64,000 nucleotides of DNA from the NCBI RefSeq assembly GCF_000021945.1, contig NC_011831.1, positions 1,749,353 through 1,813,352 on the forward strand. Reading direction: 5' to 3'. Every line of letters starts with the position of its first letter. Position 1 is the first letter of the stretch. The notes beneath the pieces are model-generated. The model saw only the letters and a list, made by a program, of their open reading frames with translations. It made no database searches and was not told the DNA's origin. The stretch is from Chloroflexus aggregans DSM 9485. Its GTDB lineage: Bacteria; Chloroflexota; Chloroflexia; Chloroflexales; Chloroflexaceae. Shown here piece after piece: positions 1 through 64,000 of this stretch. Made by a program: the position numbers and the translations under genes.

Positions 1-92
1 GACGCGCCGAGCTGATCGGTGAATTACTCGAACTGGCCGGCATTGCCGATGAGGCGCTTGTGTTGCAGGAATATGTGGAGATGGCGGTATGA
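1..92 (+). CDS. C-terminal end of an unidentified protein, cut by the window edge
   Basis: A reading frame open from the window start (first full codon at base 3) ends in TGA at 90-92. The visible 29 residues are acidic and probably helical (RAELIGELLELAGIADEALV, then a short tail ending EMAV). The stop overlaps the coaE start as ATGA, so the two genes are very likely translationally coupled. The fragment is too short to name a family. Confidence 0.6.
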   Translation, partial: RAELIGELLELAGIADEALVLQEYVEMAV

Positions 93-745
93 AACATCCC
101 GGCATCTTCCTCATTGGACTGACCGGTGGTATCGCCTGCGGGAAGAGCACTGTTCTGGCGATGCTGGCTGCACTCGGCGCACGTACCATCGATGCCGATC
201 GCATTACTCATCGTCTGCAACAACCGGGAACCCCGGTTTATGAGGCCATTGTGGCGGCGTTTGGACCGCATATCCTCACCACGCCCGGTGGGGTCATTGA
301 TCGGCGTAAGTTAGGTAAGATTGTTTTTAACGATCCGCAGGCTCTCAAACGATTAGAAGCGATCGTCCATCCGGCAGTGCGCGCTGAGATCCGACGCTTT
401 CTTCAGGAAGTTGCCGGTGCCGGAACATACGCCACACGCTTACGTCCGGTCGAACGGCCAATTGTCGTGATCGATGCGATCAAGCTGATCGAGTCGGGTT
501 GGGCCGATGAATGCGATCAGGTCTGGGTAGTGACGTGCCCGGTCGAACAGCAGATTGAGCGCCTGATGACTACGCGGGGAATGTCGCTGGCAGAAGCACA
601 AGCGCGGATCGCGGCTCAGCCACCGCAAGAGAGTCGCCTGAGCCGCGCTGATGTCATTATCGATAACAGCGGGACACAAGCACAGACACGCGCACAGGTT
701 GAGGCGGCATGGCAGCAGGCCTTAATTGCAAGTCAAGGTGCATAA
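89..745 (+). CDS. coaE: Dephospho-CoA kinase
   Basis: This enzyme phosphorylates the 3'-hydroxyl of dephospho-CoA with ATP, the last cytosolic step of coenzyme A synthesis. The N-terminus carries the P-loop GLTGGIACGKST at residues 10-21, followed by the family segment DADRITHRL, in which the Asp is usually the catalytic base, and a lid-like region around IVHPAVRAEIRRF. Length (218 aa) fits the family. The ATG overlaps the stop of the upstream gene, so this start is well supported. The 3' end overlaps the convergent penicillin-binding protein gene by 13 bp, leaving no room for a separate terminator. Confidence 0.95.
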   Translation: MKHPGIFLIGLTGGIACGKSTVLAMLAALGARTIDADRITHRLQQPGTPVYEAIVAAFGPHILTTPGGVIDRRKLGKIVFNDPQALKRLEAIVHPAVRAEIRRFLQEVAGAGTYATRLRPVERPIVVIDAIKLIESGWADECDQVWVVTCPVEQQIERLMTTRGMSLAEAQARIAAQPPQESRLSRADVIIDNSGTQAQTRAQVEAAWQQALIASQGA

Positions 746-3219
746 CGAATGCGGCGGCGCTCTTCGATAACACCGCCGTCGGGCATCGTTACGCGCAGAC
801 GAATGGTGTAATCGCCGGCTCGCCAGCCAACGGCATTCCACATCCCGAGCAAATTATCCTCAACCGGCTGGCTACTTTGGCTGAGTACCTGCCAGTCGGT
901 TGGGTCTATGCCCTGACCAATGTCAAGGATGAACGGTCCGCGTGCTGTACCCTTGACGAAGAATAGAGTGGTCGTAACAACACTACTCTCATCGAGATCG
1001 AGCAGAGCGATAGCGCGATCTGGATCGTTTGGCTGTGGACAATACCTGGTCGGTGGCGCCAAACCATTCCGCCTGGCCCAATCTTCTACTTCAGGCGGGT
1101 ACGTTAGCACAGCGATCGTGCGGACTTCTTCAGGTGGAGTGTAGGGTGTTGCCAAACACGATCCATCACCACCAACACGGTAAAGCTGATACGTCATTGT
1201 ACTCACCGGCCCATTTTTCTCGAAGAAGCGCTCGGTAATGACGTGTCGGCATTCAGGAAAAGGTGGCCCGCCGGTTTCAGCGCAAACCGGGAGTTCAACA
1301 ATCCCCGGCGGTGGTGCAAAGGGCTTGGCCTGATGACGAGCGTGGTAGCGGAGCATCAATTCACGCCAGATGAGACCGGCTCCATTAGCACCGGCAACTT
1401 CAGCCATAGGTCGACCATCGTTATTACCGACCCAGACACCGATAACAATCTCGGTACTATACCCGACTGCCCATGAATCGCGATAATCGTTGCTGGTACC
1501 GGTCTTGACTGCCGCCGGGATACCGGGCAGCTCCATGACGTTGTTGCGTCCGAAGACCAACCGGCGCGCTGCGTTGTCGCTGAGGATATCGGTAATCAGA
1601 AAGGCGATTTGTTCGTTGTAGGGACCAAGCAGCGGTTTTCCACGAGTCGGTTGCCACGACTCGAGAATCTCGTTACGACTATTCGTGACGCGCAAGATGG
1701 CAACCGGCTGCACAAGCCGGCCACCGGCGCGCAAGCCGGCATAAGCGCCGGTGAGTTCGAGCAGGCGAACCTCGTTACTTCCTAACGCCATCGCCAGGCT
1801 ATAACGACTCGGATCGGTAAACGTCGTAATCCCAAAAGCACTCATGAGATTGACAAAATGCTCAACACCAACATATTCGAGGGCTTTAACTGCCGGAATA
1901 TTGAGCGAATTGGCAAGCGCCGTCCGCACACTCACCGGTCCCCGAAATCGACCATCGTAATTGCGTGGCTCATACACAACCCCATCCTTTTGCCATCGGG
2001 AGGGGATATCGAACAAGATCGTTGCCGGTGTCCAACCGCTCTGCAATGCGGCAGCATAGATGAACGGTTTCAACGCCGAACCGGGCTGGCGTGGAGCTAA
2101 CGTCACGTTCACTTGACCATCGGGAGCGTTGTAATCAACACTCCCCACCATCGCCAGAATCTGACCGTCGGGAGCAAGCACAACCACACCGGCGTTGGTC
2201 GCATTACGGTCGCGCAATTCGGCCATCTTAGCTGCGACAACCTGCTCGGCCTGGTTCTGCCATGTTGGATCGAGGGTGGTAATGACGCGCAAGCCACCTC
2301 GATCCATCATATCTTTGCCGAATCGTTGGACGAGCTGATCGTACACGTAAAAGACAAAATGCGGTGCTGTGATAGGTGTCTCTGGTGCGACTAACTGAAT
2401 AGGTTCGGCGAAGATAGAGTCGGCTTCGGCGGGAGTAATGAAGCCGGCTTCGACCATCCGATCGAGCACAATGCGTTGGCGCTGACGAGCCAACGGTAAG
2501 TTTTCAAATGGGTTGTAGTTCGAAGGTGACTGTGGTAAACCGGCCAGCAGTGTCGCTTCGCCGCGATTCAATTGCCAGACGTGTTTGTTGAAATAGCGCA
2601 ACGCTGCGGCTTCGACACCGTAAGCCTGCGCACCGTAGTACACCTCGTTGAGATATAGCGAGAGGATCTGGTCTTTACTATATACTTGTCCGACCCGAAT
2701 AGCTAAGATTGCTTCACGAATTTTGCGTTCGATTGACTGTTGCTGAGCCTCCTCGGGGGTAAGCAAAATCGTGCGCACCAATTGCATAGTTATCGTGCTC
2801 GCGCCGGAGACGGTTGTACCAGCGGTTACGTTTTGCCAGAAAGCTCGGACAATACTCGGCACATCAACACCGGGATTCTTGTAAAAATTGGCATCTTCGA
2901 CGGCGACGGTCGCATCACGAAGGATTTTGGGAATGCGATCGAGAGTTACCGGTACGCGCACACCAAGACCGATCACCTCGTAAAGCAAAGTATAGCCATC
3001 ACGGGCGTAAATCTGGGAGTTTTCAAAGCTGCGATACTGGTCAATCAATTCGGGAGGCGGAAGGTCGCGGCTGTAGTAAAAATAGAGTGAGACCAGACCG
3101 GCACAGCCAAACATGACCAGTGCGAGTACTCCAAACACCAGCCGTTTCAACCAGTGCCATAATACAGAGAGAGAGTGGGACGACGATGAGCGATAGCGAA
3201 GTCGACGGGACATAGGCAA
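733..3219 (-). CDS. Bifunctional class A penicillin-binding protein (transglycosylase/transpeptidase)
   Basis: It polymerises glycan strands and cross-links stem peptides of peptidoglycan at the outer face of the membrane. A basic cytoplasmic tail is followed by one membrane segment (residues about 26-48). The GT51 glycosyltransferase domain shows the catalytic EDANF motif at 108-112 and GASTITMQL at 139-147. The transpeptidase domain shows SALK at 381-384 (nucleophile Ser381), SLN at 438-440 and KTG at 572-574. A C-terminal beta-rich domain of about 150 residues resembles the extra domain of PBP1C-like proteins. All catalytic motifs are intact. The gene converges on coaE, and its upstream region holds a perfect palindrome and then the 57-bp array. 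1A-type versus 1C-type naming is not settled. Confidence 0.93.
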   Translation of the reverse strand: MPMSRRLRYRSSSSHSLSVLWHWLKRLVFGVLALVMFGCAGLVSLYFYYSRDLPPPELIDQYRSFENSQIYARDGYTLLYEVIGLGVRVPVTLDRIPKILRDATVAVEDANFYKNPGVDVPSIVRAFWQNVTAGTTVSGASTITMQLVRTILLTPEEAQQQSIERKIREAILAIRVGQVYSKDQILSLYLNEVYYGAQAYGVEAAALRYFNKHVWQLNRGEATLLAGLPQSPSNYNPFENLPLARQRQRIVLDRMVEAGFITPAEADSIFAEPIQLVAPETPITAPHFVFYVYDQLVQRFGKDMMDRGGLRVITTLDPTWQNQAEQVVAAKMAELRDRNATNAGVVVLAPDGQILAMVGSVDYNAPDGQVNVTLAPRQPGSALKPFIYAAALQSGWTPATILFDIPSRWQKDGVVYEPRNYDGRFRGPVSVRTALANSLNIPAVKALEYVGVEHFVNLMSAFGITTFTDPSRYSLAMALGSNEVRLLELTGAYAGLRAGGRLVQPVAILRVTNSRNEILESWQPTRGKPLLGPYNEQIAFLITDILSDNAARRLVFGRNNVMELPGIPAAVKTGTSNDYRDSWAVGYSTEIVIGVWVGNNDGRPMAEVAGANGAGLIWRELMLRYHARHQAKPFAPPPGIVELPVCAETGGPPFPECRHVITERFFEKNGPVSTMTYQLYRVGGDGSCLATPYTPPEEVRTIAVLTYPPEVEDWARRNGLAPPTRYCPQPNDPDRAIALLDLDESSVVTTTLFFVKGTARGPFILDIGQGIDPTDWQVLSQSSQPVEDNLLGMWNAVGWRAGDYTIRLRVTMPDGGVIEERRRIRYAP

Positions 3220-3258
3220 TCGGTACCAACGACATCATGAAACAGAGCATCAGTGAAT

Positions 3259-3279
3259 GCGCTATACGTACTATAGCGC
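3259..3279. promoter_or_regulatory. Perfect 8-bp-arm palindrome upstream of the PBP gene
   Basis: The arms GCGCTATA and TATAGCGC are separated by 5 bp (CGTAC) and lie 40 bp upstream of the PBP start. On the minus strand the element includes TATAGT, which could be the -10 box, so a dimeric regulator bound here would block RNA polymerase. It could instead form a small RNA hairpin in the 5' leader. No regulator is identified. Confidence 0.4.
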
Positions 3280-3357
3280 GTTTCAGTGCAGATCGTATAT
3301 GGAAAAATTGTTATAAAACGTTCGGGGTACGAATCAAACCACGCCGATGACGGAACG

Positions 3358-4866
3358 ACGACCGGGACGGCGAACGACGACCATGACGCCGAACGACGAC
3401 CATGACGCCGGACGACGGTCCCCGTTGAGACGCACGGCCGGGACGCCGAACGACGACCATGACGCCGGACGACGGTCCCCGTTGAGACGCACGGCCGGGA
3501 CGCCGAACGACGACCATGACGCCGGACGACGGTCCCCGTTGAGACGCACGGCCGGGACGCCGAACGACGACCATGACGCCGGACGACGGTCCCCGTTGAG
3601 ACGCACGGCCGGGACGCCGAACGACGACCATGACGCCGGACGACGGTCCCCGTTGAGACGCACGGCCGGGACGCCGAACGACGACCATGACGCCGGACGA
3701 CGGTCCCCGTTGAGACGCACGGCCGGGACGCCGAACGACGACCATGACGCCGGACGACGGTCCCCGTTGAGACGCACGGCCGGGACGGCGGACGACGACC
3801 ATGACGCCGAACGACGGTCCCCGTTGAGACGCACGGCCGGGACGGCGGACGACGACCATGACGCCGAACGACGGTCCCCGTAGAGACGCACGGCAGGGAC
3901 GCCGAACGACGACCATGACGCCGAACGACGGTCCCCGTAGAGACGCACGGCAGGGACGGCGGACGACGACCATGACGCCGGACGACGGTCCCCGTAGAGA
4001 CGCACGGCCGGGACGCCGAACGACGACCATGACGCCGAACGACGGTCCCCGTAGAGACGCACGGCCGGGACGCCGAACGACGACCATGACGCCGAACGAC
4101 GGTCCCCGTAGAGACGCACGGCAGGGACGCCGAACGACGACCATGACGCCGAACGACGGTCCCCGTAGAGACGCACGGCAGGGACGCCGAACGACGACCA
4201 TGACGCCGAACGACGGTCCCCGTAGAGACGCACGGCCGGGACGGCGGACGACGACCATGACGCCGAACGACGGTCCCCGTAGAGACGCACGGCCGGGACG
4301 GCGAACGACGACCATGACGCCGGACGACGGTCCCCGTAGAGACGCACGGCCGGGACGCCGAACGACGACCATGACGCCGGACGACGGTCCCCGTAGAGAC
4401 GCACGGCCGGGACGCCGAACGACGACATGACGCCGGACGACGGTCCCCGTAGAGACGCACGGCCGGGACGCCGAACGACGACCATGACGCCGGACGACGG
4501 TCCCCGTAGAGACGCACGGCCGGGACGCCGAACGACGACCATGACGCCGGACGACGGTCCCCGTAGAGACGCACGGCCGGGACGCCGAACGACGACATGA
4601 CGCCGGACGACGGTCCCCGTAGAGACGCACGGCCGGGACGCCGAACGACGACATGACGCCGGACGACGGTCCCCGTAGAGACGCACGGCCGGGACGCCGA
4701 ACGACGACATGACGCCGGACGACGGTCCCCGTAGAGACGCACGGCCGGGACGCCGAACGACGACATGACGCCGAACGACGGTCCCCGTAGAGACGCACGG
4801 CCGGGACGCCGAACGACGACCATGACGCCGAACGACGGTCCCCGTAGAGACGCACGGCCGTGCGTC
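3358..4866. repeat. 26-copy, 57-bp tandem repeat array (REP/BIME-like)
   Basis: The block from about 3360 to 4866 is made of directly repeated 57-bp units, recognised by 26 copies of CGGTCCCCGT at 57- or 56-bp spacing. Each unit contains ACGACCATGACGCC, CGGTCCCCGT and GAGACGCACGGC. The first eight units read GTTGAG and the rest GTAGAG; five distal units have lost one C and are 56 bp; scattered C/G changes separate subfamilies. Because 57 is divisible by three, frames stay open on both strands for hundreds of codons, but the encoded 19-residue periods are not credible proteins. The array abuts a 46-bp palindrome and the RAYT gene. There are no unique spacers, so it is not CRISPR. Confidence 0.95.
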
Positions 4867-4880
4867 TCTACGGGGACCGT
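4835..4880. repeat. Perfect 46-bp palindrome joining the array to the RAYT gene
   Basis: The final array unit (ACGGTCCCCGTAGAGACGCA and on to CGG) meets its exact reverse complement at 4857/4858, giving two 23-nt arms with no mismatch and no loop. The core is GCACGGCCGTGC. The right arm supplies the last codons and the TAG stop (4868-4870, minus strand) of the transposase gene. In single-stranded DNA or RNA this would be a very strong hairpin, as expected of a REP-type substrate; it could also act as the transcription end of the transposase gene. Confidence 0.93.
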
Positions 4881-5458
4881 TCGCCGCGGAATCGGTCGCG
4901 TTCCCACCGGACCGGATTATTGCGAATATACGTCATGATACGTTGATACGCAATATCATTGCGGATAATATGATCGTGAAATCGGGGTTGCCAGACCGGT
5001 ACGCCGGGGGTCTGGCGGTATTCATTGATCCGTTTGGTGGCGGCTGCCTTGAATCCAGCAATGAACGATGAAATGGATTTCGGTGGTCGGATGATGCGTT
5101 TGCGATCAGGGGGTGGGTTGGGGGCCGCACGGCCGTGCGGCCCATCAGTGTGTAGATCGATGATTCGCAAAATTGCGTGAATGTGGTTCGGCATAATGAC
5201 GTACACGTCACATACCAATTCGGCACGAATATCAAACGATCGTTCCCATTCCTCGCGCACAATGTTACCTAACGGCGATAAACACATCTGTCCGTCGCGC
5301 ACAAACCCAAATAGATGTTGGCGTTGCGCTGTGCAGAAGGTGATGAAGTAGCGTCCTGGCGCGGCGTAGTTCCACCATGAAGCGCGTGCAGATGGAATGC
5401 GGTATTTGTTTTTGTAGAGTTGGTTGTTTTGCGCTGGCATCGTTGTGATCCGAATCAA
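4868..5458 (-). CDS. REP-associated tyrosine transposase (RAYT; Y1/IS200-like HUH nuclease)
   Basis: RAYTs are single-copy relatives of IS200/IS605 transposases that nick and join DNA at REP hairpins. The 196-aa protein shows the early strand YFITFCTAQRQ, the HUH metal motif within MPNHIHAIL, and a C-terminal helix MTYIRNNPVRW carrying the likely catalytic tyrosine. Between the HUH motif and the C-terminal helices a Pro/Gly-rich linker (GPHGRAAPNPPPD) is encoded by a 22-bp palindrome. The last residues RSP and the stop codon are read from the 46-bp palindrome. An internal ATG at 5440 is an alternative start. All key residues appear intact, so the enzyme could be active on the adjoining array. 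Confidence 0.88.
   Translation of the reverse strand: MIRITTMPAQNNQLYKNKYRIPSARASWWNYAAPGRYFITFCTAQRQHLFGFVRDGQMCLSPLGNIVREEWERSFDIRAELVCDVYVIMPNHIHAILRIIDLHTDGPHGRAAPNPPPDRKRIIRPPKSISSFIAGFKAAATKRINEYRQTPGVPVWQPRFHDHIIRNDIAYQRIMTYIRNNPVRWERDRFRGERSP
5122..5143. repeat. 22-bp perfect palindrome inside the RAYT coding sequence
   Basis: GGGCCGCACGG is followed directly by its reverse complement. It contains the same 12-bp core (GCACGGCCGTGC) as the 46-bp palindrome and differs by two bases from the GCCGCACTGCCGTGCGGC hairpin of the 13.5-kb array. It encodes part of a flexible linker, consistent with an in-frame insertion of a REP-type palindrome. Confidence 0.85.
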
Positions 5459-5733
5459 ATGCGATTCCTTCTATAGATATACCGTTTGACCAGCGCAAAA
5501 GATGCGCAAGATACTAGCGTTTAACGCAGGAATTGCTGAGGGCGAACCGCTACGTTCTGATGCACCTACTGCCAGCGAGCGATAGCTCCGCGTTGTGGCC
5601 TCATCGCGCTCAATGGTTATGTCCAGCGAACCCCACGCTCTGTTGCCATTCGAGATGTCGTACCGAGCAGAGGAGCACGCTACGACGATGTTGTTCGCCT
5701 GTACCGACCGTCACCGCCGAACATGCGCCACAG
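5459..5733. other. Gap with no supported gene
   Basis: The 275 bp between the RAYT start and the esterase stop show no reading frame with family character and no clear RNA structure. The stretch just upstream of the transposase (5459-5520) would have to hold its promoter, but no convincing box pair was seen. Confidence 0.4.
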
Positions 5734-6555
5734 TCAGTGGGCTGCGGGAGCACAACGTCCCTCTCCCCCCGCCTTGATTGCCTCCATCACCGCCGGCCAA
5801 GCTGCGCTATGCGGCGTGGTTAGCTCAAAGTGACCACAATGCGGCACAATGCTCAGGTGCGCATCGTCGCCGGCAGTGCAAGCAGCGGCGACAAAGGTGG
5901 CAAGGTAGGTCGGCGGTACAATGCGATCGTCGCTGCCAACGATGTGATGCTGTGGAACGCCGAGCGGCAGCAATGCGTGCGGTGAAGTCTCAGCATATCG
6001 CTGTGGTTCATGGTCGATCAGGTCGGCACAGGCAGCGCCACAGCCTGTAGCAGTGATACCCTGTTCCAGATCGGCCACGGCAGCCAGTGCGACGACGCTA
6101 CGGATCGGTAGTGGATCGGTAGTGTACAAGAGGCTAGTAGAGGGAAGTTTTGGCCGTGCTGCCAGCCAAAGCGCAAGATGACCACCGGCTGAATGACCGA
6201 CAACGACGACCCGACGAAGATCGAGCGGATACTCCTGAGCCAGTGCCCGCACGTGATCGGCGCCAGCCGCAACATCGTGAAAAGTGTGCGGCCAACCACC
6301 ACCGTTACCCAACCGGCGATACTCAAGGCTCCACACGGCATATCCGGCGGTACGCAGTGCAGCACAACACTCGCCGAGTGGTGCAAGATCGTAGACCGCT
6401 TGCCAACAACCACCGTGAATAAGGATCACAACCGGTATCGGCTGCGCCGTATCAGGGACGTACAGATCACCAAACTGATCGGGATGCGATTCATACCATA
6501 CTCGTCTATCGGGCGGGACGTGCGGTTGGGCAAGGTAATCGGCCACGGTCACCAT
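5734..6555 (-). CDS. Alpha/beta-hydrolase fold esterase (carboxylesterase/acetyl-hydrolase type)
   Basis: A 273-aa cytosolic hydrolase predicted to cleave a small ester. Visible elements in order are the oxyanion-hole motif HGGCW after strand PVVILIHGG, the nucleophile elbow GHSAGGH, an acidic residue in VGSDDRIVPP and the catalytic histidine in HCGHFEL. This order and spacing match the BD-FAE / hormone-sensitive-lipase-like group, which includes kynurenine formamidase-like enzymes. The substrate cannot be read from the sequence. The triad is complete. Confidence 0.85.
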   Translation of the reverse strand: MVTVADYLAQPHVPPDRRVWYESHPDQFGDLYVPDTAQPIPVVILIHGGCWQAVYDLAPLGECCAALRTAGYAVWSLEYRRLGNGGGWPHTFHDVAAGADHVRALAQEYPLDLRRVVVVGHSAGGHLALWLAARPKLPSTSLLYTTDPLPIRSVVALAAVADLEQGITATGCGAACADLIDHEPQRYAETSPHALLPLGVPQHHIVGSDDRIVPPTYLATFVAAACTAGDDAHLSIVPHCGHFELTTPHSAAWPAVMEAIKAGGEGRCAPAAH

Positions 6556-6629
6556 ACGGCTATGCTCAGGATCAGAATCACACGACTGCCACGGTACGCT
6601 CGATACTAGCGACGCGGATGAGTCCGGTG

Positions 6630-6992
6630 CTACATATCCTCGAACTGCTCGAGAAACGCTTCGAGCGCACCGTTAAAATAGACATGCACGACTTGGTTGA
6701 ACGTGATCCGACTGACCGCATCCCATACCTCATCAGGGTCACTACTGTAAGCGACAAGCATTGCCTGCTCAGGATGCTCTTCATCTTCGCCGGGAGGGAT
6801 GACGAGCGCGAGCCACTGGTTGGGGTAGCATTGTTCGATCAACGCGACCGGCTCAACCCGACCCCGTTCAACCATACCGGTATATGGGCAACCGCAGCCG
6901 CAATCCGGCCCACAACTACTGTGGTCACCGGTACCGCAACCGGGGCTGGTGCCACCGTGAAACGCACTGGTGAGATTAATAACGACTGGCAT
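6630..6992 (-). CDS. Small Cys/Gly-rich protein of unknown function
   Basis: A 120-aa protein with no signal peptide. Residues 12-36 are rich in Cys, Gly and Ser (CGTGDHSSCGPDCGCGC), enough ligands for a metal site or a thiol cluster. The rest is a soluble domain with hydrophobic strand NQWLALVIPPGE and a C-terminal acidic helix. It sits between the esterase and serS on the same strand, with a gap of 74 bp to the esterase. I do not recognise the family; codon use resembles the neighbours and it is probably a real gene. Confidence 0.6.
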   Translation of the reverse strand: MPVVINLTSAFHGGTSPGCGTGDHSSCGPDCGCGCPYTGMVERGRVEPVALIEQCYPNQWLALVIPPGEDEEHPEQAMLVAYSSDPDEVWDAVSRITFNQVVHVYFNGALEAFLEQFEDM

Positions 6993-7010
6993 ACGTTGTT
7001 ATGCGACAAC

Positions 7011-7125
7011 ACGCAAAGACACTCAAACTACGCTTCCATCCTTCGCGCCGCGGCGCTTTCTTCACACTTTAAACATTCGCGCTACGGCGTTCTTCTTTCA
7101 CACCGCCGGTCCTATGCCTTTGCGT
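7011..7125. repeat. Possible small palindromic (MITE-like) element downstream of serS
   Basis: ACGCAAAG at 7011-7018 is repeated in inverted orientation as CTTTGCGT at 7118-7125, enclosing about 115 bp with further short internal dyads (GCGCCGCGGCGC at its centre-left). It fills the space between serS and the small Cys-rich gene. No target duplication is evident, so this is a tentative call. Confidence 0.3.
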
Positions 7126-7127
7126 AT

Positions 7128-8408
7128 TTACGCCGCTTCGTTCACAATCCGTTCCATCCCACCCATATACGGGCGCAACACCTCGGGAATCAGAATACTG
7201 CCGTCTTCCTGTTGATAATTCTCCATAATCGCGATAATCGTGCGCGGCAATCCAAGGCCTGATCCATTCAGCGTATGGACAAACTCTGGCTTGGCACCCG
7301 GTTCGGGCCGGTAGCGTATATTGGCACGGCGAGCCTGAAACGCTTCAACGTTAGAGCATGAGCTGACTTCAAGCCACTCCCCCACGCCCGGCGCCCATAC
7401 CTCAATATCGTAGGTCTTCGTTGAACCAAACCCGAGATCAGCCGTACAGAGCAGCTTCGTGCGGAACGGCAAACCGAGCAAGCGCGCACACTCTTCGGCA
7501 TCACGACGCAACTTCTCGAGCGCCTGATAACTCTCTTCCGGCTTCACGAACATGTACATCTCAACCTTATCAAATTGGTGACCGCGCTTGATCCCCCGCA
7601 CATCACGCCCGGCACTCAACTGTTCTTTCCGAAAACAAGGCGTATAGGCGGCGTGGTAGATCGGCAACTGACTCGCCTCCAGAATCTCGTCGGCGTAGAG
7701 ACCGGTCAGCGGCACTTCCGCCGTCGGCACCAGCCACAAACCCGACTCCTCATCACGGTAGAGATTATCACGGAACTTCGGTAACTGTCCCGAAGCCCAC
7801 AACACCGACTCTTTCACCACAAACGGTGTATAGATCTCTTGGTAACCCTGCCGCAAATGGAGATCGAGCAGCCACTGGATCACCGCACGTTGCAGCCGCG
7901 CACCGGCACCACGCATCACGTAAAACCGCGATCCGGCCAACTTGACGCCCCGCTCGAAGTCGAGAATGCCCAACGCTTCACCAAGCTCCCAGTGTGGGCG
8001 AGCGGGAAACGGCAGTTGACGTTCTTCTCCCTCTTGATAGACAACCACGTTATCGTGTTCATCAACGCCATCGGGGACATCAGGATGCGGGAGGTTGCGA
8101 ATCTCCAACATTGCTGCCCGTTGCTGCTCTTCAACGGCGGCGAGTTGGCGATCGAGTTCGGCGATCTCATCACCCAATCGGCGCATTGCCTCAATCTTCG
8201 CCTGTCGCTCGGCTTGATCTTTCATTGCACCAATCTGCTTCGAGACCGCATTCCGCTCTGCTTTGCGCGTTTCAACTTCGTAAATCAGACGACGCCGTTG
8301 CTCATCGAAGGCTAGCACCTGATCGATGATTGCACCGTCAACACCACAGCGAGCCAATTGGCGTTTTACTTCATCGGGCTGCTCGCGGATGAGTTTGATG
8401 TCAAGCAT
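7128..8408 (-). CDS. serS: Seryl-tRNA synthetase
   Basis: Class II synthetase that charges tRNA-Ser (and tRNA-Sec where present) in the cytosol. The N-terminal 110 residues form the long antiparallel coiled-coil arm ([15 protein letters not shown]). The catalytic domain has class II motif 2 around residues 258-285 ([20 protein letters not shown]) and motif 3 from about residue 381 ([18 protein letters not shown]). Length of 426 aa is normal. No T-box-like leader was seen upstream, unlike glyS in this window. Confidence 0.97.
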
Positions 8409-8503
8409 GGTTTTCTACCAATATTCAATGCGCAAGTGCGCAGCGGTTCGTGCTGTAGAGGCAATTATACCACGGTGTTGGACGGTATGTCCGCCGACAA
8501 CCG

Positions 8504-9001
8504 TCACGATCCACGTACACGGCTGTAGCGCCACGCTACCGGTTGGCCGTTGGCGTAGGGCATCACGCCGTGGAATGGACGCGGATCATCGTCGAACACG
8601 AGCGGGAGAAAGTATCGGTCGCCGGGCCAGAGTGGCAAATCCATAATCCGTGCCAACGGTACCCACTCCAGGGTTCCTTCGACATTACGTGTCGGTGGCT
8701 CACCGTCAAAACGGGTAATTAAAAAGATGAAGGCAAACCAGTCTTCGCCGTTCTTACCAAAACCGGGCCAACTGACCGTCCCCCGCAGGGTGAGTTCGAG
8801 AGCAGTAATACCGGCCTCTTCGCGCAATTCGCGCTGCATCCCGGCAACAATCTCTTCGTCACGTTCCAGCTTACCGCCCAGACCATTGTACTTGCCCAAA
8901 TGTTGATCTTCGGGTCGCGCATTACGATGCACCATCAGCACCGATTGACGATCGGGCGAAAGAACGTAACCAAGGGTGGCGAGAATTGGCGTGTAGGGCA
9001 T
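8504..9001 (-). CDS. Nudix hydrolase, 8-oxo-dGTPase (MutT/MTH1)-like
   Basis: 165-aa Nudix protein. The Nudix box runs GGKLERDEEIVAGMQRELRE followed by EAG, matching the consensus with its metal-binding Glu residues. LGKYNGLGGK and the WPGFGKNGEDWFAFIF region resemble 8-oxo-dGTP / MTH1-like enzymes, which would clean the nucleotide pool of oxidised purines; that substrate is an inference. ATG at 9001 is chosen over a longer frame to 9046 because a GAGG ribosome site lies just upstream and homologous sequence begins there. Confidence 0.85.
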   Translation of the reverse strand: MPYTPILATLGYVLSPDRQSVLMVHRNARPEDQHLGKYNGLGGKLERDEEIVAGMQRELREEAGITALELTLRGTVSWPGFGKNGEDWFAFIFLITRFDGEPPTRNVEGTLEWVPLARIMDLPLWPGDRYFLPLVFDDDPRPFHGVMPYANGQPVAWRYSRVRGS

Positions 9002-9093
9002 AGTTAACCTCAGATAACAAATGAACACAATCGCGTCACAGTCCACTCAGCGAACTATCAGGATTAATGAAGAGATTTACGGGTGTTGCTTGC

Positions 9094-9606
9094 TTACCAC
9101 GCCCGATAGAGATGATGCTCACCGCGACGTACTTCCATAATTCGACGCATACTCCCAGCCTCAATACCGGTCGGGAGACGGTCAGCGTGAAACCATTGGG
9201 CATCACAGATTTCGATGTCGCCGCGAGGTGGTGACGGCGGACTATCGGCGACCGCCGTGAAAACGATAATGTAGTCACTCAGACCATGCGCAAAATAGTG
9301 AAAAACACCGTGTAGACCGGTAATCTTCACTGAACAGCCACTTTCCTCAAACGCCTCACGACGAGCGGCTTCTACCGGCGCTTCGCCACGGTCAATCGCA
9401 CCACCGGGTAAACCCCACGGTTTTTTCCCTCCGCGATGACGTACTAACAAGAACTCATCACCACGTTGCACGATTACCCGCACCCCAATCGCACGCGGGC
9501 GCAAGATAAACTGCGTGGCCCGGCGTAGGCGGAGGAAGAGGTTGTAGGCCCCGGTAAGTGCGAATTCACGAAGTGCGTGTAGCATTGTCACCGATGTATT
9601 TAGCAT
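9094..9606 (-). CDS. Nudix hydrolase with N-terminal extension
   Basis: 170-aa protein with a canonical Nudix box (GGAIDRGEAPVEAARREAFE then ESG). About 40 residues with aromatic and basic character precede the Nudix fold (LTGAYNLFLRLRRATQFILR). The substrate is unknown; (di)nucleotide polyphosphates, NDP-sugars or damaged nucleotides are possible. It lies 92 bp upstream of the other Nudix gene on the same strand, but the low similarity outside the box argues against a recent duplication. Confidence 0.8.
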   Translation of the reverse strand: MLNTSVTMLHALREFALTGAYNLFLRLRRATQFILRPRAIGVRVIVQRGDEFLLVRHRGGKKPWGLPGGAIDRGEAPVEAARREAFEESGCSVKITGLHGVFHYFAHGLSDYIIVFTAVADSPPSPPRGDIEICDAQWFHADRLPTGIEAGSMRRIMEVRRGEHHLYRAW

Positions 9607-9856
9607 TCATCCACATTATTGATAGCATAACAGATTTTGCTCCCCGCCGACATCAGATCAATCGGTCGCGTGATGCGTTCCAATACCCCTATTCGCACAC
9701 CATCAATGTGTCATTGCGGTTGTGGCATTGGCCTCGTAGCACCTGGTGTGAGAATATGCGCTCACTCTATATAAGAACTTTCATAGACATTACTAACACT
9801 ATACTAATCCTCCTCTAATCAACAAGGTCTATTTTCTCAGAGTTGAGCGGATCTCC
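9607..9856. other. AT-richer intergenic stretch, no gene seen
   Basis: This part of the 740-bp gap between the Nudix gene and the NEW3 gene has lower GC than its surroundings and short T/A runs (for example CTATATAAGAAC near 9768). No reading frame or RNA fold is convincing. It may carry the promoter of the minus-strand Nudix gene near its left end. Confidence 0.4.
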
Positions 9857-10331
9857 GTGACAGGCTGCTCGGTCATCACGAAGGTAAGTTGGAAGATGTC
9901 GCGCTACGGATGTCTCGCTACGCTCGACATGACAGAACAGTGGTTGCTCCGTGACAGGCTGCTCGGTCATCACGAAGGCAAGTTGAAGATGTCGCGCTAC
10001 GGATGTCTCGCTACGCTCAACATGACAGTGATTGCTTCGTGACAGGCTGCTCGGTCATCACGAAGGCAAGTTGAAGATGTCGCGCTACGGATGTCTCGCT
10101 ACGCTCGACATGACAGTGATTGCTTCGTGACAGGCTGCTCGGTCATCACGAAGGCAAGTTGAAGATGTCGCGCTACGGATGTCTCGCTACGCTCGACATG
10201 ACAGTGATTGCTTCGTGACAGGCTGCTCGGTCATCACGAAGGCAAGTTGGAAGATGTCGCGCTACGGATATCTCGCTACGCTCGACATGACAGTGATTGC
10301 TTCGTGACAGGCTGCTCGGTCATCACAAAGG
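9857..10331. repeat. 88-bp direct repeats, five full copies and a partial sixth
   Basis: GTGACAGGCTGCTCGGTCAT starts at 9857, 9951, 10039, 10127, 10215 and 10304, giving units of 94, 88, 88, 88 and 89 bp. Each unit also contains GATGTCGCGCTACGGATGTC and CGCTACGCTCGACATGACAG. The first unit is the most diverged; the last is cut after about 28 bp, 16 bp before the NEW3 gene start. The unit has imperfect internal dyads and looks like a dispersed intergenic repeat that expanded in tandem. Position just upstream of a gene means the array is likely part of its 5' region. Confidence 0.93.
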
Positions 10332-10346
10332 AAAGGGAGGTAGACT

Positions 10347-11513
10347 ATGCGTGCCATTCGCATCATCAGTATGCTCGTACTCGTACTATTAATGATGGTA
10401 GGATTCACACCGGTATCAGCGCAAGAAAACCAACGCAACCTCTTCTTTTACACCCGCTACCCTTCCCAAGAAGCCACCATTGGAGACATCGTCACCTTCA
10501 AACTAACCCTCGGTACCGATACAACCCCACAGATCGTCCAGCTCGGTATGCGAGAAGTACCGCAAGGTTGGAATGTCACCTTCCGCGGCGATGGGAGGGT
10601 CATTTCTTCGGCATACGTCGAACCCAACAATAACGCCACGTTCGACTTGCGGATCGAACCTCCGGCTGATGTGAAGGCCGGCTCGTACCGCATGGTCGCG
10701 GTAGCAAGCGGTGTAGGCCAAGAGGTTACCCTTCCGATTGCTTTAACTCTCAAAGAGAAGAGCACCAATCCGGGTGGATTATCGTTCAAAGTTGATCTCC
10801 CCACCCTCCGCGGCTCACCCTCGACTACATTCCGCTATAACGTCACCCTCAAGAACGAGAGTAGTGAAGAGGTGCCGGTGAGCTTACTGGCCGACGCACC
10901 GCGTGGTTTTCAAGTCGATTTCAAATTATCAGGGCAGAGCATTACCAGCGTGCCATTCGGACCCAACGAGTCGAAGAGCTTGAGTGTTGAGGTACGGCCG
11001 TTCAGTGATGTGCCCGCCGGTACCTATGAAATCGGCATTCTCGCACGTGGCAACGATTTGCAGGCTACTACCCGCCTGATCGCCGATATTACCGGCCAAC
11101 CCCAACTACTGCTCACCACTCCCGATGGCCGCTTGTCGGGTGAAGCCCGGATCGGCGAAAAGACTGAAGTGAAGCTCGTCGTGAGTAATACCGGCAGCGC
11201 CCCGGCCCGTGATATTGAACTGAGCGCTTCGCCACCCATAGGCTGGACGGTTGAGTTTGAGCCGAAACAGATTCCCGAATTGGCCAATGGTCAGCAGATT
11301 GAAGTGAGTGCGAAGGTACAGCCGTCGAATCAGGCTATCGCCGGTGATTATCTCGTAACCTTCACCGCCCGTCCCACCGATGCGGCGGCTGCCACCAGTG
11401 AGTTCCGTTTCACCGTGCTGACCTCGACCATTTGGGGCCTGGTGGGGATCGCGTTGATCGCAATCGCTGTGGTGGGCGTAGGTATGGCGGTCATGCGATT
11501 TGGTCGCCGGTAA
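10347..11513 (+). CDS. Secreted, membrane-anchored NEW3-domain protein
   Basis: 388-aa exported protein: a signal peptide (about residues 1-25, ending VSAQ), three immunoglobulin-like beta domains of the NEW3/COG1470 type (repeated [18 protein letters not shown] and [14 protein letters not shown] patterns with GSY/GTY/GDY turn motifs) and a C-terminal membrane helix followed by RFGRR. The ribosome site GGGAGG lies just upstream of the ATG. It is immediately followed by an ABC ATPase and permease, so it probably forms the extracytoplasmic part of that transport or envelope system. The binding partner is unknown. Confidence 0.8.
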
Positions 11514-11562
11514 TCTAAAGCCGCTTGGCTGTGTGGCTCTCCAAAATAACGGGGAAACGATT

Positions 11563-12513
11563 ATGACCGACGTGGTGATTGAATGCCATGATTTGACTAA
11601 ACAATACGGTACGTTTACCGCCGTCGATCATCTGAACATGACCGTGCGCAAAGGCGAAATTTTCGGCCTGTTGGGTCCCAACGGCGCCGGTAAGACGACC
11701 ACCATTTTAATGCTGCTCGGTCTCACCGAGCCGACGAGCGGTAGTGTGCGCGTGCTTGGGCTTGATCCAGCCCGTCAGCCGCTCAGTGTCAAGGCACGGG
11801 TTGGGTATTTGCCCGATCAGGTTGGTTTTTATGACAATCTGACAGCACGGGAAAACTTGAACTACATCGCCAAGCTGAACGGTATTCGCGAGCCGGATAT
11901 GAGCAAGCGGATTGCCGCTGCGCTTGAACAGGTCGGACTGAGTCATGTCACCGACCGGCGGGTCAAGACGTTTTCGCGCGGTATGCGTCAGCGTCTTGGT
12001 GTAGCCGAGGTGTTGATCAAGCAACCGCAGTTAATTATTATGGACGAGCCGACACTAGCGCTTGACCCAGAGGCTGTGCGCGAATTTCTCGATCTGATCC
12101 GTCAGCTTAAGGCGAGCGGCATCACCATCTTGCTCTCGTCACACCTGTTGCAGCAGGTTCAGGCGATATGCGACCGTGTCGGCCTGTTCCACAAAGGACG
12201 GATGGTGCTTGAAGGCACTGTCAGCGAATTGGCCCAGCGCGTCCTCGGCGGTGCGTACCGGATTCACGTTGAAGCAGAGGGCGGTGACGCTGTCGCTGCT
12301 GCCTTGCGGTCGCTACCCGATGTCTTGAACGTTTCGGCCAACGGCACCCACTTCTACCATGTTGAAGCACGCACCGACGTGCGGGCCGAGATTGCTCGCA
12401 AAGTCATCGAAGCCGGTGGCCGTCTGCTCGGCCTGAGCGTTGATACACCCGGCCTCGATGAGGTTTATACTCGCTACTTCCAGAAAGGAGCCGCCTATGC
12501 AGCAAGCGCGTAG
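11563..12513 (+). CDS. ABC transporter ATP-binding subunit (ABC-2 exporter type)
   Basis: 316-aa ATPase that energises the adjoining permease. It shows Walker [10 protein letters not shown], a modified signature [10 protein letters not shown], Walker [14 protein letters not shown] and the switch histidine in LLSSHLL, followed by a C-terminal extension typical of ABC-2/drug-exporter ATPases (CcmA/NatA-like). ATG at 11563 is preferred to an upstream GTG frame because GGGGA precedes it and alignment-like similarity begins there. It is 49 bp after the NEW3 gene and overlaps the permease gene by 17 bp, so the three form an operon. Confidence 0.92.
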
Positions 12514-13483
12514 CCTAACGACCACCCGCCAACGCGAAGGGTCGCCATGGACAGGGCTGTGGGCGGTGGTGGCGAAAGAAATGGCCGATTACCTGACGAG
12601 CGCTCGCATGATGATTCTCGAGGCGTTGATCTTACTGACGGCCTTCGGCACCGTCTTTGCCGCCTCGCAGAATCTACGCGCCGGGGTCAGTAGTAACGAT
12701 ACCTTTCTCTTCTTGCGTCTCTTTACCACGGCTCGCGATCCACTGCCGGCGTTTGTCGGGTTTCTGGGCTTGCTGGTGCCACTATTAGCGATTGCGTTGG
12801 CGTTTGATTCGATCAATGGCGAGTTTAATCAACGCACCCTCTCGAAAGTACTCGCCCAGCCGATCTACCGCGATGCTTTGTTGTTAGGGAAGTTCTTAGC
12901 CGGACTCGGCACGTTGGCCTTAGTCCTCACCGCGATCTGGCTGCTTATCATTGGGATGGGCCTGTTGCAATTGGGGGTTCCACCCAGCAGTGAAGAGACG
13001 GTTCGCATGCTCTGGTTCCTGCTGATCACCATCTTCTACGGTGGGATTTGGTTGGCGCTGGCAATGCTGTTCTCGATCATCTTTCGCCAACCGGCTACGG
13101 CTGCGCTAGGCGCGATAGCCGTCTGGCTCTTCTTCACCGTCTTCTGGGGCATTATCGCCAGCTTACTAGCCCGCACGCTCCAACCGGTTTCACCGGGAGA
13201 CACGCAGGCCCTGATCAACCAGATTCAGCTTGAACTCATGCTGACCCGGCTGTCGCCGAACACCCTTTTCTCCGAGGTGGCACTGGCAATGCTGAACCCA
13301 GGCGTCCGCGCTCTTGGGATTGTCTTACCGATCCAGTTGCACAATGCAATCGCCGGTACACCTCTCCCTGCCTCACAGAGTATTCTGCTGACGTGGCCAC
13401 ACGCTACCGGCCTGATCGCAGCCACGATTGTGTTGTTTGCCATCGGATACATCCTCTTCCAACGCCAAGAGGTGCGGGCGTAG
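12497..13483 (+). CDS. ABC-2 family transporter permease
   Basis: 328-aa integral membrane protein with about six hydrophobic helices and a large loop. The signature region [20 protein letters not shown] between helices is characteristic of ABC-2 permeases related to NosY-type proteins. The start at 12497 has AAAGGAG 6 bp upstream and lies inside the ATPase gene, indicating coupled translation. The exported substrate is unknown; the NEW3 partner suggests a cell-surface role. Confidence 0.88.
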
Positions 13484-13541
13484 CGCGGTGCAAGGTACCC
13501 TAGCCACCAGGAGGGGTGGGGCACGCCTCCTTCCTCCCCGT

Positions 13542-14342
13542 GCTGAGCCGCCCTGCCGTGCGGCTTTACCGTCTTGCGGACGCTGAGCCGCACTGCCGTG
13601 CGGCTTTACCGTCTTGCGGACGCTGAGCCGCCCTGCCGTGCGGCTTTACCGTCTTGCGGATGCTGAGCCGCACTGCCGTGCGGCTTTACCGTCTTGCGCT
13701 CGTGCGGACGCTGAGCCGCCCTGCCGTGCGGCTTTACCGTCTTGCGCTCGTGCGGATGCTGAGCCGCACTGCCGTGCGGCTTTACCGTCTTGCGCTCGTG
13801 CAGACGCTGAGCCGCCCTGCCGTGCGGCTTTACCGTCTTGCGCTCGTGCGGACGCTGAGCCGCACTGCCGTGCGGCTTTACCGTCTTGCGGATGCTGAGC
13901 CGCCCTGCCGTGCGGCTTTACCGTCTTGCGCTCGTGCGGATGCTGAGCCGCCCTGCCGTGCGGCTTTACCGTCTTGCGCTCGTGCGGACGCTGAGCCGCC
14001 CTGCCGTGCGGCTTTACCGTCTTGCGCTCGTGCGGACGCTGAGCCGCCCTGCCGTGCGGCTTTACCGTCTTGCGCTCGTGCGGACGCTGAGCCGCCCTGC
14101 CGTGCGGCTTTACCGTCTTGCGCTCGTGCGGACGCTGAGCCGCCCTGCCGTGCGGCTTTACCGTCTTGCGCTCGTGCGGACGCTGAGCCGCCCTGCCGTG
14201 CGGCTTTACCGTCTTGCGCTCGTGCGGACGCTGAGCCGCCCTGCCGTGCGGCTTTACCGTCTTGCGCTCGTGCGGACGCTGAGCCGCCCTGCCGTGCGGC
14301 TTTACCGTCTTGCGGACGCTGAGCCGCCCTGCCGTGCGGCTG
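13542..14342. repeat. 18-copy palindromic repeat array with 40- and 48-bp units
   Basis: GCTGAGCCG recurs 18 times from 13542 to 14318 at intervals of exactly 40 or 48 bp. The unit is GCTGAGCCGC(C/A)CTGCCGTGCGGC plus TTTACCGTCTTGCG and, in the 48-bp form, an extra CTCGTGCG. The A variant gives a perfect 7-bp hairpin GCCGCAC-TGCC-GTGCGGC. The hairpin differs by two bases from the palindrome inside the RAYT gene. The array lies between the convergent-free end of the ABC permease gene and the crcB promoter. Open frames through it are artefacts of the repeat length. Confidence 0.94.
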
Positions 14343-14420
14343 TGCGGCTGTGCGACTGTGCGGTGTGGCGGACGGGCGGACGTGGCGGTGTTGTCGGGCC
14401 AATTGTACGTATGTCACCGA

Positions 14421-14448
14421 CTGTCAACTCTCAGTTCCGTCGTATAAT
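14421..14448 (+). promoter_or_regulatory. Probable sigma-70-type promoter of crcB
   Basis: CTGTCA (14421-14426) and a perfect TATAAT (14443-14448) are 16 bp apart, placing the transcript start near 14455, about 43 nt upstream of the crcB ATG. The short leader has no recognisable fluoride riboswitch. Confidence 0.55.
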
Positions 14449-14497
14449 ACTATCAGCTTTTGTTGGGTTCGATTACTGAAAGAACGAACAACCGGCG

Positions 14498-14878
14498 ATG
14501 AACAATATACTAGCGATTGCCATTGGGGCGGCGATTGGTGCTAATCTCCGCTATGGCATTGGTCTGTGGGCAGCTCAACGCCTCGGTACGACATGGCCGT
14601 ATGGCACCTTTATCATCAATCTGTTAGGCTGTTTACTCATTGGATTATTGCTGACACTGGCCGCTAACCGGCTGACACTCAGCGAACCGATGCGGCTCAT
14701 GCTGGTGACAGGTTTGCTCGGTGGTTTCACTACCTTCTCGACCTTCGGCTACGAGAGTGTGACACTCCTTAATAGTGGGAACTGGCTGGCGGCGCTCAGC
14801 TATGTTAGCGGAAGTGTCATTGGTGGCCTCATCGCGGTAATTATCGGTATCGGATTAGGGCGCTGGATCGGCGGATAG
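14498..14878 (+). CDS. crcB: Fluoride ion exporter CrcB/Fluc
   Basis: 126-aa membrane protein with four hydrophobic helices. It contains the family motifs GANLRYGIG, GTFIINLLGCLLIG (with the pore-region Asn) and LLGGFTTFSTFGYE, in which the Phe box and Ser/Thr track line the fluoride pore. Fluc proteins form antiparallel dimers that let fluoride out of the cytoplasm. A single full-length gene, rather than two paralogues, suggests a homodimer. The next gene, a DUF190-CBS protein, follows 40 bp downstream and is probably cotranscribed. Confidence 0.93.
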   Translation: MNNILAIAIGAAIGANLRYGIGLWAAQRLGTTWPYGTFIINLLGCLLIGLLLTLAANRLTLSEPMRLMLVTGLLGGFTTFSTFGYESVTLLNSGNWLAALSYVSGSVIGGLIAVIIGIGLGRWIGG

Positions 14879-14918
14879 ATAGATGGGTCAAGGTTCGTTT
14901 GTAATGAGGAGGTCTCCG

Positions 14919-16202
14919 ATGGAGCAGGCCATGACCCAACAACTTTGGATTTATATTGATGAAGGTGACAGTTTGGAGGGGCGTACAGTTGCGACGCGCA
15001 TCGTCGAAACGCTACGTGCTGCCGGTGCGCCCGGCGTCACTGTTCTGCGCGGTGTAGGCGGCTATGGCACCCACGGGATTTTTCACAGTGATCTGTTGGT
15101 GGACATTCCCAGTCGGTTACCGTTGGTAATTACGTGTATCGACCGCAGTGATCGGTTGCAACGATTATTGCCAAAACTGAGCGAACTTGTACAAGAGGGT
15201 TTGATCGTGCTCTCGCCGGTGCAGGTGGTGAAAGTGGGTCGGCGAGCCGGGGGAGCATTACCGGCACACTTGACCGTTGCCCACGTGATGACCCATGACG
15301 TGGTGTCGGTGACGGTTGACACACCTGTTGGTGAGGTCGTGCGCCTGTTGATCGAACGCGGGCTACGCGCGATGCCGGTAATCGATGCTGATCGCAAGGT
15401 CGTGGGGATTGTGACCGATGCCGATCTGCTCCAACGGGGTGTGAGTCAGTTGCCACTTCACTTGCAGCAACTCCTGCCAAATGATGATCGGGCAGCGCAA
15501 TTAGCGGCAGTCGCATCTCGACCCGAACGGGTCGGTGAGGTCATGACACCAAACCCGACCACAATCCCTGCCACTGCCTCGTTAGCACAGGCGGCATTGG
15601 TTATGACCAAGAATGACCACAAACGGCTGCCGGTGGTTGATAACGAGGGACGATTGGTAGGTATTATTAGCCGGTCGGATCTGTTGCAGACGGTGGCGAA
15701 CAATTTTGCGATCAGTGGTGAGACGCTGTCGGCAGAGTTTGTCACGGCAACAACGGTTGGCGAGGTGATGGCTCGCGATGTACCGGTGGTAACGCCAGAT
15801 ACGTCACTAAGCGAGACGCTTGATCGGATACTCTCGACGCCACGGCGACGAGCCGTTGTTATCGATCAAGATCGGCGTGTGATTGGAATCGTGAGCGACG
15901 GCGACATTTTACGGCGAGCGATGCGCCCGGTATCACCGGGACTGCTACAACGGTTTGCCATGTGGATCGGCGGTGGTACGCGCTCGCCGGAATTGGCGTT
16001 GGCACTCCAGAATCAGACGGCGGCTAACGTGATGACTAGTCCGGTCATCACCGTCACGCCGGACACACCGATTACCACCGCCATCGAACAGATGATTGCA
16101 CACCGCATCAAACGGCTGCCGGTGATTGATGACCAAGGACGATTAGTGGGAATGGTAGGCAGAGCGGCACTGTTAGGTGCGTTACTCAGCAACGAACGGT
16201 AG
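14919..16202 (+). CDS. DUF190 protein fused to four CBS domains
   Basis: 427 aa. The N-terminal 100 residues are a DUF190 domain (GYGTHGIFHSDLL, LPLVITCIDR, a PII-like ferredoxin fold). Four CBS motifs follow, each with the pattern VMT.......T and VVGIVTDADLL-type endings (around residues 130, 210, 275 and 375). CBS tandems usually bind adenine nucleotides. ATG at 14919 is chosen because AGGAGG sits 6 bp upstream. DUF190 genes are commonly beside crcB, so a role in sensing or tuning fluoride efflux is a reasonable inference; the long four-CBS fusion is unusual. Confidence 0.88.
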   Translation: MEQAMTQQLWIYIDEGDSLEGRTVATRIVETLRAAGAPGVTVLRGVGGYGTHGIFHSDLLVDIPSRLPLVITCIDRSDRLQRLLPKLSELVQEGLIVLSPVQVVKVGRRAGGALPAHLTVAHVMTHDVVSVTVDTPVGEVVRLLIERGLRAMPVIDADRKVVGIVTDADLLQRGVSQLPLHLQQLLPNDDRAAQLAAVASRPERVGEVMTPNPTTIPATASLAQAALVMTKNDHKRLPVVDNEGRLVGIISRSDLLQTVANNFAISGETLSAEFVTATTVGEVMARDVPVVTPDTSLSETLDRILSTPRRRAVVIDQDRRVIGIVSDGDILRRAMRPVSPGLLQRFAMWIGGGTRSPELALALQNQTAANVMTSPVITVTPDTPITTAIEQMIAHRIKRLPVIDDQGRLVGMVGRAALLGALLSNER

Positions 16203-16228
16203 GTTATCGCCAAGCGCTGTTATCAACA

Positions 16229-16255
16229 GAGCGGCGGATCGGTGACCCGCCGCTC
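16229..16255. terminator. Hairpin between convergent genes
   Basis: GAGCGGCGG and CCGCCGCTC (9-bp arms, 9-nt loop) lie 27 bp after the DUF190-CBS stop and 10 bp beyond the clpC stop. There is no T-run, so bidirectional termination is possible but not certain. Confidence 0.5.
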
Positions 16256-16264
16256 ATCATTGGC

Positions 16265-18769
16265 CTATGCCAACGCCGGGCTTTCTTCGGTCTTCTCCTG
16301 ATCGATCTCGCGCTGCGAGCGGAGGCGCAACTGATCTTCATAGACATCGACGATGACGGTATCCCCATCTTGGAACTGGCCGGAGAGCAAACCTTCGGCC
16401 AATGGGTCTTCGATCAGGTTGGTAATCACTCGTCGCAACGGACGCGCACCGAAGGCCGGGTCATAGCCACGGCGGGCGAGGTATTCGAGCGCATCGGGCT
16501 GCACCACCAACTTGATCTGGTGCTCGTCGAGCTGGGTCTGCACCCGCTTAAGCATCAGTTGGGTGATCGACTGAATCTCCTCTGTTGTGAGCGGATGGAA
16601 GATGATCGTAGCGTCGATCCGGTTGAGGAACTCCGGTCGGAAGAGCATCCGCAACGCTTCATCAACCTTACGCCGCATATCGGCCTGATCGATCTCCGCC
16701 GCGTTACCCCCAAACCCGATCCGTGACGCCCGCCGGATGTGCTCGGTACCGACGTTACTGGTCATAATGATGATCGTATTGCGGAAATCAACCCGTCGGC
16801 CCTTGCCATCGGTCAGGTGACCATCTTCGAGCACTTGCAACAAGAGGTTGAAGGCATCGGGATGGGCCTTCTCGATCTCGTCGAACAGCACCACGCTATA
16901 GGGCTTACGACGCACCGCATCGGTCAACTGACCACCCTCACCGTAACCGATATAGCCGGGCGGCGAACCAACCAACCGCGAGGTGGTATGGCGCTCTTGG
17001 AACTCCGACATATCGATCTTGATCAGCGCCTCTTCGGTACCGAACATAAACTCGGCCAGCGCCTTGGCCAGCTCGGTCTTCCCGACGCCGGTGGGGCCAA
17101 GGAAGATAAAGCTACCAATAGGTCGCTTGGGGTCCTTCAAACCGGCGCGGGCACGGCGCACTGCTTTCGAGATAGTGACAATCGCCTCGTGCTGACCGAC
17201 AATCCGACTGTGGAGGAACTCCTCCATGTGCATCAGGCGCTGCGTCTCGTTACCGGTGAGGCGGGTAACGGGCACGCCCGTCCACATCCCGACCACCTCA
17301 GCAATATCCTCTTCGGTCACATAAGGCCGGTCGTAGCGCTCATTACCGCGCGTCCCCAGCTCGGCCTCAATCTCCTGGATACGGCTGAGCATCCGCTCTT
17401 CACGCTCACGCAGATTTTCGGCCAGCTCGTACTGATGATCTTCGAGGGCAGCCTCACGTTCCTTCCGCAGTGCCTCCAGCCCACGCAGCGCATCGCGCAA
17501 GCGTGGCGGCGTCGCCGACCGATACATCCGCACTCGTGAAGCAGCCTCATCGATAAGGTCAATCGCTTTATCCGGCAACTGGCGGTCGGGCACATAGCGA
17601 GCCGAGAGCACTGCTGCCGCCCGAATAGCCTCATCGCTAATCTGCAACTGATGGAAATCCTCGTAGCGCGACTTAATCCCGCGCAAAATCTGGATAGTAT
17701 CCTCAATCGACGGCTCATCGACCATCACCGGCTGGAAACGGCGTTCGAGGGCGGCGTCACGCTCGATATACTTGCGATATTCATCGAGCGTCGTTGCACC
17801 GATCGTCTGCAACTCACCGCGCGAGAGAGCCGGCTTGAGGATATTGGCCGCATCGAGCGTCCCTTCGGCGCCACCGGCACCGATAATCGTGTGGAACTCG
17901 TCGATAAAGAGGATGCAGCGTGACTCTTTAATTTCATCGATCACACGCTTGAGACGCTCCTCAAACTGACCACGATACTTGGTACCGGCGACCAGCGCAC
18001 CCATATCGAGCGTCACCACCCGTTTACCTTTGATGCTATCGGGCACATCACCCTGCACGATACGCTGGGCCAATCCCTCAACAATCGCCGTCTTCCCAAC
18101 ACCGGGTTCACCGATCAGGGCCGGGTTATTCTTGGTACGGCGCGAGAGAATCTGGATGACGCGCTCAATTTCATGTTGGCGCCCAATAATCGGATCGAGC
18201 CGTCCCTGCTCGGCCATCTCGGTCAGATCGGTGCCAAGTGCATCAAGGTATGGCGTCTTCGACTGGCGCTGCGTCGTTGGTGTACCGGGAGTAGACACGC
18301 GCGCCTCACCGGTAGCGCCGGCAGTCCCGTGGCGCAAGGTGCGCATCACCTGATTCCGCACCTGTTCGAGTGAGACGCCGAGAATGTCGAGCACGCCGGT
18401 GGCAACGCCTTCACCATTACGCACCAGACCAAGCAACAAGTGCTCGGTACCGATATAATGATGGTTCAGGCGATTGGCCTCTTCAATCGCGTATTTAATA
18501 ACCTTTTGGGCACGGGCCGTCAGTTCCTGATCGGTAACCAACGTACTCTCACCGGGGCCAACGATAAACTCAACCGCGCTCCGCGCTTGCGGCAGCTTCA
18601 CCCCGAGTTCATCAAGCACACGGGCCGCAATCCCTTCGCTTTCACGGATCAGGCCCAGCAAAATATGCTCGGTGCCAATGTATGGATGATTGAACGCACG
18701 CGCCTCTTCGGCAGCTAACTGCAATACCTGCTTGGCACGCTTAGTGAATTTACTATAGAGGTCTGACAT
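16265..18769 (-). CDS. clpC: ATP-dependent Clp protease ATPase subunit ClpC
   Basis: 834-aa AAA+ unfoldase that feeds substrates to ClpP. Two Clp N-terminal repeats (residues about 5-145, [13 protein letters not shown] and [13 protein letters not shown]) precede AAA-1 with GEPGVGKT, a UVR motif within the middle coiled coil ([17 protein letters not shown]), and AAA-2 with [16 protein letters not shown]. The UVR motif and middle domain distinguish ClpC from ClpB and ClpA. The start at 18769 has GGAG 7-8 bp upstream; an in-frame GTG at 18781 is the alternative. The C-terminus is acidic and there is no ctsR-mcsAB cluster alongside. Confidence 0.95.
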
Positions 18770-18893
18770 ACTCTTCTCCACCTGCTTGATTTGGAGGAAA
18801 TGACCAACACGGCTCGACAGACCGGGGAGAACAACTTGTGTTCCGATAGAACCATCGTGCGCCAGAGCGCCATCGTGCGCAAGACGGTAGCGT

Positions 18894-20096
18894 TTAGCCA
18901 GCCTCCTCCGTTGCGGTGCCGCCCTCCGACGGCTCTTGTTGGAGCCGTAAACTCAACCCCATCCGCTTCCGTGCCGGATCGATACGGATGATCCGTGCCT
19001 GCACAACTTGACCCTCGCTTAGCACGTCGCGTGGGTGCTGAATACGCTCATCACCCATTTCTGAGACGTGGATCAGCCCTTCCACCCCATCTTCAATCCG
19101 TACAAAGGCGCCAAACGAGGCCAGTTGCGTCACTGTTCCTTCGACAATTTGCCCCAACTGATAGCGTTCGGCCACCCGTGTCCACGGCTCGCTTTGGGTC
19201 CGCTTGATCGATAGCGCGATCCGTTTGCGCTCGTGGTCAATGTTCAGGATAGACACTTTGACTTTATCACCCACCTTGAGCACTTCGCTCGGATGTTTGA
19301 CGCGCGACCACGAGATCTCGGACAGATGCACCAACCCATCGGCGCCGCCAATATCGACGAAGACACCGAAATCGCAGACCGACGAGACCACTCCTTCGCG
19401 CACATCACCCTCTTGTAACGATGCGAGCAACTCGTCTTTCTTCGTCTCACGGGTTTCGACCAACGCCTGCCGTTCGGACAGAATCAGGCGGTTGCGGTTG
19501 CGGTTGATCTCAATCACTTTTAGCGGCAGCTCAACATTTACCAGCCGCGCCATTTCGGATTGCTTTTGCGCCTCCGAAGCACGGCTAACACTCGACACCT
19601 GCGACGCAGGGACAAACCCGCGCACACCATCGAGATCGACTAGCAGGCCGCCCTTGTTGTAATTCTTGACGCGGGCATAGATAATTTCGCCCCGCTCGTA
19701 ATACTCTTGCAATGCGCGCCAGCTTTTTTCTTGCCGAGCTTTATCGATTGATAAAATCGCACGGCCTTCTTTGTCTTCCGATTGGACAACGAAAACAAGA
19801 ATGGTATCACCAACTTTGAGCGCAGCTCGATCTTCTTCACTGAGGGTCTGCATCTCCCGGCTAGGGACAACACCTTCGGCTTTGGCGCCTATGTCGACCA
19901 AGATTTCATCTCGGTCGATCCGCATGATCCGCCCATCAACGGTGTCACCGTGTTTGAGGTTACGGTAGGTATGGGCCGGATCGCTCAGTATCTGTTCCAT
20001 CAGCGCCTGATCGCCACGCTCCATCAGATCGTTTAGATCAGGTTGGCGAACGTCTTCATTGTTTGTGTTATTACCGGCATGCTTCAACTCTTCCAT
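18894..20096 (-). CDS. rpsA: Ribosomal protein S1-like protein with four S1 domains
   Basis: 400-aa RNA-binding protein with four S1/OB folds beginning near residues 48, 133, 218 and 305 (for example VREGVVSSVCDFGVFVDIGG and VEGTVTQLASFGAFVRIEDG). Bacterial S1 helps the 30S subunit load structured mRNAs; four-domain forms are common outside the proteobacteria. The N-terminal 45 residues are acidic and Asn-rich and the C-terminal tail is Glu/Gly-rich. A promoter with perfect TATAAT lies about 70 bp upstream. Confidence 0.92.
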   Translation of the reverse strand: MEELKHAGNNTNNEDVRQPDLNDLMERGDQALMEQILSDPAHTYRNLKHGDTVDGRIMRIDRDEILVDIGAKAEGVVPSREMQTLSEEDRAALKVGDTILVFVVQSEDKEGRAILSIDKARQEKSWRALQEYYERGEIIYARVKNYNKGGLLVDLDGVRGFVPASQVSSVSRASEAQKQSEMARLVNVELPLKVIEINRNRNRLILSERQALVETRETKKDELLASLQEGDVREGVVSSVCDFGVFVDIGGADGLVHLSEISWSRVKHPSEVLKVGDKVKVSILNIDHERKRIALSIKRTQSEPWTRVAERYQLGQIVEGTVTQLASFGAFVRIEDGVEGLIHVSEMGDERIQHPRDVLSEGQVVQARIIRIDPARKRMGLSLRLQQEPSEGGTATEEAG

Positions 20097-20164
20097 GAAA
20101 AATCCCTGCGCAGAAGCGGCGGCGCGCCATTCGACGGGGCTTGGTCGGAGTAATACGTAGCAAT

Positions 20165-20193
20165 ATTATACGCCGGGCTGATGTAAAACGCAA
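20165..20193 (-). promoter_or_regulatory. Probable promoter of the S1 gene
   Basis: On the minus strand TTGCGT (20193-20188) is followed after 17 bp by TATAAT (20170-20165). The transcript would start near 20158, about 60 nt upstream of the S1 start codon. The TTGC-type -35 box resembles those proposed for the SRP RNA and the glyS T-box in this window. Confidence 0.55.
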
Positions 20194-20196
20194 GGA

Positions 20197-21123
20197 TTAC
20201 GAAAGTATCTCATCGCTTGCGGCAAGGCGCCACCGGTATATCGCAGTCCTGACCGGAACAAGAGGAAGCGGCAGCGGAGCGATACTACGGAGCTGCATAC
20301 CGGCTTCTTCGGTGCATACGAGCGTTCCCGGTGAGCTTTCCACAACGAGTTGGGCCGTTTGGGTGATGATGTCGCCGGTGACGTAAAGACCGAGCAGGGG
20401 AACGATGGCGACCCGCCCATTGCCACTACTCAGCGCAAACGGTGGTAGTGGTAAGCCGGCAGTCTTGGCTGTGGCTACAATGGTGGTGATCACGTTGACC
20501 GCACTGCGAATCGGGTCGGGAGTGGGGATGAGTACACCCACGATAAGGAGCGCTACCCCATCGTGCCACTGGACGAGTGCTCGCTGGTGGGCTGCCGATG
20601 CAGCCAATATCTGCGTGCGCGCCCGCAGCTCTGCCAATGGATCGGTAAACGCTAATTGGCCTACTGCAACTACCGCAATCGGCGTGACTTTACCCTCTAC
20701 CGGCGGAAGGATGGTGAGCGTTTCGAGTTGTTGGAGGGCCGGTTGTGACGGTTGCAGACGTTGGAGATGTTGTTCGGCACGCCATCGCTGTAACAATCGG
20801 TTCATTGCGTGGCACACTTCACCCCACGCGCCTACACCGACTTCGAGTTTGGTTGCTAAGGTGCCGGATTGAAGATGGTTGGCCAGGGCACGCATAGCCC
20901 GCCCAAGACGATAGCGTTCCCACAGCAGCAGTAAGACAGCAGCGCCCAGCGTTACGACTGACAACACCGGAGCGATAATGAGACTGATAATCGCTATGCT
21001 ACAAAGGATGACAAGTAGCAAGAGGGTTGGTTCCGATACCCAACGACCCATAGTACGCCTCGTATCCTCAACCATAACCGGCAAAACCAGCCGGTACAGC
21101 CCGGCATAGTCGCAGCGTACCAT
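20197..21123 (-). CDS. Membrane protein with degenerate class III nucleotidyl-cyclase domain
   Basis: 308 aa. Two hydrophobic helices (about residues 33-67) are followed by a HAMP-like linker and a C-terminal domain that matches the class III adenylate/guanylate cyclase plan: strand PIAVVAVGQLAFTD (where cyclases read F-D-I-x-G-F-T), HDGVALLIVG (GDG-V-x-x-x-F), then SSGNGRVAI and YVTGDIITQTAQLVVESSPG (YTVIGDxVNLAARLExxAxPG). The first metal-binding Asp is replaced by Gly and the Asn/Arg transition-state residues are missing, so catalysis is unlikely. A sensory or scaffold role is inferred. It is 30 bp downstream of a metallo-hydrolase gene. Confidence 0.6.
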   Translation of the reverse strand: MVRCDYAGLYRLVLPVMVEDTRRTMGRWVSEPTLLLLVILCSIAIISLIIAPVLSVVTLGAAVLLLLWERYRLGRAMRALANHLQSGTLATKLEVGVGAWGEVCHAMNRLLQRWRAEQHLQRLQPSQPALQQLETLTILPPVEGKVTPIAVVAVGQLAFTDPLAELRARTQILAASAAHQRALVQWHDGVALLIVGVLIPTPDPIRSAVNVITTIVATAKTAGLPLPPFALSSGNGRVAIVPLLGLYVTGDIITQTAQLVVESSPGTLVCTEEAGMQLRSIAPLPLPLVPVRTAIYRWRLAASDEILS

Positions 21124-21153
21124 GGGTGTGGAAGTATGCAGCTCAGACGTAGA

Positions 21154-22143
21154 TTACAGATTGGCAAACGATACTCTCGGCCGGTAACGCACCAATGCCT
21201 CGTCGTCGTGGCGTTCGAGCATGCCATCTGCAACCAGTAATTCGAGATGGGCAATTGTCTCGGCAATCGCAAAACGGGCTTCGTGTGGGGTGAAGCGCTC
21301 GACATCGAAGACCCGTTGCGCAACGGTAAAGGCCGTTTCGGCGCCATCCTGTACTGCCCGGAGCATGGCCTCAAGACGGTTCTGGTGGTGATGTTGCAGT
21401 TCGGCAATTCGTTCCTGCCACGCAGCAATAGTCTTTCCATGACCGGGCAAGGCCAGATCGACATCGAGGGTCGCTAATTCACGCAGCGATGCGAGATACT
21501 TGCGTAACGGATCGGGATCACTCTCCGGCCATACGCCAATATGCGGCGTGATCTTCTGCAAGACTTGGTCGCCTACTAAGGCAAGCCGATCGTCGGGTGC
21601 ATAAAAGATGAGCTGGCCATCGCTGTGACCAGGGGCATGAATGGTGATGAAGCGCCGCTCGCCCATGGTCAGCCACGTACCGGCCGGTAGAGGGGTCAAC
21701 GGTGGATGAGGGCGGGTGCCGGCACGTAACAGCGCAATCGCACCGACAACTTGTTTCACCAGCTCGACCGGCATACCATGGCGCAGAAAATGACGTAAAC
21801 TAGGATCATCATGGTCGGCGCGATGGATCCATACCTCTTCGGCCAATGCAATCTCACGCGGGGCGAGAAGGACTCGTGCGCCAGAGCGTTCGTGAAGCCA
21901 ACCGGCCATGCCGAAATGATCGGGATGAAAATGGGTGAGAACAATGGTATGAATCTGATGGGGAGCGATCCCCAATTCGGCAAACGCCGTCTGCCAACCG
22001 GTTTCGGCAGCCGAGGTGTGCAGACCGGTGTCGACCACCGTCCACCCTTGACTATCCCGGAGCAAATAGACGTTAACATGGTTGAGGGCAAATGGCAGAG
22101 GGAGGCGCAACTGGTACAGATTGGGAAGGAGAGCCGTGATCAT
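21154..22143 (-). CDS. Metallo-beta-lactamase-fold hydrolase
   Basis: 329-aa hydrolase with the dinuclear zinc motif HFHPDH, upstream VDTGLHTS, a second ligand segment HAPGHSDGQLIFY and LVGDQVLQKITPHI, and a C-terminal helical domain (LPGHG, then FTVAQRVFDVERFTPHEARF) resembling the LACTB2-like C-terminal winged helix. Such enzymes include glyoxalase II-like and RNA/CoA-thioester-cleaving members; the substrate is not readable. The start at 22143 is supported by AGGA upstream and the beginning of the beta strand; the frame extends to 22197. Confidence 0.87.
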   Translation of the reverse strand: MITALLPNLYQLRLPLPFALNHVNVYLLRDSQGWTVVDTGLHTSAAETGWQTAFAELGIAPHQIHTIVLTHFHPDHFGMAGWLHERSGARVLLAPREIALAEEVWIHRADHDDPSLRHFLRHGMPVELVKQVVGAIALLRAGTRPHPPLTPLPAGTWLTMGERRFITIHAPGHSDGQLIFYAPDDRLALVGDQVLQKITPHIGVWPESDPDPLRKYLASLRELATLDVDLALPGHGKTIAAWQERIAELQHHHQNRLEAMLRAVQDGAETAFTVAQRVFDVERFTPHEARFAIAETIAHLELLVADGMLERHDDEALVRYRPRVSFANL

Positions 22144-22197
22144 ACGAAGCAGTTCCTGTTGAATGACGCAGCGCGTCGACGAATAAACTATCTGCAT

Positions 22198-22203
22198 TAT
22201 AAT
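22198..22203 (+). promoter_or_regulatory. Likely -10 box between divergent genes
   Basis: A perfect TATAAT lies 35 bp before the rhodanese-like gene. The -35 region is poor (GTCGAC 17 bp upstream). The divergent hydrolase gene probably has its own promoter in the same short interval. Confidence 0.4.
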
Positions 22204-22237
22204 ACGGTAAGGATGTAGACAATACCATTTTTGACGT

Positions 22238-22753
22238 ATGGAACATTTTGAACCATCATCATCTCAGCCACCGGCATGGCGCCTACCGGCCATCATCGGT
22301 GGGATTATCGTGATTGCCGGTTTGTTGGCTTTTTTCATCACCGGTACCGGGACAACGGCACCGAAAGCAACCCCTACCACCGCCCCTACCGTTGAGGCGG
22401 CAGCAGGGCACGGCGATTTGAGCAACAGCCCACCGGCGCCAACTATCTCCGTCACCGAAGCCTACCAGCGTTGGCAGAACGGGAACGTTATCTTCGTTGA
22501 TATGCGATCCGGTGAGGCGTACACTGCCGGCCACTTGCCCGGTGCGCTCAGTTTGACAACCCCCGATCTCAATCAGCGGCTCGCTGCCCTACCGAAAGAT
22601 GGACTGATCATTACGTATGGTGATGCCAGCCGACCCACCGCCGGTCAGCGTGGAGCACAGATTTTTCGCGACCTCGGCTACGGGCCGGTAGCCGCTCTCG
22701 ATGGCGGTATTGAAGCGTGGCAGGCGGCAAACCTGCCGTTGGAGCGACCATGA
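22238..22753 (+). CDS. Membrane-anchored rhodanese-like protein lacking the active-site cysteine
   Basis: 171 aa: one N-terminal membrane helix (about residues 17-36, LPAIIGGIIVIAGLLAFFIT), a Thr/Ala/Pro-rich linker and a rhodanese domain outside the membrane (VIFVDMRSGEAYTAGHLPGA, FRDLGYGPVAALDGGIEAWQ). The active loop, where rhodaneses read Y-C-x-x-G-x-R, reads ITYGDASRP here, so the sulfur-carrying Cys is Gly. It is therefore probably a binding or regulatory rhodanese. Its stop overlaps the PHP gene start as ATGA. Confidence 0.82.
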   Translation: MEHFEPSSSQPPAWRLPAIIGGIIVIAGLLAFFITGTGTTAPKATPTTAPTVEAAAGHGDLSNSPPAPTISVTEAYQRWQNGNVIFVDMRSGEAYTAGHLPGALSLTTPDLNQRLAALPKDGLIITYGDASRPTAGQRGAQIFRDLGYGPVAALDGGIEAWQAANLPLERP

Positions 22754-23568
22754 TCGATTTACACATTCACACCAACGCAACCCCCCATCACGCAACGTGG
22801 ACACCGGTTGCACTGGCCGTTGCTGCGGCGGCACGTGGGATAACGATGATTGCTGTGACCGACCATAATACGACGGCCAATGTGATCACGACGGCAATGG
22901 CCGGAATGCATTACGGGGTGCGAGTGGTCAGTGGGGTAGAGATTGATAGTGCTTTCAACGGCAAGTTGTGGCACACATTGGTATATGGCGTCGATCCTGA
23001 AGCACCGACCCTGCTCGATCTCTGTGCGGAGGTCATCAACCGCAATGCTGCTGATGCGGCGCAACTGCTGCGGGACTTACCGGCAGCCGGATTCCGTTTG
23101 CCAGACCTGACCAACCGTGATCGACCACCGACGGTTGCCGATGTCGCTCTTGCATTAGCGCGTCACAACGACTTACCCGGCCGGATCGCCGGCGAAGGTG
23201 ATGAAGAGGCAGGTATGCGCTTTATTCTCACGCACTTCGCCGCTGCTTACCGGCCACTTGGCGTCGATGAGATTATCGGCGTGGCGCACGATCTCGGCGG
23301 GTTAGCGGTGCTGGCCCATCCCGGACGCGACAAAGGGATCTATGCCATCCCCGCCACCGACGAGGATATTGCAGCGCTCGCTGCCGTTGGGCTTGATGGC
23401 ATTGAAGTCTACTACCCAACGCACGATGCGGCAACCCGCGAGCGATTACTGGCCGCGGCTCAGCGTCATCACTTGCTGGTGTCGGGTGGAAGTGATTCGC
23501 ACCATCCGCATCAAGAGTTGGCAACATGGCGGGCAGCAGATTTGACCATCGTCACCAGATTGCGCTGA
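22750..23568 (+). CDS. PHP-domain metal-dependent phosphoesterase
   Basis: 272 aa with the PHP motifs in order: MIDLHIHTNATP (HxH), VTDHNTT, a catalytic-face Glu in VVSGVEID, LAHPGRD and the C-terminal SGGSDSHHPH. These hold a trinuclear metal centre. The family includes histidinol phosphatase-like and 3',5'-nucleoside bisphosphate/RNase AM-like (TrpH/YciV) enzymes; this length and layout resemble the latter. Start ATG at 22750 overlaps the rhodanese stop, implying coupled translation. Confidence 0.88.
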   Translation: MIDLHIHTNATPHHATWTPVALAVAAAARGITMIAVTDHNTTANVITTAMAGMHYGVRVVSGVEIDSAFNGKLWHTLVYGVDPEAPTLLDLCAEVINRNAADAAQLLRDLPAAGFRLPDLTNRDRPPTVADVALALARHNDLPGRIAGEGDEEAGMRFILTHFAAAYRPLGVDEIIGVAHDLGGLAVLAHPGRDKGIYAIPATDEDIAALAAVGLDGIEVYYPTHDAATRERLLAAAQRHHLLVSGGSDSHHPHQELATWRAADLTIVTRLR

Positions 23569-23603
23569 TCGCAAACGTATACCTGACTAATAAGCAATAG
23601 CAC

Positions 23604-24227
23604 GTGCCATCATATGATATGAACGTACACTCAGCACTCGATTGGCTACCACCACACCACCGTACAGAAGTAGTACTGCTCGCCGACCAATACGGTGTAC
23701 CGCACCACCGTCACGTTATCCTCACCGACGGCGAGTTTGATCCCCTGATCAAGACCGACCGGTTAGGTGAGGTGGGAATGGTGGTGCGTCGGCGTGACGG
23801 CGGCATTCTGGTGGCGCGTAAAACCTACTACCCGCCGGAAATCTTCCGCTTGCTCACCGGTGGTATCGCTCCTAACGAACCGATCGCCGTCGCGCTTGAG
23901 CGTGAAATCGCTGAAGAGACGAGCCTTACGGTGCGCATCGAGCGCTTCCTCGGTATTATCACCTACGAAGCACGGCAGCCCATTCTCCGTCGATTTGTGA
24001 GCTACGTCTTCTGGCTTACCGAATTGGGCGGTACGCTCCACGTCGCCGACCCAACAGAACAAGTCGCCGAAATGCGCACCGTTGCCCCGCCAATGTTGCC
24101 GGCACTGGCTGCAACGTTACGGCAGTTACCGTCTACTACCGATCCGGCGATCAATGGACGTTGGGCCAGTTGGGGCCAATTCCGTGCCGTGATGCATGAA
24201 GAAGTAGCGGGGTGGCTACCGGCATAA
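23604..24227 (+). CDS. Nudix hydrolase
   Basis: 207-aa protein with a Nudix box GGIAPNEPIAVALEREIAEE followed by T. Flanking strands (GEVGMVVRRRDGGILVARK before; LRRFVSYVFWLTEL after) complete the fold. The start is GTG at 23604; an in-frame ATG at 23619 would remove five residues and cannot be excluded. Substrate unknown. Confidence 0.8.
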   Translation: MPSYDMNVHSALDWLPPHHRTEVVLLADQYGVPHHRHVILTDGEFDPLIKTDRLGEVGMVVRRRDGGILVARKTYYPPEIFRLLTGGIAPNEPIAVALEREIAEETSLTVRIERFLGIITYEARQPILRRFVSYVFWLTELGGTLHVADPTEQVAEMRTVAPPMLPALAATLRQLPSTTDPAINGRWASWGQFRAVMHEEVAGWLPA

Positions 24228-24285
24228 CCCGTCTAGGTGAGCTTTCATCGTCGCTTGCCTCATTAAGTATGCTCGCCCAACCGCT

Positions 24286-24318
24286 ATCGAACGGCAGCTA
24301 CAGTGGCTGCCGTTCGAT
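24286..24318 (+). terminator. Hairpin downstream of the Nudix gene
   Basis: Perfect 13-bp stem (ATCGAACGGCAGC / GCTGCCGTTCGAT) with a 7-nt loop, 59 bp after the stop, followed by the T-containing ATTCTGTGAAATTATT. It probably ends transcription before the DUF4491 genes. Confidence 0.6.
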
Positions 24319-24408
24319 ATTCTGTGAAATTATTCACTTGACAGCCAGAGATTTCCATGTAATACTGCAAAGGATTAGTAAGATTTGTATAGTTTTGTGA
24401 GGGTTGAC

Positions 24409-24819
24409 ATGATACAAACAAGCGGTCTTTGGCTCGCAATCGCTACGTTTCTCAGCATCTGGTGGGGACACGTCGGGGTACGTTGGCTCGAAGCGAAAAG
24501 CACTGATATTCGCCCACCAATGGTTGTGTTGATCATCGCCGGCTTTGCGCTGAACGTAGCAGCTCTCTTTGCACCAAATATCACCATCAGCGGCGTGTGC
24601 AGTGTTGTTGGGATTTCACTCTGGTGGGATGCCTTTGAACTAGTTCGGCAAGACCGGCGCGTGCGCCACGGCCATGCCCCGGCCAATCCGGCTAATCCGC
24701 GCCATGCACGGTATCTGGCAGCGGGCACGGCGACAATTCACGATCCTCTCGATCGCGAACCGTCCGATCCGATGGAACCGGTCCCACACTCGATCGAGCG
24801 TAATGCCGAGATTGCATAA
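24409..24819 (+). CDS. DUF4491 family small membrane protein
   Basis: 136 aa with three hydrophobic segments (SGLWLAIATFLSIWWGH; VVLIIAGFALNVAALF; SGVCSVVGISLWW) and the family ending FELVRQDRRVRHGHAPANP, then a hydrophilic tail. DUF4491 proteins are small bacterial membrane proteins of unknown function, often found as adjacent pairs, as here. ATG at 24409 has GAGGG 6 bp upstream. The extra charged tail of about 45 residues is longer than in its neighbour. Confidence 0.65.
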   Translation: MIQTSGLWLAIATFLSIWWGHVGVRWLEAKSTDIRPPMVVLIIAGFALNVAALFAPNITISGVCSVVGISLWWDAFELVRQDRRVRHGHAPANPANPRHARYLAAGTATIHDPLDREPSDPMEPVPHSIERNAEIA

Positions 24820-24900
24820 CCGGGGGTAATTCGGTCAGAGCCGGCAAGTGGCCGCAGACGACATTACTATAGTCACTAGCAATCTTACGGAGTATAATGT

Positions 24901-25236
24901 ATGATGTGGCAAGGGTTAGCAATAGGTCTCTTTAGTCTTGGAATTATCGGCTTCGGCTTTTTCTGGGTCATCCGAATGGAATACCATCTCGGCTATTTGT
25001 GGTGGCCGTACCCCCTCCTGTTGGGAATCGGCATAATCATCGGCTCACTATTTGTTGTCGACGCCGGCTGGTCGGCACTCCTCGGTGTCACCGGAGCATC
25101 GTTCATTTGGGGAGCGACTGAGTTGAAGGAGCAAGCGGTACGTGCCGACTTGGGATGGTTCCCACGTAACCCGAACGCTAAGCCGTTGCCACCGTTTGCA
25201 TCGCTGATCCGGAAGATCAGGGCTCCGCATCTGTAG
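24901..25236 (+). CDS. DUF4491 family small membrane protein, second copy
   Basis: 111 aa, three or four hydrophobic segments and the conserved C-terminal pattern ELKEQAVRADLGWFPRNP. It is a diverged paralogue of the previous gene. A TATAAT at 24892-24897 lies directly before the ATG, with ACGGAG 15 bp upstream as a possible ribosome site. Function unknown. Confidence 0.65.
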   Translation: MMWQGLAIGLFSLGIIGFGFFWVIRMEYHLGYLWWPYPLLLGIGIIIGSLFVVDAGWSALLGVTGASFIWGATELKEQAVRADLGWFPRNPNAKPLPPFASLIRKIRAPHL

Positions 25237-25243
25237 TATCGAT

Positions 25244-25270
25244 TTGGACCACAGGATGCCTGTGGTCCAA
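25244..25270 (+). terminator. Perfect 12-bp hairpin between DUF4491 and cyclo-ligase genes
   Basis: TTGGACCACAGG and CCTGTGGTCCAA enclose a 3-nt loop, 14 bp upstream of the next start codon. There is no T-run, so it may be a weak terminator or may influence translation of the following gene by occupying its ribosome-binding region. Confidence 0.45.
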
Positions 25271-25284
25271 CAGACTACCTTTCC

Positions 25285-25863
25285 ATGACCAACATTGCTA
25301 CCGAAAAGGCTGCCTTACGCGCCAAGATGATGATCCTGCGCGATACGTTACCCGAACGGGAACAACGGAGTGGACAAATCTGCGCACGGGTGCAGACCCT
25401 ATCGGCATTTGCGACCGCCTCGGCGATTCATTGTTATTTCCCGATGCGCTCTGAAGTTGATACGAGACCACTGATCGCAGCAGCGCTGGCTGCCGGCAAA
25501 GCGGTGGCTGTGCCAATTGTTGTCGGTCGCCATCAGCTTGAGCATAGTTGGATCGATAGCTTGGCCGAAACGGAATGGGTGCGGGGTCGGTTCGGCACGC
25601 TCCAACCACGCCAGATCCATCCGGCTCATCCCGGCGAGTGGTCGGTGACGATTGTCCCGTTGCTGGCATTTGATCGTGACCGGTATCGGTTGGGCTACGG
25701 CGGTGGTTATTACGACATGCTCCTCGCCACTACCCCCACTCTCGCCGTCGGAGTAGCGTTCGCCGCCCAGGAGATCGAGCGACTGCCGCGGGAAGCACAC
25801 GATTACCAGCTCGATCTCATTGTGTGCGAAGATGGGATTCGCGGAGATGGTCGCTCTATGTAG
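25285..25863 (+). CDS. 5-formyltetrahydrofolate cyclo-ligase
   Basis: 192-aa enzyme that converts 5-formyl-THF to 5,10-methenyl-THF with ATP. Recognised by the N-terminal KAALRAKMMILRD helix, the FPMRSEVDTRPLI strand-loop, and the C-terminal nucleotide/folate motif RYRLGYGGGYYDMLL. Length is standard. No good purine-rich ribosome site is visible and a hairpin sits just upstream, so expression may be modest. Confidence 0.92.
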   Translation: MTNIATEKAALRAKMMILRDTLPEREQRSGQICARVQTLSAFATASAIHCYFPMRSEVDTRPLIAAALAAGKAVAVPIVVGRHQLEHSWIDSLAETEWVRGRFGTLQPRQIHPAHPGEWSVTIVPLLAFDRDRYRLGYGGGYYDMLLATTPTLAVGVAFAAQEIERLPREAHDYQLDLIVCEDGIRGDGRSM

Positions 25864-26050
25864 TGAATTCTTATCTGGCACCGTTGGTTACTCTGCGGTA
25901 TGATACAAACACTGAGGACTGATTTCCTAGCGATCACGAGGATTGACGAACCTCGATGACATACCCACCGCAAATGGGCTTGCGTCCATATCCTGTAACC
26001 GGTTATCAAGGGATCTGCCTACTTATTGAATGGTGAAGGAGTTCGACTCA

Positions 26051-27511
26051 ATGCGCGCCACCGATTTACCGATGATTATTCAGGGTGGCATGGGTGCTGC
26101 TGTCTCTGATTGGCGGCTAGCACGCGCCGTAGCAGCCTGTGGTCAACTTGGTGTGGTTTCCGGAACCGGGATCGATACCATTCTTATCCGACGCTTGCAA
26201 GATGGAGACCGAGATGGGGCGATGCGCCGTGCGATGGCCCATTTTCCCATTCCCGGCGTAGCCGAACGGGTTTTGGAAACCTACTTCCGCCCTAACGGTC
26301 GCGAACCAGGCGAGCCGTATGCGCTGCTACCGATGTACAACCTGAAGGTGAGCAAGGAACGACAACAGGTGGCGATGCTAGCAGCGTTTGTTGAGGTGTG
26401 GTTGGCCAAAGAGGGGCACCAGCGCCCGATCGGTATGAATCTGCTGACAAAGATTCAGTTGCCGAATTTGGCTTTGCTCTACGGGGCTTTATTGGCCGGC
26501 GTTGATGTGATTATTATGGGAGCGGGTATTCCGCGCGAGATCCCGGCTGCACTTGATGCCTTAGCCGCCAACCAACCCGCACGCCTCACCGCTGAAATTG
26601 AAGGTGACGATGGAGCACCACCGACCTATATTACGTTCGATCCGGCCGAGCATTGGCCGGGCCCACCACCACCGCTCCGCCGACCGCTCTTTTTGCCGAT
26701 TGTCGCCAGTGTGACGCTGGCGACGATGTTTGCCCGCAAGATTGCCGGCGTCGATGGATTGGTGATCGAAGGTCCGACGGCAGGAGGTCACAACGCGCCG
26801 CCACGCGGTGAACTCCGTCTTAACGAACGGGGTGAACCGGTGTACGGGCCGCGTGATCTGGTCGATCCGACCAAGATTGCGGCTCTGGGGCTGCCTTTCT
26901 GGCTGGCAGGGGGGACCGCTTCACCGGAAGGGCTGGCTGCCGCACGGGCTGCCGGTGCGATGGGGATCCAAGTCGGTACGCTGTTTGCCTTTTGTACCGA
27001 TTCGGGGCTTGACAATACTCTGCGTCGCTCGGTACTCGACGCAGCAGCCCGTGATGCGGTCGATGTCTTTACCGATCCGCGAGCCTCTCCGACCGGCTAC
27101 CCGTTTAAGGTCGTGCGTTGGGACAACGATCCGGCCCAAGGCGTGCCCCGTCAACGTATTTGTGATCTCGGTTATCTACGCTCAATGTACCGCACGCCAA
27201 AAGGCACAATCGGTTATCGCTGCGCCAGTGAGCCGATCGCAACGTTTGTTAAGAAGGGGAGCGATCTGGCCGAGACTGAAGGCCGGCGCTGTTTATGCAA
27301 TGCACTGATGGCAAATATTGGCGTTGGTCAGGCCCGCGCCGATATTGGTGTCGAGCCACCGTTGCTGACGAGCGGTGACGATCTGTTACGCCTGCGCACG
27401 ATTTTTGATCTGCGCCGTGGTTACTCGGCGGCTGATGTGATCGCCTATCTCCTTGGTGAGCGCCCGGTGGCGGTGACGATCCCGCAACAGCAGGAGTCGG
27501 TGGCCGGATAG
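26051..27511 (+). CDS. Nitronate monooxygenase / 2-nitropropane dioxygenase family flavoprotein
   Basis: 486-aa TIM-barrel FMN enzyme. Visible are the N-terminal MIIQGGMGAAVS (phosphate/flavin binding), GADVI-type strand GVDVIIMGAGIP, VIEGPTAGGHNAP with the likely catalytic His, and WLAGGTASPEGLAAARAAGA followed by QVGTLFAFC. The C-terminal extension with several Cys residues (RCASEP, RRCLCNALM) is longer than in classical nitronate monooxygenases and is typical of a larger subfamily. ATG at 26051 is preferred for its GAAGGAG 9 bp upstream; ATG at 26030 is the alternative. Confidence 0.85.
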   Translation: MRATDLPMIIQGGMGAAVSDWRLARAVAACGQLGVVSGTGIDTILIRRLQDGDRDGAMRRAMAHFPIPGVAERVLETYFRPNGREPGEPYALLPMYNLKVSKERQQVAMLAAFVEVWLAKEGHQRPIGMNLLTKIQLPNLALLYGALLAGVDVIIMGAGIPREIPAALDALAANQPARLTAEIEGDDGAPPTYITFDPAEHWPGPPPPLRRPLFLPIVASVTLATMFARKIAGVDGLVIEGPTAGGHNAPPRGELRLNERGEPVYGPRDLVDPTKIAALGLPFWLAGGTASPEGLAAARAAGAMGIQVGTLFAFCTDSGLDNTLRRSVLDAAARDAVDVFTDPRASPTGYPFKVVRWDNDPAQGVPRQRICDLGYLRSMYRTPKGTIGYRCASEPIATFVKKGSDLAETEGRRCLCNALMANIGVGQARADIGVEPPLLTSGDDLLRLRTIFDLRRGYSAADVIAYLLGERPVAVTIPQQQESVAG

Positions 27512-27515
27512 CCGT

Positions 27516-28493
27516 CTATCGCGTCCATGACAAACCGGCATCGGGGTTGATCGCGAAACCGGTTGAAAGACGACGTGACGGGCCAAGTCGTAAACCTGTG
27601 TCATCAACCGTCACCGTCGCAAGGTAGAGGTCGAACCCACGCTCACCCGGTGGAATGGCGAGAAAAGCCAGGAGTGTACCGTCAGGTGAAAAGACCGGTG
27701 CGCGAGCCGTCCCGAGATCGGTGATGCGTACCGGAGAACCACCGGCGGCCGGCAAGGTGTAGAGGTCACTGCCACCGTTGATCCCCACGGCAAAGACAAC
27801 CCACTTTCCATCGGGGCTGACCGCCGGATCGTAGGCCGGAGTAGGTGCCCCCGGCAGCGGCTCGGCCTGGCCACCGGCAATCCGATAGAGCTGCTGTTGC
27901 CCCTCACTACCGAGCACGGTGCGCACGGCAATCAGCTCATCAGAGGGAAGCACGACGATACGCCCGATATGGGCGTTCGCATCGGCAAATACCGGTTGGC
28001 GTTGACCGTTGAGGGCGTAGCGAAAGATGGCAAACGGCGCATCAGCCGGTGGATCACCAACCGGCGGTGCGGCTTGGGCAGCGGCTAACACACCACTTCC
28101 ATCGGGAAGCCAAACCGGATAGAACGCCCACATCGCCGCATACACGCGCTCGATACTACCGGGCGGTGCAGCCGGGTCGTTGCGGGTCAATTGGGCCAGC
28201 ATCGCCCCTGAACCATCGGCCACCCACAAATCACTCGCACCGGCCCGCGCTGCCACGTAGACGATCCGTTCACCGCGCGGATCAAAGGCCGGCTGGGTCG
28301 CCGGTGGGGCAATCAACTGACGCGCCGTTCGGCCTTCCCACAACCATACGCCACCCTCACGACTGAACAGCAAGCGGCCGGGTAGTTCGTCGCCATGCAA
28401 CGGAGCCGATACCGGTGATTGATCAGGTGACGGCGCGGCACTACACGCGGCAAGGAGCAAGACAGCGATGATCACCAACCAGTGCAGTCTCAT
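27516..28493 (-). CDS. Lipoprotein with TolB-like beta-propeller repeats
   Basis: 325 aa. The N-terminus is a lipoprotein signal (LVIIAVLLLAAC, Cys about residue 16). The body contains WD40-like/PD40 repeats (DPRGERIVYVAAR, SPDGKWVVFAV, SPDGTLLAFLA) as in TolB-type propellers. It would sit on the outer face of the membrane. Its ATG overlaps the stop of the lipid kinase gene (ATGA), so the two are cotranslated; this may link it to lipid or envelope maintenance, but the ligand is unknown. Confidence 0.85.
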   Translation of the reverse strand: MRLHWLVIIAVLLLAACSAAPSPDQSPVSAPLHGDELPGRLLFSREGGVWLWEGRTARQLIAPPATQPAFDPRGERIVYVAARAGASDLWVADGSGAMLAQLTRNDPAAPPGSIERVYAAMWAFYPVWLPDGSGVLAAAQAAPPVGDPPADAPFAIFRYALNGQRQPVFADANAHIGRIVVLPSDELIAVRTVLGSEGQQQLYRIAGGQAEPLPGAPTPAYDPAVSPDGKWVVFAVGINGGSDLYTLPAAGGSPVRITDLGTARAPVFSPDGTLLAFLAIPPGERGFDLYLATVTVDDTGLRLGPSRRLSTGFAINPDAGLSWTR

Positions 28494-29467
28494 GCCTCCT
28501 CCTCCACCCGACGACGCAACCACGCCAGGAGCCGTTGTGGCCAGCGGCGCGCACTCGGTGGCGGTTGCTGGATTAAATCGTCGGGCAGCTCAGATGGCAA
28601 CAAAGCCCGTAGTGCTGCCGGCACAACGGTAAACCGCATCGGCGTGGTTCCGATAGGATCACCATCGACTTGGACCGGCAAGGGAGGCCGGGTAATCACC
28701 TCAATCTCGTGGGCACGATAATAGGCAATATCGGGGTTGAGACTAAATCGGCGCCGGAGAATCGCGATCAAATGACCGATAGCGTTCAGACCATTGTCGC
28801 CTTTGATCACGCACACATCGAGCAACCCATCATCAATACTGGCACGGTGAGTAATCTTGACTAAACCACCATACAACTGCGAATTACCGATCACGATCAT
28901 CAGCACACGAGCCTTGATCCGACGACCATCAAGGAAGAGATTTGCTCGTGTTCCCCGAATCCGGATTACCTCTTCGATACCACGGGCAACATACGCCAAC
29001 GCGCCAAAACGCCGTTTTTCTGCAGGACGAATATTTGCCGTAATCGCGGCATCAAAACCGATCCCCGCCATCAAGAGAAAATAACGTTCGCCGGCGCGCC
29101 CGACATCAATTGATCGCGGCGACCACCCCAACATCGTCTGAGCAGCAGCTCGTGGTTGAAGCGGCAAACCCAATTCTCGTGCCCAAACATTCATCGTGCC
29201 CAACGGCAACGTAGCCAACATCGTCTGGCTACCGACCAAACCGTTTACCACCTCGTTAATAGTCCCATCGCCACCGGCAGCCACGACGAGATCATACCCG
29301 CAATCAACCGCCTGGCGGGCCAGCCGTTGACCATCGCCGGGACCATTGGTCGGCTGCAACTCGACCGACCAGCCGTGTTCACGCCAGACCTGAGCTGCTG
29401 CTTCAAGTTCGGCTTCTAACTGCTCGGCGTGCCCGGCCGTTGGGTTAAAGACAATCAATGTGCGCAT
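28490..29467 (-). CDS. Diacylglycerol/sphingosine kinase family lipid kinase
   Basis: 325-aa member of the DAGK catalytic family (DgkB/YegS-like). It shows FNPTAGHAE at the N-terminus, the nucleotide-binding AAGGDGTINEVVNGL, LGTMNVWARELGLP and the C-terminal VQVDGDP motif. It probably phosphorylates diacylglycerol or a related lipid to return it to phospholipid synthesis. ATG at 29467 begins at the canonical first strand (MRTLIVFNPTAG); the longer frame to 29620 would run into the divergent gene's promoter region. Confidence 0.9.
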   Translation of the reverse strand: MRTLIVFNPTAGHAEQLEAELEAAAQVWREHGWSVELQPTNGPGDGQRLARQAVDCGYDLVVAAGGDGTINEVVNGLVGSQTMLATLPLGTMNVWARELGLPLQPRAAAQTMLGWSPRSIDVGRAGERYFLLMAGIGFDAAITANIRPAEKRRFGALAYVARGIEEVIRIRGTRANLFLDGRRIKARVLMIVIGNSQLYGGLVKITHRASIDDGLLDVCVIKGDNGLNAIGHLIAILRRRFSLNPDIAYYRAHEIEVITRPPLPVQVDGDPIGTTPMRFTVVPAALRALLPSELPDDLIQQPPPSARRWPQRLLAWLRRRVEEEA

Positions 29468-29589
29468 GCAAGTGTACTCTCGTTGTGTCAAACTACCGTC
29501 AGTATAGCAGAAACCATTCGCTGCACCATTGCTACCCAAAAACGCATGGTACAATAAGCGGGCAGGCTTGGACGTGGAAGGAGGGTGCG

Positions 29590-29775
29590 ATGAACCAAGC
29601 TCCGCCAGAACCACCGTCATTCAAGCCGGTTGAACAGGAACGACCGGCAGTGAGTGGCCCACGCAGCAGGGACGAAGATCAACGCGAGTGTCCTGTATGT
29701 CAAACGCTGATGATACTGTGGGCCGGATTTTACCGTTGCCAACACTGCGGCTTTAAAGAGAGCTGCTGCTTCTAG
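29590..29775 (+). CDS. Small zinc-ribbon protein
   Basis: 61 aa: a Pro/Glu-rich, likely disordered N-terminus followed by a treble-clef/zinc-ribbon pair CPVC and CQHC 17 residues apart, ending ESCCF. A strong GAAGGAGG ribosome site lies 5-6 bp before the ATG. A TACAAT box is about 40 bp upstream. Too small to assign a function; it could bind nucleic acid or act as a zinc-dependent adaptor. Confidence 0.7.
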   Translation: MNQAPPEPPSFKPVEQERPAVSGPRSRDEDQRECPVCQTLMILWAGFYRCQHCGFKESCCF

Positions 29776-29856
29776 ATTGACACGCCGCAGGCTTTCAAGT
29801 ACCATAACCGCCACACAATCCGTCAGACACGTGGCGAGTAACGACCGGGCAGACGC

Positions 29857-30756
29857 ATGAACCAGTATGTAGCGCAATTTCTCGCCTATCTAGCCGATGA
29901 ACGGAAGATGTCGGCCAATACCACGGCGGCCTATCGCACCGATCTCGAGCAACTCTGCTCGTTTCTGCAAGAGCGAGGGATCGAGCAGTGGAACGATGTG
30001 AATACCGAGGCAATGTTGGCCTTCGTCATCACGCTTAAAGAGAAAAAGTACGCTAACTCAACCGTCGCGCGACGATTGGCGGCGATTAAATCGTTCTTTA
30101 GCTTTTTGCGCGAACGCAACGTTGTTCATCATGACCCGACCGAGCAACTCGACGCGCCGCGCGTTGATCGCTTCCCGCCCAAAGCTATCTCCCAGCATCA
30201 GGTTGATGAGCTGCTGGAATTGCCGCTGCAAAATAACAGCGGACCGGAAGGACTACGCGATAAGGCGATGCTCGAAGTGCTCTATGCAACCGGTATGCGC
30301 GTCAGCGAATTGGTTGCATTGAATATTGACGATATTTCGTTCACGAGCAAAACGGTACGCTGTCTGGGTCGGCAAGGGCGCGAGCGGATTCTGCCGCTCA
30401 GTGAGGCGGCGCTGACTGCGCTTGAAGAGTATCTTGATATTGCCCGTCCCAAATTAGCCAACCACGCCCATGGCAATGACGAGGCACTCTTCCTCAATCA
30501 TCGCGGCAAACGGTTGACCCGCCAAGGTTTCTGGCTGATCCTGAAGGAATACGCCGACCGGGCCGGTTTGCACGATCTAACCCCGCACATGCTGCGGCAT
30601 TCCTTTGCTGCCCATCAATTGCGCAACGGCGTGGATTTACGCGAGCTACAGGAACGACTCGGACACGCCTCAATCGCGACGACCCAAATCTATACACATC
30701 TGACCGAAGAAGAGACGCCATCGAATGTAGTCGGCAGTAGTCAATCTCACCGGTAG
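29857..30756 (+). CDS. xerD: Tyrosine recombinase, XerC/XerD type
   Basis: 299-aa site-specific recombinase, probably resolving chromosome dimers at dif with or without a partner. The N-terminal SAM-like domain (FLAYLADERKMSANTTAAYR) is followed by the catalytic residues Arg in YATGMRVSELVAL, Lys near GRQGRERILPL, HMLRHSFA, LGHASIATTQ and Tyr in IYTHLTEEE. The position next to housekeeping genes and standard length favour Xer rather than a phage integrase. XerC versus XerD cannot be told from the sequence. Confidence 0.88.
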   Translation: MNQYVAQFLAYLADERKMSANTTAAYRTDLEQLCSFLQERGIEQWNDVNTEAMLAFVITLKEKKYANSTVARRLAAIKSFFSFLRERNVVHHDPTEQLDAPRVDRFPPKAISQHQVDELLELPLQNNSGPEGLRDKAMLEVLYATGMRVSELVALNIDDISFTSKTVRCLGRQGRERILPLSEAALTALEEYLDIARPKLANHAHGNDEALFLNHRGKRLTRQGFWLILKEYADRAGLHDLTPHMLRHSFAAHQLRNGVDLRELQERLGHASIATTQIYTHLTEEETPSNVVGSSQSHR

Positions 30757-30769
30757 CATGGCGCAGTAG

Positions 30770-30798
30770 TTGCAGGCCGCTCACCTCTGTGCTATACT
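30770..30798 (+). promoter_or_regulatory. Promoter of the glyS T-box transcript
   Basis: TTGCAG (30770-30775) and TATACT (30793-30798) are 17 bp apart. Transcription would begin near 30805, directly at the T-box leader. Confidence 0.6.
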
Positions 30799-30804
30799 CG
30801 GACC

Positions 30805-31004
30805 ACGACGGCGATGAACCGGAGGAGTACGCCGGAAGGAGTACCCAGCGAGCCGGGAATGGTGTAAGCCCGGCGACTCGGAACGGCGGAACGGCGCCGG
30901 GGAGCCGGTGTGTGGTTGAGGTGAGCGGCTCATGCCGCTAACCGGGGTGGAACCGCGCGTCAGCTTGTGATGCGTCCCCGGGCGATATGTCGCCCGGTTT
31001 TTTT
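30805..31004 (+). promoter_or_regulatory. Glycine T-box riboswitch with terminator
   Basis: The leader shows T-box hallmarks in order: stem I with AGCGAGCCGGG and the apical AATGGTG turn, a specifier region GAACGGCG in which GGC is a glycine codon, and the T-box GGGGTGGAACCGCG at 30944-30957. UGGA in the bulge would pair with the UCCA 3' end of uncharged tRNA-Gly. The terminator stem CCGGGCGA/TCGCCCGG (30978-30997) with seven T follows. The 5' side CCGGGG of the antiterminator can pair with CCCCGG, part of the terminator, giving the usual switch. Low charged glycine would thus raise glyS expression. Confidence 0.92.
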
Positions 31005-31026
31005 GTTGGAGCAAAGGAGGAAGATC

Positions 31027-32646
31027 GTGCCGGCTACCTCTCTTGACCAGATCGTGGCGCTGGCAAAGCGTCGCGGCTTTATCTTTCCCAGCAGCGAGAT
31101 CTATGGCGGTTTACAGGGCGTGTATGACTACGGCCCCCTCGGCGTCGAATTGAAGAATAACATCATTGCCGATTGGTGGCGGACGAATGTGTATGAACGT
31201 GACGATATGGAGGGTCTCGATGCGGCAATCTTGATGAACCGGCTGGTCTGGAAATATTCCGGTCACGAAGAGACCTTCAACGATCCCTTGGTCGATTGCC
31301 GCACCTGCAAGATGCGCTGGCGCGCCGACCATATTCACGGCGTGTGTCCTAATTGTGGTTCGCGTGACCTCACCGAGCCGCGCCCGTTTAATATGATGTT
31401 CCGTACCCAGATCGGGCCGGTGGCTGATAGCAGCTCGTTTGCCTACTTGCGCCCCGAAACGGCACAAGGCATTTTCGTCAATTTTGCCAATGTTCTCGCT
31501 ACCACTGCCCGAAAATTGCCGTTTGGGATTGCCCAAGTCGGCAAGGCGTTTCGCAACGAGATTACCCCACGCAATTTTATCTTCCGGGTGCGTGAATTCG
31601 AGCAGATGGAGATTGAGTATTTTGTCATGCCGGGTACCGATGAAGAGTGGCATCAGCGGTGGCTTGAGGCCCGATTGGCGTGGTGGGAGCAGATCGGTAT
31701 TCCGCGGAGCCGGATTACAATCTACGACGTGCCACCCGATGAGCTTGCCCATTACTCAAAACGCACGTTCGACCTTATGTACGATTACCCCAACATCGGC
31801 GTGCAAGAGATCGAGGGCATCGCTAACCGTACCGATTACGATCTCGGTTCACACAGCAAAGATCAAGATCAACTCAATCTCACCGCCCGGGTGAACCGCA
31901 ATGAAGATAGCCTCGCCCGCCTTACCTATTTCGATCAGGCGAGCGGTCGCCATGTGGTGCCGTATGTGATCGAGCCATCAGCCGGGGTAGGACGTTGTAT
32001 GCTGGCGGTCATGTGCGAAGGGTATGCGGAAGAATTGACCAAGCCGATCCCGACCGAGAAGTTGACTGCTGTCGGTGATGCCTTACAGACGTTCCTCAAA
32101 TCGGTTGGGCGTAGCGAGAAGATCGGTGGTGAAGCCCGCGATGCCATCCTTGCTCGTGGCGAAGCGTTACAACAGGCGCTTACCGAACGGTTACCTGAAG
32201 TGGAGCAGTTGTTGGCGATGCCCGGCGCCGATCAGATCGAGGTCGGGAAGAAGCTGCGTGGGCAAGTACAACCGCTGATCGATGAACATTACCGAACCGT
32301 GTTGCGCCTCAAACCGCGCCTTGCCCCGATTAAGGCCGCCGTCTTCCCTCTCAAACGCAACCACGAACAGCTTGTCACTACGGCCAAAGCGGTGCGACGC
32401 CAGTTGCAGGTCGGTGGCGAGATGCGCACCGTTTATGACGATACCGGCGCGATTGGCAAGCTCTACCGTCGTCAAGATGAGATCGGAACCCCCTTCTGCA
32501 TTACGGTTGACTTCGATACGATTGGTCAGGGCAAAGACCCATCGCTGGCGGGAACGGTAACGGTGCGCGATCGCGATACGATGGCGCAGGAGCGAGTACC
32601 GATTAGCGAATTAGAAGGATACCTACGGGAGAAACTTCGCGCGTAG
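31027..32646 (+). CDS. glyS: Glycyl-tRNA synthetase, single-chain (homodimeric) type
   Basis: 539-aa class IIa synthetase of the archaeal/eukaryotic-like form, not the bacterial alpha2beta2 form. It has [13 protein letters not shown] near the N-terminus, a zinc-binding segment ([11 protein letters not shown], then [12 protein letters not shown]), motif 2 around [19 protein letters not shown] and motif 3 [13 protein letters not shown], followed by the anticodon-binding domain. A GTG at 31027 is the likely start because AAGGAGG lies 6 bp upstream; the longer frame would run through the T-box terminator. Expression is controlled by the T-box. The 3' end overlaps the convergent gene by 24 bp. Confidence 0.95.
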
Positions 32647-33570
32647 CGCCACATCGTTCAGGAGATCCCACGTGCGGATGGCGCTGCGACCACGATTATC
32701 GCCGATCTGTACGGCTAACCGGCGGCTACCGACCGGTAGACAACGATACCAAAAGCGACGCCATGCCCGTGGGCCGAGATCATCGTCGAGTTCAGCATTG
32801 ACCCACGGGCCGCCATCGACCGAAAGCATCACCCGCGCTACTCCATGCCCCCCTGACCATGCCATACCGTAAAGTGACGAATGATCGTCGGTGAACAAGC
32901 GACAGTCGATTGCCAGCTCGCCGGAGCAATGAGCCTCCGGTGGCGCTTTATCGGCTGAAATCAGGGTAATGTGAGTAAGCCACTTGATCCAATAAAACCC
33001 AGACCAACCCGGTACTACCAGCCGCACCGGCCCACCATGCACCGCCGGTAAGGGTTGGCCGTTCACCGCATACGCCAACATCCCGTCTTGCCAGAGTTTG
33101 CTGAGGGGAACATAACAGACGAGCGGTTGCTCACCGGTACTTCGACAAACGGCGAAGCTGGCTTGGGCTTTTACCCCGGCTGCCTCCAGCAAGAGCGCCA
33201 GCGGTTTGCCGATCCATTCGGCGTTGGCAATGGCTGCGTAGTCTGCATGGTCGTGAGCTTGACCGATGAGAGCCGCGATCAAACTGCCAATCGGTGGACG
33301 CTGCAGATCGGATAGGGTGATGGTCAACGGATACCGCACCAGCCCGTCAATCGTCAATTCCCAGTTGTCGGCAAGATGCGGAGTGTATGGCTGACAATTA
33401 CGGACGAACAAACGCTCGACCGGCGTCAGGGCCTCGTTGAGGATGGCGAGGGGCGGATACAGAATCAATGGCGCATCACTCACGAACCGGAGCCGAGCAT
33501 CCTTAGCCGATAACGTTGTGGATGGCGAGAAAGACATGAGTTCAAGCGACATAGCGGTATCCGTTGACAA
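32623..33570 (-). CDS. Sulfite-oxidase-like molybdopterin-binding-fold protein, ligand Cys not found
   Basis: 315 aa with the sulfite oxidase / YedY-family fold: [60 protein letters not shown] and a C-terminal beta-sandwich ([13 protein letters not shown]) like the dimerisation domain of sulfite oxidases. In active members a conserved Cys (in C-x-G-N-R) ligates molybdenum; the matching segment here reads [16 protein letters not shown] with no Cys. No signal peptide is evident. It may be inactive or bind another ligand. Confidence in the fold is good, in function low. Confidence 0.75.
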
Positions 33571-33745
33571 TAGTGAATACTCCGGCTGTTAGTAGTATAG
33601 GATCGTCGTGTGGATAAAAGATGACAGTTGACGCAGGCGAGACTACAAAACGTTTATGAAGGTGTGCCGATCACGGCCGGCGGTATACCAGGCAGAACGA
33701 TAGTAGCAGTGCCATGCACGCGGAAACCCAAGACGGAATACGCAT

Positions 33746-33774
33746 TTGACAAGTCAATCATATCGTAGTACCCT
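33746..33774 (+). promoter_or_regulatory. Promoter of the marR-ABC operon
   Basis: A consensus TTGACA (33746-33751) is followed after 17 bp by TACCCT, a weak -10 box. The perfect palindrome of the likely operator begins 4 bp downstream. The rest of the 239-bp gap upstream shows no gene. Confidence 0.45.
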
Positions 33775-33777
33775 TTA

Positions 33778-33796
33778 TTTAGTTTGTCTAACTAAA
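33778..33796. promoter_or_regulatory. Probable MarR operator palindrome
   Basis: TTTAGTT-TGTCT-AACTAAA is a perfect 7-bp inverted repeat with a 5-bp spacer, located between the -10 box and the marR start. Size and position fit autorepression by a MarR dimer. Confidence 0.6.
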
Positions 33797-33809
33797 CAAT
33801 TGAGAGGTC

Positions 33810-34241
33810 ATGGACCAAACTACCCTTATCAATGCCCAACGCATGCTTCAACTTCTCGACTGTATGCGTGCGAACCAACCACGCAGTCCCCTTATGCACC
33901 AGCTCAATGAGTGGGGATTGTCGATGTCGCACCTGCGCTTGCTCAGTCTCCTCGCCCCCGACCGCAGCTTATCGATGCGAGAGTTGGCCGATGCATTGAA
34001 TATTACACCTCCCTCCCTCACGGCACTAACCCGGCGGCTCGTGCAAAATGGCCTGATCGAACGCCGTCCCCATCCCGACGATAGCCGTGTGGTGCTGCTC
34101 TCACTCAGTGAAGCCGGTCGCAAATTACACCATGATCTGGAGGCCGAGCGATTAGATCGGATGGCACGATTGCTGAGCGGCTTAACGCACACGGAACAGC
34201 AGTTGTTTCTCGATTTACTTGAACGCGCGATGCGGACGTGA
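33810..34241 (+). CDS. MarR-family transcriptional regulator
   Basis: 143-aa winged-helix repressor. Helix LSMRELADALNITPPSLTAL is the recognition region, followed by the wing RRPHPDDSRVVLLSLSEAGR, which is diagnostic for MarR. GAGAGG precedes the ATG. It is followed 37 bp downstream by two ABC exporter genes, the common arrangement for a substrate-responsive repressor of a multidrug exporter. The palindrome in its own leader suggests autoregulation. Ligand unknown. Confidence 0.9.
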   Translation: MDQTTLINAQRMLQLLDCMRANQPRSPLMHQLNEWGLSMSHLRLLSLLAPDRSLSMRELADALNITPPSLTALTRRLVQNGLIERRPHPDDSRVVLLSLSEAGRKLHHDLEAERLDRMARLLSGLTHTEQQLFLDLLERAMRT

Positions 34242-34278
34242 TGTCGTCAGATTCGTCACACGATAGGAAGCCTTTGTT

Positions 34279-36204
34279 ATGCAAGCTAACCGTTTCGCTC
34301 AATCATCAACGCAGCGACCAACACCGGGCGCACTGATCCGAGCCATTCGCTATCTTGGCCGACAACGACGCACGGTTACTATTGCTTACGGCGCGCTAGT
34401 CATTGCGACGCTGGCCCAGTTGGCGGTGCCGCAACTGGTGCAGAACATGATCGATGCCGTTACCCGCAGTGTCGTGGCAACACGCATCTTGACTGAAGTA
34501 CCGGCAGCATTCCAGGCTGCCGCAGCCGCTCGGTTGGGCGTCACCATTGAGCAGCTTCAGCTCGATGCTGCCAATGCCGAAGGTATTGTCATTAACGCTG
34601 CGTTGCTGATTCTAGCTTTCGCCGTAATGCGCGGCATCTTCTCATTTTTGCAGACGTTTATGGCCGAACGTACATCACACGGATTGGCGTTTGATCTCCG
34701 TAACGCTATTTTTAGCAAAATCCAGCGGATGTCGTTCAGCTTTTACGACCGCAACCAGACCGGGCAGTTGATGGTGCGCGCCACCGATGATGTCGAGCGC
34801 GTGCGCACGTTCGTCGCACAGGGGTTGGTGTTGGCGGCGCAGTCGTTTTTGTTACTCACCGGGGCATTAATCGTCTTAGCTCTCACCAACTGGCAATTGA
34901 CACTGGTGATCGTGCCACTGCTGCCGATTGCGTTGGCGGTTTTCTTCATCTTTGGTCGGATCAGCCAACCACTCTTCGCCGAAGTACAGAATCGATTATC
35001 ACGACTCAATACTATTTTGCAAGAGAATATTGCCGGAATTAAGGTTGTTAAAGCATTTACCCGTGAATCTTACGAAGAGCAGCGGTTCGACCGGGCAGCT
35101 ACGGCGCTGATGGAGCAACAGATCAAGGTTAATCGCATCTTTGCGTTTCTGTTTCCGGTAGTTTTTCTGATAGCTCAACTCGGTCAAGTAGCAATTCTCT
35201 ATTTTGGTGGCCAGCAGATCCTCAATGGTACGTTGGCTTTGGGTGAATACCAGAAATTCAGCCTCTACCTTGTGTATGTATTCTTCCCGCTCGGTCAACT
35301 CGGTTTTATTATTGCGCTGCTCGCCCAAGCCGGTGCATCGGCTAGTCGCATTTTTGAGGTGCTCGATGCGCAAAGTGAGATTGTGGAGCGACCCAACGCT
35401 ATTCCGCTGCCACCGCTCAAAGGTCGCGTTGAGTTCCGTCATGTCACGTTCCGCTATTTTAACAGTAGCGCACCGGTGTTACAAGATGTTAGTTTTGTTG
35501 TTGAACCGGGGCAGACGGTGGCGCTGCTCGGCGCAACCGGCAGTGGTAAGACCTCGATCATTAATCTGATCCCGCGCTTTTACGACGTGAGCGAAGGAGC
35601 GGTGTTGATCGATGGTTATGATGTACGCGATGTGACAATTGATAGTTTGCGGAGCCAGATCGGGATTGTGTTGCAAGAGACAAACCTTTTTAGTGGGACG
35701 ATCCGCGAGAATATTGCGTTTGGCCGCCCCGACGCGAGTGATGAAGAGGTGATCGCAGCGGCAAAGGCAGCGGCCGCCCACGACTTTATTATGAGTTTTC
35801 CCGATGGCTACAACACCCGAGTCGGTGAACGTGGTGCAACCCTCTCTGGTGGGCAAAAACAACGCATCGCCATCGCCCGTGCGCTCCTGCTCAACCCACG
35901 CCTGCTCATTCTCGACGATAGCACGAGCAACGTTGATGTTGCGACCGAGGCTCTGATCCAGCGCGCACTTGACCGGCTGATGCGGGGACGTACCAGCTTT
36001 GTCATTGCCCAACGGATTAGTACGGTACGGAATGCCGATCTCATCCTCGTGCTCGATAAAGGTCGGCTCGTCGCGAGCGGCACACACGCCGAACTGCTGG
36101 AAACGAGTCCGATCTATGCCGAAATCTACGCTTCACAGTTGGTCGAAGATGCACCGCTGCCGTCGTCAAACGGGCATGCGGGCGAAGGAGCGTCTACACT
36201 ATGA
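34279..36204 (+). CDS. ABC exporter half-transporter with degenerate ATPase site
   Basis: 641 aa: six-helix ABC_membrane domain (residues about 30-340) and nucleotide-binding domain with Walker A GATGSGKT, signature LSGGQKQR, Walker B LLILDDSTSNVD and switch IAQRIST. The catalytic Glu after Walker B is Asp, and the switch His is Gln, the pattern of the degenerate site in heterodimeric exporters such as TM287/288. An extra segment of about 40 residues lies in the first external loop (near ATRILTEVPAAFQAAAAARLG). Its stop overlaps the partner's start by ATGA. Confidence 0.92.
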   Translation: MQANRFAQSSTQRPTPGALIRAIRYLGRQRRTVTIAYGALVIATLAQLAVPQLVQNMIDAVTRSVVATRILTEVPAAFQAAAAARLGVTIEQLQLDAANAEGIVINAALLILAFAVMRGIFSFLQTFMAERTSHGLAFDLRNAIFSKIQRMSFSFYDRNQTGQLMVRATDDVERVRTFVAQGLVLAAQSFLLLTGALIVLALTNWQLTLVIVPLLPIALAVFFIFGRISQPLFAEVQNRLSRLNTILQENIAGIKVVKAFTRESYEEQRFDRAATALMEQQIKVNRIFAFLFPVVFLIAQLGQVAILYFGGQQILNGTLALGEYQKFSLYLVYVFFPLGQLGFIIALLAQAGASASRIFEVLDAQSEIVERPNAIPLPPLKGRVEFRHVTFRYFNSSAPVLQDVSFVVEPGQTVALLGATGSGKTSIINLIPRFYDVSEGAVLIDGYDVRDVTIDSLRSQIGIVLQETNLFSGTIRENIAFGRPDASDEEVIAAAKAAAAHDFIMSFPDGYNTRVGERGATLSGGQKQRIAIARALLLNPRLLILDDSTSNVDVATEALIQRALDRLMRGRTSFVIAQRISTVRNADLILVLDKGRLVASGTHAELLETSPIYAEIYASQLVEDAPLPSSNGHAGEGASTL

Positions 36205-38078
36205 TGGGAGGACTAGGCGGCCCTGGCCGCATGCTCAATACCGAAGTCCAAAAGCCGAAGAATGTCTGGGCGACCGTTGCCCGCTTCTGGCCCTATTTTA
36301 GGCCTTACTGGTTTGCCGTTGCCTTGACATTCATCTTGATCACGGCAAGTGCCCAACTTCAAGTTACGGCGCCCGAACTGATCGGGCAGGCCGTTGACTG
36401 CTACCTGTTCCCGAAAGCTGATGCCTGTTGGTACGCGACCGTCGATCCGGCAGCAACGGTGGCCGATCGGTTGAGTGGCGTAAGTGGGCTGGTCGGCTGG
36501 TTGTTGGTAGTCTTCATCGGTGGGGCGTTATTACAAGGGCTTGCCTTCTTCAGTATGAACTGGGTTGGTCAGCACGCCTTACGTCAACTCCGTGAAGATG
36601 TCTTCGCCCACATTCACCGCCTTTCACTCGGCTATTTTGCCCGCAACGAGGCCGGTAATGTGATGAGTCGAATTACGAACGACACCGACACCATCCAGCA
36701 GGCGCTCAGTTTTGCTTTCTTGAGCGTTGTTAACGGCATCTTGCAGATCGGCTTGACGATCAACGCGATGGTGCAGAGCAATTTACCCTATGCCCTGATC
36801 AGCCTAAGCGTAGTGCCGTTGATGATCCTCGCCACCTTTTACTTCTCAACCCAAGCACGACGCGCGTTTCGCATCAGCCGCCGGCAATTGGGGAATGTCA
36901 ATGCCGGCTTACAAGAGAGTATTGCCGGTGCTCGCGAAGTCCAGGCGTTCAACCGTGAAGCCGAGAGTATTGCCCAGTTTGAACGAGCGAATGCGGCGAA
37001 CCGTGATGCCAGTATTCGCGCTGCTAGCTTTACCAGTGCCCTAAACCCGGTGTTGGAAGCACTCGGCTACATCGCTATCGCGATTGTGGTGGTGACCGGT
37101 TCGCTCAGTGCGCTCCGCAACGAGCCGCTCTTCGGCACTACCGTCATCTCGCTCGGTACCGTCTTTGCGTTCATTCAGTACGTGCAACGCTTCAACCAAC
37201 CGATCCAGCAAATCGCTACGCTATGGACAAACGTTCAGAACGCAATTGCCGGCGGCGAGCGGATTTTTGGGCTGCTCGATGTCCAACCGGATCTCGTCGA
37301 TGCACCAAACGCGCGTCCGTTGCCGCCGATCAAAGGCCGGGTCGTGTTCGATCACGTGTGGGCCGAATACAAACCGGGTGAGCCGGTTCTGCGTGACATT
37401 ACCTTCGTCGCCGAGCCGGGCCAAACCATTGCCATCGTTGGGCCAACCGGCGCCGGTAAGACCACGTTGGTTAATCTGATCCCGCGCTTCTACGATGTAC
37501 GTGCCGGTTGCGTAACAATTGACGGTTACGATGTACGTGAAGTGACGGCGGCAAGTTTACGCTCACAGATCGGAATTGTGTTGCAAGACACGTTCCTGTT
37601 TGCCGATACGGTGATGAACAACATTCGCTATGGCCGGCTTGAAGCGAGTGATGAAGAGGTCATCGCGGCGGCCAGGCTTGTCGGTGCGCATGAGTTTATC
37701 GAGCGCCTGCCCGAAGGTTATCAGACCATCCTCGGCGAACGTGGGACGGGTCTCAGCCAAGGGCAGCGCCAGTTGATCGCCATTGCCCGGGCTGCACTGG
37801 CGAACCCGCGCATCCTGATCCTCGATGAGGCAACCAGCAGTGTTGATACTCGCACCGAGCGTATTATTCAGCGGGCTTTTGATCAGATGCTCAACGGACG
37901 TACCAGTTTTGTGATTGCCCACCGGCTCAGCACCATTCGTAACGCCGATCTCGTTCTGATGATTCAAAACGGCCAGATTGTCGAACGCGGTACTCATCAC
38001 GAACTGATCGCGCGTCGTGGGGCGTACTACGAACTATATCGACAGCAATTTGCGACCGAAGTTGAGACAAGCGGGTAA
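36201..38078 (+). CDS. ABC exporter half-transporter, catalytically complete partner
   Basis: 625 aa with a membrane domain and a full ATPase domain: Walker A GPTGAGKTT, signature LSQGQRQL, Walker B ILILDEATSSVD and switch IAHRLST. It would pair with the preceding protein to give one active and one degenerate ATP site. Like its partner it has an insert in the first external loop (YLFPKADACWYATVDP). A multidrug or lipid export role under MarR control is inferred. Confidence 0.92.
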   Translation: MMGGLGGPGRMLNTEVQKPKNVWATVARFWPYFRPYWFAVALTFILITASAQLQVTAPELIGQAVDCYLFPKADACWYATVDPAATVADRLSGVSGLVGWLLVVFIGGALLQGLAFFSMNWVGQHALRQLREDVFAHIHRLSLGYFARNEAGNVMSRITNDTDTIQQALSFAFLSVVNGILQIGLTINAMVQSNLPYALISLSVVPLMILATFYFSTQARRAFRISRRQLGNVNAGLQESIAGAREVQAFNREAESIAQFERANAANRDASIRAASFTSALNPVLEALGYIAIAIVVVTGSLSALRNEPLFGTTVISLGTVFAFIQYVQRFNQPIQQIATLWTNVQNAIAGGERIFGLLDVQPDLVDAPNARPLPPIKGRVVFDHVWAEYKPGEPVLRDITFVAEPGQTIAIVGPTGAGKTTLVNLIPRFYDVRAGCVTIDGYDVREVTAASLRSQIGIVLQDTFLFADTVMNNIRYGRLEASDEEVIAAARLVGAHEFIERLPEGYQTILGERGTGLSQGQRQLIAIARAALANPRILILDEATSSVDTRTERIIQRAFDQMLNGRTSFVIAHRLSTIRNADLVLMIQNGQIVERGTHHELIARRGAYYELYRQQFATEVETSG

Positions 38079-38170
38079 GAGGTGGAGTATCTGCTTTTCA
38101 GAACGTGCGCCAACTGCTCATTGTTCCCTTCCTACCCCGATAATCGTATCTGACAGACGCGACGTTCCCG

Positions 38171-38199
38171 ACTACGGTAGAGACCCTCTCTACCGTAGT
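38171..38199. repeat. 13-bp-stem palindrome at the end of the tnpB remnant
   Basis: ACTACGGTAGAGA and TCTCTACCGTAGT with a 3-nt spacer. It lies 92 bp downstream of the ABC operon and could terminate it, but it also sits exactly at the 3' end of the decayed tnpB reading frame, where IS200/IS605-type elements carry their end hairpin. Confidence 0.7.
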
Positions 38200-38770
38200 A
38201 CCATTGCCGGACAGATTCGCCACGGGTAGGGCAATTGTGATTGCCGGCCGTTCTGCGCTGCGTTCAGGTCCTGTTCATCGTGTGTTTTACAATGCGGACA
38301 CGTCCATCCCGGTCAGTCATCGCAACGCCCCGTTTTTTTGTGCCACAGACCAAACACAAGGCGAGCCACTAGCGGTCGACGCATGAGCCATGGACCGTAA
38401 CGTTTCGCCTTGTATTCGATCTGGCCGCGAAATACTTCAAAACTCACGTTCAAGACCGCTTGGTTTGGGCAACAAAGACAGGTCGTGAGCTTGTGGGTAG
38501 AATCTGCGCGAATACTTGCAATGCGGGCACGAAGTCGCGCCACTGCGGTTGCGTTTTTCTCGCGATGTTTGGAAACCGTCCGCTGTGTTCGCTTGGGAAT
38601 CGGGGTGTTGGCTTCGATTCCAATTACCACTTTTGCTGCGATGACCTTGCGCCTCGCCGCCGACTCGCATCTGAAAGAGGTTTGGGTCCTCGGATTTTCT
38701 CACGTATTGCCGGTTCCACGACGATTACTATCGGTTCGCGCAGCCGGAATCAAGCGTCCTGCACGCTTCC
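38190..38770 (-). pseudogene. Decayed TnpB-like (IS200/IS605 family) gene
   Basis: Pieces of a TnpB protein are readable in different minus-strand frames: KNATAVARLRARIASIRADS followed by THKLTTCLCCPNQAV, then FRGQIEYKAKRYG, and finally a half zinc ribbon WTCPHCKTHDEQDLNAAQN matching the C-x-x-C and D-x-N-A-A end of TnpB. The RuvC middle motif between NQAV and FRGQIEYK is deleted, and at least two frameshifts are needed. The last frame stops (TAG 38190-38192) inside the 38171-38199 hairpin. No intact transposase TnpA is present. The 5' boundary is approximate. Confidence 0.75.
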
Positions 38771-38855
38771 ATCGGTGTCACGCCTTGACGGGTGACACCC
38801 AGCAGCGTCTCATCAAAAAAACACTTTTGGCAAGACTAGAGTCTTGCTCCACCAC

Positions 38856-41534
38856 TTACCTACTCACGATTGGTAGATAGTTTTCATAGGCAATCGGTAG
38901 ACCGACAATGAACGGTAGAGCGGTTCCGCCGGGCAAACTAGCTGTCACCCCTCCAACACCAACCGGACGATCACCGGCCAGATAACGACGGATAAATGCA
39001 CTCCAATTGTCGGTTTGCCCGCGATAGAGCAACATTTCCATTAGCAACGGTTGGGCACCGAAGAGTGAATGGTGGGGGAAGAATTCAGCGAGACCCGCCC
39101 CTGGTGGCAAGGCTGGATTGCCAATTGCACCATCGGGTAATCGGCGTACGGCGATGACCAGCGGGTTCGAGCCACCCAGCGTATTGGCAAGAGTCGTGGT
39201 AGCAGAGCGCAATGCAGCCAGATCGCTGGCCTGCAACGCCGGTGAAGCAGCAAGCTCTGCCGTGAAATCACCGAGATCGATGAGGGCATCCTCAGGTGCA
39301 GGCACAACAGCTCCGCTCTGATCGTGCAACGCATCGGCCAAACTATTCCCTGAAGAGTCGTAGATCGTGCTCGCTGAACGGACAGTGGTTAGTAATGGTT
39401 GTATAACCGTCCGCCGTTCGTCCAAGACGCGCGTCAACTCAGTAGCCAAGGCATTGCGTGCAGTATAGACCGCTTCGGCCCGCACCAGATCAAACGCCGC
39501 CAGCGCGTATCCACGTCGCACCCCATCGGCTCGCACAGCGGCAGCATAATGTTCGAGGCTATCGACGGCTACGCTGCGTGGATTTGTCCCACCACTCGCA
39601 ACTAATCGGGGCAACACCCGCTGCAACCACGCTGTGCGCCAAAGCTGACCGGGTGGCGCCACCAGATAATCGGCAGCGGGAGCCAATGCCAATGCGGTAT
39701 TCAGGTTCCCCGTAAGTGGTGCCTGCATCAATACCAGATCGATCCGCTTACCGACATTGGTCGTGGCTGCGGCTAACGCTGCACCCAGATCAGCAATCGA
39801 CATTGCTGGATTATTGATGCTCGCCTCATCGTTGCCAAACCCCAAGGCCGGATGGGCCGGTCCCACCAGCACCAACATTGTCCGACTGGCCGGAAATTCA
39901 CGGAGTCCATACTCAACAAACGTGCGCAAGGTGGCGGGATCGGCGCTGTTTGGTTCGGGCTGACGCCGACAATCAACGCGGTCGGCCCGTATTGCACAGA
40001 TCCGGCCACCGGTGTTGCCATAGCCATCGTAGAACGTCACGAGCGAAATAGTCGGGTACTGGGCAGCTAATTCTGCCAACCGCTCAAGCTCAAATGCAGG
40101 CTGAGCGACTGCGCTCATCCGAGCCTGATCGCCAAGGGCATTATCGGCTGCCACATAGATCAGCACCGTCCAATCGGCCCGCTCGGCACCAACCGGTACG
40201 CCCTCATCATCGGATGGCTGCACCGGGAACGACGGTGCTTGGATGAAGGTTATCGTGTGTTCGGCGAAACTATACCCATACGCGGGCAGACTATCGGTAC
40301 CGCGATCATCGTGTACGATGGCATACCAACGGTATGGATGATCATAGCGCAAACGCATGGCGGCAAAATCTGCCGGAAGTAGATCGAAAAACGGTGCATC
40401 GGCGGAAAGCGGTGGGCTACACACCTGCGGTGGCACATTAATATCAGGAACGATCAGCTCCGGATCGTACAAGCAGATTTGGTACGTCTCACCTTCAATC
40501 CCACGCGGCTCGATTTGGAATCGTACCGGCAAGTCATCGCGCAAAATACGGCGCGCTTGTGGCGGTGGATCGAGTAAACGCACCGTACTCAGTTCGAGAT
40601 CGAGATCGGTCTGCTCTTGTCCGGGTGCCAATGAAGTAATCACCGGCCCGGCCAACACCCCAAGGCGGTTTGGATCACGACGATTGGTGAGCGGCTGATT
40701 TACAAACCAAACCTGATACACGGCACCATCTGGAAGCGGCGACACACTCATCTGATAACGATAGCCAGCTTCAGCTAACGCAACTTGCGCGGTGGCGACA
40801 ACACGCTGCCCAGCACTATCAGACCGCACCAATACGATCTGTGCATCACGTAGATCGGATTCAGGATTATTCAATTGCGTCACCCGACCGCCAATGGTCG
40901 CCAACGTGCGCGTACAAACTTGGGCATCAATATCATCAAACGAGATACTGACCCCAACACCATCATTCACGCCGCGCATTGTAATCACCAGTTGTGCCGC
41001 ACCGAGTTCAGCAAGGCGCGCTATATCGGTCGCCGCCCACGTAAATGCGCGCCAATTTCCATCAGCACGTCCACTCAGCGGAATATTGACGGCAAACACA
41101 CGTCCGGTCGGCGAAGGATCGTCAGGTACATTCAGCGAGAGGATCACCGTATCGTTCGGACCTAACGCACCGGGGACAATCCGGTAGCGTATTGAACCGA
41201 TGATTTGCTCGGTCAGAGGCGGAACGGTGAACTGTTGGCGAAACGCATCGACATCAACCGGACCATCGCTATCGCCATCATCATCTTCGGTCAGATAGAT
41301 CGCACGCGGCGCCGAAAAGACGCGGGCGGCAGCATCGGTAAAAATCATTTCGCGGCGTACCGCCTGCCATGGCGAAACCGACGGTGCAAGGCTGATCGAT
41401 GGATCGGCCAGAGCAGCAGTGCAGAGCAGAGGAGCCGGTGTTGGTGGTGGCTCGCTCGTGGCCGCAGCACGTGGCGCCGGTAAACTTCCGGCAAGCAGAG
41501 CAATGCAGATCAAGATGGTGAACCGACGCACCAT
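38856..41534 (-). CDS. Secreted clostripain (C11)-like protein without a recognisable catalytic Cys
   Basis: About 892 aa. A signal peptide ([21 protein letters not shown]) leads into beta-rich domains and then a C11-type caspase-hemoglobinase fold starting at [15 protein letters not shown]. In active clostripains a His after the second strand and a Cys in DACLM are catalytic; here the matching places read [13 protein letters not shown] and [20 protein letters not shown], so Cys is Pro/absent. The C-terminus ends [10 protein letters not shown], a tail seen on many exported Chloroflexota proteins. It probably has a surface binding role. The start could also be an upstream ATG at 41570. Confidence 0.7.
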
Positions 41535-41595
41535 CTGCTGTATCGAAGTCTGGTACAATAAAGCGACCATGCGCCAAAACTCCGCTGGAGGCGAT

Positions 41596-43062
41596 ATGAC
41601 CGAATTACATTATCTTACCGTTAGCGCCGCCCACACAGCACTTGCTGCCGGCGAACTCACCGCCGTTGAACTTACCGAGGCATGTCTGGCACGAATCAAC
41701 GCCACCGAACCGCAGATTCGCGCCTTCCTACATCTCACACCTGAAGCCGCATTGGCTGCCGCACGAGCTGCCGACGAGCGTCGCCGACGCGGACAAGCGC
41801 TAAGCCCACTAGATGGCATTCCCATCGGCATCAAGGATGTGATTTGCACCAACGGCGTACCGACGACTGCCGGCTCCCGGATATTAGCCGGCTTCCGCCC
41901 ACCCTACAACGCCACCGTCATCGAGCGTTTACTGGCTGCCGGCACCGTCTTGATCGGCAAACTCAACTGCGACGAGTTTGCGATGGGTTCGAGCACCGAG
42001 AACAGCGCCTACCAGATCACCACGAACCCGTGGGACACCAGCCGTGTACCGGGAGGTAGTAGTGGTGGTAGTGCTGCGGCTGTTGCCGCCGGTCAAGTAC
42101 CGGCTACGCTTGGCACCGATACCGGAGGCTCGATCCGCCAGCCGGCTGCACTCTGCGGCATTAGCGGTCTCAAACCGACCTACGGACGGGTTAGCCGCTA
42201 TGGCCTGATTGCCTACGGCTCCTCACTTGATCAGATCGGGCCAATGGCATGGACGGTCGCCGATCTAGCTTTGATCATGAACGTCATTGCCGGGCACGAT
42301 CCGCGTGATGGTACGAGTGCTCCCCTTCCCACCCCCGACTACACAGCCGCCCTTACAGGTGATATACGCGGGTTACGAATTGGTATTCCCCGGGAGTACT
42401 TCGTGGAAGGGATGGAACCGGGTGTAGAAGCTGCAACCCGCACCGCGATTGAGGTGCTTCGGGAGCAAGGTGCGACGCTGGTAGAAGTCTCACTGCCACA
42501 CACCAAATATGCTTTGCCTACATACTACATCATCGCGCCCGCCGAGGCCAGTGCAAATTTGGCCCGTTTCGACGGTGTGCGCTACGGCTTCCGCGCCGAA
42601 GGTGAAACGATGTGGGAACAGATCGAGCAGACGCGCGGTCAAGGATTTGGGCCGGAAGTACGGCGCCGGATTATGTTAGGAACGTATGCCCTCTCGGCCG
42701 GGTACTACGATGCGTATTACCGGCGTGCGCAGCAGGTGCGCACGTTAATCAAGCGCGACTTCGACCAGGTCTTCAATGAGGTCGATCTCCTCGCTACACC
42801 AACTTCACCGACCGTCGCCTTCCCCATCGGCCAAAAGATCAACGATCCACTGGCGATGTATCTGAGTGATGTCTGCACGCTACCGATCAATCTGGCCGGA
42901 GTTCCCGCGCTGGTGGTACCGTGTGGCTTCAGTGACGGTTTACCGGTTGGTCTCCAACTGATTGGTCGCCCATTTGATGAAGCAACGTTGCTGCGTGTCG
43001 GTGATGCGTATCAGCGTGTGACCGATTGGCATACGCGCCGACCAGATCTCGCCCGGGCATAA
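41596..43062 (+). CDS. gatA: Glutamyl-tRNA(Gln)/aspartyl-tRNA(Asn) amidotransferase subunit A
   Basis: 488-aa amidase-signature enzyme that releases ammonia from glutamine for transamidation of misacylated tRNAs with GatB and GatC. The catalytic Lys is in [10 protein letters not shown], and the cis-Ser/Ser pair lies in [14 protein letters not shown] and [14 protein letters not shown], typical of GatA. ATG at 41596 has GGAGG 5 bp upstream. GatB and GatC are not in the window, so subunits are scattered. It is divergent from the clostripain-like gene. Confidence 0.95.
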
Positions 43063-43165
43063 CCGGTGAACAACACTGCATCCGCCTGAGTTGTGGTATA
43101 CTAAAAGGCGGTTTAAACATAGACAACCGGTCTGATATTGCTTTGGACAAGGAGAGAAACCATCA

Positions 43166-43411
43166 ATGAGCCGTTCGCGAGGTATGGGGCGGCCGCGTTC
43201 ACGCCGCCGCGAGTGTGAGTTTACCAAGCTCGGGATTGTGCCTGATTACAAAGACGTGAAGCGCCTACAAAAATACTTGACAGCGCAAGGCAAGATCCTG
43301 CCGCGTCGCCGCACCGGTGTGTCGGCGAAGATGCAGCGCCGGTTGGCCGTTGCTATCAAACGTGCCCGCCATTTGGCGCTCTTGCCGATTGCACCTGCGC
43401 ATACACGCTAG
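43166..43411 (+). CDS. rpsR: 30S ribosomal protein S18
   Basis: 81-aa basic protein with the bS18 core [20 protein letters not shown] and [28 protein letters not shown] (in two parts). It binds 16S rRNA in the platform with S6. AAGGAGAG lies 9 bp before the ATG; TATACT at 43097-43102 is a likely -10 box. Unusually it stands alone, without rpsF, ssb or rplI. Other S18 copies may exist elsewhere. Confidence 0.95.
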
Positions 43412-43440
43412 TACCAATCGCCAAAGACGACAACCGTGAC

Positions 43441-43480
43441 GTGCGAGGGTTAGCAGCAGCTTGCCTGCTTGCCCTCGCAT
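43441..43480 (+). terminator. Hairpin between rpsR and the Fur-family gene
   Basis: TGCGAGGG and CCCTCGCA (8-bp outer stem) enclose a shorter inner dyad AGCAG/CTGCT. No T-run. It is 30 bp after rpsR and 25 bp before the next start. Confidence 0.45.
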
Positions 43481-43504
43481 GTTGATTACAGTGGAACGTA
43501 TAGT

Positions 43505-43990
43505 ATGGCGACTAATACCTCGTCGTTGTTACAACCACCACTCGATACGCAAGCATGGCTAAACGGTGTACGCGCGGCATGGCAACGCAGTGGCCTGCGC
43601 ATTACCGGCCCTCGCCTGCGGGTGATTGAGACGATTGTCTCGTACCGAGCGCCCTTCAGCGCCGAGCAACTCTATGCCGACCTCTGCACGCATAGCGATG
43701 CTCCGGGGCGGGCAACCGTCTACCGTACTATTGACCAGTTACACGCGAGTGGCTGGTTAGCCCGTATTCACGGTTCGGTTGGCGAAGAGGGGTACATCCC
43801 TTGTCAGCCCGGTCACCTTCATCACCTCGTCTGCACCCAGTGCGGCGCTGTGACCAGCTTTGAAGGGTGTGACATCGAGCAGATGATAGCCAACGTTGCA
43901 GCACAGACCGGGTTTAGCGTCGAGGGACATTTACTGCAATTGTTTGGCCGTTGCGCCAAATGCCGGTCGAAAGACCAGGCTACATCGTAG
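43505..43990 (+). CDS. Fur-family metalloregulator
   Basis: 161 aa: N-terminal winged helix (LRITGPRLRVIETIVSYRAP, then FSAEQLYADL and GRATVYRTIDQL) and C-terminal dimerisation domain with HLHHLVCTQCGAV and a second CAKC pair forming the structural zinc site. The family controls iron, zinc or peroxide responses; the metal cannot be decided, though lack of a His-rich loop slightly favours Zur-type. ATG at 43505 is chosen over an upstream frame start at 43469 that would overlap the preceding hairpin. Confidence 0.9.
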   Translation: MATNTSSLLQPPLDTQAWLNGVRAAWQRSGLRITGPRLRVIETIVSYRAPFSAEQLYADLCTHSDAPGRATVYRTIDQLHASGWLARIHGSVGEEGYIPCQPGHLHHLVCTQCGAVTSFEGCDIEQMIANVAAQTGFSVEGHLLQLFGRCAKCRSKDQATS

Positions 43991-44009
43991 CGCTGCCTAT
44001 CACGTGTTT

Positions 44010-44034
44010 GGGGCACGACCCGCAATCGTGCCCC
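44010..44034 (+). terminator. Terminator of the Fur-family gene
   Basis: GGGGCACGA and TCGTGCCCC (9-bp stem, 7-nt loop) 19 bp after the stop, followed by TTCCTT. Confidence 0.7.
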
Positions 44035-44065
44035 TTCCTTGATGATTACTAACGAGTGGGTTGGC

Positions 44066-44614
44066 TCAGGGTAAAGCTACACCAAGCTGGTGTAAACGCA
44101 GTCGGACGATCTCTAACGCCTGCATCAGTTGCAAGCGTGTGGTCAGATAGGTGAGATCGAGCTGGTGACGACGGAGAATACCGGCAACATCGGCGACATC
44201 ATGCTTCCCCTGCTCAGGGCCGCGTTGCAAGAGGAGTTTGTGCGCGACAATATCTTCTGGTGCAGCAACAAACACTTGTGCTCCAAGCAACGGCATCCGA
44301 CGACGATGGTGCTGCATCGGTTCATCAAGCCAGAACGGGTGACTCAACCCTCCACAGCGCACGGTCAGGTCTTCAAACAGCTTGATCCCGCGCCAGATTA
44401 CCCGTGATCCATCGGATTGAACAGCTTTGTGTGAATGTTGCAACAGGGTTACAACCCGCGACAATGATCCGCGCTGGACCAGTACATCAATATCGTTGAG
44501 TGGGCGACGATCGCCGTAGAGATGAGCTGCCGCCCCACCGATCACAGCCCATACAATCTGATCGCTGTCCAGTAAACGTTGAACAATAGCAAGATTTCCG
44601 GCGATAAGTGACAT
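44066..44614 (-). CDS. Nucleotidyltransferase-fold protein (MNT/AbiEii-like)
   Basis: 182 aa. The motif VIGGAAAHLYGDRRPLNDID carries the GG...D-x-D metal-binding pattern of the pol-beta nucleotidyltransferase superfamily, and a later VAAPEDIVAHKLLLQRG helix is typical of DUF6036/AbiEii-like members. Such proteins include aminoglycoside-type transferases and toxin components; no antitoxin-like partner is adjacent. ATG at 44614 has GAGGG upstream. Its stop-to-start gap with the GNAT gene is only 10 bp, so they are cotranscribed. Confidence 0.78.
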   Translation of the reverse strand: MSLIAGNLAIVQRLLDSDQIVWAVIGGAAAHLYGDRRPLNDIDVLVQRGSLSRVVTLLQHSHKAVQSDGSRVIWRGIKLFEDLTVRCGGLSHPFWLDEPMQHHRRRMPLLGAQVFVAAPEDIVAHKLLLQRGPEQGKHDVADVAGILRRHQLDLTYLTTRLQLMQALEIVRLRLHQLGVALP

Positions 44615-44624
44615 GACCAATCCC

Positions 44625-45248
44625 TCATTCGATCAACCCGCCACCGGCCGCCAACCAAGCCTCGCGGGTCAATTCCATCTCGTAAAACTCAACGTGCGCA
44701 CTAAACCGATTGCGTCGAAAGTATGAACGTAAATGCTGGTATTGTTCATCATCCAATAACCGGAGGGCCGGCTCGTTACCAACCGGACGCCATTCACTCC
44801 CAATACTGACAAAGCCTAACCGCTGATAGCAACGCACCGCCCGCCGATTAAACGCAGCTACATCGAGCACCATGCGTTGGTAGCCAAGCGCACCGAAGTA
44901 GTAGGAAAGAAAGAGACGGAGCGACTCACCACCTAACCCCTGCCCGACGTAAGGCTGCGCCAGTGATATGCCGAGCCGGGCCGATTGACGACGTCGATCG
45001 ATTTCTCGCAACGAGATACGACCGATCAGAGACCCCGACCGCAGTTCGACAGCCCACGCTTCTGTTGCCCCCGTCCAATCCTGATCGTCCTGACCGGGTT
45101 GATACGGACGAGGAATATTCCACAGTGAGCTGAATGGTTCGCTGTAACGAGGCCAGCGCTCTTGGATCAGCGTATCGGCGCGTCGCCATGGCCTGATGCG
45201 AACCCGCTCGCCGAGCAATTCACGCGCGTTCGATTCGTGTGTCACCAT
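44625..45248 (-). CDS. GNAT acetyltransferase (RimJ/RimL-like)
   Basis: 207-aa N-acetyltransferase. The acetyl-CoA binding motif is QPYVGQGLGGESLRLFLSYY, preceded by strand SARLGISL and followed by VLDVAAFNRRAVRCYQRLGF, a classical GNAT C-terminal motif. Substrate unknown; proteins of this group acetylate protein N-termini, antibiotics or small amines. Seven base pairs separate it from the upstream pseudokinase gene, so it is probably in one operon with it. Confidence 0.85.
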   Translation of the reverse strand: MVTHESNARELLGERVRIRPWRRADTLIQERWPRYSEPFSSLWNIPRPYQPGQDDQDWTGATEAWAVELRSGSLIGRISLREIDRRRQSARLGISLAQPYVGQGLGGESLRLFLSYYFGALGYQRMVLDVAAFNRRAVRCYQRLGFVSIGSEWRPVGNEPALRLLDDEQYQHLRSYFRRNRFSAHVEFYEMELTREAWLAAGGGLIE

Positions 45249-45255
45249 CTCACTC

Positions 45256-46695
45256 CTACGGTTGTGGACGCAAATAGTTCAGTGACATCCACCCCTCTAT
45301 GCTCTGGCCGTTTAACTCAACCTGCACCTTGAGCCATGGAATATTATCGGCTATGACCGGCCCTTCCAACTTACGTACTACGACACCGTTGGGAACGACG
45401 GTAATAATCGTGTCCGAACGCGCACTCGGCTCCGAGCGCAGATTGAGTCCTTCGGCGATATTGACCACATACAGTTCAGGAGGTGCTCGACCCGGCCAAT
45501 TGAAATCGGGTAACGACCACGAGGGTATATCGGGCAACTGTGATGCTGCTCCGAAGCCCAACCGCTGAACGATCCAGGTTACGCCCCAAAATGAGAGGGC
45601 CGCAACGCCGAGCAACAGCATGATCATGACGAGAATGCCACCAACCGTTCGACTCCAGTGTTGTCGACGCAGACTATCAATATCGAACGAGCCGGTGAAC
45701 ACTTGACTCACGCGGTTACGGAGCGAGCTGGTCGGCATGGGTGAACGCACAACCGGTGCGACCTGTACCGATTTGGCATCTGATGGCATTTGATGATACG
45801 TCGATCCACCAACCGCCGGACGTCCACTCGTGCGCACCGGTTCGACGTTCAGCCGCCGCGTTGACACGGTGAGTTCGCGCCACAGATTGTTGATCGCCGT
45901 CACGAACGATTGGGCATCGGCAAAGCGGTGAACCGGATCATGCGCCGTTGCGCGGGCAATCAAGCGGTCAAGAGAGGGCACGTACATCGTTGGGCGTACC
46001 CGCGCCAGCGAAGGTACTGTTTGGGTTAAATGAGCCAGTGCCGTAGATTGAGCATCGTCACCGTGGATAGGACGTTGGCCGGTGATTAATTCAAACAGCA
46101 GAATACCCAAAGCATAGACAACACTCGACAACTGAGGTTCTTGGCCCCTACTCAGTTCGGGTGCGCGGTAATGGGCAAGATCGGCAGGGATGAGTTCGGG
46201 CGCAAAGAACCAGCTATCAACTAATTTGACCTGATCGTCGCCGACCAGAAGGAGATTGGCACTACTGATCGGCGGATGAAACAAGCCGAGAGGCGACTCC
46301 GATGAACGGTGGCTCTGGCACAAGGCGACCGCTTCTGCGACTTGGCGAACAATTGCCAGCGCTTGTTCGACGCTTAAAGCGCCAACACCTAAGAGCGGGC
46401 GTCCATCAACCGCTTCGGTGATGAGAAAAGGGCGGCTATTACTCTCACCGCTGTCAAACACTTCGAGGAACACCGGATGCGAACGACGCGCACTTTGTTT
46501 CGCTTCGGTAAGGAATTGCTCTCGTTTACGCAGATTGGTGCATAGCTCTTTGCGCAGCAAATAGATCAAGACCGGTCGTTGCAAACGAAGATCGGTTGCT
46601 TTGTACACCGTGGCAAGGCGTGATTCGCCAAGCATTGTGTGAACACGATAACGGCCAAACAGGACCGGTTCTTTTGATACGTCAGGAGAGGTCAT
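45256..46695 (-). CDS. Membrane pseudokinase with extracellular SH3b domain
   Basis: 479 aa. The N-terminal 280 residues have the Ser/Thr kinase fold (GRYRVHTMLGESRLATVYKA, YRAPELSRGQEP, YALGILLFELITGQRP). The VAIK Lys is Tyr (PVLIYLL), the HRD loop reads FHPPISSANLLL with both Arg and Asp lost, and DFG reads DSW. One membrane helix (VMIMLLLGVAALSFWGVTWI) precedes a bacterial SH3 domain (LNLRSEPSARSDTIITVV ... GWMSLNYLRP). It is most likely a non-catalytic ATP- or protein-binding receptor that senses the cell wall. Confidence 0.85.
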   Translation of the reverse strand: MTSPDVSKEPVLFGRYRVHTMLGESRLATVYKATDLRLQRPVLIYLLRKELCTNLRKREQFLTEAKQSARRSHPVFLEVFDSGESNSRPFLITEAVDGRPLLGVGALSVEQALAIVRQVAEAVALCQSHRSSESPLGLFHPPISSANLLLVGDDQVKLVDSWFFAPELIPADLAHYRAPELSRGQEPQLSSVVYALGILLFELITGQRPIHGDDAQSTALAHLTQTVPSLARVRPTMYVPSLDRLIARATAHDPVHRFADAQSFVTAINNLWRELTVSTRRLNVEPVRTSGRPAVGGSTYHQMPSDAKSVQVAPVVRSPMPTSSLRNRVSQVFTGSFDIDSLRRQHWSRTVGGILVMIMLLLGVAALSFWGVTWIVQRLGFGAASQLPDIPSWSLPDFNWPGRAPPELYVVNIAEGLNLRSEPSARSDTIITVVPNGVVVRKLEGPVIADNIPWLKVQVELNGQSIEGWMSLNYLRPQP

Positions 46696-46809
46696 GCTAT
46701 CGTCATCAATACAGTCGGGGTGACATTGAGCTAAGATAGCGAAGCGCGATAGAAAACCTTAGATGCCTCGCCTTCTGCACCCCTTACTATTTCCTCGTAT
46801 ATAGTATAC

Positions 46810-46837
46810 CGCCGGAGTGCATATTGTGCCTCCGGCG
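46810..46837 (-). terminator. Hairpin after the aminotransferase gene
   Basis: CGCCGGAG and CTCCGGCG arms (8 bp) with a 12-nt loop, 31 bp past the stop on the minus strand. No T-run follows, so it is a weak terminator call. Confidence 0.45.
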
Positions 46838-46867
46838 TGAGCAATCAATTGCTAGATAACGTGGGTC

Positions 46868-48214
46868 TTAGGCGACGCACGCCTCGATAGCGAGGGCAAA
46901 GCGCGCGACTGCTTCATCAGCTTGTGCCTTAGTAAGAATAAGCGGTGGGCAGAACCGAATCGTCGAGGCGCCACATGTCAACACCAGCAAGCCCTTGCGA
47001 AAACTCTCAACCATCACGGTATCGGCTAATGGGCCGTCAGGTTCACCCTGTGCGTTCACAAACTCCACCCCGATCATCAATCCACGTCCGCGCACCGTAC
47101 CGATCTGCGGAAAGCGCTGCTGCAACGCTTGCAGTTGCGTGAGCAAATACGTACCGACATCGGCAGCATTGGCCATCAATTCCTCTTCAACCATACAGAG
47201 CAATTCATACGCCACCGCACACGTCAGGCCATTGCCACCGTAGGTATTGCCGTGCGAGCCGGGCTGCCACCGGCGAGCCAGCTCGGTGCGGGCAATCATC
47301 GCGCCGAGCGGCAATCCACCGCCCAACCCCTTAGCCAAGGCGACAATATCCGGTACAATCCCCTCATGCTCGAACGCCCACATCTTCCCGGTACGTCCTA
47401 CCCCACTCTGCACCTCATCAACGATGAGCAAGATACCGTAGCGGTCGCAGATGGCGCGTAACCGAGATAATGCATCGGGCGGTGGCACAACATAGCCCCC
47501 TTCGCCTTGAATCGGTTCGATAATAATAGCCGCTACCTCTTCTGGGGGGGTAGTGGTTTTGAACAATACGTTCTCGATCACATCAAGACAGGCGATTTCA
47601 CACGACGGGAATTGGCGATTGATCGGACAACGGTAACAATTCGGGTAGAAAGTATGGCTCACACCGGGTAACAACGGAAAAAAGCCACGACGCTGGCGAG
47701 GCTTCGAGGCGGTTAGTGAGAGACTACCGTAGCTCCGTCCGTGAAACGCACCGTAAAACGCGATGATATTCTGCCGCCCGGTTACATAACGAGCCAGTTT
47801 GATACTTGCCTCAACTGCCTCGGTGCCACTGTTGGTAAAAAAGACTTGCCAGCCTTTTCCACCGGGCATTAAGGACACAAGCTTCTCGGCAGCCCGTACC
47901 ATCGGCTCGTTGTAGAAGTCGGTACCCGCCATATGGGTGAATCGCTGCAATTGATCGTGGGCTACCTTAATCAGACGTGGATGACAGTGACCGGCTGCCA
48001 GTACTGCAATGCCTGCATTCATGTCGAGAAAGCGATTCCCATCGACATCCCAAACTTCGCACCCTTGGGCATGGTCGATCACGAGCGGGTACACCCGACC
48101 GAGCGGGGCAATGACTTCATTGTCACGCGCTATGAGAGCTTGAGCAAGCGGGCCGGGAACCGATTCGGGCATATAATCGGCAGGCATGCGCGCCTTTTCG
48201 GTGTGAATGGTCAT
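46868..48214 (-). CDS. Class III PLP aminotransferase (4-aminobutyrate/acetylornithine type)
   Basis: 448-aa pyridoxal-phosphate enzyme with FTNSGTEAVEASIKLAR, FHGRSYGSLSLT, IIEPIQGEGGY, LIVDEVQSGVGRTG and the PLP Lys in ALAKGLGGGLPLG. The Cys-rich insert CYRCPINRQFPSCEIACLD is found in a subgroup close to GabT/leucine- or lysine-type omega-aminotransferases. The actual amine donor cannot be fixed. Start at 48214 is the first ATG with coding character; a TGCTCC-rich (minus-strand GGAGCA) ribosome site precedes it. Confidence 0.9.
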   Translation of the reverse strand: MTIHTEKARMPADYMPESVPGPLAQALIARDNEVIAPLGRVYPLVIDHAQGCEVWDVDGNRFLDMNAGIAVLAAGHCHPRLIKVAHDQLQRFTHMAGTDFYNEPMVRAAEKLVSLMPGGKGWQVFFTNSGTEAVEASIKLARYVTGRQNIIAFYGAFHGRSYGSLSLTASKPRQRRGFFPLLPGVSHTFYPNCYRCPINRQFPSCEIACLDVIENVLFKTTTPPEEVAAIIIEPIQGEGGYVVPPPDALSRLRAICDRYGILLIVDEVQSGVGRTGKMWAFEHEGIVPDIVALAKGLGGGLPLGAMIARTELARRWQPGSHGNTYGGNGLTCAVAYELLCMVEEELMANAADVGTYLLTQLQALQQRFPQIGTVRGRGLMIGVEFVNAQGEPDGPLADTVMVESFRKGLLVLTCGASTIRFCPPLILTKAQADEAVARFALAIEACVA

Positions 48215-48410
48215 AATGCTGCTCCTTTGCAGATGCGATTGTCAGGCTGCTATTGTAGCCTAACAGCAGTTTGAGCGTCAGGATGCTGCAAGGGAGAAAG
48301 GCGCTAGGGTGCGGTTTACAGATGCAGTGGGGAATCGTCAGGTGATACTGAAGCCAAAATGTAGTGAAAGACGCGAGAGATGGAATAACACCGCTCGCGT
48401 CTTCGTCAGG

Positions 48411-49435
48411 CTAAAACTCGGAGAAGACAATCCGCGGCGCCTTGTTTCGTCCGTGCTCGACATCGGCAAACGCTTCATTCACCTGCTCAAGCTTGCGGGT
48501 CTCGTAGAGGACGCGGGTCTTCCCGGCGGCATGGAGGGCAAATGTCTCGGCTAAATCGGCGCGGGTACCCACAATCGAGCCAATCACGTGAACACCCTTA
48601 AGGACGGTCTCGAAAATGGGTAACTGCATATAATTATCGGCGGGCAGCGCAACGAACACGATCCGGCCACCGCGCGCGAGCGATTGATACGCTTGTTCAA
48701 ACGCCTTGGGCGAAACGGCAACACAGATCGCTGCATCTACTCCGCCCCACTTCTTCAATTCTTCGACCGGGTCTTGGGTTTGCGCGTTAATCGTAATATC
48801 GGCACCAAGCTCTCGTGCAGTCTGCAACCGCTCATCGAGCAAATCGATGGCGGCCACCGTCGCGCCGGCAATCTTCGCATACTGCAACGCCAGATGGCCT
48901 AACCCACCGACACCAAAAATGGCTACCAGCTCAGATGGGCGCGCACCAGAAACTTTAACCGCTTTGTAGGTTGTGACACCGGCACACGTCAGTGGTGCCG
49001 CATCGAGCGGTGACACACCCGGTGGCACAATACCGACGTACTTCGCATAGGCCTTGGCGTACTGCGCATAGGCACCGTCGAGGAAGTAACCGGTATTGAG
49101 TTGACTTTCACAGAGCGTTTCCCAACCAGAGGCACAATACTTGCAGCCACCGCAGGCGTATCCAAGCCACGGGATCGCGACCCGATCGCCTTCCTTAACA
49201 TTCGTCACGCCTGTGCCAACACTCTCCACAATCCCGACACCTTCGTGGCCGGGAATGAACGGTAATTTGGGTTTTACCGGCCAATCGCCGTGCGCTGCAT
49301 GAATATCGGTGTGGCAAAGACCTGATGCTCGATCTTGACGACGATCTCTCCGAATCCCGGCTCTGGTTTAGGCACTTCTTCAATCTGTAACGGTTGCGTA
49401 AAATCATGCACCACCGCTGCTTTCATTGTCTTCAT
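48411..49435 (-). pseudogene. adhP: Zinc alcohol dehydrogenase (AdhP type) broken by a one-base frameshift
   Basis: The gene starts at ATG 49435 (AGGAGG 7 bp upstream; MKTMKAAVVHDFTQPLQIEE) and after about 36 codons shifts frame near 49330: the codon pair expected as GAG GCA is missing one G, and the other frame then continues with ASGLCHTDIHAAHGDWPVKP and the remainder (GCKYCASGWETLCESQLNTG zinc site, GVGGLGHLALQYAKIAG NAD site) to the stop at 48411. All family residues are present across the join. It could be a recent inactivation or a single-base error in the sequence. Confidence 0.85.
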
Positions 49436-49743
49436 TGACAATCCTCCTACGCTCCTGATGATCTCTTGCCGACATACCTACCGTAAGTCCCTGGGGTCTG
49501 ATGGTTTCGGATTGTTGAGAATAATGATGAATATAGGTTATCATGATGAATTTACCATGTCAAGAATTTCAATTAAAAAATGAGTGATAGAATCAGCAAC
49601 TATAGACACTGTTTATACAGTCACAAACTTATTGAGATTTTAAATAATTACAAAGTAAACATATCGTAGGTTATAAGCTCATATCGATCCATCTCAAGCG
49701 TGGCGCTCGACAGCACGTCACATCCTTGATCGCATAGCAAGCC
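49436..49743. other. AT-rich intergenic stretch
   Basis: Between adhP and ettA lies a region whose centre (about 49540-49680) is strongly AT-rich compared with the surroundings. No reading frame with family character and no RNA gene were recognised. It probably contains the adhP promoter. Confidence 0.5.
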
Positions 49744-49744
49744 A

Positions 49745-49771
49745 AAAACCATCCCCATCGGGATGGTTTTT
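49745..49771 (-). terminator. Terminator of ettA
   Basis: AAAACCATCCC-CATC-GGGATGGTTTTT reads on the minus strand as an 11-bp stem with a 4-nt loop followed by T residues, 27 bp past the ettA stop. Confidence 0.8.
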
Positions 49772-49797
49772 ATCGAACGTGACTTGTGAACCGGTAA

Positions 49798-51474
49798 CTA
49801 CCGTGTCAACTTACGATACACAATCCGGTGCGGATGATCGGCCGCAGCACCTTTACGACGGCGGTAATCGACAACGTATTCCGAATAGGTACCGGAGAAC
49901 CAAACAACCTGGCTATCACCCTCAAAGGCGAGGATATGAGTTGCCACGCGGTCGAGGAACCAGCGGTCGTGCGAGATGATCAGCGCACAACCGGCAAAGT
50001 TTTCGAGACCTTCCTCCAATGCACGCAGGGTATGCACATCGAGATCGTTGGTCGGCTCATCGAGCAACAGCACATTCGCTCCCGACTTCAGAATGCGCGC
50101 GAGATGTACCCGATTACGCTCACCACCAGAAAGACTACCAACCAACTTCTGCTGATCGCTACCACTAAAGTTAAAGCGCGCGCAATAGGCGCGAGAATTC
50201 ACCTGCCGCCCACCGAGGATTATCTGGTCGTTCCCTTCTGAAATCGCTTCCCATACCGTCTGCTTCGGGTCGAGTACCTCACGGCTCTGATCAACGTAGC
50301 CAAGTTTCACCGAGGCACCGATTTCGAGCGTCCCGCTGTCAGGCTGCTCTTGGCCAACAATCATCCGAAACAGGGTCGTCTTCCCGGCGCCATTCGGACC
50401 AACGATACCGACAATCGCCCCGGGCGGGACATCAAAGCTAAGATTTTCGTAAAGCAGCTTATCACCGTAAGCTTTACTGATATTCGTCGCCCGAATCACC
50501 AGATCACCAAGCCGCGGACCGGGCGGGATGTAGATCTCCAACTCGCGGTCACGCTGATCTTGATTTTCGCCGAGCAGCCGTTCGTAGGCAGCAATGCGCG
50601 CTTTCGACTTCGCATGACGACCTTTCGGCGTCATATTGATCCATTCCAACTCACGCTGTAACGCCTTCTGGCGCTGGGTCTCGGCTTTCTCGGTTGCAGC
50701 CAATCGCTGCTGCTTCTGTTCGAGCCAGCTTGAATAGTTGCCACGCCACGGAATACCGTGCCCACGTTCGAGTTCGAGAATCCAGCCGGCAACGTTGTTC
50801 AGAAAATGCCGGTCGTGAGTGACCGCAATCACCGTTCCCTTATACTCTTGCAAGTGGCGTTCCAGCCACGCCACCGACTCGGCGTCAAGGTGGTTGGTCG
50901 GCTCATCGAGCAACAGAATATCCGGTTGTTGCAACAGCAAGCGGCACAGCGCCACCCGCCGCCGCTCACCACCCGACAACACCGCTACCGGTGTATCGCC
51001 CGGAGGACAGCGCAACGCATCCATCGCCAACTCAAGCCGGCTATCAAGATTCCAACCATCGACGTGATCAATTTTTTCTTGCAACTCGGCTTGCTCGGCG
51101 ATTAACGCATCGTAGTCGGCATCAGGATGGTTAAATTGCTCGGTAATTTCATCATAGCGACGCAGCAGCGCTACCACCTCGGCCATACCCTCTTCAACCA
51201 CCTCACGTACCGTCTTGGTGGTATCGAGGTACGGCTCCTGTTCGAGCAGACCCACCGTGTAGCCGGGAGCACGAGTAATCTCACCGGTGTAATCCTGGTC
51301 AATCCCGGCCATAATCCGCAACAGCGAACTTTTGCCGGAACCATTGGCCCCGATCACACCGATCTTTGCGCCATAAAAGAACGAGAGACTGATGTCTTTG
51401 AGTATCTCACGGTTGGGCGGTACTACTTTGCCCACCCGATACATCGAAAAGATTATCTTCTGCGTATCGGTCAT
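49798..51474 (-). CDS. ettA: ABC-F protein EttA (energy-dependent translational throttle)
   Basis: 558-aa soluble protein with two ATPase domains and no membrane part. Domain 1: GANGSGKSS, LSGGERRRVALCRLL, LLLDEPTNHLDAESV; domain 2: [39 protein letters not shown]. The arm insert (about 90-130) and the P-site tRNA-interaction linker with WINMTPKGRHAKSKARI are characteristic of EttA. It binds the ribosomal E site and gates entry into elongation according to ADP/ATP ratio. Length matches the family (about 555). Confidence 0.95.
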   Translation of the reverse strand: MTDTQKIIFSMYRVGKVVPPNREILKDISLSFFYGAKIGVIGANGSGKSSLLRIMAGIDQDYTGEITRAPGYTVGLLEQEPYLDTTKTVREVVEEGMAEVVALLRRYDEITEQFNHPDADYDALIAEQAELQEKIDHVDGWNLDSRLELAMDALRCPPGDTPVAVLSGGERRRVALCRLLLQQPDILLLDEPTNHLDAESVAWLERHLQEYKGTVIAVTHDRHFLNNVAGWILELERGHGIPWRGNYSSWLEQKQQRLAATEKAETQRQKALQRELEWINMTPKGRHAKSKARIAAYERLLGENQDQRDRELEIYIPPGPRLGDLVIRATNISKAYGDKLLYENLSFDVPPGAIVGIVGPNGAGKTTLFRMIVGQEQPDSGTLEIGASVKLGYVDQSREVLDPKQTVWEAISEGNDQIILGGRQVNSRAYCARFNFSGSDQQKLVGSLSGGERNRVHLARILKSGANVLLLDEPTNDLDVHTLRALEEGLENFAGCALIISHDRWFLDRVATHILAFEGDSQVVWFSGTYSEYVVDYRRRKGAAADHPHRIVYRKLTR

Positions 51475-51617
51475 GCATCACTCCTTGCTTTGGGTTATAT
51501 TGTCTCTAGTGTAACATATCTCCGGGGCCGGTCTGGGTGGTACTGCCGTCCTCGATAACCGATCCCCGTCTCGGAACAATCCATCGGAGGGTTGACAACA
51601 CACGGTTCAGCTTGTGG

Positions 51618-51623
51618 TATAAT
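51618..51623 (+). promoter_or_regulatory. -10 box of the tRNA-Gln gene
   Basis: Perfect TATAAT 11 bp upstream of the mature tRNA. TTGACA at 51592-51597 is a good -35 sequence but 20 bp away, longer than optimal. Confidence 0.55.
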
Positions 51624-51634
51624 AGCTGACGGGA

Positions 51635-51708
51635 TGCCGGGTTGTGTAATGGCAGCACAGCGGACTTTGGATCCGTTTGTCCAGGTTCGAGTCCTGGCCC
51701 GGCAGCCA
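51635..51708 (+). tRNA. tRNA-Gln (anticodon TTG)
   Basis: The acceptor stem TGCCGGG pairs with CCCGGCA, followed by discriminator G and an encoded CCA. The D arm contains GTAATGGCAGC, the anticodon stem-loop is GCGGA-CTTTGGA-TCCGT (anticodon TTG, Gln), and the T arm is CCAGG-TTCGAGT-CCTGG. Total 71 nt plus CCA. Since gatA is present in this genome, Gln-tRNA might be made by transamidation. Confidence 0.96.
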
Positions 51709-51807
51709 GTTCATTTTTACCGTGCTGCGGGCAATGAAACGACTGAACACACACAACTGGCTATCAGGAACAGTGGTCAGAGTTTCTAGCTCGGCCAAGT
51801 GATGAGG

Positions 51808-51835
51808 TGCGCAGTGAGTATGCTCGCTGCGCGTT
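51808..51835 (+). terminator. Hairpin between tRNA-Gln and prs
   Basis: GCGCAGTGAG and CTCGCTGCGC pair with one G-T over a short loop, followed by GTTTCT. It could end the tRNA transcript. Confidence 0.5.
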
Positions 51836-51863
51836 TCTATCTCAGGAAAGAATTGATGACATC

Positions 51864-52802
51864 ATGGACGGTCGTCTGCTGATTTTTACCGGCAACGCCA
51901 ATCCGGCGTTAGCCCAAGAGATTGCCCGCAACCTGCGCATCAATCTTGGGCGGGCGCTCGTCGGCACCTTCAAAAACGGCGAGACACGGGTCAAGATCCA
52001 CGATAACGTGCGCGGCTGTGATGTGTTTGTGATCCAGCCAACCTGCACCCCCGTCGATCACCATCTTATGGAACTGCTGATCATGATCGACGCTTTTCGC
52101 CGAGCATCAGCCGCTCGGGTGACAGCAGTTATTCCCTACTACGGCTACGCCAAGCAAGAGAAGAAGACGTCAGGCCGCGAGCCAATTACGGCAAAGCTGG
52201 TGGCGAACCTTATTCGCACCGCCGGCGCCGACCGCGTCTTGACGATGGATCTGCACGCACCGGCAATTGAGGGCTTTTTCGATATTCCGGTCGACCACTT
52301 ACAAGCCTCCCCATTATTGGCCGACTATATTCGCGACCTCAACTTACCGAACCCGGTGGTTGTCTCGCCGGATACCGGTGGTGTGGGTAGGGCCAACCGC
52401 TTCCGCGAACGGATCGGGGCCGGCCTCGCTATTATCGCTAAGCAGCGCCCAGAGCCGGACACGGCTGAAGTCATTGAGATGGTTGGTGAGGTCGAAGGCA
52501 AAACGGCGATTATCGTCGATGATATGATCTCGACCGGCGGTACCCTGATCGAAGCAGCCCAAACGCTCTTGGCGCGTGGAGCGCGTGCGGTCTATGCCTG
52601 TGCAACCCACGGTATCTTTGCCGATGATGCGCTGAAACTGATCGCTCAATCTGACCTGATCGAGACGATTGTCACCAATACCATTCCACAACCACCTGAA
52701 GCTGCTGCGGCTCGCGTGCGCACTATTAGCGTCGCACCGCTATTCGCCGAAGCTATTATGCGCATCCATAAGGATCTCTCGCTCAGCGCGCTTTTTTCTT
52801 GA
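51864..52802 (+). CDS. prs: Ribose-phosphate pyrophosphokinase
   Basis: 312-aa enzyme making PRPP from ribose 5-phosphate and ATP for nucleotide, His and Trp synthesis. It has the N-terminal MDGRLLIFTGNANPALAQEI, the flexible-loop segment YGYAKQEKKTSGREPITAKL (Mg-ATP binding), and the PRPP-binding site IIVDDMISTGGTLIEAAQ. Start at 51864 gives the typical family length; a longer frame upstream runs into the hairpin at 51808. Confidence 0.95.
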   Translation: MDGRLLIFTGNANPALAQEIARNLRINLGRALVGTFKNGETRVKIHDNVRGCDVFVIQPTCTPVDHHLMELLIMIDAFRRASAARVTAVIPYYGYAKQEKKTSGREPITAKLVANLIRTAGADRVLTMDLHAPAIEGFFDIPVDHLQASPLLADYIRDLNLPNPVVVSPDTGGVGRANRFRERIGAGLAIIAKQRPEPDTAEVIEMVGEVEGKTAIIVDDMISTGGTLIEAAQTLLARGARAVYACATHGIFADDALKLIAQSDLIETIVTNTIPQPPEAAAARVRTISVAPLFAEAIMRIHKDLSLSALFS

Positions 52803-52809
52803 TGATATG

Positions 52810-52853
52810 GCTTACCGCGTCTGAACCTACATGGTATACAGACGCGGGTAAGC
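52810..52853 (+). terminator. Terminator-like hairpin after prs
   Basis: GCTTACC-GCGTCTG pairs with CAGACGC-GGGTAAGC (15 bp, one bulged base) 7 bp past the prs stop. No T-run. Confidence 0.5.
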
Positions 52854-52896
52854 ATACTGCGTGCAATACTGTCTCCCAGAAAGGAGGAGGATCGAT

Positions 52897-54240
52897 TTGG
52901 AGGACCCCGGCCCTAGTTCGATAATCATCGGCATCGGCCTCTGTCTTATTATGCTCGGTATTACCTCGGCTGCCGATACGGTCATGATGATGGTTAGCCG
53001 TCCTCGTCTGCACGCCCTTCTGGCTTCGGCCGGTCTTGGTAGCCAACGCTTCACTGCCCATTTTCTCGATGAGCCATACCGGATCAAGTCAGCCATCATC
53101 TTTCTCAATACGGCGCTGACGATTATGGTAACAGCGCTGACCATTCACCTCACGATGCCGTATGGTTTGACCGTCGTCATCGGTGGTATGGCAATCCTCT
53201 TGTTTTCCATCCTGCTCCTGAGTGAGGTTATCGCAAAAGCGCTCGCTCGTCGCAACCCGGATACGACTATTCTTGTACTGGCCCGCCCACTGGTTGCAGT
53301 CGCAACGATTTTGTGGCCGTTAATGGCTATCATCAATGTTATCACCCGACCGATCTTTACCCTCGTGAGTGGTCAGCCGGCGCCACCGGCGCCGCTCGTA
53401 ACCGAAGAAGAGCTGCGCTTGATGATGAGTGCCGGTGAAGAGGCCGGCTGGATCGAACACGAAGAGCGCGAAATGATCGAGGGGGTGATGGACTTTGGCG
53501 ACACCTTGGTGCGCGAGATTATGATCCCGCGGGTCGATGTCGTAGCGCTCGAAGTCAATAGTTCGCTCGATCGAGCACTCGATGTAGCGATTACACGCGG
53601 TCATTCACGGATTCCGGTCTATGAAGAGACTATTGATAATGTGGTTGGTATTTTGTATGCCAAAGACCTGATCCCCGTGTTGCGCGATGGCCGGCGTGAT
53701 ACGCCGCTACGCGATCTGATCCGTCCGGCCTACTTCGTCCCAATGACGATGAAGGTCACTGCACTGTTAGAGGATCTCCAACGCCGGCGCGTCCATATGG
53801 CAATTGTCGTTGATGAATACGGTGGCACCGCCGGAATTGTCACGCTGGAAGATCTGCTCGAGCAGATTGTCGGTGAAATTCGTGATGAATATGATACAGA
53901 AGAACCGGCGATTGTCGAGGTAGGGCCACACGAGTTCATTGTCGATGCGCGCGTCCCGATTGATGACATCGCCGAGTTGCTTGAGGTCGAATTCCCGGCT
54001 ACTACTGCCGATCGGATCGGCGGCCTCGTTTACGAGCAACTAGGTCGTATTCCGCGGGTGGGGGATGAAGTAACGTGTGGTGATGTTACCATCACGGTAT
54101 TGTCCATCAAAGGCATTCGCGCTGAACGCTTACGTGTCATTCGCCAACAGCCGGCCCAGAACCAAGCGGCAGCACCGGCTGAGGCAGACAAACCGCTGTT
54201 GCCGCTCCCGCAAGAAGTGCATGGATCCAGTGGACCTTGA
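52897..54240 (+). CDS. CNNM/HlyC-CorC family membrane protein (DUF21, CBS pair, CorC domain)
   Basis: 447 aa: an N-terminal DUF21 membrane domain with three to four helices (residues about 8-145), a CBS pair (REIMIPRVDVVALEV; FVPMTMKVTALLEDLQRRRV with IVVDEYGGTAGIVTLEDLLE), and a C-terminal CorC/HlyC domain (HEFIVDARVPIDDIAELLEV). Homologues export or regulate Mg2+ and Co2+. A TTG start at 52897 is favoured because AAGGAGGAGG lies 6 bp upstream; a GTG at 52861 has no such site. It overlaps cdd by 20 bp. Confidence 0.85.
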   Translation: MEDPGPSSIIIGIGLCLIMLGITSAADTVMMMVSRPRLHALLASAGLGSQRFTAHFLDEPYRIKSAIIFLNTALTIMVTALTIHLTMPYGLTVVIGGMAILLFSILLLSEVIAKALARRNPDTTILVLARPLVAVATILWPLMAIINVITRPIFTLVSGQPAPPAPLVTEEELRLMMSAGEEAGWIEHEEREMIEGVMDFGDTLVREIMIPRVDVVALEVNSSLDRALDVAITRGHSRIPVYEETIDNVVGILYAKDLIPVLRDGRRDTPLRDLIRPAYFVPMTMKVTALLEDLQRRRVHMAIVVDEYGGTAGIVTLEDLLEQIVGEIRDEYDTEEPAIVEVGPHEFIVDARVPIDDIAELLEVEFPATTADRIGGLVYEQLGRIPRVGDEVTCGDVTITVLSIKGIRAERLRVIRQQPAQNQAAAPAEADKPLLPLPQEVHGSSGP

Positions 54241-54631
54241 ACGGCTCATTGCGGCAGCTTTAGCTGCCCAACGCCGTGCATATGCACCATATTCACAGTT
54301 TGCCGTGGGCGCTGCCGTTCTTACCGCAAATGGACATATCTTTAGCGGGGCAAATATCGAAAATGCCTCGTACCCGCTCACGATCTGCGCCGAACGGGTG
54401 GCACTCTTTTGCGCCCACATGGCCGCCGCCGGACCGGTGACGGCACTGGCAGTAGTAACGCCAACACCTACCGTCGCCAGTCCGTGCGGTGCTTGCCGAC
54501 AGGTAATCTTTGAGTTAGCGCCGCACGCTCAGATCGTACTGCTTAATGCCGATGGCAGTGATCGGCGGTTTACCACGCCCGCCGAGTTGCTCCCCTACGG
54601 GTTCGGCCCTGAACAATTGCACGAACGATAA
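54221..54631 (+). CDS. cdd: Cytidine deaminase
   Basis: 136-aa homotetrameric type: it deaminates cytidine and deoxycytidine. Zinc ligands and the catalytic Glu lie in CAERVALF and PCGACRQV, and FAVGAAVLTANG with GANIENASYPLTICAE is diagnostic. The ATG at 54221 is inside the preceding gene's end, so translation is coupled. No pyrimidine operon is adjacent. Confidence 0.95.
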   Translation: MDPVDLERLIAAALAAQRRAYAPYSQFAVGAAVLTANGHIFSGANIENASYPLTICAERVALFCAHMAAAGPVTALAVVTPTPTVASPCGACRQVIFELAPHAQIVLLNADGSDRRFTTPAELLPYGFGPEQLHER

Positions 54632-54723
54632 GCCTCGATCCGAGTGATGGTGATTAGGTGGACGCCACGCAGCCACATGCATACCTTCGCGTGGACGACC
54701 GCCACGCGGCCACACACCATAGG

Positions 54724-54729
54724 TACTTA
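54724..54729. repeat. Target-site duplication, left copy
   Basis: TACTTA directly precedes the left inverted repeat of the IS982-type element; the same hexamer follows its right end at 55698-55703. Confidence 0.7.
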
Positions 54730-55697
54730 ACGTGAGTTCGGGTTAGGCGATCAAAGCGGGCAAGGTTCCCAAGCCGAGCGAGGGTTTCTTGGGCTGGCGA
54801 CAATACGCGATCACGCCGCAAAGCAGATTGACGAGAACGTTGACTGGACTTCGGTGGCGTGCATGCGCAATCTGCGCAATGTTCTTGCGTTGGTCAATAA
54901 TGGTTTCCACAATCGCCCGTTTGCGACGCAGGATGTTGTCCATCAGCAGCATAAGCGCATGCTTCATGTGCGAGCGAACACCAGGGACCAGTTCGACGCT
55001 GAACGTGCGGAAGAGTTCGTCACGGAGCGCCTTGGAGAGGGAGCCTTTGGCGCCGAACAATGTACCAAAGCGTTTGCGCACCAACGTGGGAACCGGTTTA
55101 CGGTCATCCACATTGCCTGGAGTAAGCATCCGATTGAGGAATTCGCCACGGTCGTTGCAAACCAGATGACGTTTGCAGCCGAACACCCAGTCAGTGGCGG
55201 TGTTGCCACGCGCTGCCAATCCAGCACAGACCTTATGAGCGTGGATTCTGGGGTTGTTGCAGACCGCCAGAGCAGTTGCATCGATACCCGCAATGCCTGT
55301 ACACGTTCCGAAACAGCGTGGGCGCAGGTACCCACACAACGGAACCAGAACGGAAGGAATCAACGCGACAAAACGGTTATATCTGACCAGACCAGGACAT
55401 GCAGCGCGCAGGCGTTCCAGCACATAGTCGGTGTAGGACGCTTTGAAATGACGATAGTGTGACTGATGAAAATGGATCAAAATGGTCATGAGCTCACTCA
55501 CGCTCAGGCTTCTTTCACGCTGCCGCTGAATGTCACCTGCGCTCAACAAGTGGTTCCGCCACACAGGCAGCAAAGACTGGCAACAATCATCGACATCACA
55601 GAACAACTCGATTAGACTATCCATCAGGGGCTCCTTGGAATGCTTGTTTTGATAAATCCAAGTTTACACTAGGGAGCCCCTTATCCCGAATTCACGT
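54730..55697. mobile_element. IS982-family insertion sequence, complete ends
   Basis: 968 bp. The left end ACGTGAGTTCGGGTTAGG matches the inverted right end ACGTGAATTCGGGATAAG at 15 of 18 positions. It is bounded by a TACTTA direct repeat. It carries one transposase gene on the minus strand. On the right, the duplication overlaps the stop codon of the neighbouring membrane-protein gene. Confidence 0.85.
54743..55624 (-). CDS. IS982-family transposase, second catalytic Asp apparently replaced
   Basis: 293-aa DDE transposase. It has the family start [36 protein letters not shown] (first Asp), [12 protein letters not shown], and [20 protein letters not shown] with the catalytic Glu, ending [12 protein letters not shown]. 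Where IS982 members read F-G-D-K-G-Y, this one reads FGAKGSLS (GCC for Ala), so the second catalytic Asp and the Tyr are lost. The reading frame is full length, but activity is doubtful. Other copies in the genome may still supply transposase. Confidence 0.85.
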
Positions 55698-55703
55698 TAC
55701 TTA
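55698..55703. repeat. Target-site duplication, right copy
   Basis: TACTTA, matching 54724-54729. Its last three bases are the complement of the TAA stop codon of the membrane-protein gene. Confidence 0.7.
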
Positions 55704-56348
55704 CTGCGGTTTGCTACTATCTGGTGGGGTTTCCGGCATCGGCAATAATGGTGCAACCGGTGCAACCAGCCGATCAACAATCGCACTCAAACGAGTGAAC
55801 TGAGGGCCTAGCTCGGTCTCGACCAAGGGAATATTGACCGGTACATCGAGTTCGACCGGGATCGATGTCACCAGCTTCACACTCATGTTCAAATCAACCG
55901 GCAATTCAAGACCTGCCGGTAAGACAATCGCTACACTGGCATTGAGATTACCACCACCACCGGGAAACGTAATTTGGGCCGGTGCTTGCAGCGAAACCGG
56001 TTCGGTGAGGGTGACCACATTCCGCTCGGTCATGATGGTTGCGCGATTGATCGGGACATCTAGTTCGATTGGGAGACGGGTGCTGAGCGGCACTGTATAT
56101 ACGATCGTTGCTGTTTCAAGATGATTAACAACATCTTGTAGCTCGGCCAAATTGTTGGCGGCAAAGGCCGGCAAACTATCGGCCAATTGTGCAACTTGAC
56201 GTTGGTTCATGACCAGAATCCCGATCACAACCCCCAACACCACCAACAAGACTGCGTTCATAATAAACGATGTCCAAATCATCGCCTTGTACAAAGGGGC
56301 AATACGTGCATAGCGCTTTGGGGTCTGCGTTGTGGTTTCGCTGCTCAT
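55701..56348 (-). CDS. Single-pass membrane protein of unknown function
   Basis: 215 aa: a cytoplasmic tail, one membrane helix (WTSFIMNAVLLVVLGVVIGI), a short helical linker and an external region built of repeated beta strands with the pattern LPIELDVPINR, VPVELDVPVNIPLVETELG. The repeats of ELDVP-type segments suggest an amphipathic beta structure. The start at 56348 has AGGAGG 7 bp upstream. The IS982 element is inserted immediately after the stop. I do not recognise the family. Confidence 0.75.
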   Translation of the reverse strand: MSSETTTQTPKRYARIAPLYKAMIWTSFIMNAVLLVVLGVVIGILVMNQRQVAQLADSLPAFAANNLAELQDVVNHLETATIVYTVPLSTRLPIELDVPINRATIMTERNVVTLTEPVSLQAPAQITFPGGGGNLNASVAIVLPAGLELPVDLNMSVKLVTSIPVELDVPVNIPLVETELGPQFTRLSAIVDRLVAPVAPLLPMPETPPDSSKPQ

Positions 56349-56409
56349 GGTACCTCCTACACCTACATATTGAGAGGAATAATACCATGCCCATTCGTAG
56401 ATGCAAGAG

Positions 56410-56437
56410 TTGCACAATCGCCATTTTGGCGTATAAT
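56410..56437 (+). promoter_or_regulatory. Promoter of the SRP RNA gene
   Basis: TTGCAC (56410-56415), 16-bp spacer, perfect TATAAT (56432-56437). The expected start near 56444 coincides with the first base of the RNA's terminal stem. Confidence 0.7.
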
Positions 56438-56443
56438 GAGACA

Positions 56444-56529
56444 GTGCCGCGAACGGCAGATACTTGCGGAACCCCGCCAGGACCGAAAGGTAGCAACGGT
56501 ACGCGAGTTCCTCTGGGTGTTCGCGGCAC
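56444..56529 (+). ncRNA. ffs: Signal recognition particle RNA, small (4.5S-like) type
   Basis: 86-nt hairpin RNA. The ends GTGCCGCGAAC and GTTCGCGGCAC form an 11-bp closing stem. The apical domain carries CCGCCAGGACCGAAAGGTAG followed by CAACGG, which fits the conserved SRP core: asymmetric loop with AGCAA on the 3' side and a GAAA tetraloop closed by CC/GG. It would bind Ffh and target membrane proteins cotranslationally. The adjoining gene orientation does not suggest cotranscription. A run of T occurs just after the end (GTTTT at 56532). Confidence 0.88.
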
Positions 56530-56711
56530 AGTGTTTTGGCAGCGACACTGGCGATCCTCGAAACACAAGCATCGCGCCCGCACCGGCCCAACAGCGACAC
56601 TGGCGACCCTCGGAACCCGGCCACCTCGTCTGCACGGGATTATGTGCGCGGCGCGCTATTTGCGCAGACACAATAGCTTCTCTGGGAACACAAGCATCGC
56701 GCCCGCACCGG
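56530..56711. repeat. Short dispersed direct repeats downstream of the SRP RNA
   Basis: CAGCGACACTGGCGA(T/C)CCTCG occurs at 56540 and 56592; AACACAAGCATCGCGCCCGC, extending to ACCGG, occurs at 56562 and 56687. Several inverted short matches are also present. This GC-rich stretch has no gene and looks like a patch of intergenic repeat elements. Confidence 0.65.
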
Positions 56712-56742
56712 CGCATGCGCGGCGTTTTGCTTGCGACACTTG

Positions 56743-59700
56743 CTACGCCCGATCATCGGCAACGATCGCCGTCGCCAGATCGGCCAGCAACGGGGTCCCA
56801 CCGATTCGTTGCAAGAGAGGGATGACCAGCTCAAGTGCATGAAACATCTCTTCACGCCCCACCGCGGCCTTTGCCAATGTTGTTGCCAAGCGCGCCAAGG
56901 TCATGGGATCGGTAGGATCAAGGGCCACAATAATTGCCAGTTCGGCGCGTACCCGCTCATTCCGGCGGCGGATGCGACGGGCGATCTTAGCCGCAGTCGC
57001 CAACTCACCGCGTTCGGCGAGGGCTACCACCAGGGCTGCACGATACCGGCTACGTACCTCACCGATCAGCAGCTCATCGGCCAGTTGGTCGGCCAGCGTG
57101 GCATCGGTCGTTGCTAACAACGGTGCGATCAGCACTAAGGCACGTCCCCGCTCAGCAGGCACCTCGATCGCACGAATCATTGATACAGCGGTGAGTACAT
57201 CACCGGAACGCGCGCGAGTAATGGCCAAATCGGCGCTAGTACGCGCACGCTGATCGGCAGCAACAATCGCCATTGCCTGCGCCATTGCCGATTCCCAATC
57301 ACCGATAGAAGCCAACGTGCGCGCAATCTCATCGCGTGCCCAATCTCGCTCATCGTCATCGGTCATCTGGGCCAACACAGCCTGCGCTCCGGCATAATCA
57401 CCTGCCTGTACACAAGCAACCGCAACCCGCGACAAGGCCCGTTCCAGTTCTTCCCCGCGTAACTGATTGGCTATCGCCAATGCCCGATCCTTACGACCAA
57501 TCGCTGCATGGGCCGAAGCAAGAGCAGCCAACAATATCGGACGATCCTCGCCTTGGAGGGCATCTATCTCGCGCGTTGCTCGTTCGGTAGCAAGATTAGC
57601 AACCAACCCTTGCAACAACACGCGCAACTCGAGCAACGTCGTCACACGCAACTCACGATTGCTGATCCGCTCAGCCGCTGCCAATGCATCACCATCCTTT
57701 TCGGCGTGTGCAAAGACGCGGGCCAGGCGAGCTAAACCGCGATCACGCTGATGTTGGCCGGGTAACGCCATAATTCGGCGCAACGCAGCCTCTTCATCAC
57801 GCAAGGCCACCTCGCAAGCCAGCTCAATCTCGGCCCAGGCGCGTGCAGTCTCTACCTTCAGCTCGTCCAACATCATCGCACCGCGCGGATCACCGATCCG
57901 TTCTAAGGCAACCGCCACCTCGGCCTGCGCCCACGCAGCCCGATTTTCGTGCAGAATGGAGCGTGACAAACGCCATGCCCGGTCGTACTGACCATCTTCA
58001 AGTAAGCGTCGTATCACCAACGTCTCAACCTGGGCACGGCGTTCGAGTAGATCGATCAACTCCGCACAGGCTAAAGCCCGATCAACATCACCGGCTATCA
58101 AGCAAGCAGTAGCCAGCGCCTCGATAGCTTGATCACGAACGTCACGCCAAGCCCGCGAAACCGGCTGTGCTTCGAGGTCAAGTGCCCGAGAAAGGAGACG
58201 CATCGCGGCGCTACGCATATTAACGCTATAACACGCCTCACCGAGCTGGCGCAACACAGCCGCTTTTGGGACACCATCGGGCAACTGCTCAACGATCGCC
58301 GTTACCCGGCGCAAACTCCCTTCACGTCCACCGGTTTGAACAGCGGTGAGAAAGGCAGCAACCACAACATCGCCGGTAAGTTGCCGCGCGCGGGTAGCAA
58401 GTGTACCGGTGATGGCAGCAATCCGCGCTAAATCCAACGGCGAACCGGCTGCGGCATCGTACAGCATCCAACCGGCATCCCGCAGCGCGCCGGCTATTCC
58501 TTCACGCAATTCTCGTTCACGCAACCAAGTTGTTGGGTTGGCCGTAGGCAAATGAGCCGGACGCTGGGCAGGAGGACATAACGCTGTGTGGCGGGCCAAT
58601 TGGCGTCCTAGATAACGGTTCGTCAAATCGAGCGGGTTTTGTTTGAGCCGTTCGGCGTACCAACGGGCCAGCTCTCCGTGTGCAGCATTCATCTCGTGCG
58701 CAGCGTGACGGGCCAAAAACAAGCGCACCGCGCGATGCGCATAGCGCACGAGCAAAATCGTATCATCCTCACTCAGTCGGCGTAGATTGATATGGACGAG
58801 ACCCTGTTCTTCCCAGCGGTCGAGAATGAGATGTGGGTGTTCGGCACTAACTTCGGCTAACACCGTCATCGGCAACGGTTCACCCGCGGCGGCCAACAAA
58901 ACGGCCAATCGTTGCTCGGTTCGACTAAGCGACTGCCACCACTGCTGCAACAGATGATCGAGATCGGGTGGCAAATTTGCCACATCAAGCAAACCAAGGT
59001 GGAGCCAGCGTTCAGCCCAACTCAGATAGAGCAGATTACCGCGGGCTGCCAAAACAAGCGGTTTGCGCCAGCCTGGTGGGCAATTACGGCGTTCGAGCAA
59101 CGACGCTTGGGTTTGGAAAAGGGCACTATCGGCCTTTGGCAAGACAATTCGCGCATCAGGCTCGATTGGCAATGAACCGTGGACGAGCAGTGTCACACCG
59201 GCAGGCAGATCGAGCGGTAGTGGTAACGGCAGTGAGCGCAAGGGCTGTCGATCACGGTTAGGCGCGCTGACCAGTAGCACCAGTGGTCGATTCGGATCGA
59301 CGACTTCGGCCAAAAGCCGTTCAAAAGTGGCAGGGTCGGTTAATGCAGCAGGATCGACCAAAGGCAAAGAAGGGCGGCGTAGTGCGGCGATTTGGGCGTA
59401 GAATGCCAGTGCCCCGCCGCCATCATCATCATCGGCCAGCCAGAGTGGCCACTCAGCGCGCACTGCCAACTGGGCGAGCAACGTCGTCGCTCCGCTCCCC
59501 ATTGGTGCGTCGAGAGCAATCACGCCATGTTGTTCGCGCAGCATCGTGCAGACAGCTTCGAGCAACGCCGGTCGCTCAATAGCGGAGCGCAAGCAGGCAT
59601 GGACTCGTTCCTGCTGAGTCCGCAACGCCGGCGCCACCATGGCGTATAACTCACTAAATTGCTCAACAGCGCGAAAAGCGCACGGTATTATAGGCGTCAT
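56743..59700 (-). CDS. Large helical-repeat protein with an ATPase-like N-terminal domain lacking the Walker A lysine
   Basis: 985 aa. The N-terminal 350 residues resemble a STAND/AAA-type module: GVIALDAPMGSGATTLLAQL at the P-loop position, where GSGAT replaces G-x-G-K-S/T, then VLLVSAPNRD and a winged-helix-like LSRTEQRLAVLLAAAG. The remaining 600 residues are Ala/Leu/Arg-rich TPR-like helical repeats (for example GDVDRALACAELIDLLERR, GDYAGAQAVLAQM). Without the Lys, ATP hydrolysis is unlikely. Probably a scaffold. A TATAGT box lies 10 bp before the first ATG, so the true start may be ATG at 59640. Confidence 0.75.
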   Translation of the reverse strand: MTPIIPCAFRAVEQFSELYAMVAPALRTQQERVHACLRSAIERPALLEAVCTMLREQHGVIALDAPMGSGATTLLAQLAVRAEWPLWLADDDDGGGALAFYAQIAALRRPSLPLVDPAALTDPATFERLLAEVVDPNRPLVLLVSAPNRDRQPLRSLPLPLPLDLPAGVTLLVHGSLPIEPDARIVLPKADSALFQTQASLLERRNCPPGWRKPLVLAARGNLLYLSWAERWLHLGLLDVANLPPDLDHLLQQWWQSLSRTEQRLAVLLAAAGEPLPMTVLAEVSAEHPHLILDRWEEQGLVHINLRRLSEDDTILLVRYAHRAVRLFLARHAAHEMNAAHGELARWYAERLKQNPLDLTNRYLGRQLARHTALCPPAQRPAHLPTANPTTWLRERELREGIAGALRDAGWMLYDAAAGSPLDLARIAAITGTLATRARQLTGDVVVAAFLTAVQTGGREGSLRRVTAIVEQLPDGVPKAAVLRQLGEACYSVNMRSAAMRLLSRALDLEAQPVSRAWRDVRDQAIEALATACLIAGDVDRALACAELIDLLERRAQVETLVIRRLLEDGQYDRAWRLSRSILHENRAAWAQAEVAVALERIGDPRGAMMLDELKVETARAWAEIELACEVALRDEEAALRRIMALPGQHQRDRGLARLARVFAHAEKDGDALAAAERISNRELRVTTLLELRVLLQGLVANLATERATREIDALQGEDRPILLAALASAHAAIGRKDRALAIANQLRGEELERALSRVAVACVQAGDYAGAQAVLAQMTDDDERDWARDEIARTLASIGDWESAMAQAMAIVAADQRARTSADLAITRARSGDVLTAVSMIRAIEVPAERGRALVLIAPLLATTDATLADQLADELLIGEVRSRYRAALVVALAERGELATAAKIARRIRRRNERVRAELAIIVALDPTDPMTLARLATTLAKAAVGREEMFHALELVIPLLQRIGGTPLLADLATAIVADDRA

Positions 59701-59785
59701 CGATCATGTACTATACCACACCCTTCCTAAAACAGGATACGGGCACAGCAGTACTGTGCCCGCATCAACCAACCTGGCAGCAGTC

Positions 59786-60184
59786 TTACTTAATCTCAAC
59801 CACTGCACCGACCTCAGTCAGCTTCGCCTTAGCTGCCTCGGCCTCTTCCTTGCTGACACCTTCGCGAACCGGCTTGGGCGCACCTTCAACCAAATCCTTC
59901 GCTTCCTTCAGGCCAAGGCTGGTCAGCTCACGCACGACCTTAATGACCTGAATCTTGTTGGGGCCGGCCTCTTTGAGGATAACATCGAACTCGGTCTTCT
60001 CCTCAGCCGGTGCAGCGGCGGCAGCACCGTCACCGGCGGCAGCCACCGGCGCAGCAACACCCATCGCCATCACCGGCGCAGCGGCGGTCACGCCCCACTT
60101 CTCCTCCATCTTCTTCTTCAGCTCAACCAGTTCGAGGACATTGAGGCCCTCGATCATCTCGATAATCGTATCAATCTTCGACAT
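59786..60184 (-). CDS. rplL: 50S ribosomal protein L7/L12
   Basis: 132-aa stalk protein that recruits translation GTPases. N-terminal dimerisation helices ([20 protein letters not shown]), an Ala-rich hinge and the conserved C-terminal domain ([36 protein letters not shown]). The hinge contains long runs of Ala and Gly. It follows rplJ by 113 bp as in most bacteria. Confidence 0.97.
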
Positions 60185-60297
60185 AGCTTGTACACTCCTT
60201 TACGTGATAGATGAATTATTGCACGGATACAACACGCTGTGTCATCACATTGCGCACCATAGCCCCACAATGCTATAAGAACTAGCACACGGTGCTA

Positions 60298-60843
60298 CTA
60301 CGATGAACTTTGCGGTTGCAACTGATCGATGCGTGCCTGTAGAACATACAGCACATTCGAGATTGCGGCGTTAAGCACGCCAACCACTCCTGAGACCGGC
60401 GCAGCAATCCCACCGACAACTTGAGCGAGGGCTTGTTCGCGCGAGGGCAGCTTGGTCACCTGCTCTAATGCATCAGCGGGAAGCAATGCCTGACCGAGCA
60501 GCGCACCGCGAACGGTAAAGCTCTTGTTACCCGACTTCAGATAATCGAGCAGCGCCTTTGCCACTTTAGCAACATCATCATAGGCAAACGTAACCGCAGT
60601 CGGCCCGGCGAGCAGTGGATCAAGTGCGCCACGCCCGGTATGGTTGGCTGCAATCTTAAGCAACGTATTCTTCGCGACAACCACCTCACCACCGTGCTCG
60701 CGCAACTTGCGGCGCAGTTCGGTCATATCGGCTACCGACATACCACGGCCTTCGCCGCGATAATCGGCCACGACCACCAACTGAGCGCGGCTCAGCTTTT
60801 CGGTCAACTCCTGAACCGTCTCAATTTTACGCTGTGTTGGCAT
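60298..60843 (-). CDS. rplJ: 50S ribosomal protein L10
   Basis: 181-aa uL10 that anchors L12 dimers to 23S rRNA. It has VVADYRGEGRGMSVADMTEL, VVAKNTLLKIAA and a C-terminal helix for L12 binding. The preceding 222-nt leader with an attenuator hairpin suggests autoregulation by the L10-L12 complex. AGGAGG lies 8 bp before the start. Confidence 0.96.
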   Translation of the reverse strand: MPTQRKIETVQELTEKLSRAQLVVVADYRGEGRGMSVADMTELRRKLREHGGEVVVAKNTLLKIAANHTGRGALDPLLAGPTAVTFAYDDVAKVAKALLDYLKSGNKSFTVRGALLGQALLPADALEQVTKLPSREQALAQVVGGIAAPVSGVVGVLNAAISNVLYVLQARIDQLQPQSSS

Positions 60844-61065
60844 CTATTTCACCTCCTCTCTGGTTGAAATACAACAAAAAACGGTCGCTTGCATCCTGAG
60901 ACCAAGCGACCGAGAACGGCGCAGCAAATGCTGCACACTATTGACAGAACGAGCACATTGCTCACACCTATCACATCTCAGACGCCACCTCGGCCGGTGC
61001 CCAATAGAGCATTACGAGCACCTGCTCACCGGCTGTCTCAGGCAGCTAAGAGATTAAACTATCGA
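60844..61065 (-). promoter_or_regulatory. rplJ leader with attenuator hairpin (L10-leader type)
   Basis: The 222-nt interval between rplA and rplJ is long for this operon and contains, on the minus strand, a 10-bp stem CGGTCGCTTG/CAAGCGACCG (60912-60882) followed by six T, 32 bp before the rplJ start. That is a textbook intrinsic terminator inside an operon, consistent with attenuation by L10-L12 binding to an upstream fold. A pairing partner upstream was not traced in detail. Confidence 0.7.
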
Positions 61066-61779
61066 TTACAGCTTCAGATTCTGGACCGCCACCAGATCGA
61101 CCGGCACACCGGGACCCATAGTGCTGGTCAACGTCACACTCCGAATATAGGTACCCTTTGCGCCACTCGGCTTTGCCGCTTTCACCGCCTCCATCAGAGC
61201 GGCCAGATTCTCGCTCAACTGCTGAGAGGTGAAGCTTACCTTCCCAATCGCAACGTGAAGAATACCGGTCTTATCATTACGGATCTCAACGCGACCACCT
61301 TTCACTTCACGGATAGTACGCGCCAGATCAGCCGGTTGCACCACCGTTCCGCTCTTGGGGTTCGGCATCAAGCCACGCGGACCCAACTTACGACCGATAC
61401 GTCCCACCTTGCCCATCATATCGGGAGTAGCAATCGCCACATCGAAATCGAAGAAATTCTCACGGTCGATGCGAGCAATCAGATCATCGCTCCCGGCGTA
61501 ATCAGCACCGGCATCGAGAGCCGTTTGCAACGCCTCACCTTGGGCAAAAACCAAAACTCGCACCGTCTTACCGGTACCGTGCGGCAAGGCAACGGTAGTG
61601 CGGATATTCTGATCGGCGTGGCGTGGATCAATACCAAGACGCAAATGAGCCTCGACGGTGGCGTCAAACTTCGTATAGGAAGTTTCCTTCACTAACGCAA
61701 TTGCTTCGGCGGGTGTATAGAAGCGTGAGCGATCAACTTTCGCCAGTGCAGCGAGATATTTTTTTCCGTGCTTCGGCAT
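61066..61779 (-). CDS. rplA: 50S ribosomal protein L1
   Basis: 237-aa uL1 of the L1 stalk, with KFDATVEAHLRLGIDPRHAD near the N-terminus, MMGKVGRIGRKLGPRGLMPN and the C-terminal GTYIRSVTLTSTMGPGVPVD. Start ATG at 61779 has GGAG 7 bp upstream. Only 60 bp separate it from rplK. Confidence 0.97.
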   Translation of the reverse strand: MPKHGKKYLAALAKVDRSRFYTPAEAIALVKETSYTKFDATVEAHLRLGIDPRHADQNIRTTVALPHGTGKTVRVLVFAQGEALQTALDAGADYAGSDDLIARIDRENFFDFDVAIATPDMMGKVGRIGRKLGPRGLMPNPKSGTVVQPADLARTIREVKGGRVEIRNDKTGILHVAIGKVSFTSQQLSENLAALMEAVKAAKPSGAKGTYIRSVTLTSTMGPGVPVDLVAVQNLKL

Positions 61780-61839
61780 AGTACAACTCCGGGTGGTGAT
61801 GGCGGACCGTAGAGCGATCCTCCCACCAACTAACAACAC

Positions 61840-62265
61840 TTAATCAACGATCTTGATCCCCATACTGCGTGCAGTACCGGCAATAATTCGCTCAGCCGCC
61901 TCAATATCGTTTGCATTCATATCAGGCAGCTTTTGCTGGGCAATCTGTCGCAACTGGGCGCGGGTAATCGTACCGACCGGATTACGCTTCGGATTACTCG
62001 AACCCTTTTGCACACCGGCAGCCTTGCGTAACAAATCGGCAGCAGGAGGAGTCAGGAGGCGAGCGACGAAGGAGCGATCGCTATAGATCGAAATCTCAAC
62101 CGGAACAATGCTACCGGCTTGCGAAGCCGATTTCTCATTGTACTCCTTCACGAACGCCATGATATTGATACCGTACTGACCAAGTGCAGGACCGACGGGC
62201 GGAGCCGGGGTCGCCTTGCCAGCCGGTAATTGCAGCTTTACAACTGCGACAAGTTTCTTTGCCAC
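61840..62265 (-). CDS. rplK: 50S ribosomal protein L11
   Basis: 141-aa uL11 of the GTPase centre. [20 protein letters not shown] is the conserved N-terminal segment and the C-terminal domain carries [24 protein letters not shown] start at 62265 gives the exact family length and has AAGGAG upstream; longer frames have no such support. Confidence 0.96.
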
Positions 62266-62348
62266 GACACTACTCCTTACATAACGGGAGACATTGGTCC
62301 GCCTCCCTCCCTCGCGCAACCGGCGAGGTCACGGACAGAGAAACAACG

Positions 62349-62912
62349 CTACTCAACCAGTTTCGTTACCTGCAAGAAATCAAGCTCAACCGGCGCTTCC
62401 CGACCAAAGAACGAGACCAGTACGCGCACCCGACCACGCTCGTGGTCGATAGAATCGACGATCCCTTCAAAATCGGTGAACGGACCATCGATAATCTTAA
62501 CTGCCTGCCCCTTCTGGTAGCTAACACGCACTTTAGGTGTTTCACCTTCCATTTGGCGCAGGATAGCTTTTACCTCTTCATCATCCAGTGGCGTTGGTTT
62601 ATTCCCATGCCCGACAAAGCTCGTAACTCCCGGTGTATTGCGAACCACGTACCACGAGTCGTCGGTCAGGCGCATTTGCACCAGCACGTACCCGGGATAG
62701 ATTTTCTTATTGACCGTGCGACGTTGGCCGTTTTTAATCTCAATCTCTTCTTCAGTCGGCACAATCACCCGAAAAATCTGGTCTTGCATCTCCATTGAAG
62801 CGATACGATGCTCCAGATTTTTCTTGACTTTGTTTTCGTAGCCTGAATACGTATGGATCACGTACCAGCGCCGATCATCGGCCTCTTTGTCTTTGTTTTT
62901 TTCCTCAGACAT
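62349..62912 (-). CDS. nusG: Transcription termination/antitermination protein NusG
   Basis: 187 aa. NGN domain (RWYVIHTYSGYENKVKKNLE, YPGYVLVQMRLTDDSWYVVR) and a C-terminal KOW domain (KGQAVKIIDGPFTDFEGIVD). It couples RNA polymerase to Rho or the ribosome. The N-terminus carries an extra charged stretch (SEEKNKDKEADD). It sits between secE and rplK as usual. Confidence 0.97.
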   Translation of the reverse strand: MSEEKNKDKEADDRRWYVIHTYSGYENKVKKNLEHRIASMEMQDQIFRVIVPTEEEIEIKNGQRRTVNKKIYPGYVLVQMRLTDDSWYVVRNTPGVTSFVGHGNKPTPLDDEEVKAILRQMEGETPKVRVSYQKGQAVKIIDGPFTDFEGIVDSIDHERGRVRVLVSFFGREAPVELDFLQVTKLVE

Positions 62913-62935
62913 GGGCAGCCCCTGTTCGCGAACAG

Positions 62936-63163
62936 CTACTGGACGAGGCTTACAAGGCTCGTGTAGAGGAATGTGAAAATGGTATCACCGATAAAGAGCA
63001 GCAATCCGATCACGATCGACACTGACACCACGAGCACTGTAAGGCGAATCGTCTCTTCGCGGCTTGGCCAAACAACTTGCCGTAACTCGCTGCGCGTTTC
63101 GCGAAACGTGCGGACGAGGATGTTTTCCTGAATATCGCGCTCTGTATCTTTGGCCACGGCCAT
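62936..63163 (-). CDS. secE: Preprotein translocase subunit SecE
   Basis: 75-aa single-helix type: a cytoplasmic amphipathic helix (FRETRSELRQVVWPSREETI) with the conserved VWPSREE motif, then one membrane segment (VLVVSVSIVIGLLLFIGDTI). It clamps SecY. It lies 23 bp before nusG. Confidence 0.95.
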   Translation of the reverse strand: MAVAKDTERDIQENILVRTFRETRSELRQVVWPSREETIRLTVLVVSVSIVIGLLLFIGDTIFTFLYTSLVSLVQ

Positions 63164-63234
63164 TGTATACCCTTCACTCTGAAGCTACCGACGGCGCTAC
63201 ACCGCCAGCAGCTTCGCGAATCCGGCATCAGATA

Positions 63235-64000
63235 TTAATCAAGGATCTTAGTGACGACACCTGCACCGACGGTGCGCCCACCCTCACGGATGGCGAAGCG
63301 GAGGCCCTCTTCAATCGCCACCGGCACAATCAGCTCAATCGTCATCACCACGTTGTCGCCCGGCATCACCATCTCCATCCCCGCCGGCAAGCTAATCGCC
63401 CCCGTTACATCGGTGGTGCGGATGTAGAACTGTGGTCGGTAGCCGGAGAAGAACGGCGTGTGGCGCCCACCCTCTTCCTTCTTCAACACGTAGACCTGCG
63501 CCTCAAACTTCTTGTGCGGCTTGATGCTCCCCGGCGCGCACAACACTTGCCCGCGCTCTACCTCGTTCCGCTCAATGCCACGCAGCAGACAGCCCACGTT
63601 GTCGCCGGCAATCCCTTCATCGAGTGTCTTCTGGAACATCTCCACGCCGGTCACCACCGTTCGCCGCGGCGCTTCGTCGGTCATTCCCACAATCTCGACC
63701 GTGTCTCCGACCTTCACCTTGCCGCGCTCGATGCGGCCCGTCACCACCGTACCGCGGCCCTTAATCCCGAACACGTCTTCAATCGGCATCAGGAACGGCT
63801 GGTCAACCGCCCGCTGCGGCGTCGGGATGTACTCATCGACCGCGTTCATCAGCTCAAGGATGCAGGCATACTCCGGCGCGTTGATATCCTTGCTCGGGCT
63901 TTCCAGCGCATTGCGGGCGCTGCCTCGCACAATCGGAATCTCATCGCCGGGGAAGCCGTACTTGCTCAGCAGCTCGCGCAGCTCCAACTCGACCAGCTCG
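63235..64000 (-). CDS. tuf: Elongation factor Tu, C-terminal part, cut by the window edge
   Basis: 255 codons visible: end of the G domain ([20 protein letters not shown]), domain 2 ([20 protein letters not shown]) and domain 3 ([31 protein letters not shown]). EF-Tu delivers aminoacyl-tRNA to the ribosome. Seventy-one bp separate it from secE, with no rpmG or tRNA-Trp between, unlike many bacteria. Confidence 0.96.

Follow-up and report, generated by a model that had tools for sequence, protein, structure and literature searches.

In Chloroflexus aggregans DSM 9485, a gene for a REP-associated tyrosine transposase (RAYT) adjoins an array of 26 head-to-tail repeats, and to judge from the sequences this array has quite probably arisen by degeneration of the REP at the stop codon of the gene, likely its cognate REP, into a satellite-like array through template switching at the hairpin, slippage and unequal exchange. 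The locus lies in a stretch of 64,000 nucleotides (the window; contig NC_011831.1, positions 1,749,353 to 1,813,352), and its features are collected in Table 1. An earlier note on the window had described 26 near-identical 57-bp units, a perfect 46-bp palindrome and a full-length RAYT gene with intact HUH and tyrosine motifs, all of which were confirmed (TRF, PDB 4er8, NF047646). The palindrome is indeed perfect and continuous with the 3' end of the gene, but only one of the 26 units, rather than each of them, carries it in full. Comparison with sister species shows that the palindrome grew longer in this genome through the addition of the RAYT 3' end in inverted copy; furthermore, half of the palindrome with 33 bp of adjoining DNA was repeated 26 times head to tail, with local block duplications.

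The gene beside the array is a domesticated transposase gene. Its full-length product matched NF047646 (NCBIfam, REP-associated tyrosine transposase; E = 1.3e-18, 67.3 bits) as the sole family in the NCBIfam library, with a score below the curated REP_Tyr_transpos cut-off (80 bits), which is a threshold of the model and no biological defining feature of RAYT or TnpAREP. Pfam Y1_Tnp was matched under its cut-off (E = 0.0036), and the solved TnpAREP structure 4er8 with E = 0.0036, Tyr170 of the RAYT being aligned to Tyr115 of the chain. The features of a RAYT/TnpAREP are thus present, namely an HUH motif and a single predicted catalytic tyrosine in a Y1 core, the two halves of the protein being separated by a loop of approximately 25 residues. 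The ATG at 5440 is in line with the starts of the orthologues, a longer, TTG-initiated ORF reaching to 5458, and the stop codon TAG (4868–4870) forms part of the GTAG of the REP. The gene is present as a single copy, the remaining RAYTs of the genome being at most 46% identical to it; an orthologue, at locus L042, shares 76% identity, and plasmid records yielded distant RAYTs only (at most 42%). An IS200/IS605 insertion sequence was ruled out, as the RAYT is single-copy and occupies the same syntenic place in five species.

Two further observations concern the gene itself. Upstream of it, TTTTGCGCTGG pairs with CCAGCGCAAAA at the RAYT start, and the same leader hairpin is found at L042 (6312–6402) and L045 (6855–6945), being retained even where the RAYT has decayed; it would be predicted to conceal the start codon. 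Translational control is known for IS200-type transposases, and the leader hairpin of the RAYT resembles such control. In Chloroflexus RAYTs, the loop between the HUH and Tyr halves repeatedly contains palindromes or tandem repeats (L042, 6674–6738; L052, 6702–6832; L054, 3736–3832; L057, 109–278), many of which have a period divisible by three; these we read as REP-like sequence entering the transposase's own gene.

Within the window, the 15-bp REP arm (up to 1 mismatch) has 27 matches, every one at the RAYT locus, with none in 100 shuffles. The REP core GTAGAGACGCACGGCCGTGCGTCTCTAC, counted with up to 3 mismatches, occurs in 4, 33, 2, 21 and 4 copies in the five genomes that possess this RAYT and in 0 copies in three genomes without it, although a related REP subfamily, with more mismatches, was found in one of these three. 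This co-occurrence (5/5 genomes with the gene, 0/3 without) makes it likely that the core is the cognate REP of the RAYT. The approximately 290 bp upstream of the gene yielded no 5' REP, their longest perfect hairpin stem measuring 5 bp. The one hairpin that is left probably serves to terminate or protect the transcript of the RAYT.

In the sister genome G002 the RAYT has the same neighbours, genes for a penicillin-binding protein and for an alpha/beta hydrolase; in G007 the RAYT has decayed, and in G004 and G005 only its 3' part is visible, up to the contig end. All four sister species, each represented by one genome and mostly by drafts, have one REP approximately 30 bp or more past the RAYT stop codon, in the same syntenic place, plain at L042, L043 and L044 and decayed at L045. 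The 57-bp array was found at none of these four orthologous loci; in G004, a separate 17-bp repeat (3.7 copies) stands directly behind the REP. A RAYT with one plain REP is shown by these loci to be the ancestral state. The right flank of the REP reads AAATACGTCG in the sister species and GGGGACCGTCG here, the latter repeating the left flank CGGTCCCC in inverted form.

The array extends from the centre of the palindrome away from the RAYT gene, to 3385. Its units measure 57 bp in 21 cases and 56 bp in five (units 2–5 and 8), and all have the same orientation, with the unit border at the hairpin tip. The full palindrome is confined to unit 1, on the RAYT side, whereas units 2–26 consist of the right arm GGCCGTGCGTCTCTACGGGGACCG and a 33-bp spacer that is itself made up of two related sub-repeats. 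The palindrome folds into a 21-bp hairpin (z = −10), a single unit no better than shuffles (z = −0.9). Despite the loss of GTAG, units 19–26 are the most homogeneous block of the array. From the RAYT side the unit variants run ABCCCDDCDEFGGAAHGFIJJJJJJK, and adjacent units resemble each other beyond chance (0 of 10000 shuffles as high), which indicates that the array grew by local blocks, including the part without hairpin or GTAG. The unit has no second site in the 4.68-Mb single-contig genome (4,684,931 bases). A CRISPR array was ruled out, since the entire 57-bp unit repeats and there are no unique spacers.

Table 1. Features of the RAYT locus and of a second array in the window
Feature	Positions	Strand	Evidence or remark
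Tandem array, 26 head-to-tail units, each one REP arm + 33 bp; unit border at palindrome centre	3385–4860	−	TRF: 57 bp x 26.0 copies, 98% matches
Distal eight units (19–26), GTTG instead of GTAG	3385–3837	−	six identical
19-bp sub-repeats at distal edge, from which the 33-bp spacer of the unit is likely derived	3353–3410	−	
Perfect 46-bp palindrome: REP core + 9 bp of RAYT 3' end + inverted copy of those 9 bp	4835–4880	.	absent at four orthologous loci
REP core GTAGAGACGCACGGCCGTGCGTCTCTAC, provides the RAYT stop codon	4844–4871	.	28 bp
RAYT gene (TnpAREP-type Y1 HUH transposase)	4868–5440	−	NF047646, Y1_Tnp and 4er8 matches; L042 orthologue
Tyr170, probable catalytic tyrosine	4928–4930	−	opposite Tyr115 of 4er8 chain; invariant in alignment of five RAYTs
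REP-like palindrome GGGCCGCACGGCCGTGCGGCCC, in frame within RAYT gene, in loop between HUH and Tyr halves	5122–5143	.	other Chloroflexus RAYTs also have palindromes or tandem repeats in this loop
HUH motif, HIH, residues 85–87	5177–5185	−	both His invariant in alignment of five RAYTs
mRNA leader hairpin, 12-nt arms around leader, pairing over start of RAYT reading frame	5427–5500	−	stem also in L042, L045
Second intergenic array, 19 units of 40 or 48 bp, sister REP subfamily	13541–14340	+	

Both steps, the inverted copying of a flank and the repetition of one arm, have counterparts at other REPs. An inverted-flank extension of at least 5 bp was observed in 9 of approximately 50 REP copies (L002, 11 bp; L004, 8; the window, 9; L130, 6; L132, 8; L138, 5; L146, 10; L151, 8; L152, 14), compared with about 0.1% per copy expected by chance. 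The orthologues L132 and L150 differ by just such an extension, and L313 has a REP with an inverted 14-bp flank where L316 is without both. At L146, an inverted copy of the left flank is accompanied by an array of one full palindrome and then three copies of exactly one arm (22 bp) of the lengthened palindrome, while the orthologue L129 is a plain single REP; of the arrays compared, this one serves best as a model. The layout of one full REP followed by half-REPs occurs in sister species, away from this RAYT locus, at L146, L156, L161 and L085; at L122, L137, L149, L157 and L059 the whole palindrome is repeated, and what the REP arrays have in common is that their units meet at the hairpin tip or close to it. 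The second array of the window lies 8.7 kb from the RAYT array, behind a membrane-protein gene and with no adjoining RAYT. A further tandem array (9856–10335; 88 bp x 5.4) is by eye not REP-like. As a separate observation, at L313–L316 the REP stands beside a CGAACGTTCG box, which we take to be LexA-like, and an inverted second copy of that box; L316, without a REP there, is also without the second copy. REP insertion may here duplicate an operator.

Tandem arrays within 600 bp of the RAYT were present at 14 of 30 Chloroflexales loci (best matches, one per genome) and at none of 60 control loci from the same genome set (Fisher p = 1.6e-8), namely 30 seryl-tRNA synthetase loci, whose gene-dense flanks lower the array rate, and 30 DDE transposase loci. 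The raw count was 15/30, from which L113 was left out as CRISPR-like; its array (2099–2257) directly adjoins the RAYT in G007. Flanking arrays were fewer in a wider sample, 80 RAYT relatives of many phyla, at 9 loci against 2/127 in a distal-flank control, and the enrichment is strongest in Chloroflexales. Arrays also accompany dispersed REPs, however, at 8 of 40 loci compared with 17 of 56 RAYT flank sides (Fisher p = 0.35), the former set covering one REP family in G002 and G005 with a 60-bp criterion and the latter many families with 600 bp; random positions in this genome gave 2.8% (20 stretches, 396 kb). As far as these numbers go, the similar rate at dispersed REPs means that the enrichment at RAYTs is explained by the REPs present there, and a modest additional contribution of the RAYT is possible, given that the criteria differ between the two sets. 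With respect to the genome-wide search for the unit that the earlier note had proposed, the exact unit proved unique to the locus and has no RAYT-free copy, but arrays of the same REP family without a RAYT occur at a similar rate.

The origin that we favour would begin with the hairpin, 46 nt when single-stranded, causing the replication machinery to switch template. Snap-back synthesis would then lay down an inverted copy of the left flank; the first duplication of 57 bp would result when the strand slipped back to the tip of the hairpin at a microhomology of a few bases (CGG), and the array would later lengthen by unequal exchange or by slippage among the copies. Cleavage of the hairpin by SbcCD is a possible entry point, and the hairpin nuclease gene sbcD is present in the genome. 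We infer this order of steps and, likewise, that the RAYT is dispensable for the expansion. Template switching and hairpin cleavage by SbcCD are described for palindrome-mediated replication errors (PMC7999016), with which our proposal shares hairpin extrusion, template switching and breakage at the palindrome; those errors, however, are known mostly for longer palindromes, whereas here they are inferred from natural REPs of 28–46 bp with orthologous before and after states. The following findings count against the proposal: the microhomology at the founding junction of the window array is 3 bp only, half-REP units are not the sole outcome (several arrays, L122, L137 and L059, repeat the whole palindrome), and the excess of arrays at RAYT loci allows for a contribution of the RAYT. 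The suggestion of slippage at the cut site of the transposase agrees with the favoured origin as far as slippage is concerned, but as to the cut site it is not supported: the unit border is the tip of the hairpin and TnpAREP is known to cut at its foot.

Cleavage by the RAYT at its own 3' REP might alternatively have initiated the arrays, with later growth by slippage independent of GTAG or hairpin. We consider this unlikely; if true, RAYTs would build satellite-like arrays around themselves, which would account for the arrays at just under half of the RAYT loci examined in Chloroflexales. Improbable, too, is self-amplification by the RAYT, which would nick the REP at the 3' end of its own gene and let the array gain units through repeated rounds of strand transfer or repair synthesis. 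The arrays at 14/30 RAYT loci of the order against 0/60 controls, the co-occurrence of RAYT and REP family across genomes and the intact gene speak for it. TnpAREP needs GTAG together with a stem-loop, however, and cuts at CT (or CA) outside the hairpin (PMC8266576), while units 2–26, that is 25 of the 26, lack the hairpin, the last eight have GTTG in place of GTAG and are the most homogeneous nonetheless, and the border lies at the tip and not at the foot. The same layout and a similar array rate at dispersed REPs also stand against it, as does the lack of a 57-bp array at the orthologous RAYT loci, and the transposase-driven extension put forward in the earlier note is not supported. The refuting pattern named in that note is half borne out: the four sister RAYTs are each followed by one REP and lack the 57-bp array (the short 17-bp repeat stands at one of them), and REP arrays of this family without a RAYT have a similar rate, even though the exact unit is unique.

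A functional array, acting between the RAYT and the gene for the penicillin-binding protein either as a binding site for protein or as a transcriptional insulator and with its length under selection, would suit an intergenic position at a 3' end; gyrase binding has been reported for BIME-2 tandem units, and help with Rho-dependent termination for REPs (PMC2817692). It is nevertheless quite unlikely, as the array is missing from the same place in four sister species and the REP hairpin is not kept in the units. It should be noted that units of 98% identity are difficult to assemble, so that the copy number might be an artefact of a collapsed or inflated repeat; with a single-contig genome and unit variants in an ordered pattern this is very unlikely, and the doubt touches the exact copy number only, not the existence of the array. 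That the array codes for a repeat protein (57 = 3 x 19, with ORFs of 458–586 aa spanning it and long open frames on both strands) is scarcely credible, because several frames are open together, as expected of a stop-free G+C-rich repeat, five 56-bp units cause frameshifts and there is no homologue in the sister species.

The locus can be compared with arrangements already on record. In a REPtron, REPs flank a RAYT/TnpAREP gene (Nunvar 2010, PMC2817692; PMC6006769); about one third of RAYT flanks are arranged as modular BIMEs, and one Stenotrophomonas RAYT is joined directly to a BIME (PMC2817692; PMC6006769). In P. fluorescens SBW25, tandem clusters are described as built from entire REPs or REPINs, with up to 12 GI and GIII sequences in a REP array (PMC3116915). 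The locus shares with a REPtron its Y1 HUH transposase, a stop codon at a GTAG hairpin, further REP copies in the genome and the co-occurrence of REP and RAYT across species. It differs in having no 5' REP and, after the 3' REP, 25 half-REPs in one orientation instead of alternating REPs, and it is not a REPtron in the strict sense of two inverted flanking REPs, its REP being at the 3' end only. With the SBW25 clusters it shares the tandem repetition of a palindrome and flanking DNA, but here there is one arm per unit, in 26 copies, with the border at the palindrome centre and next to the RAYT itself. Nor does one full palindrome with 25 half-REPs in a single orientation match a BIME-2 or REPIN cluster, in which whole REPs alternate or are paired.

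The arrangement, thought undescribed in the earlier note, is in part already on record. REPtrons, BIME-type RAYT flanks, tandem REP clusters and RAYTs beside REP clusters have all been published (PMC2817692, PMC3116915, PMC3733652, PMC6006769), whereas the half-REP architecture was not found in the openly available literature that was searched. Within the same scope, we found no description of Chloroflexus RAYTs, of half-REP arrays, of tip-centred half-REP units in 26 copies attached to a RAYT, of orthologue evidence for inverted-flank copying or of the array frequency at Chloroflexales RAYTs. The sister species provide before and after pairs for the passage from a REP hairpin to a tandem array, by inverted-flank lengthening and then repetition of one arm from the hairpin tip. 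They separate a possible role of the RAYT, in spreading REPs, from a possible role of the hairpin, in breeding arrays by itself, and within one bacterial order tandem arrays are found at RAYT loci in strong excess.

Other RAYT loci gave several side observations. At L222 (RAYT 6829–7164, − strand), L223, L224, L225 and L226, RAYT domains lie in frame within DNA methylase ORFs of 1284–1554 aa. These hosts are of the DUF1156 type in three genomes, with two different insertion points, and of the Eco57I type in two; L222 and L224 each show the empty insertion site of the other. Repeats that contain REPs, 30, 33 and 39 bp in period, flank these inserts and are read through as low-complexity linkers. 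Further RAYTs of one genome (L018, L019 and L020) seem, by eye from the flanking sequence, to adjoin genes of restriction-modification type. Finally, in a Chloroflexus genome of 5,258,541 bp (L092/L227), a RAYT stands between two arrays, of up to 1.3 kb, of one palindrome-bearing unit, GTGCGGCAGCCATGCTGCCGC.
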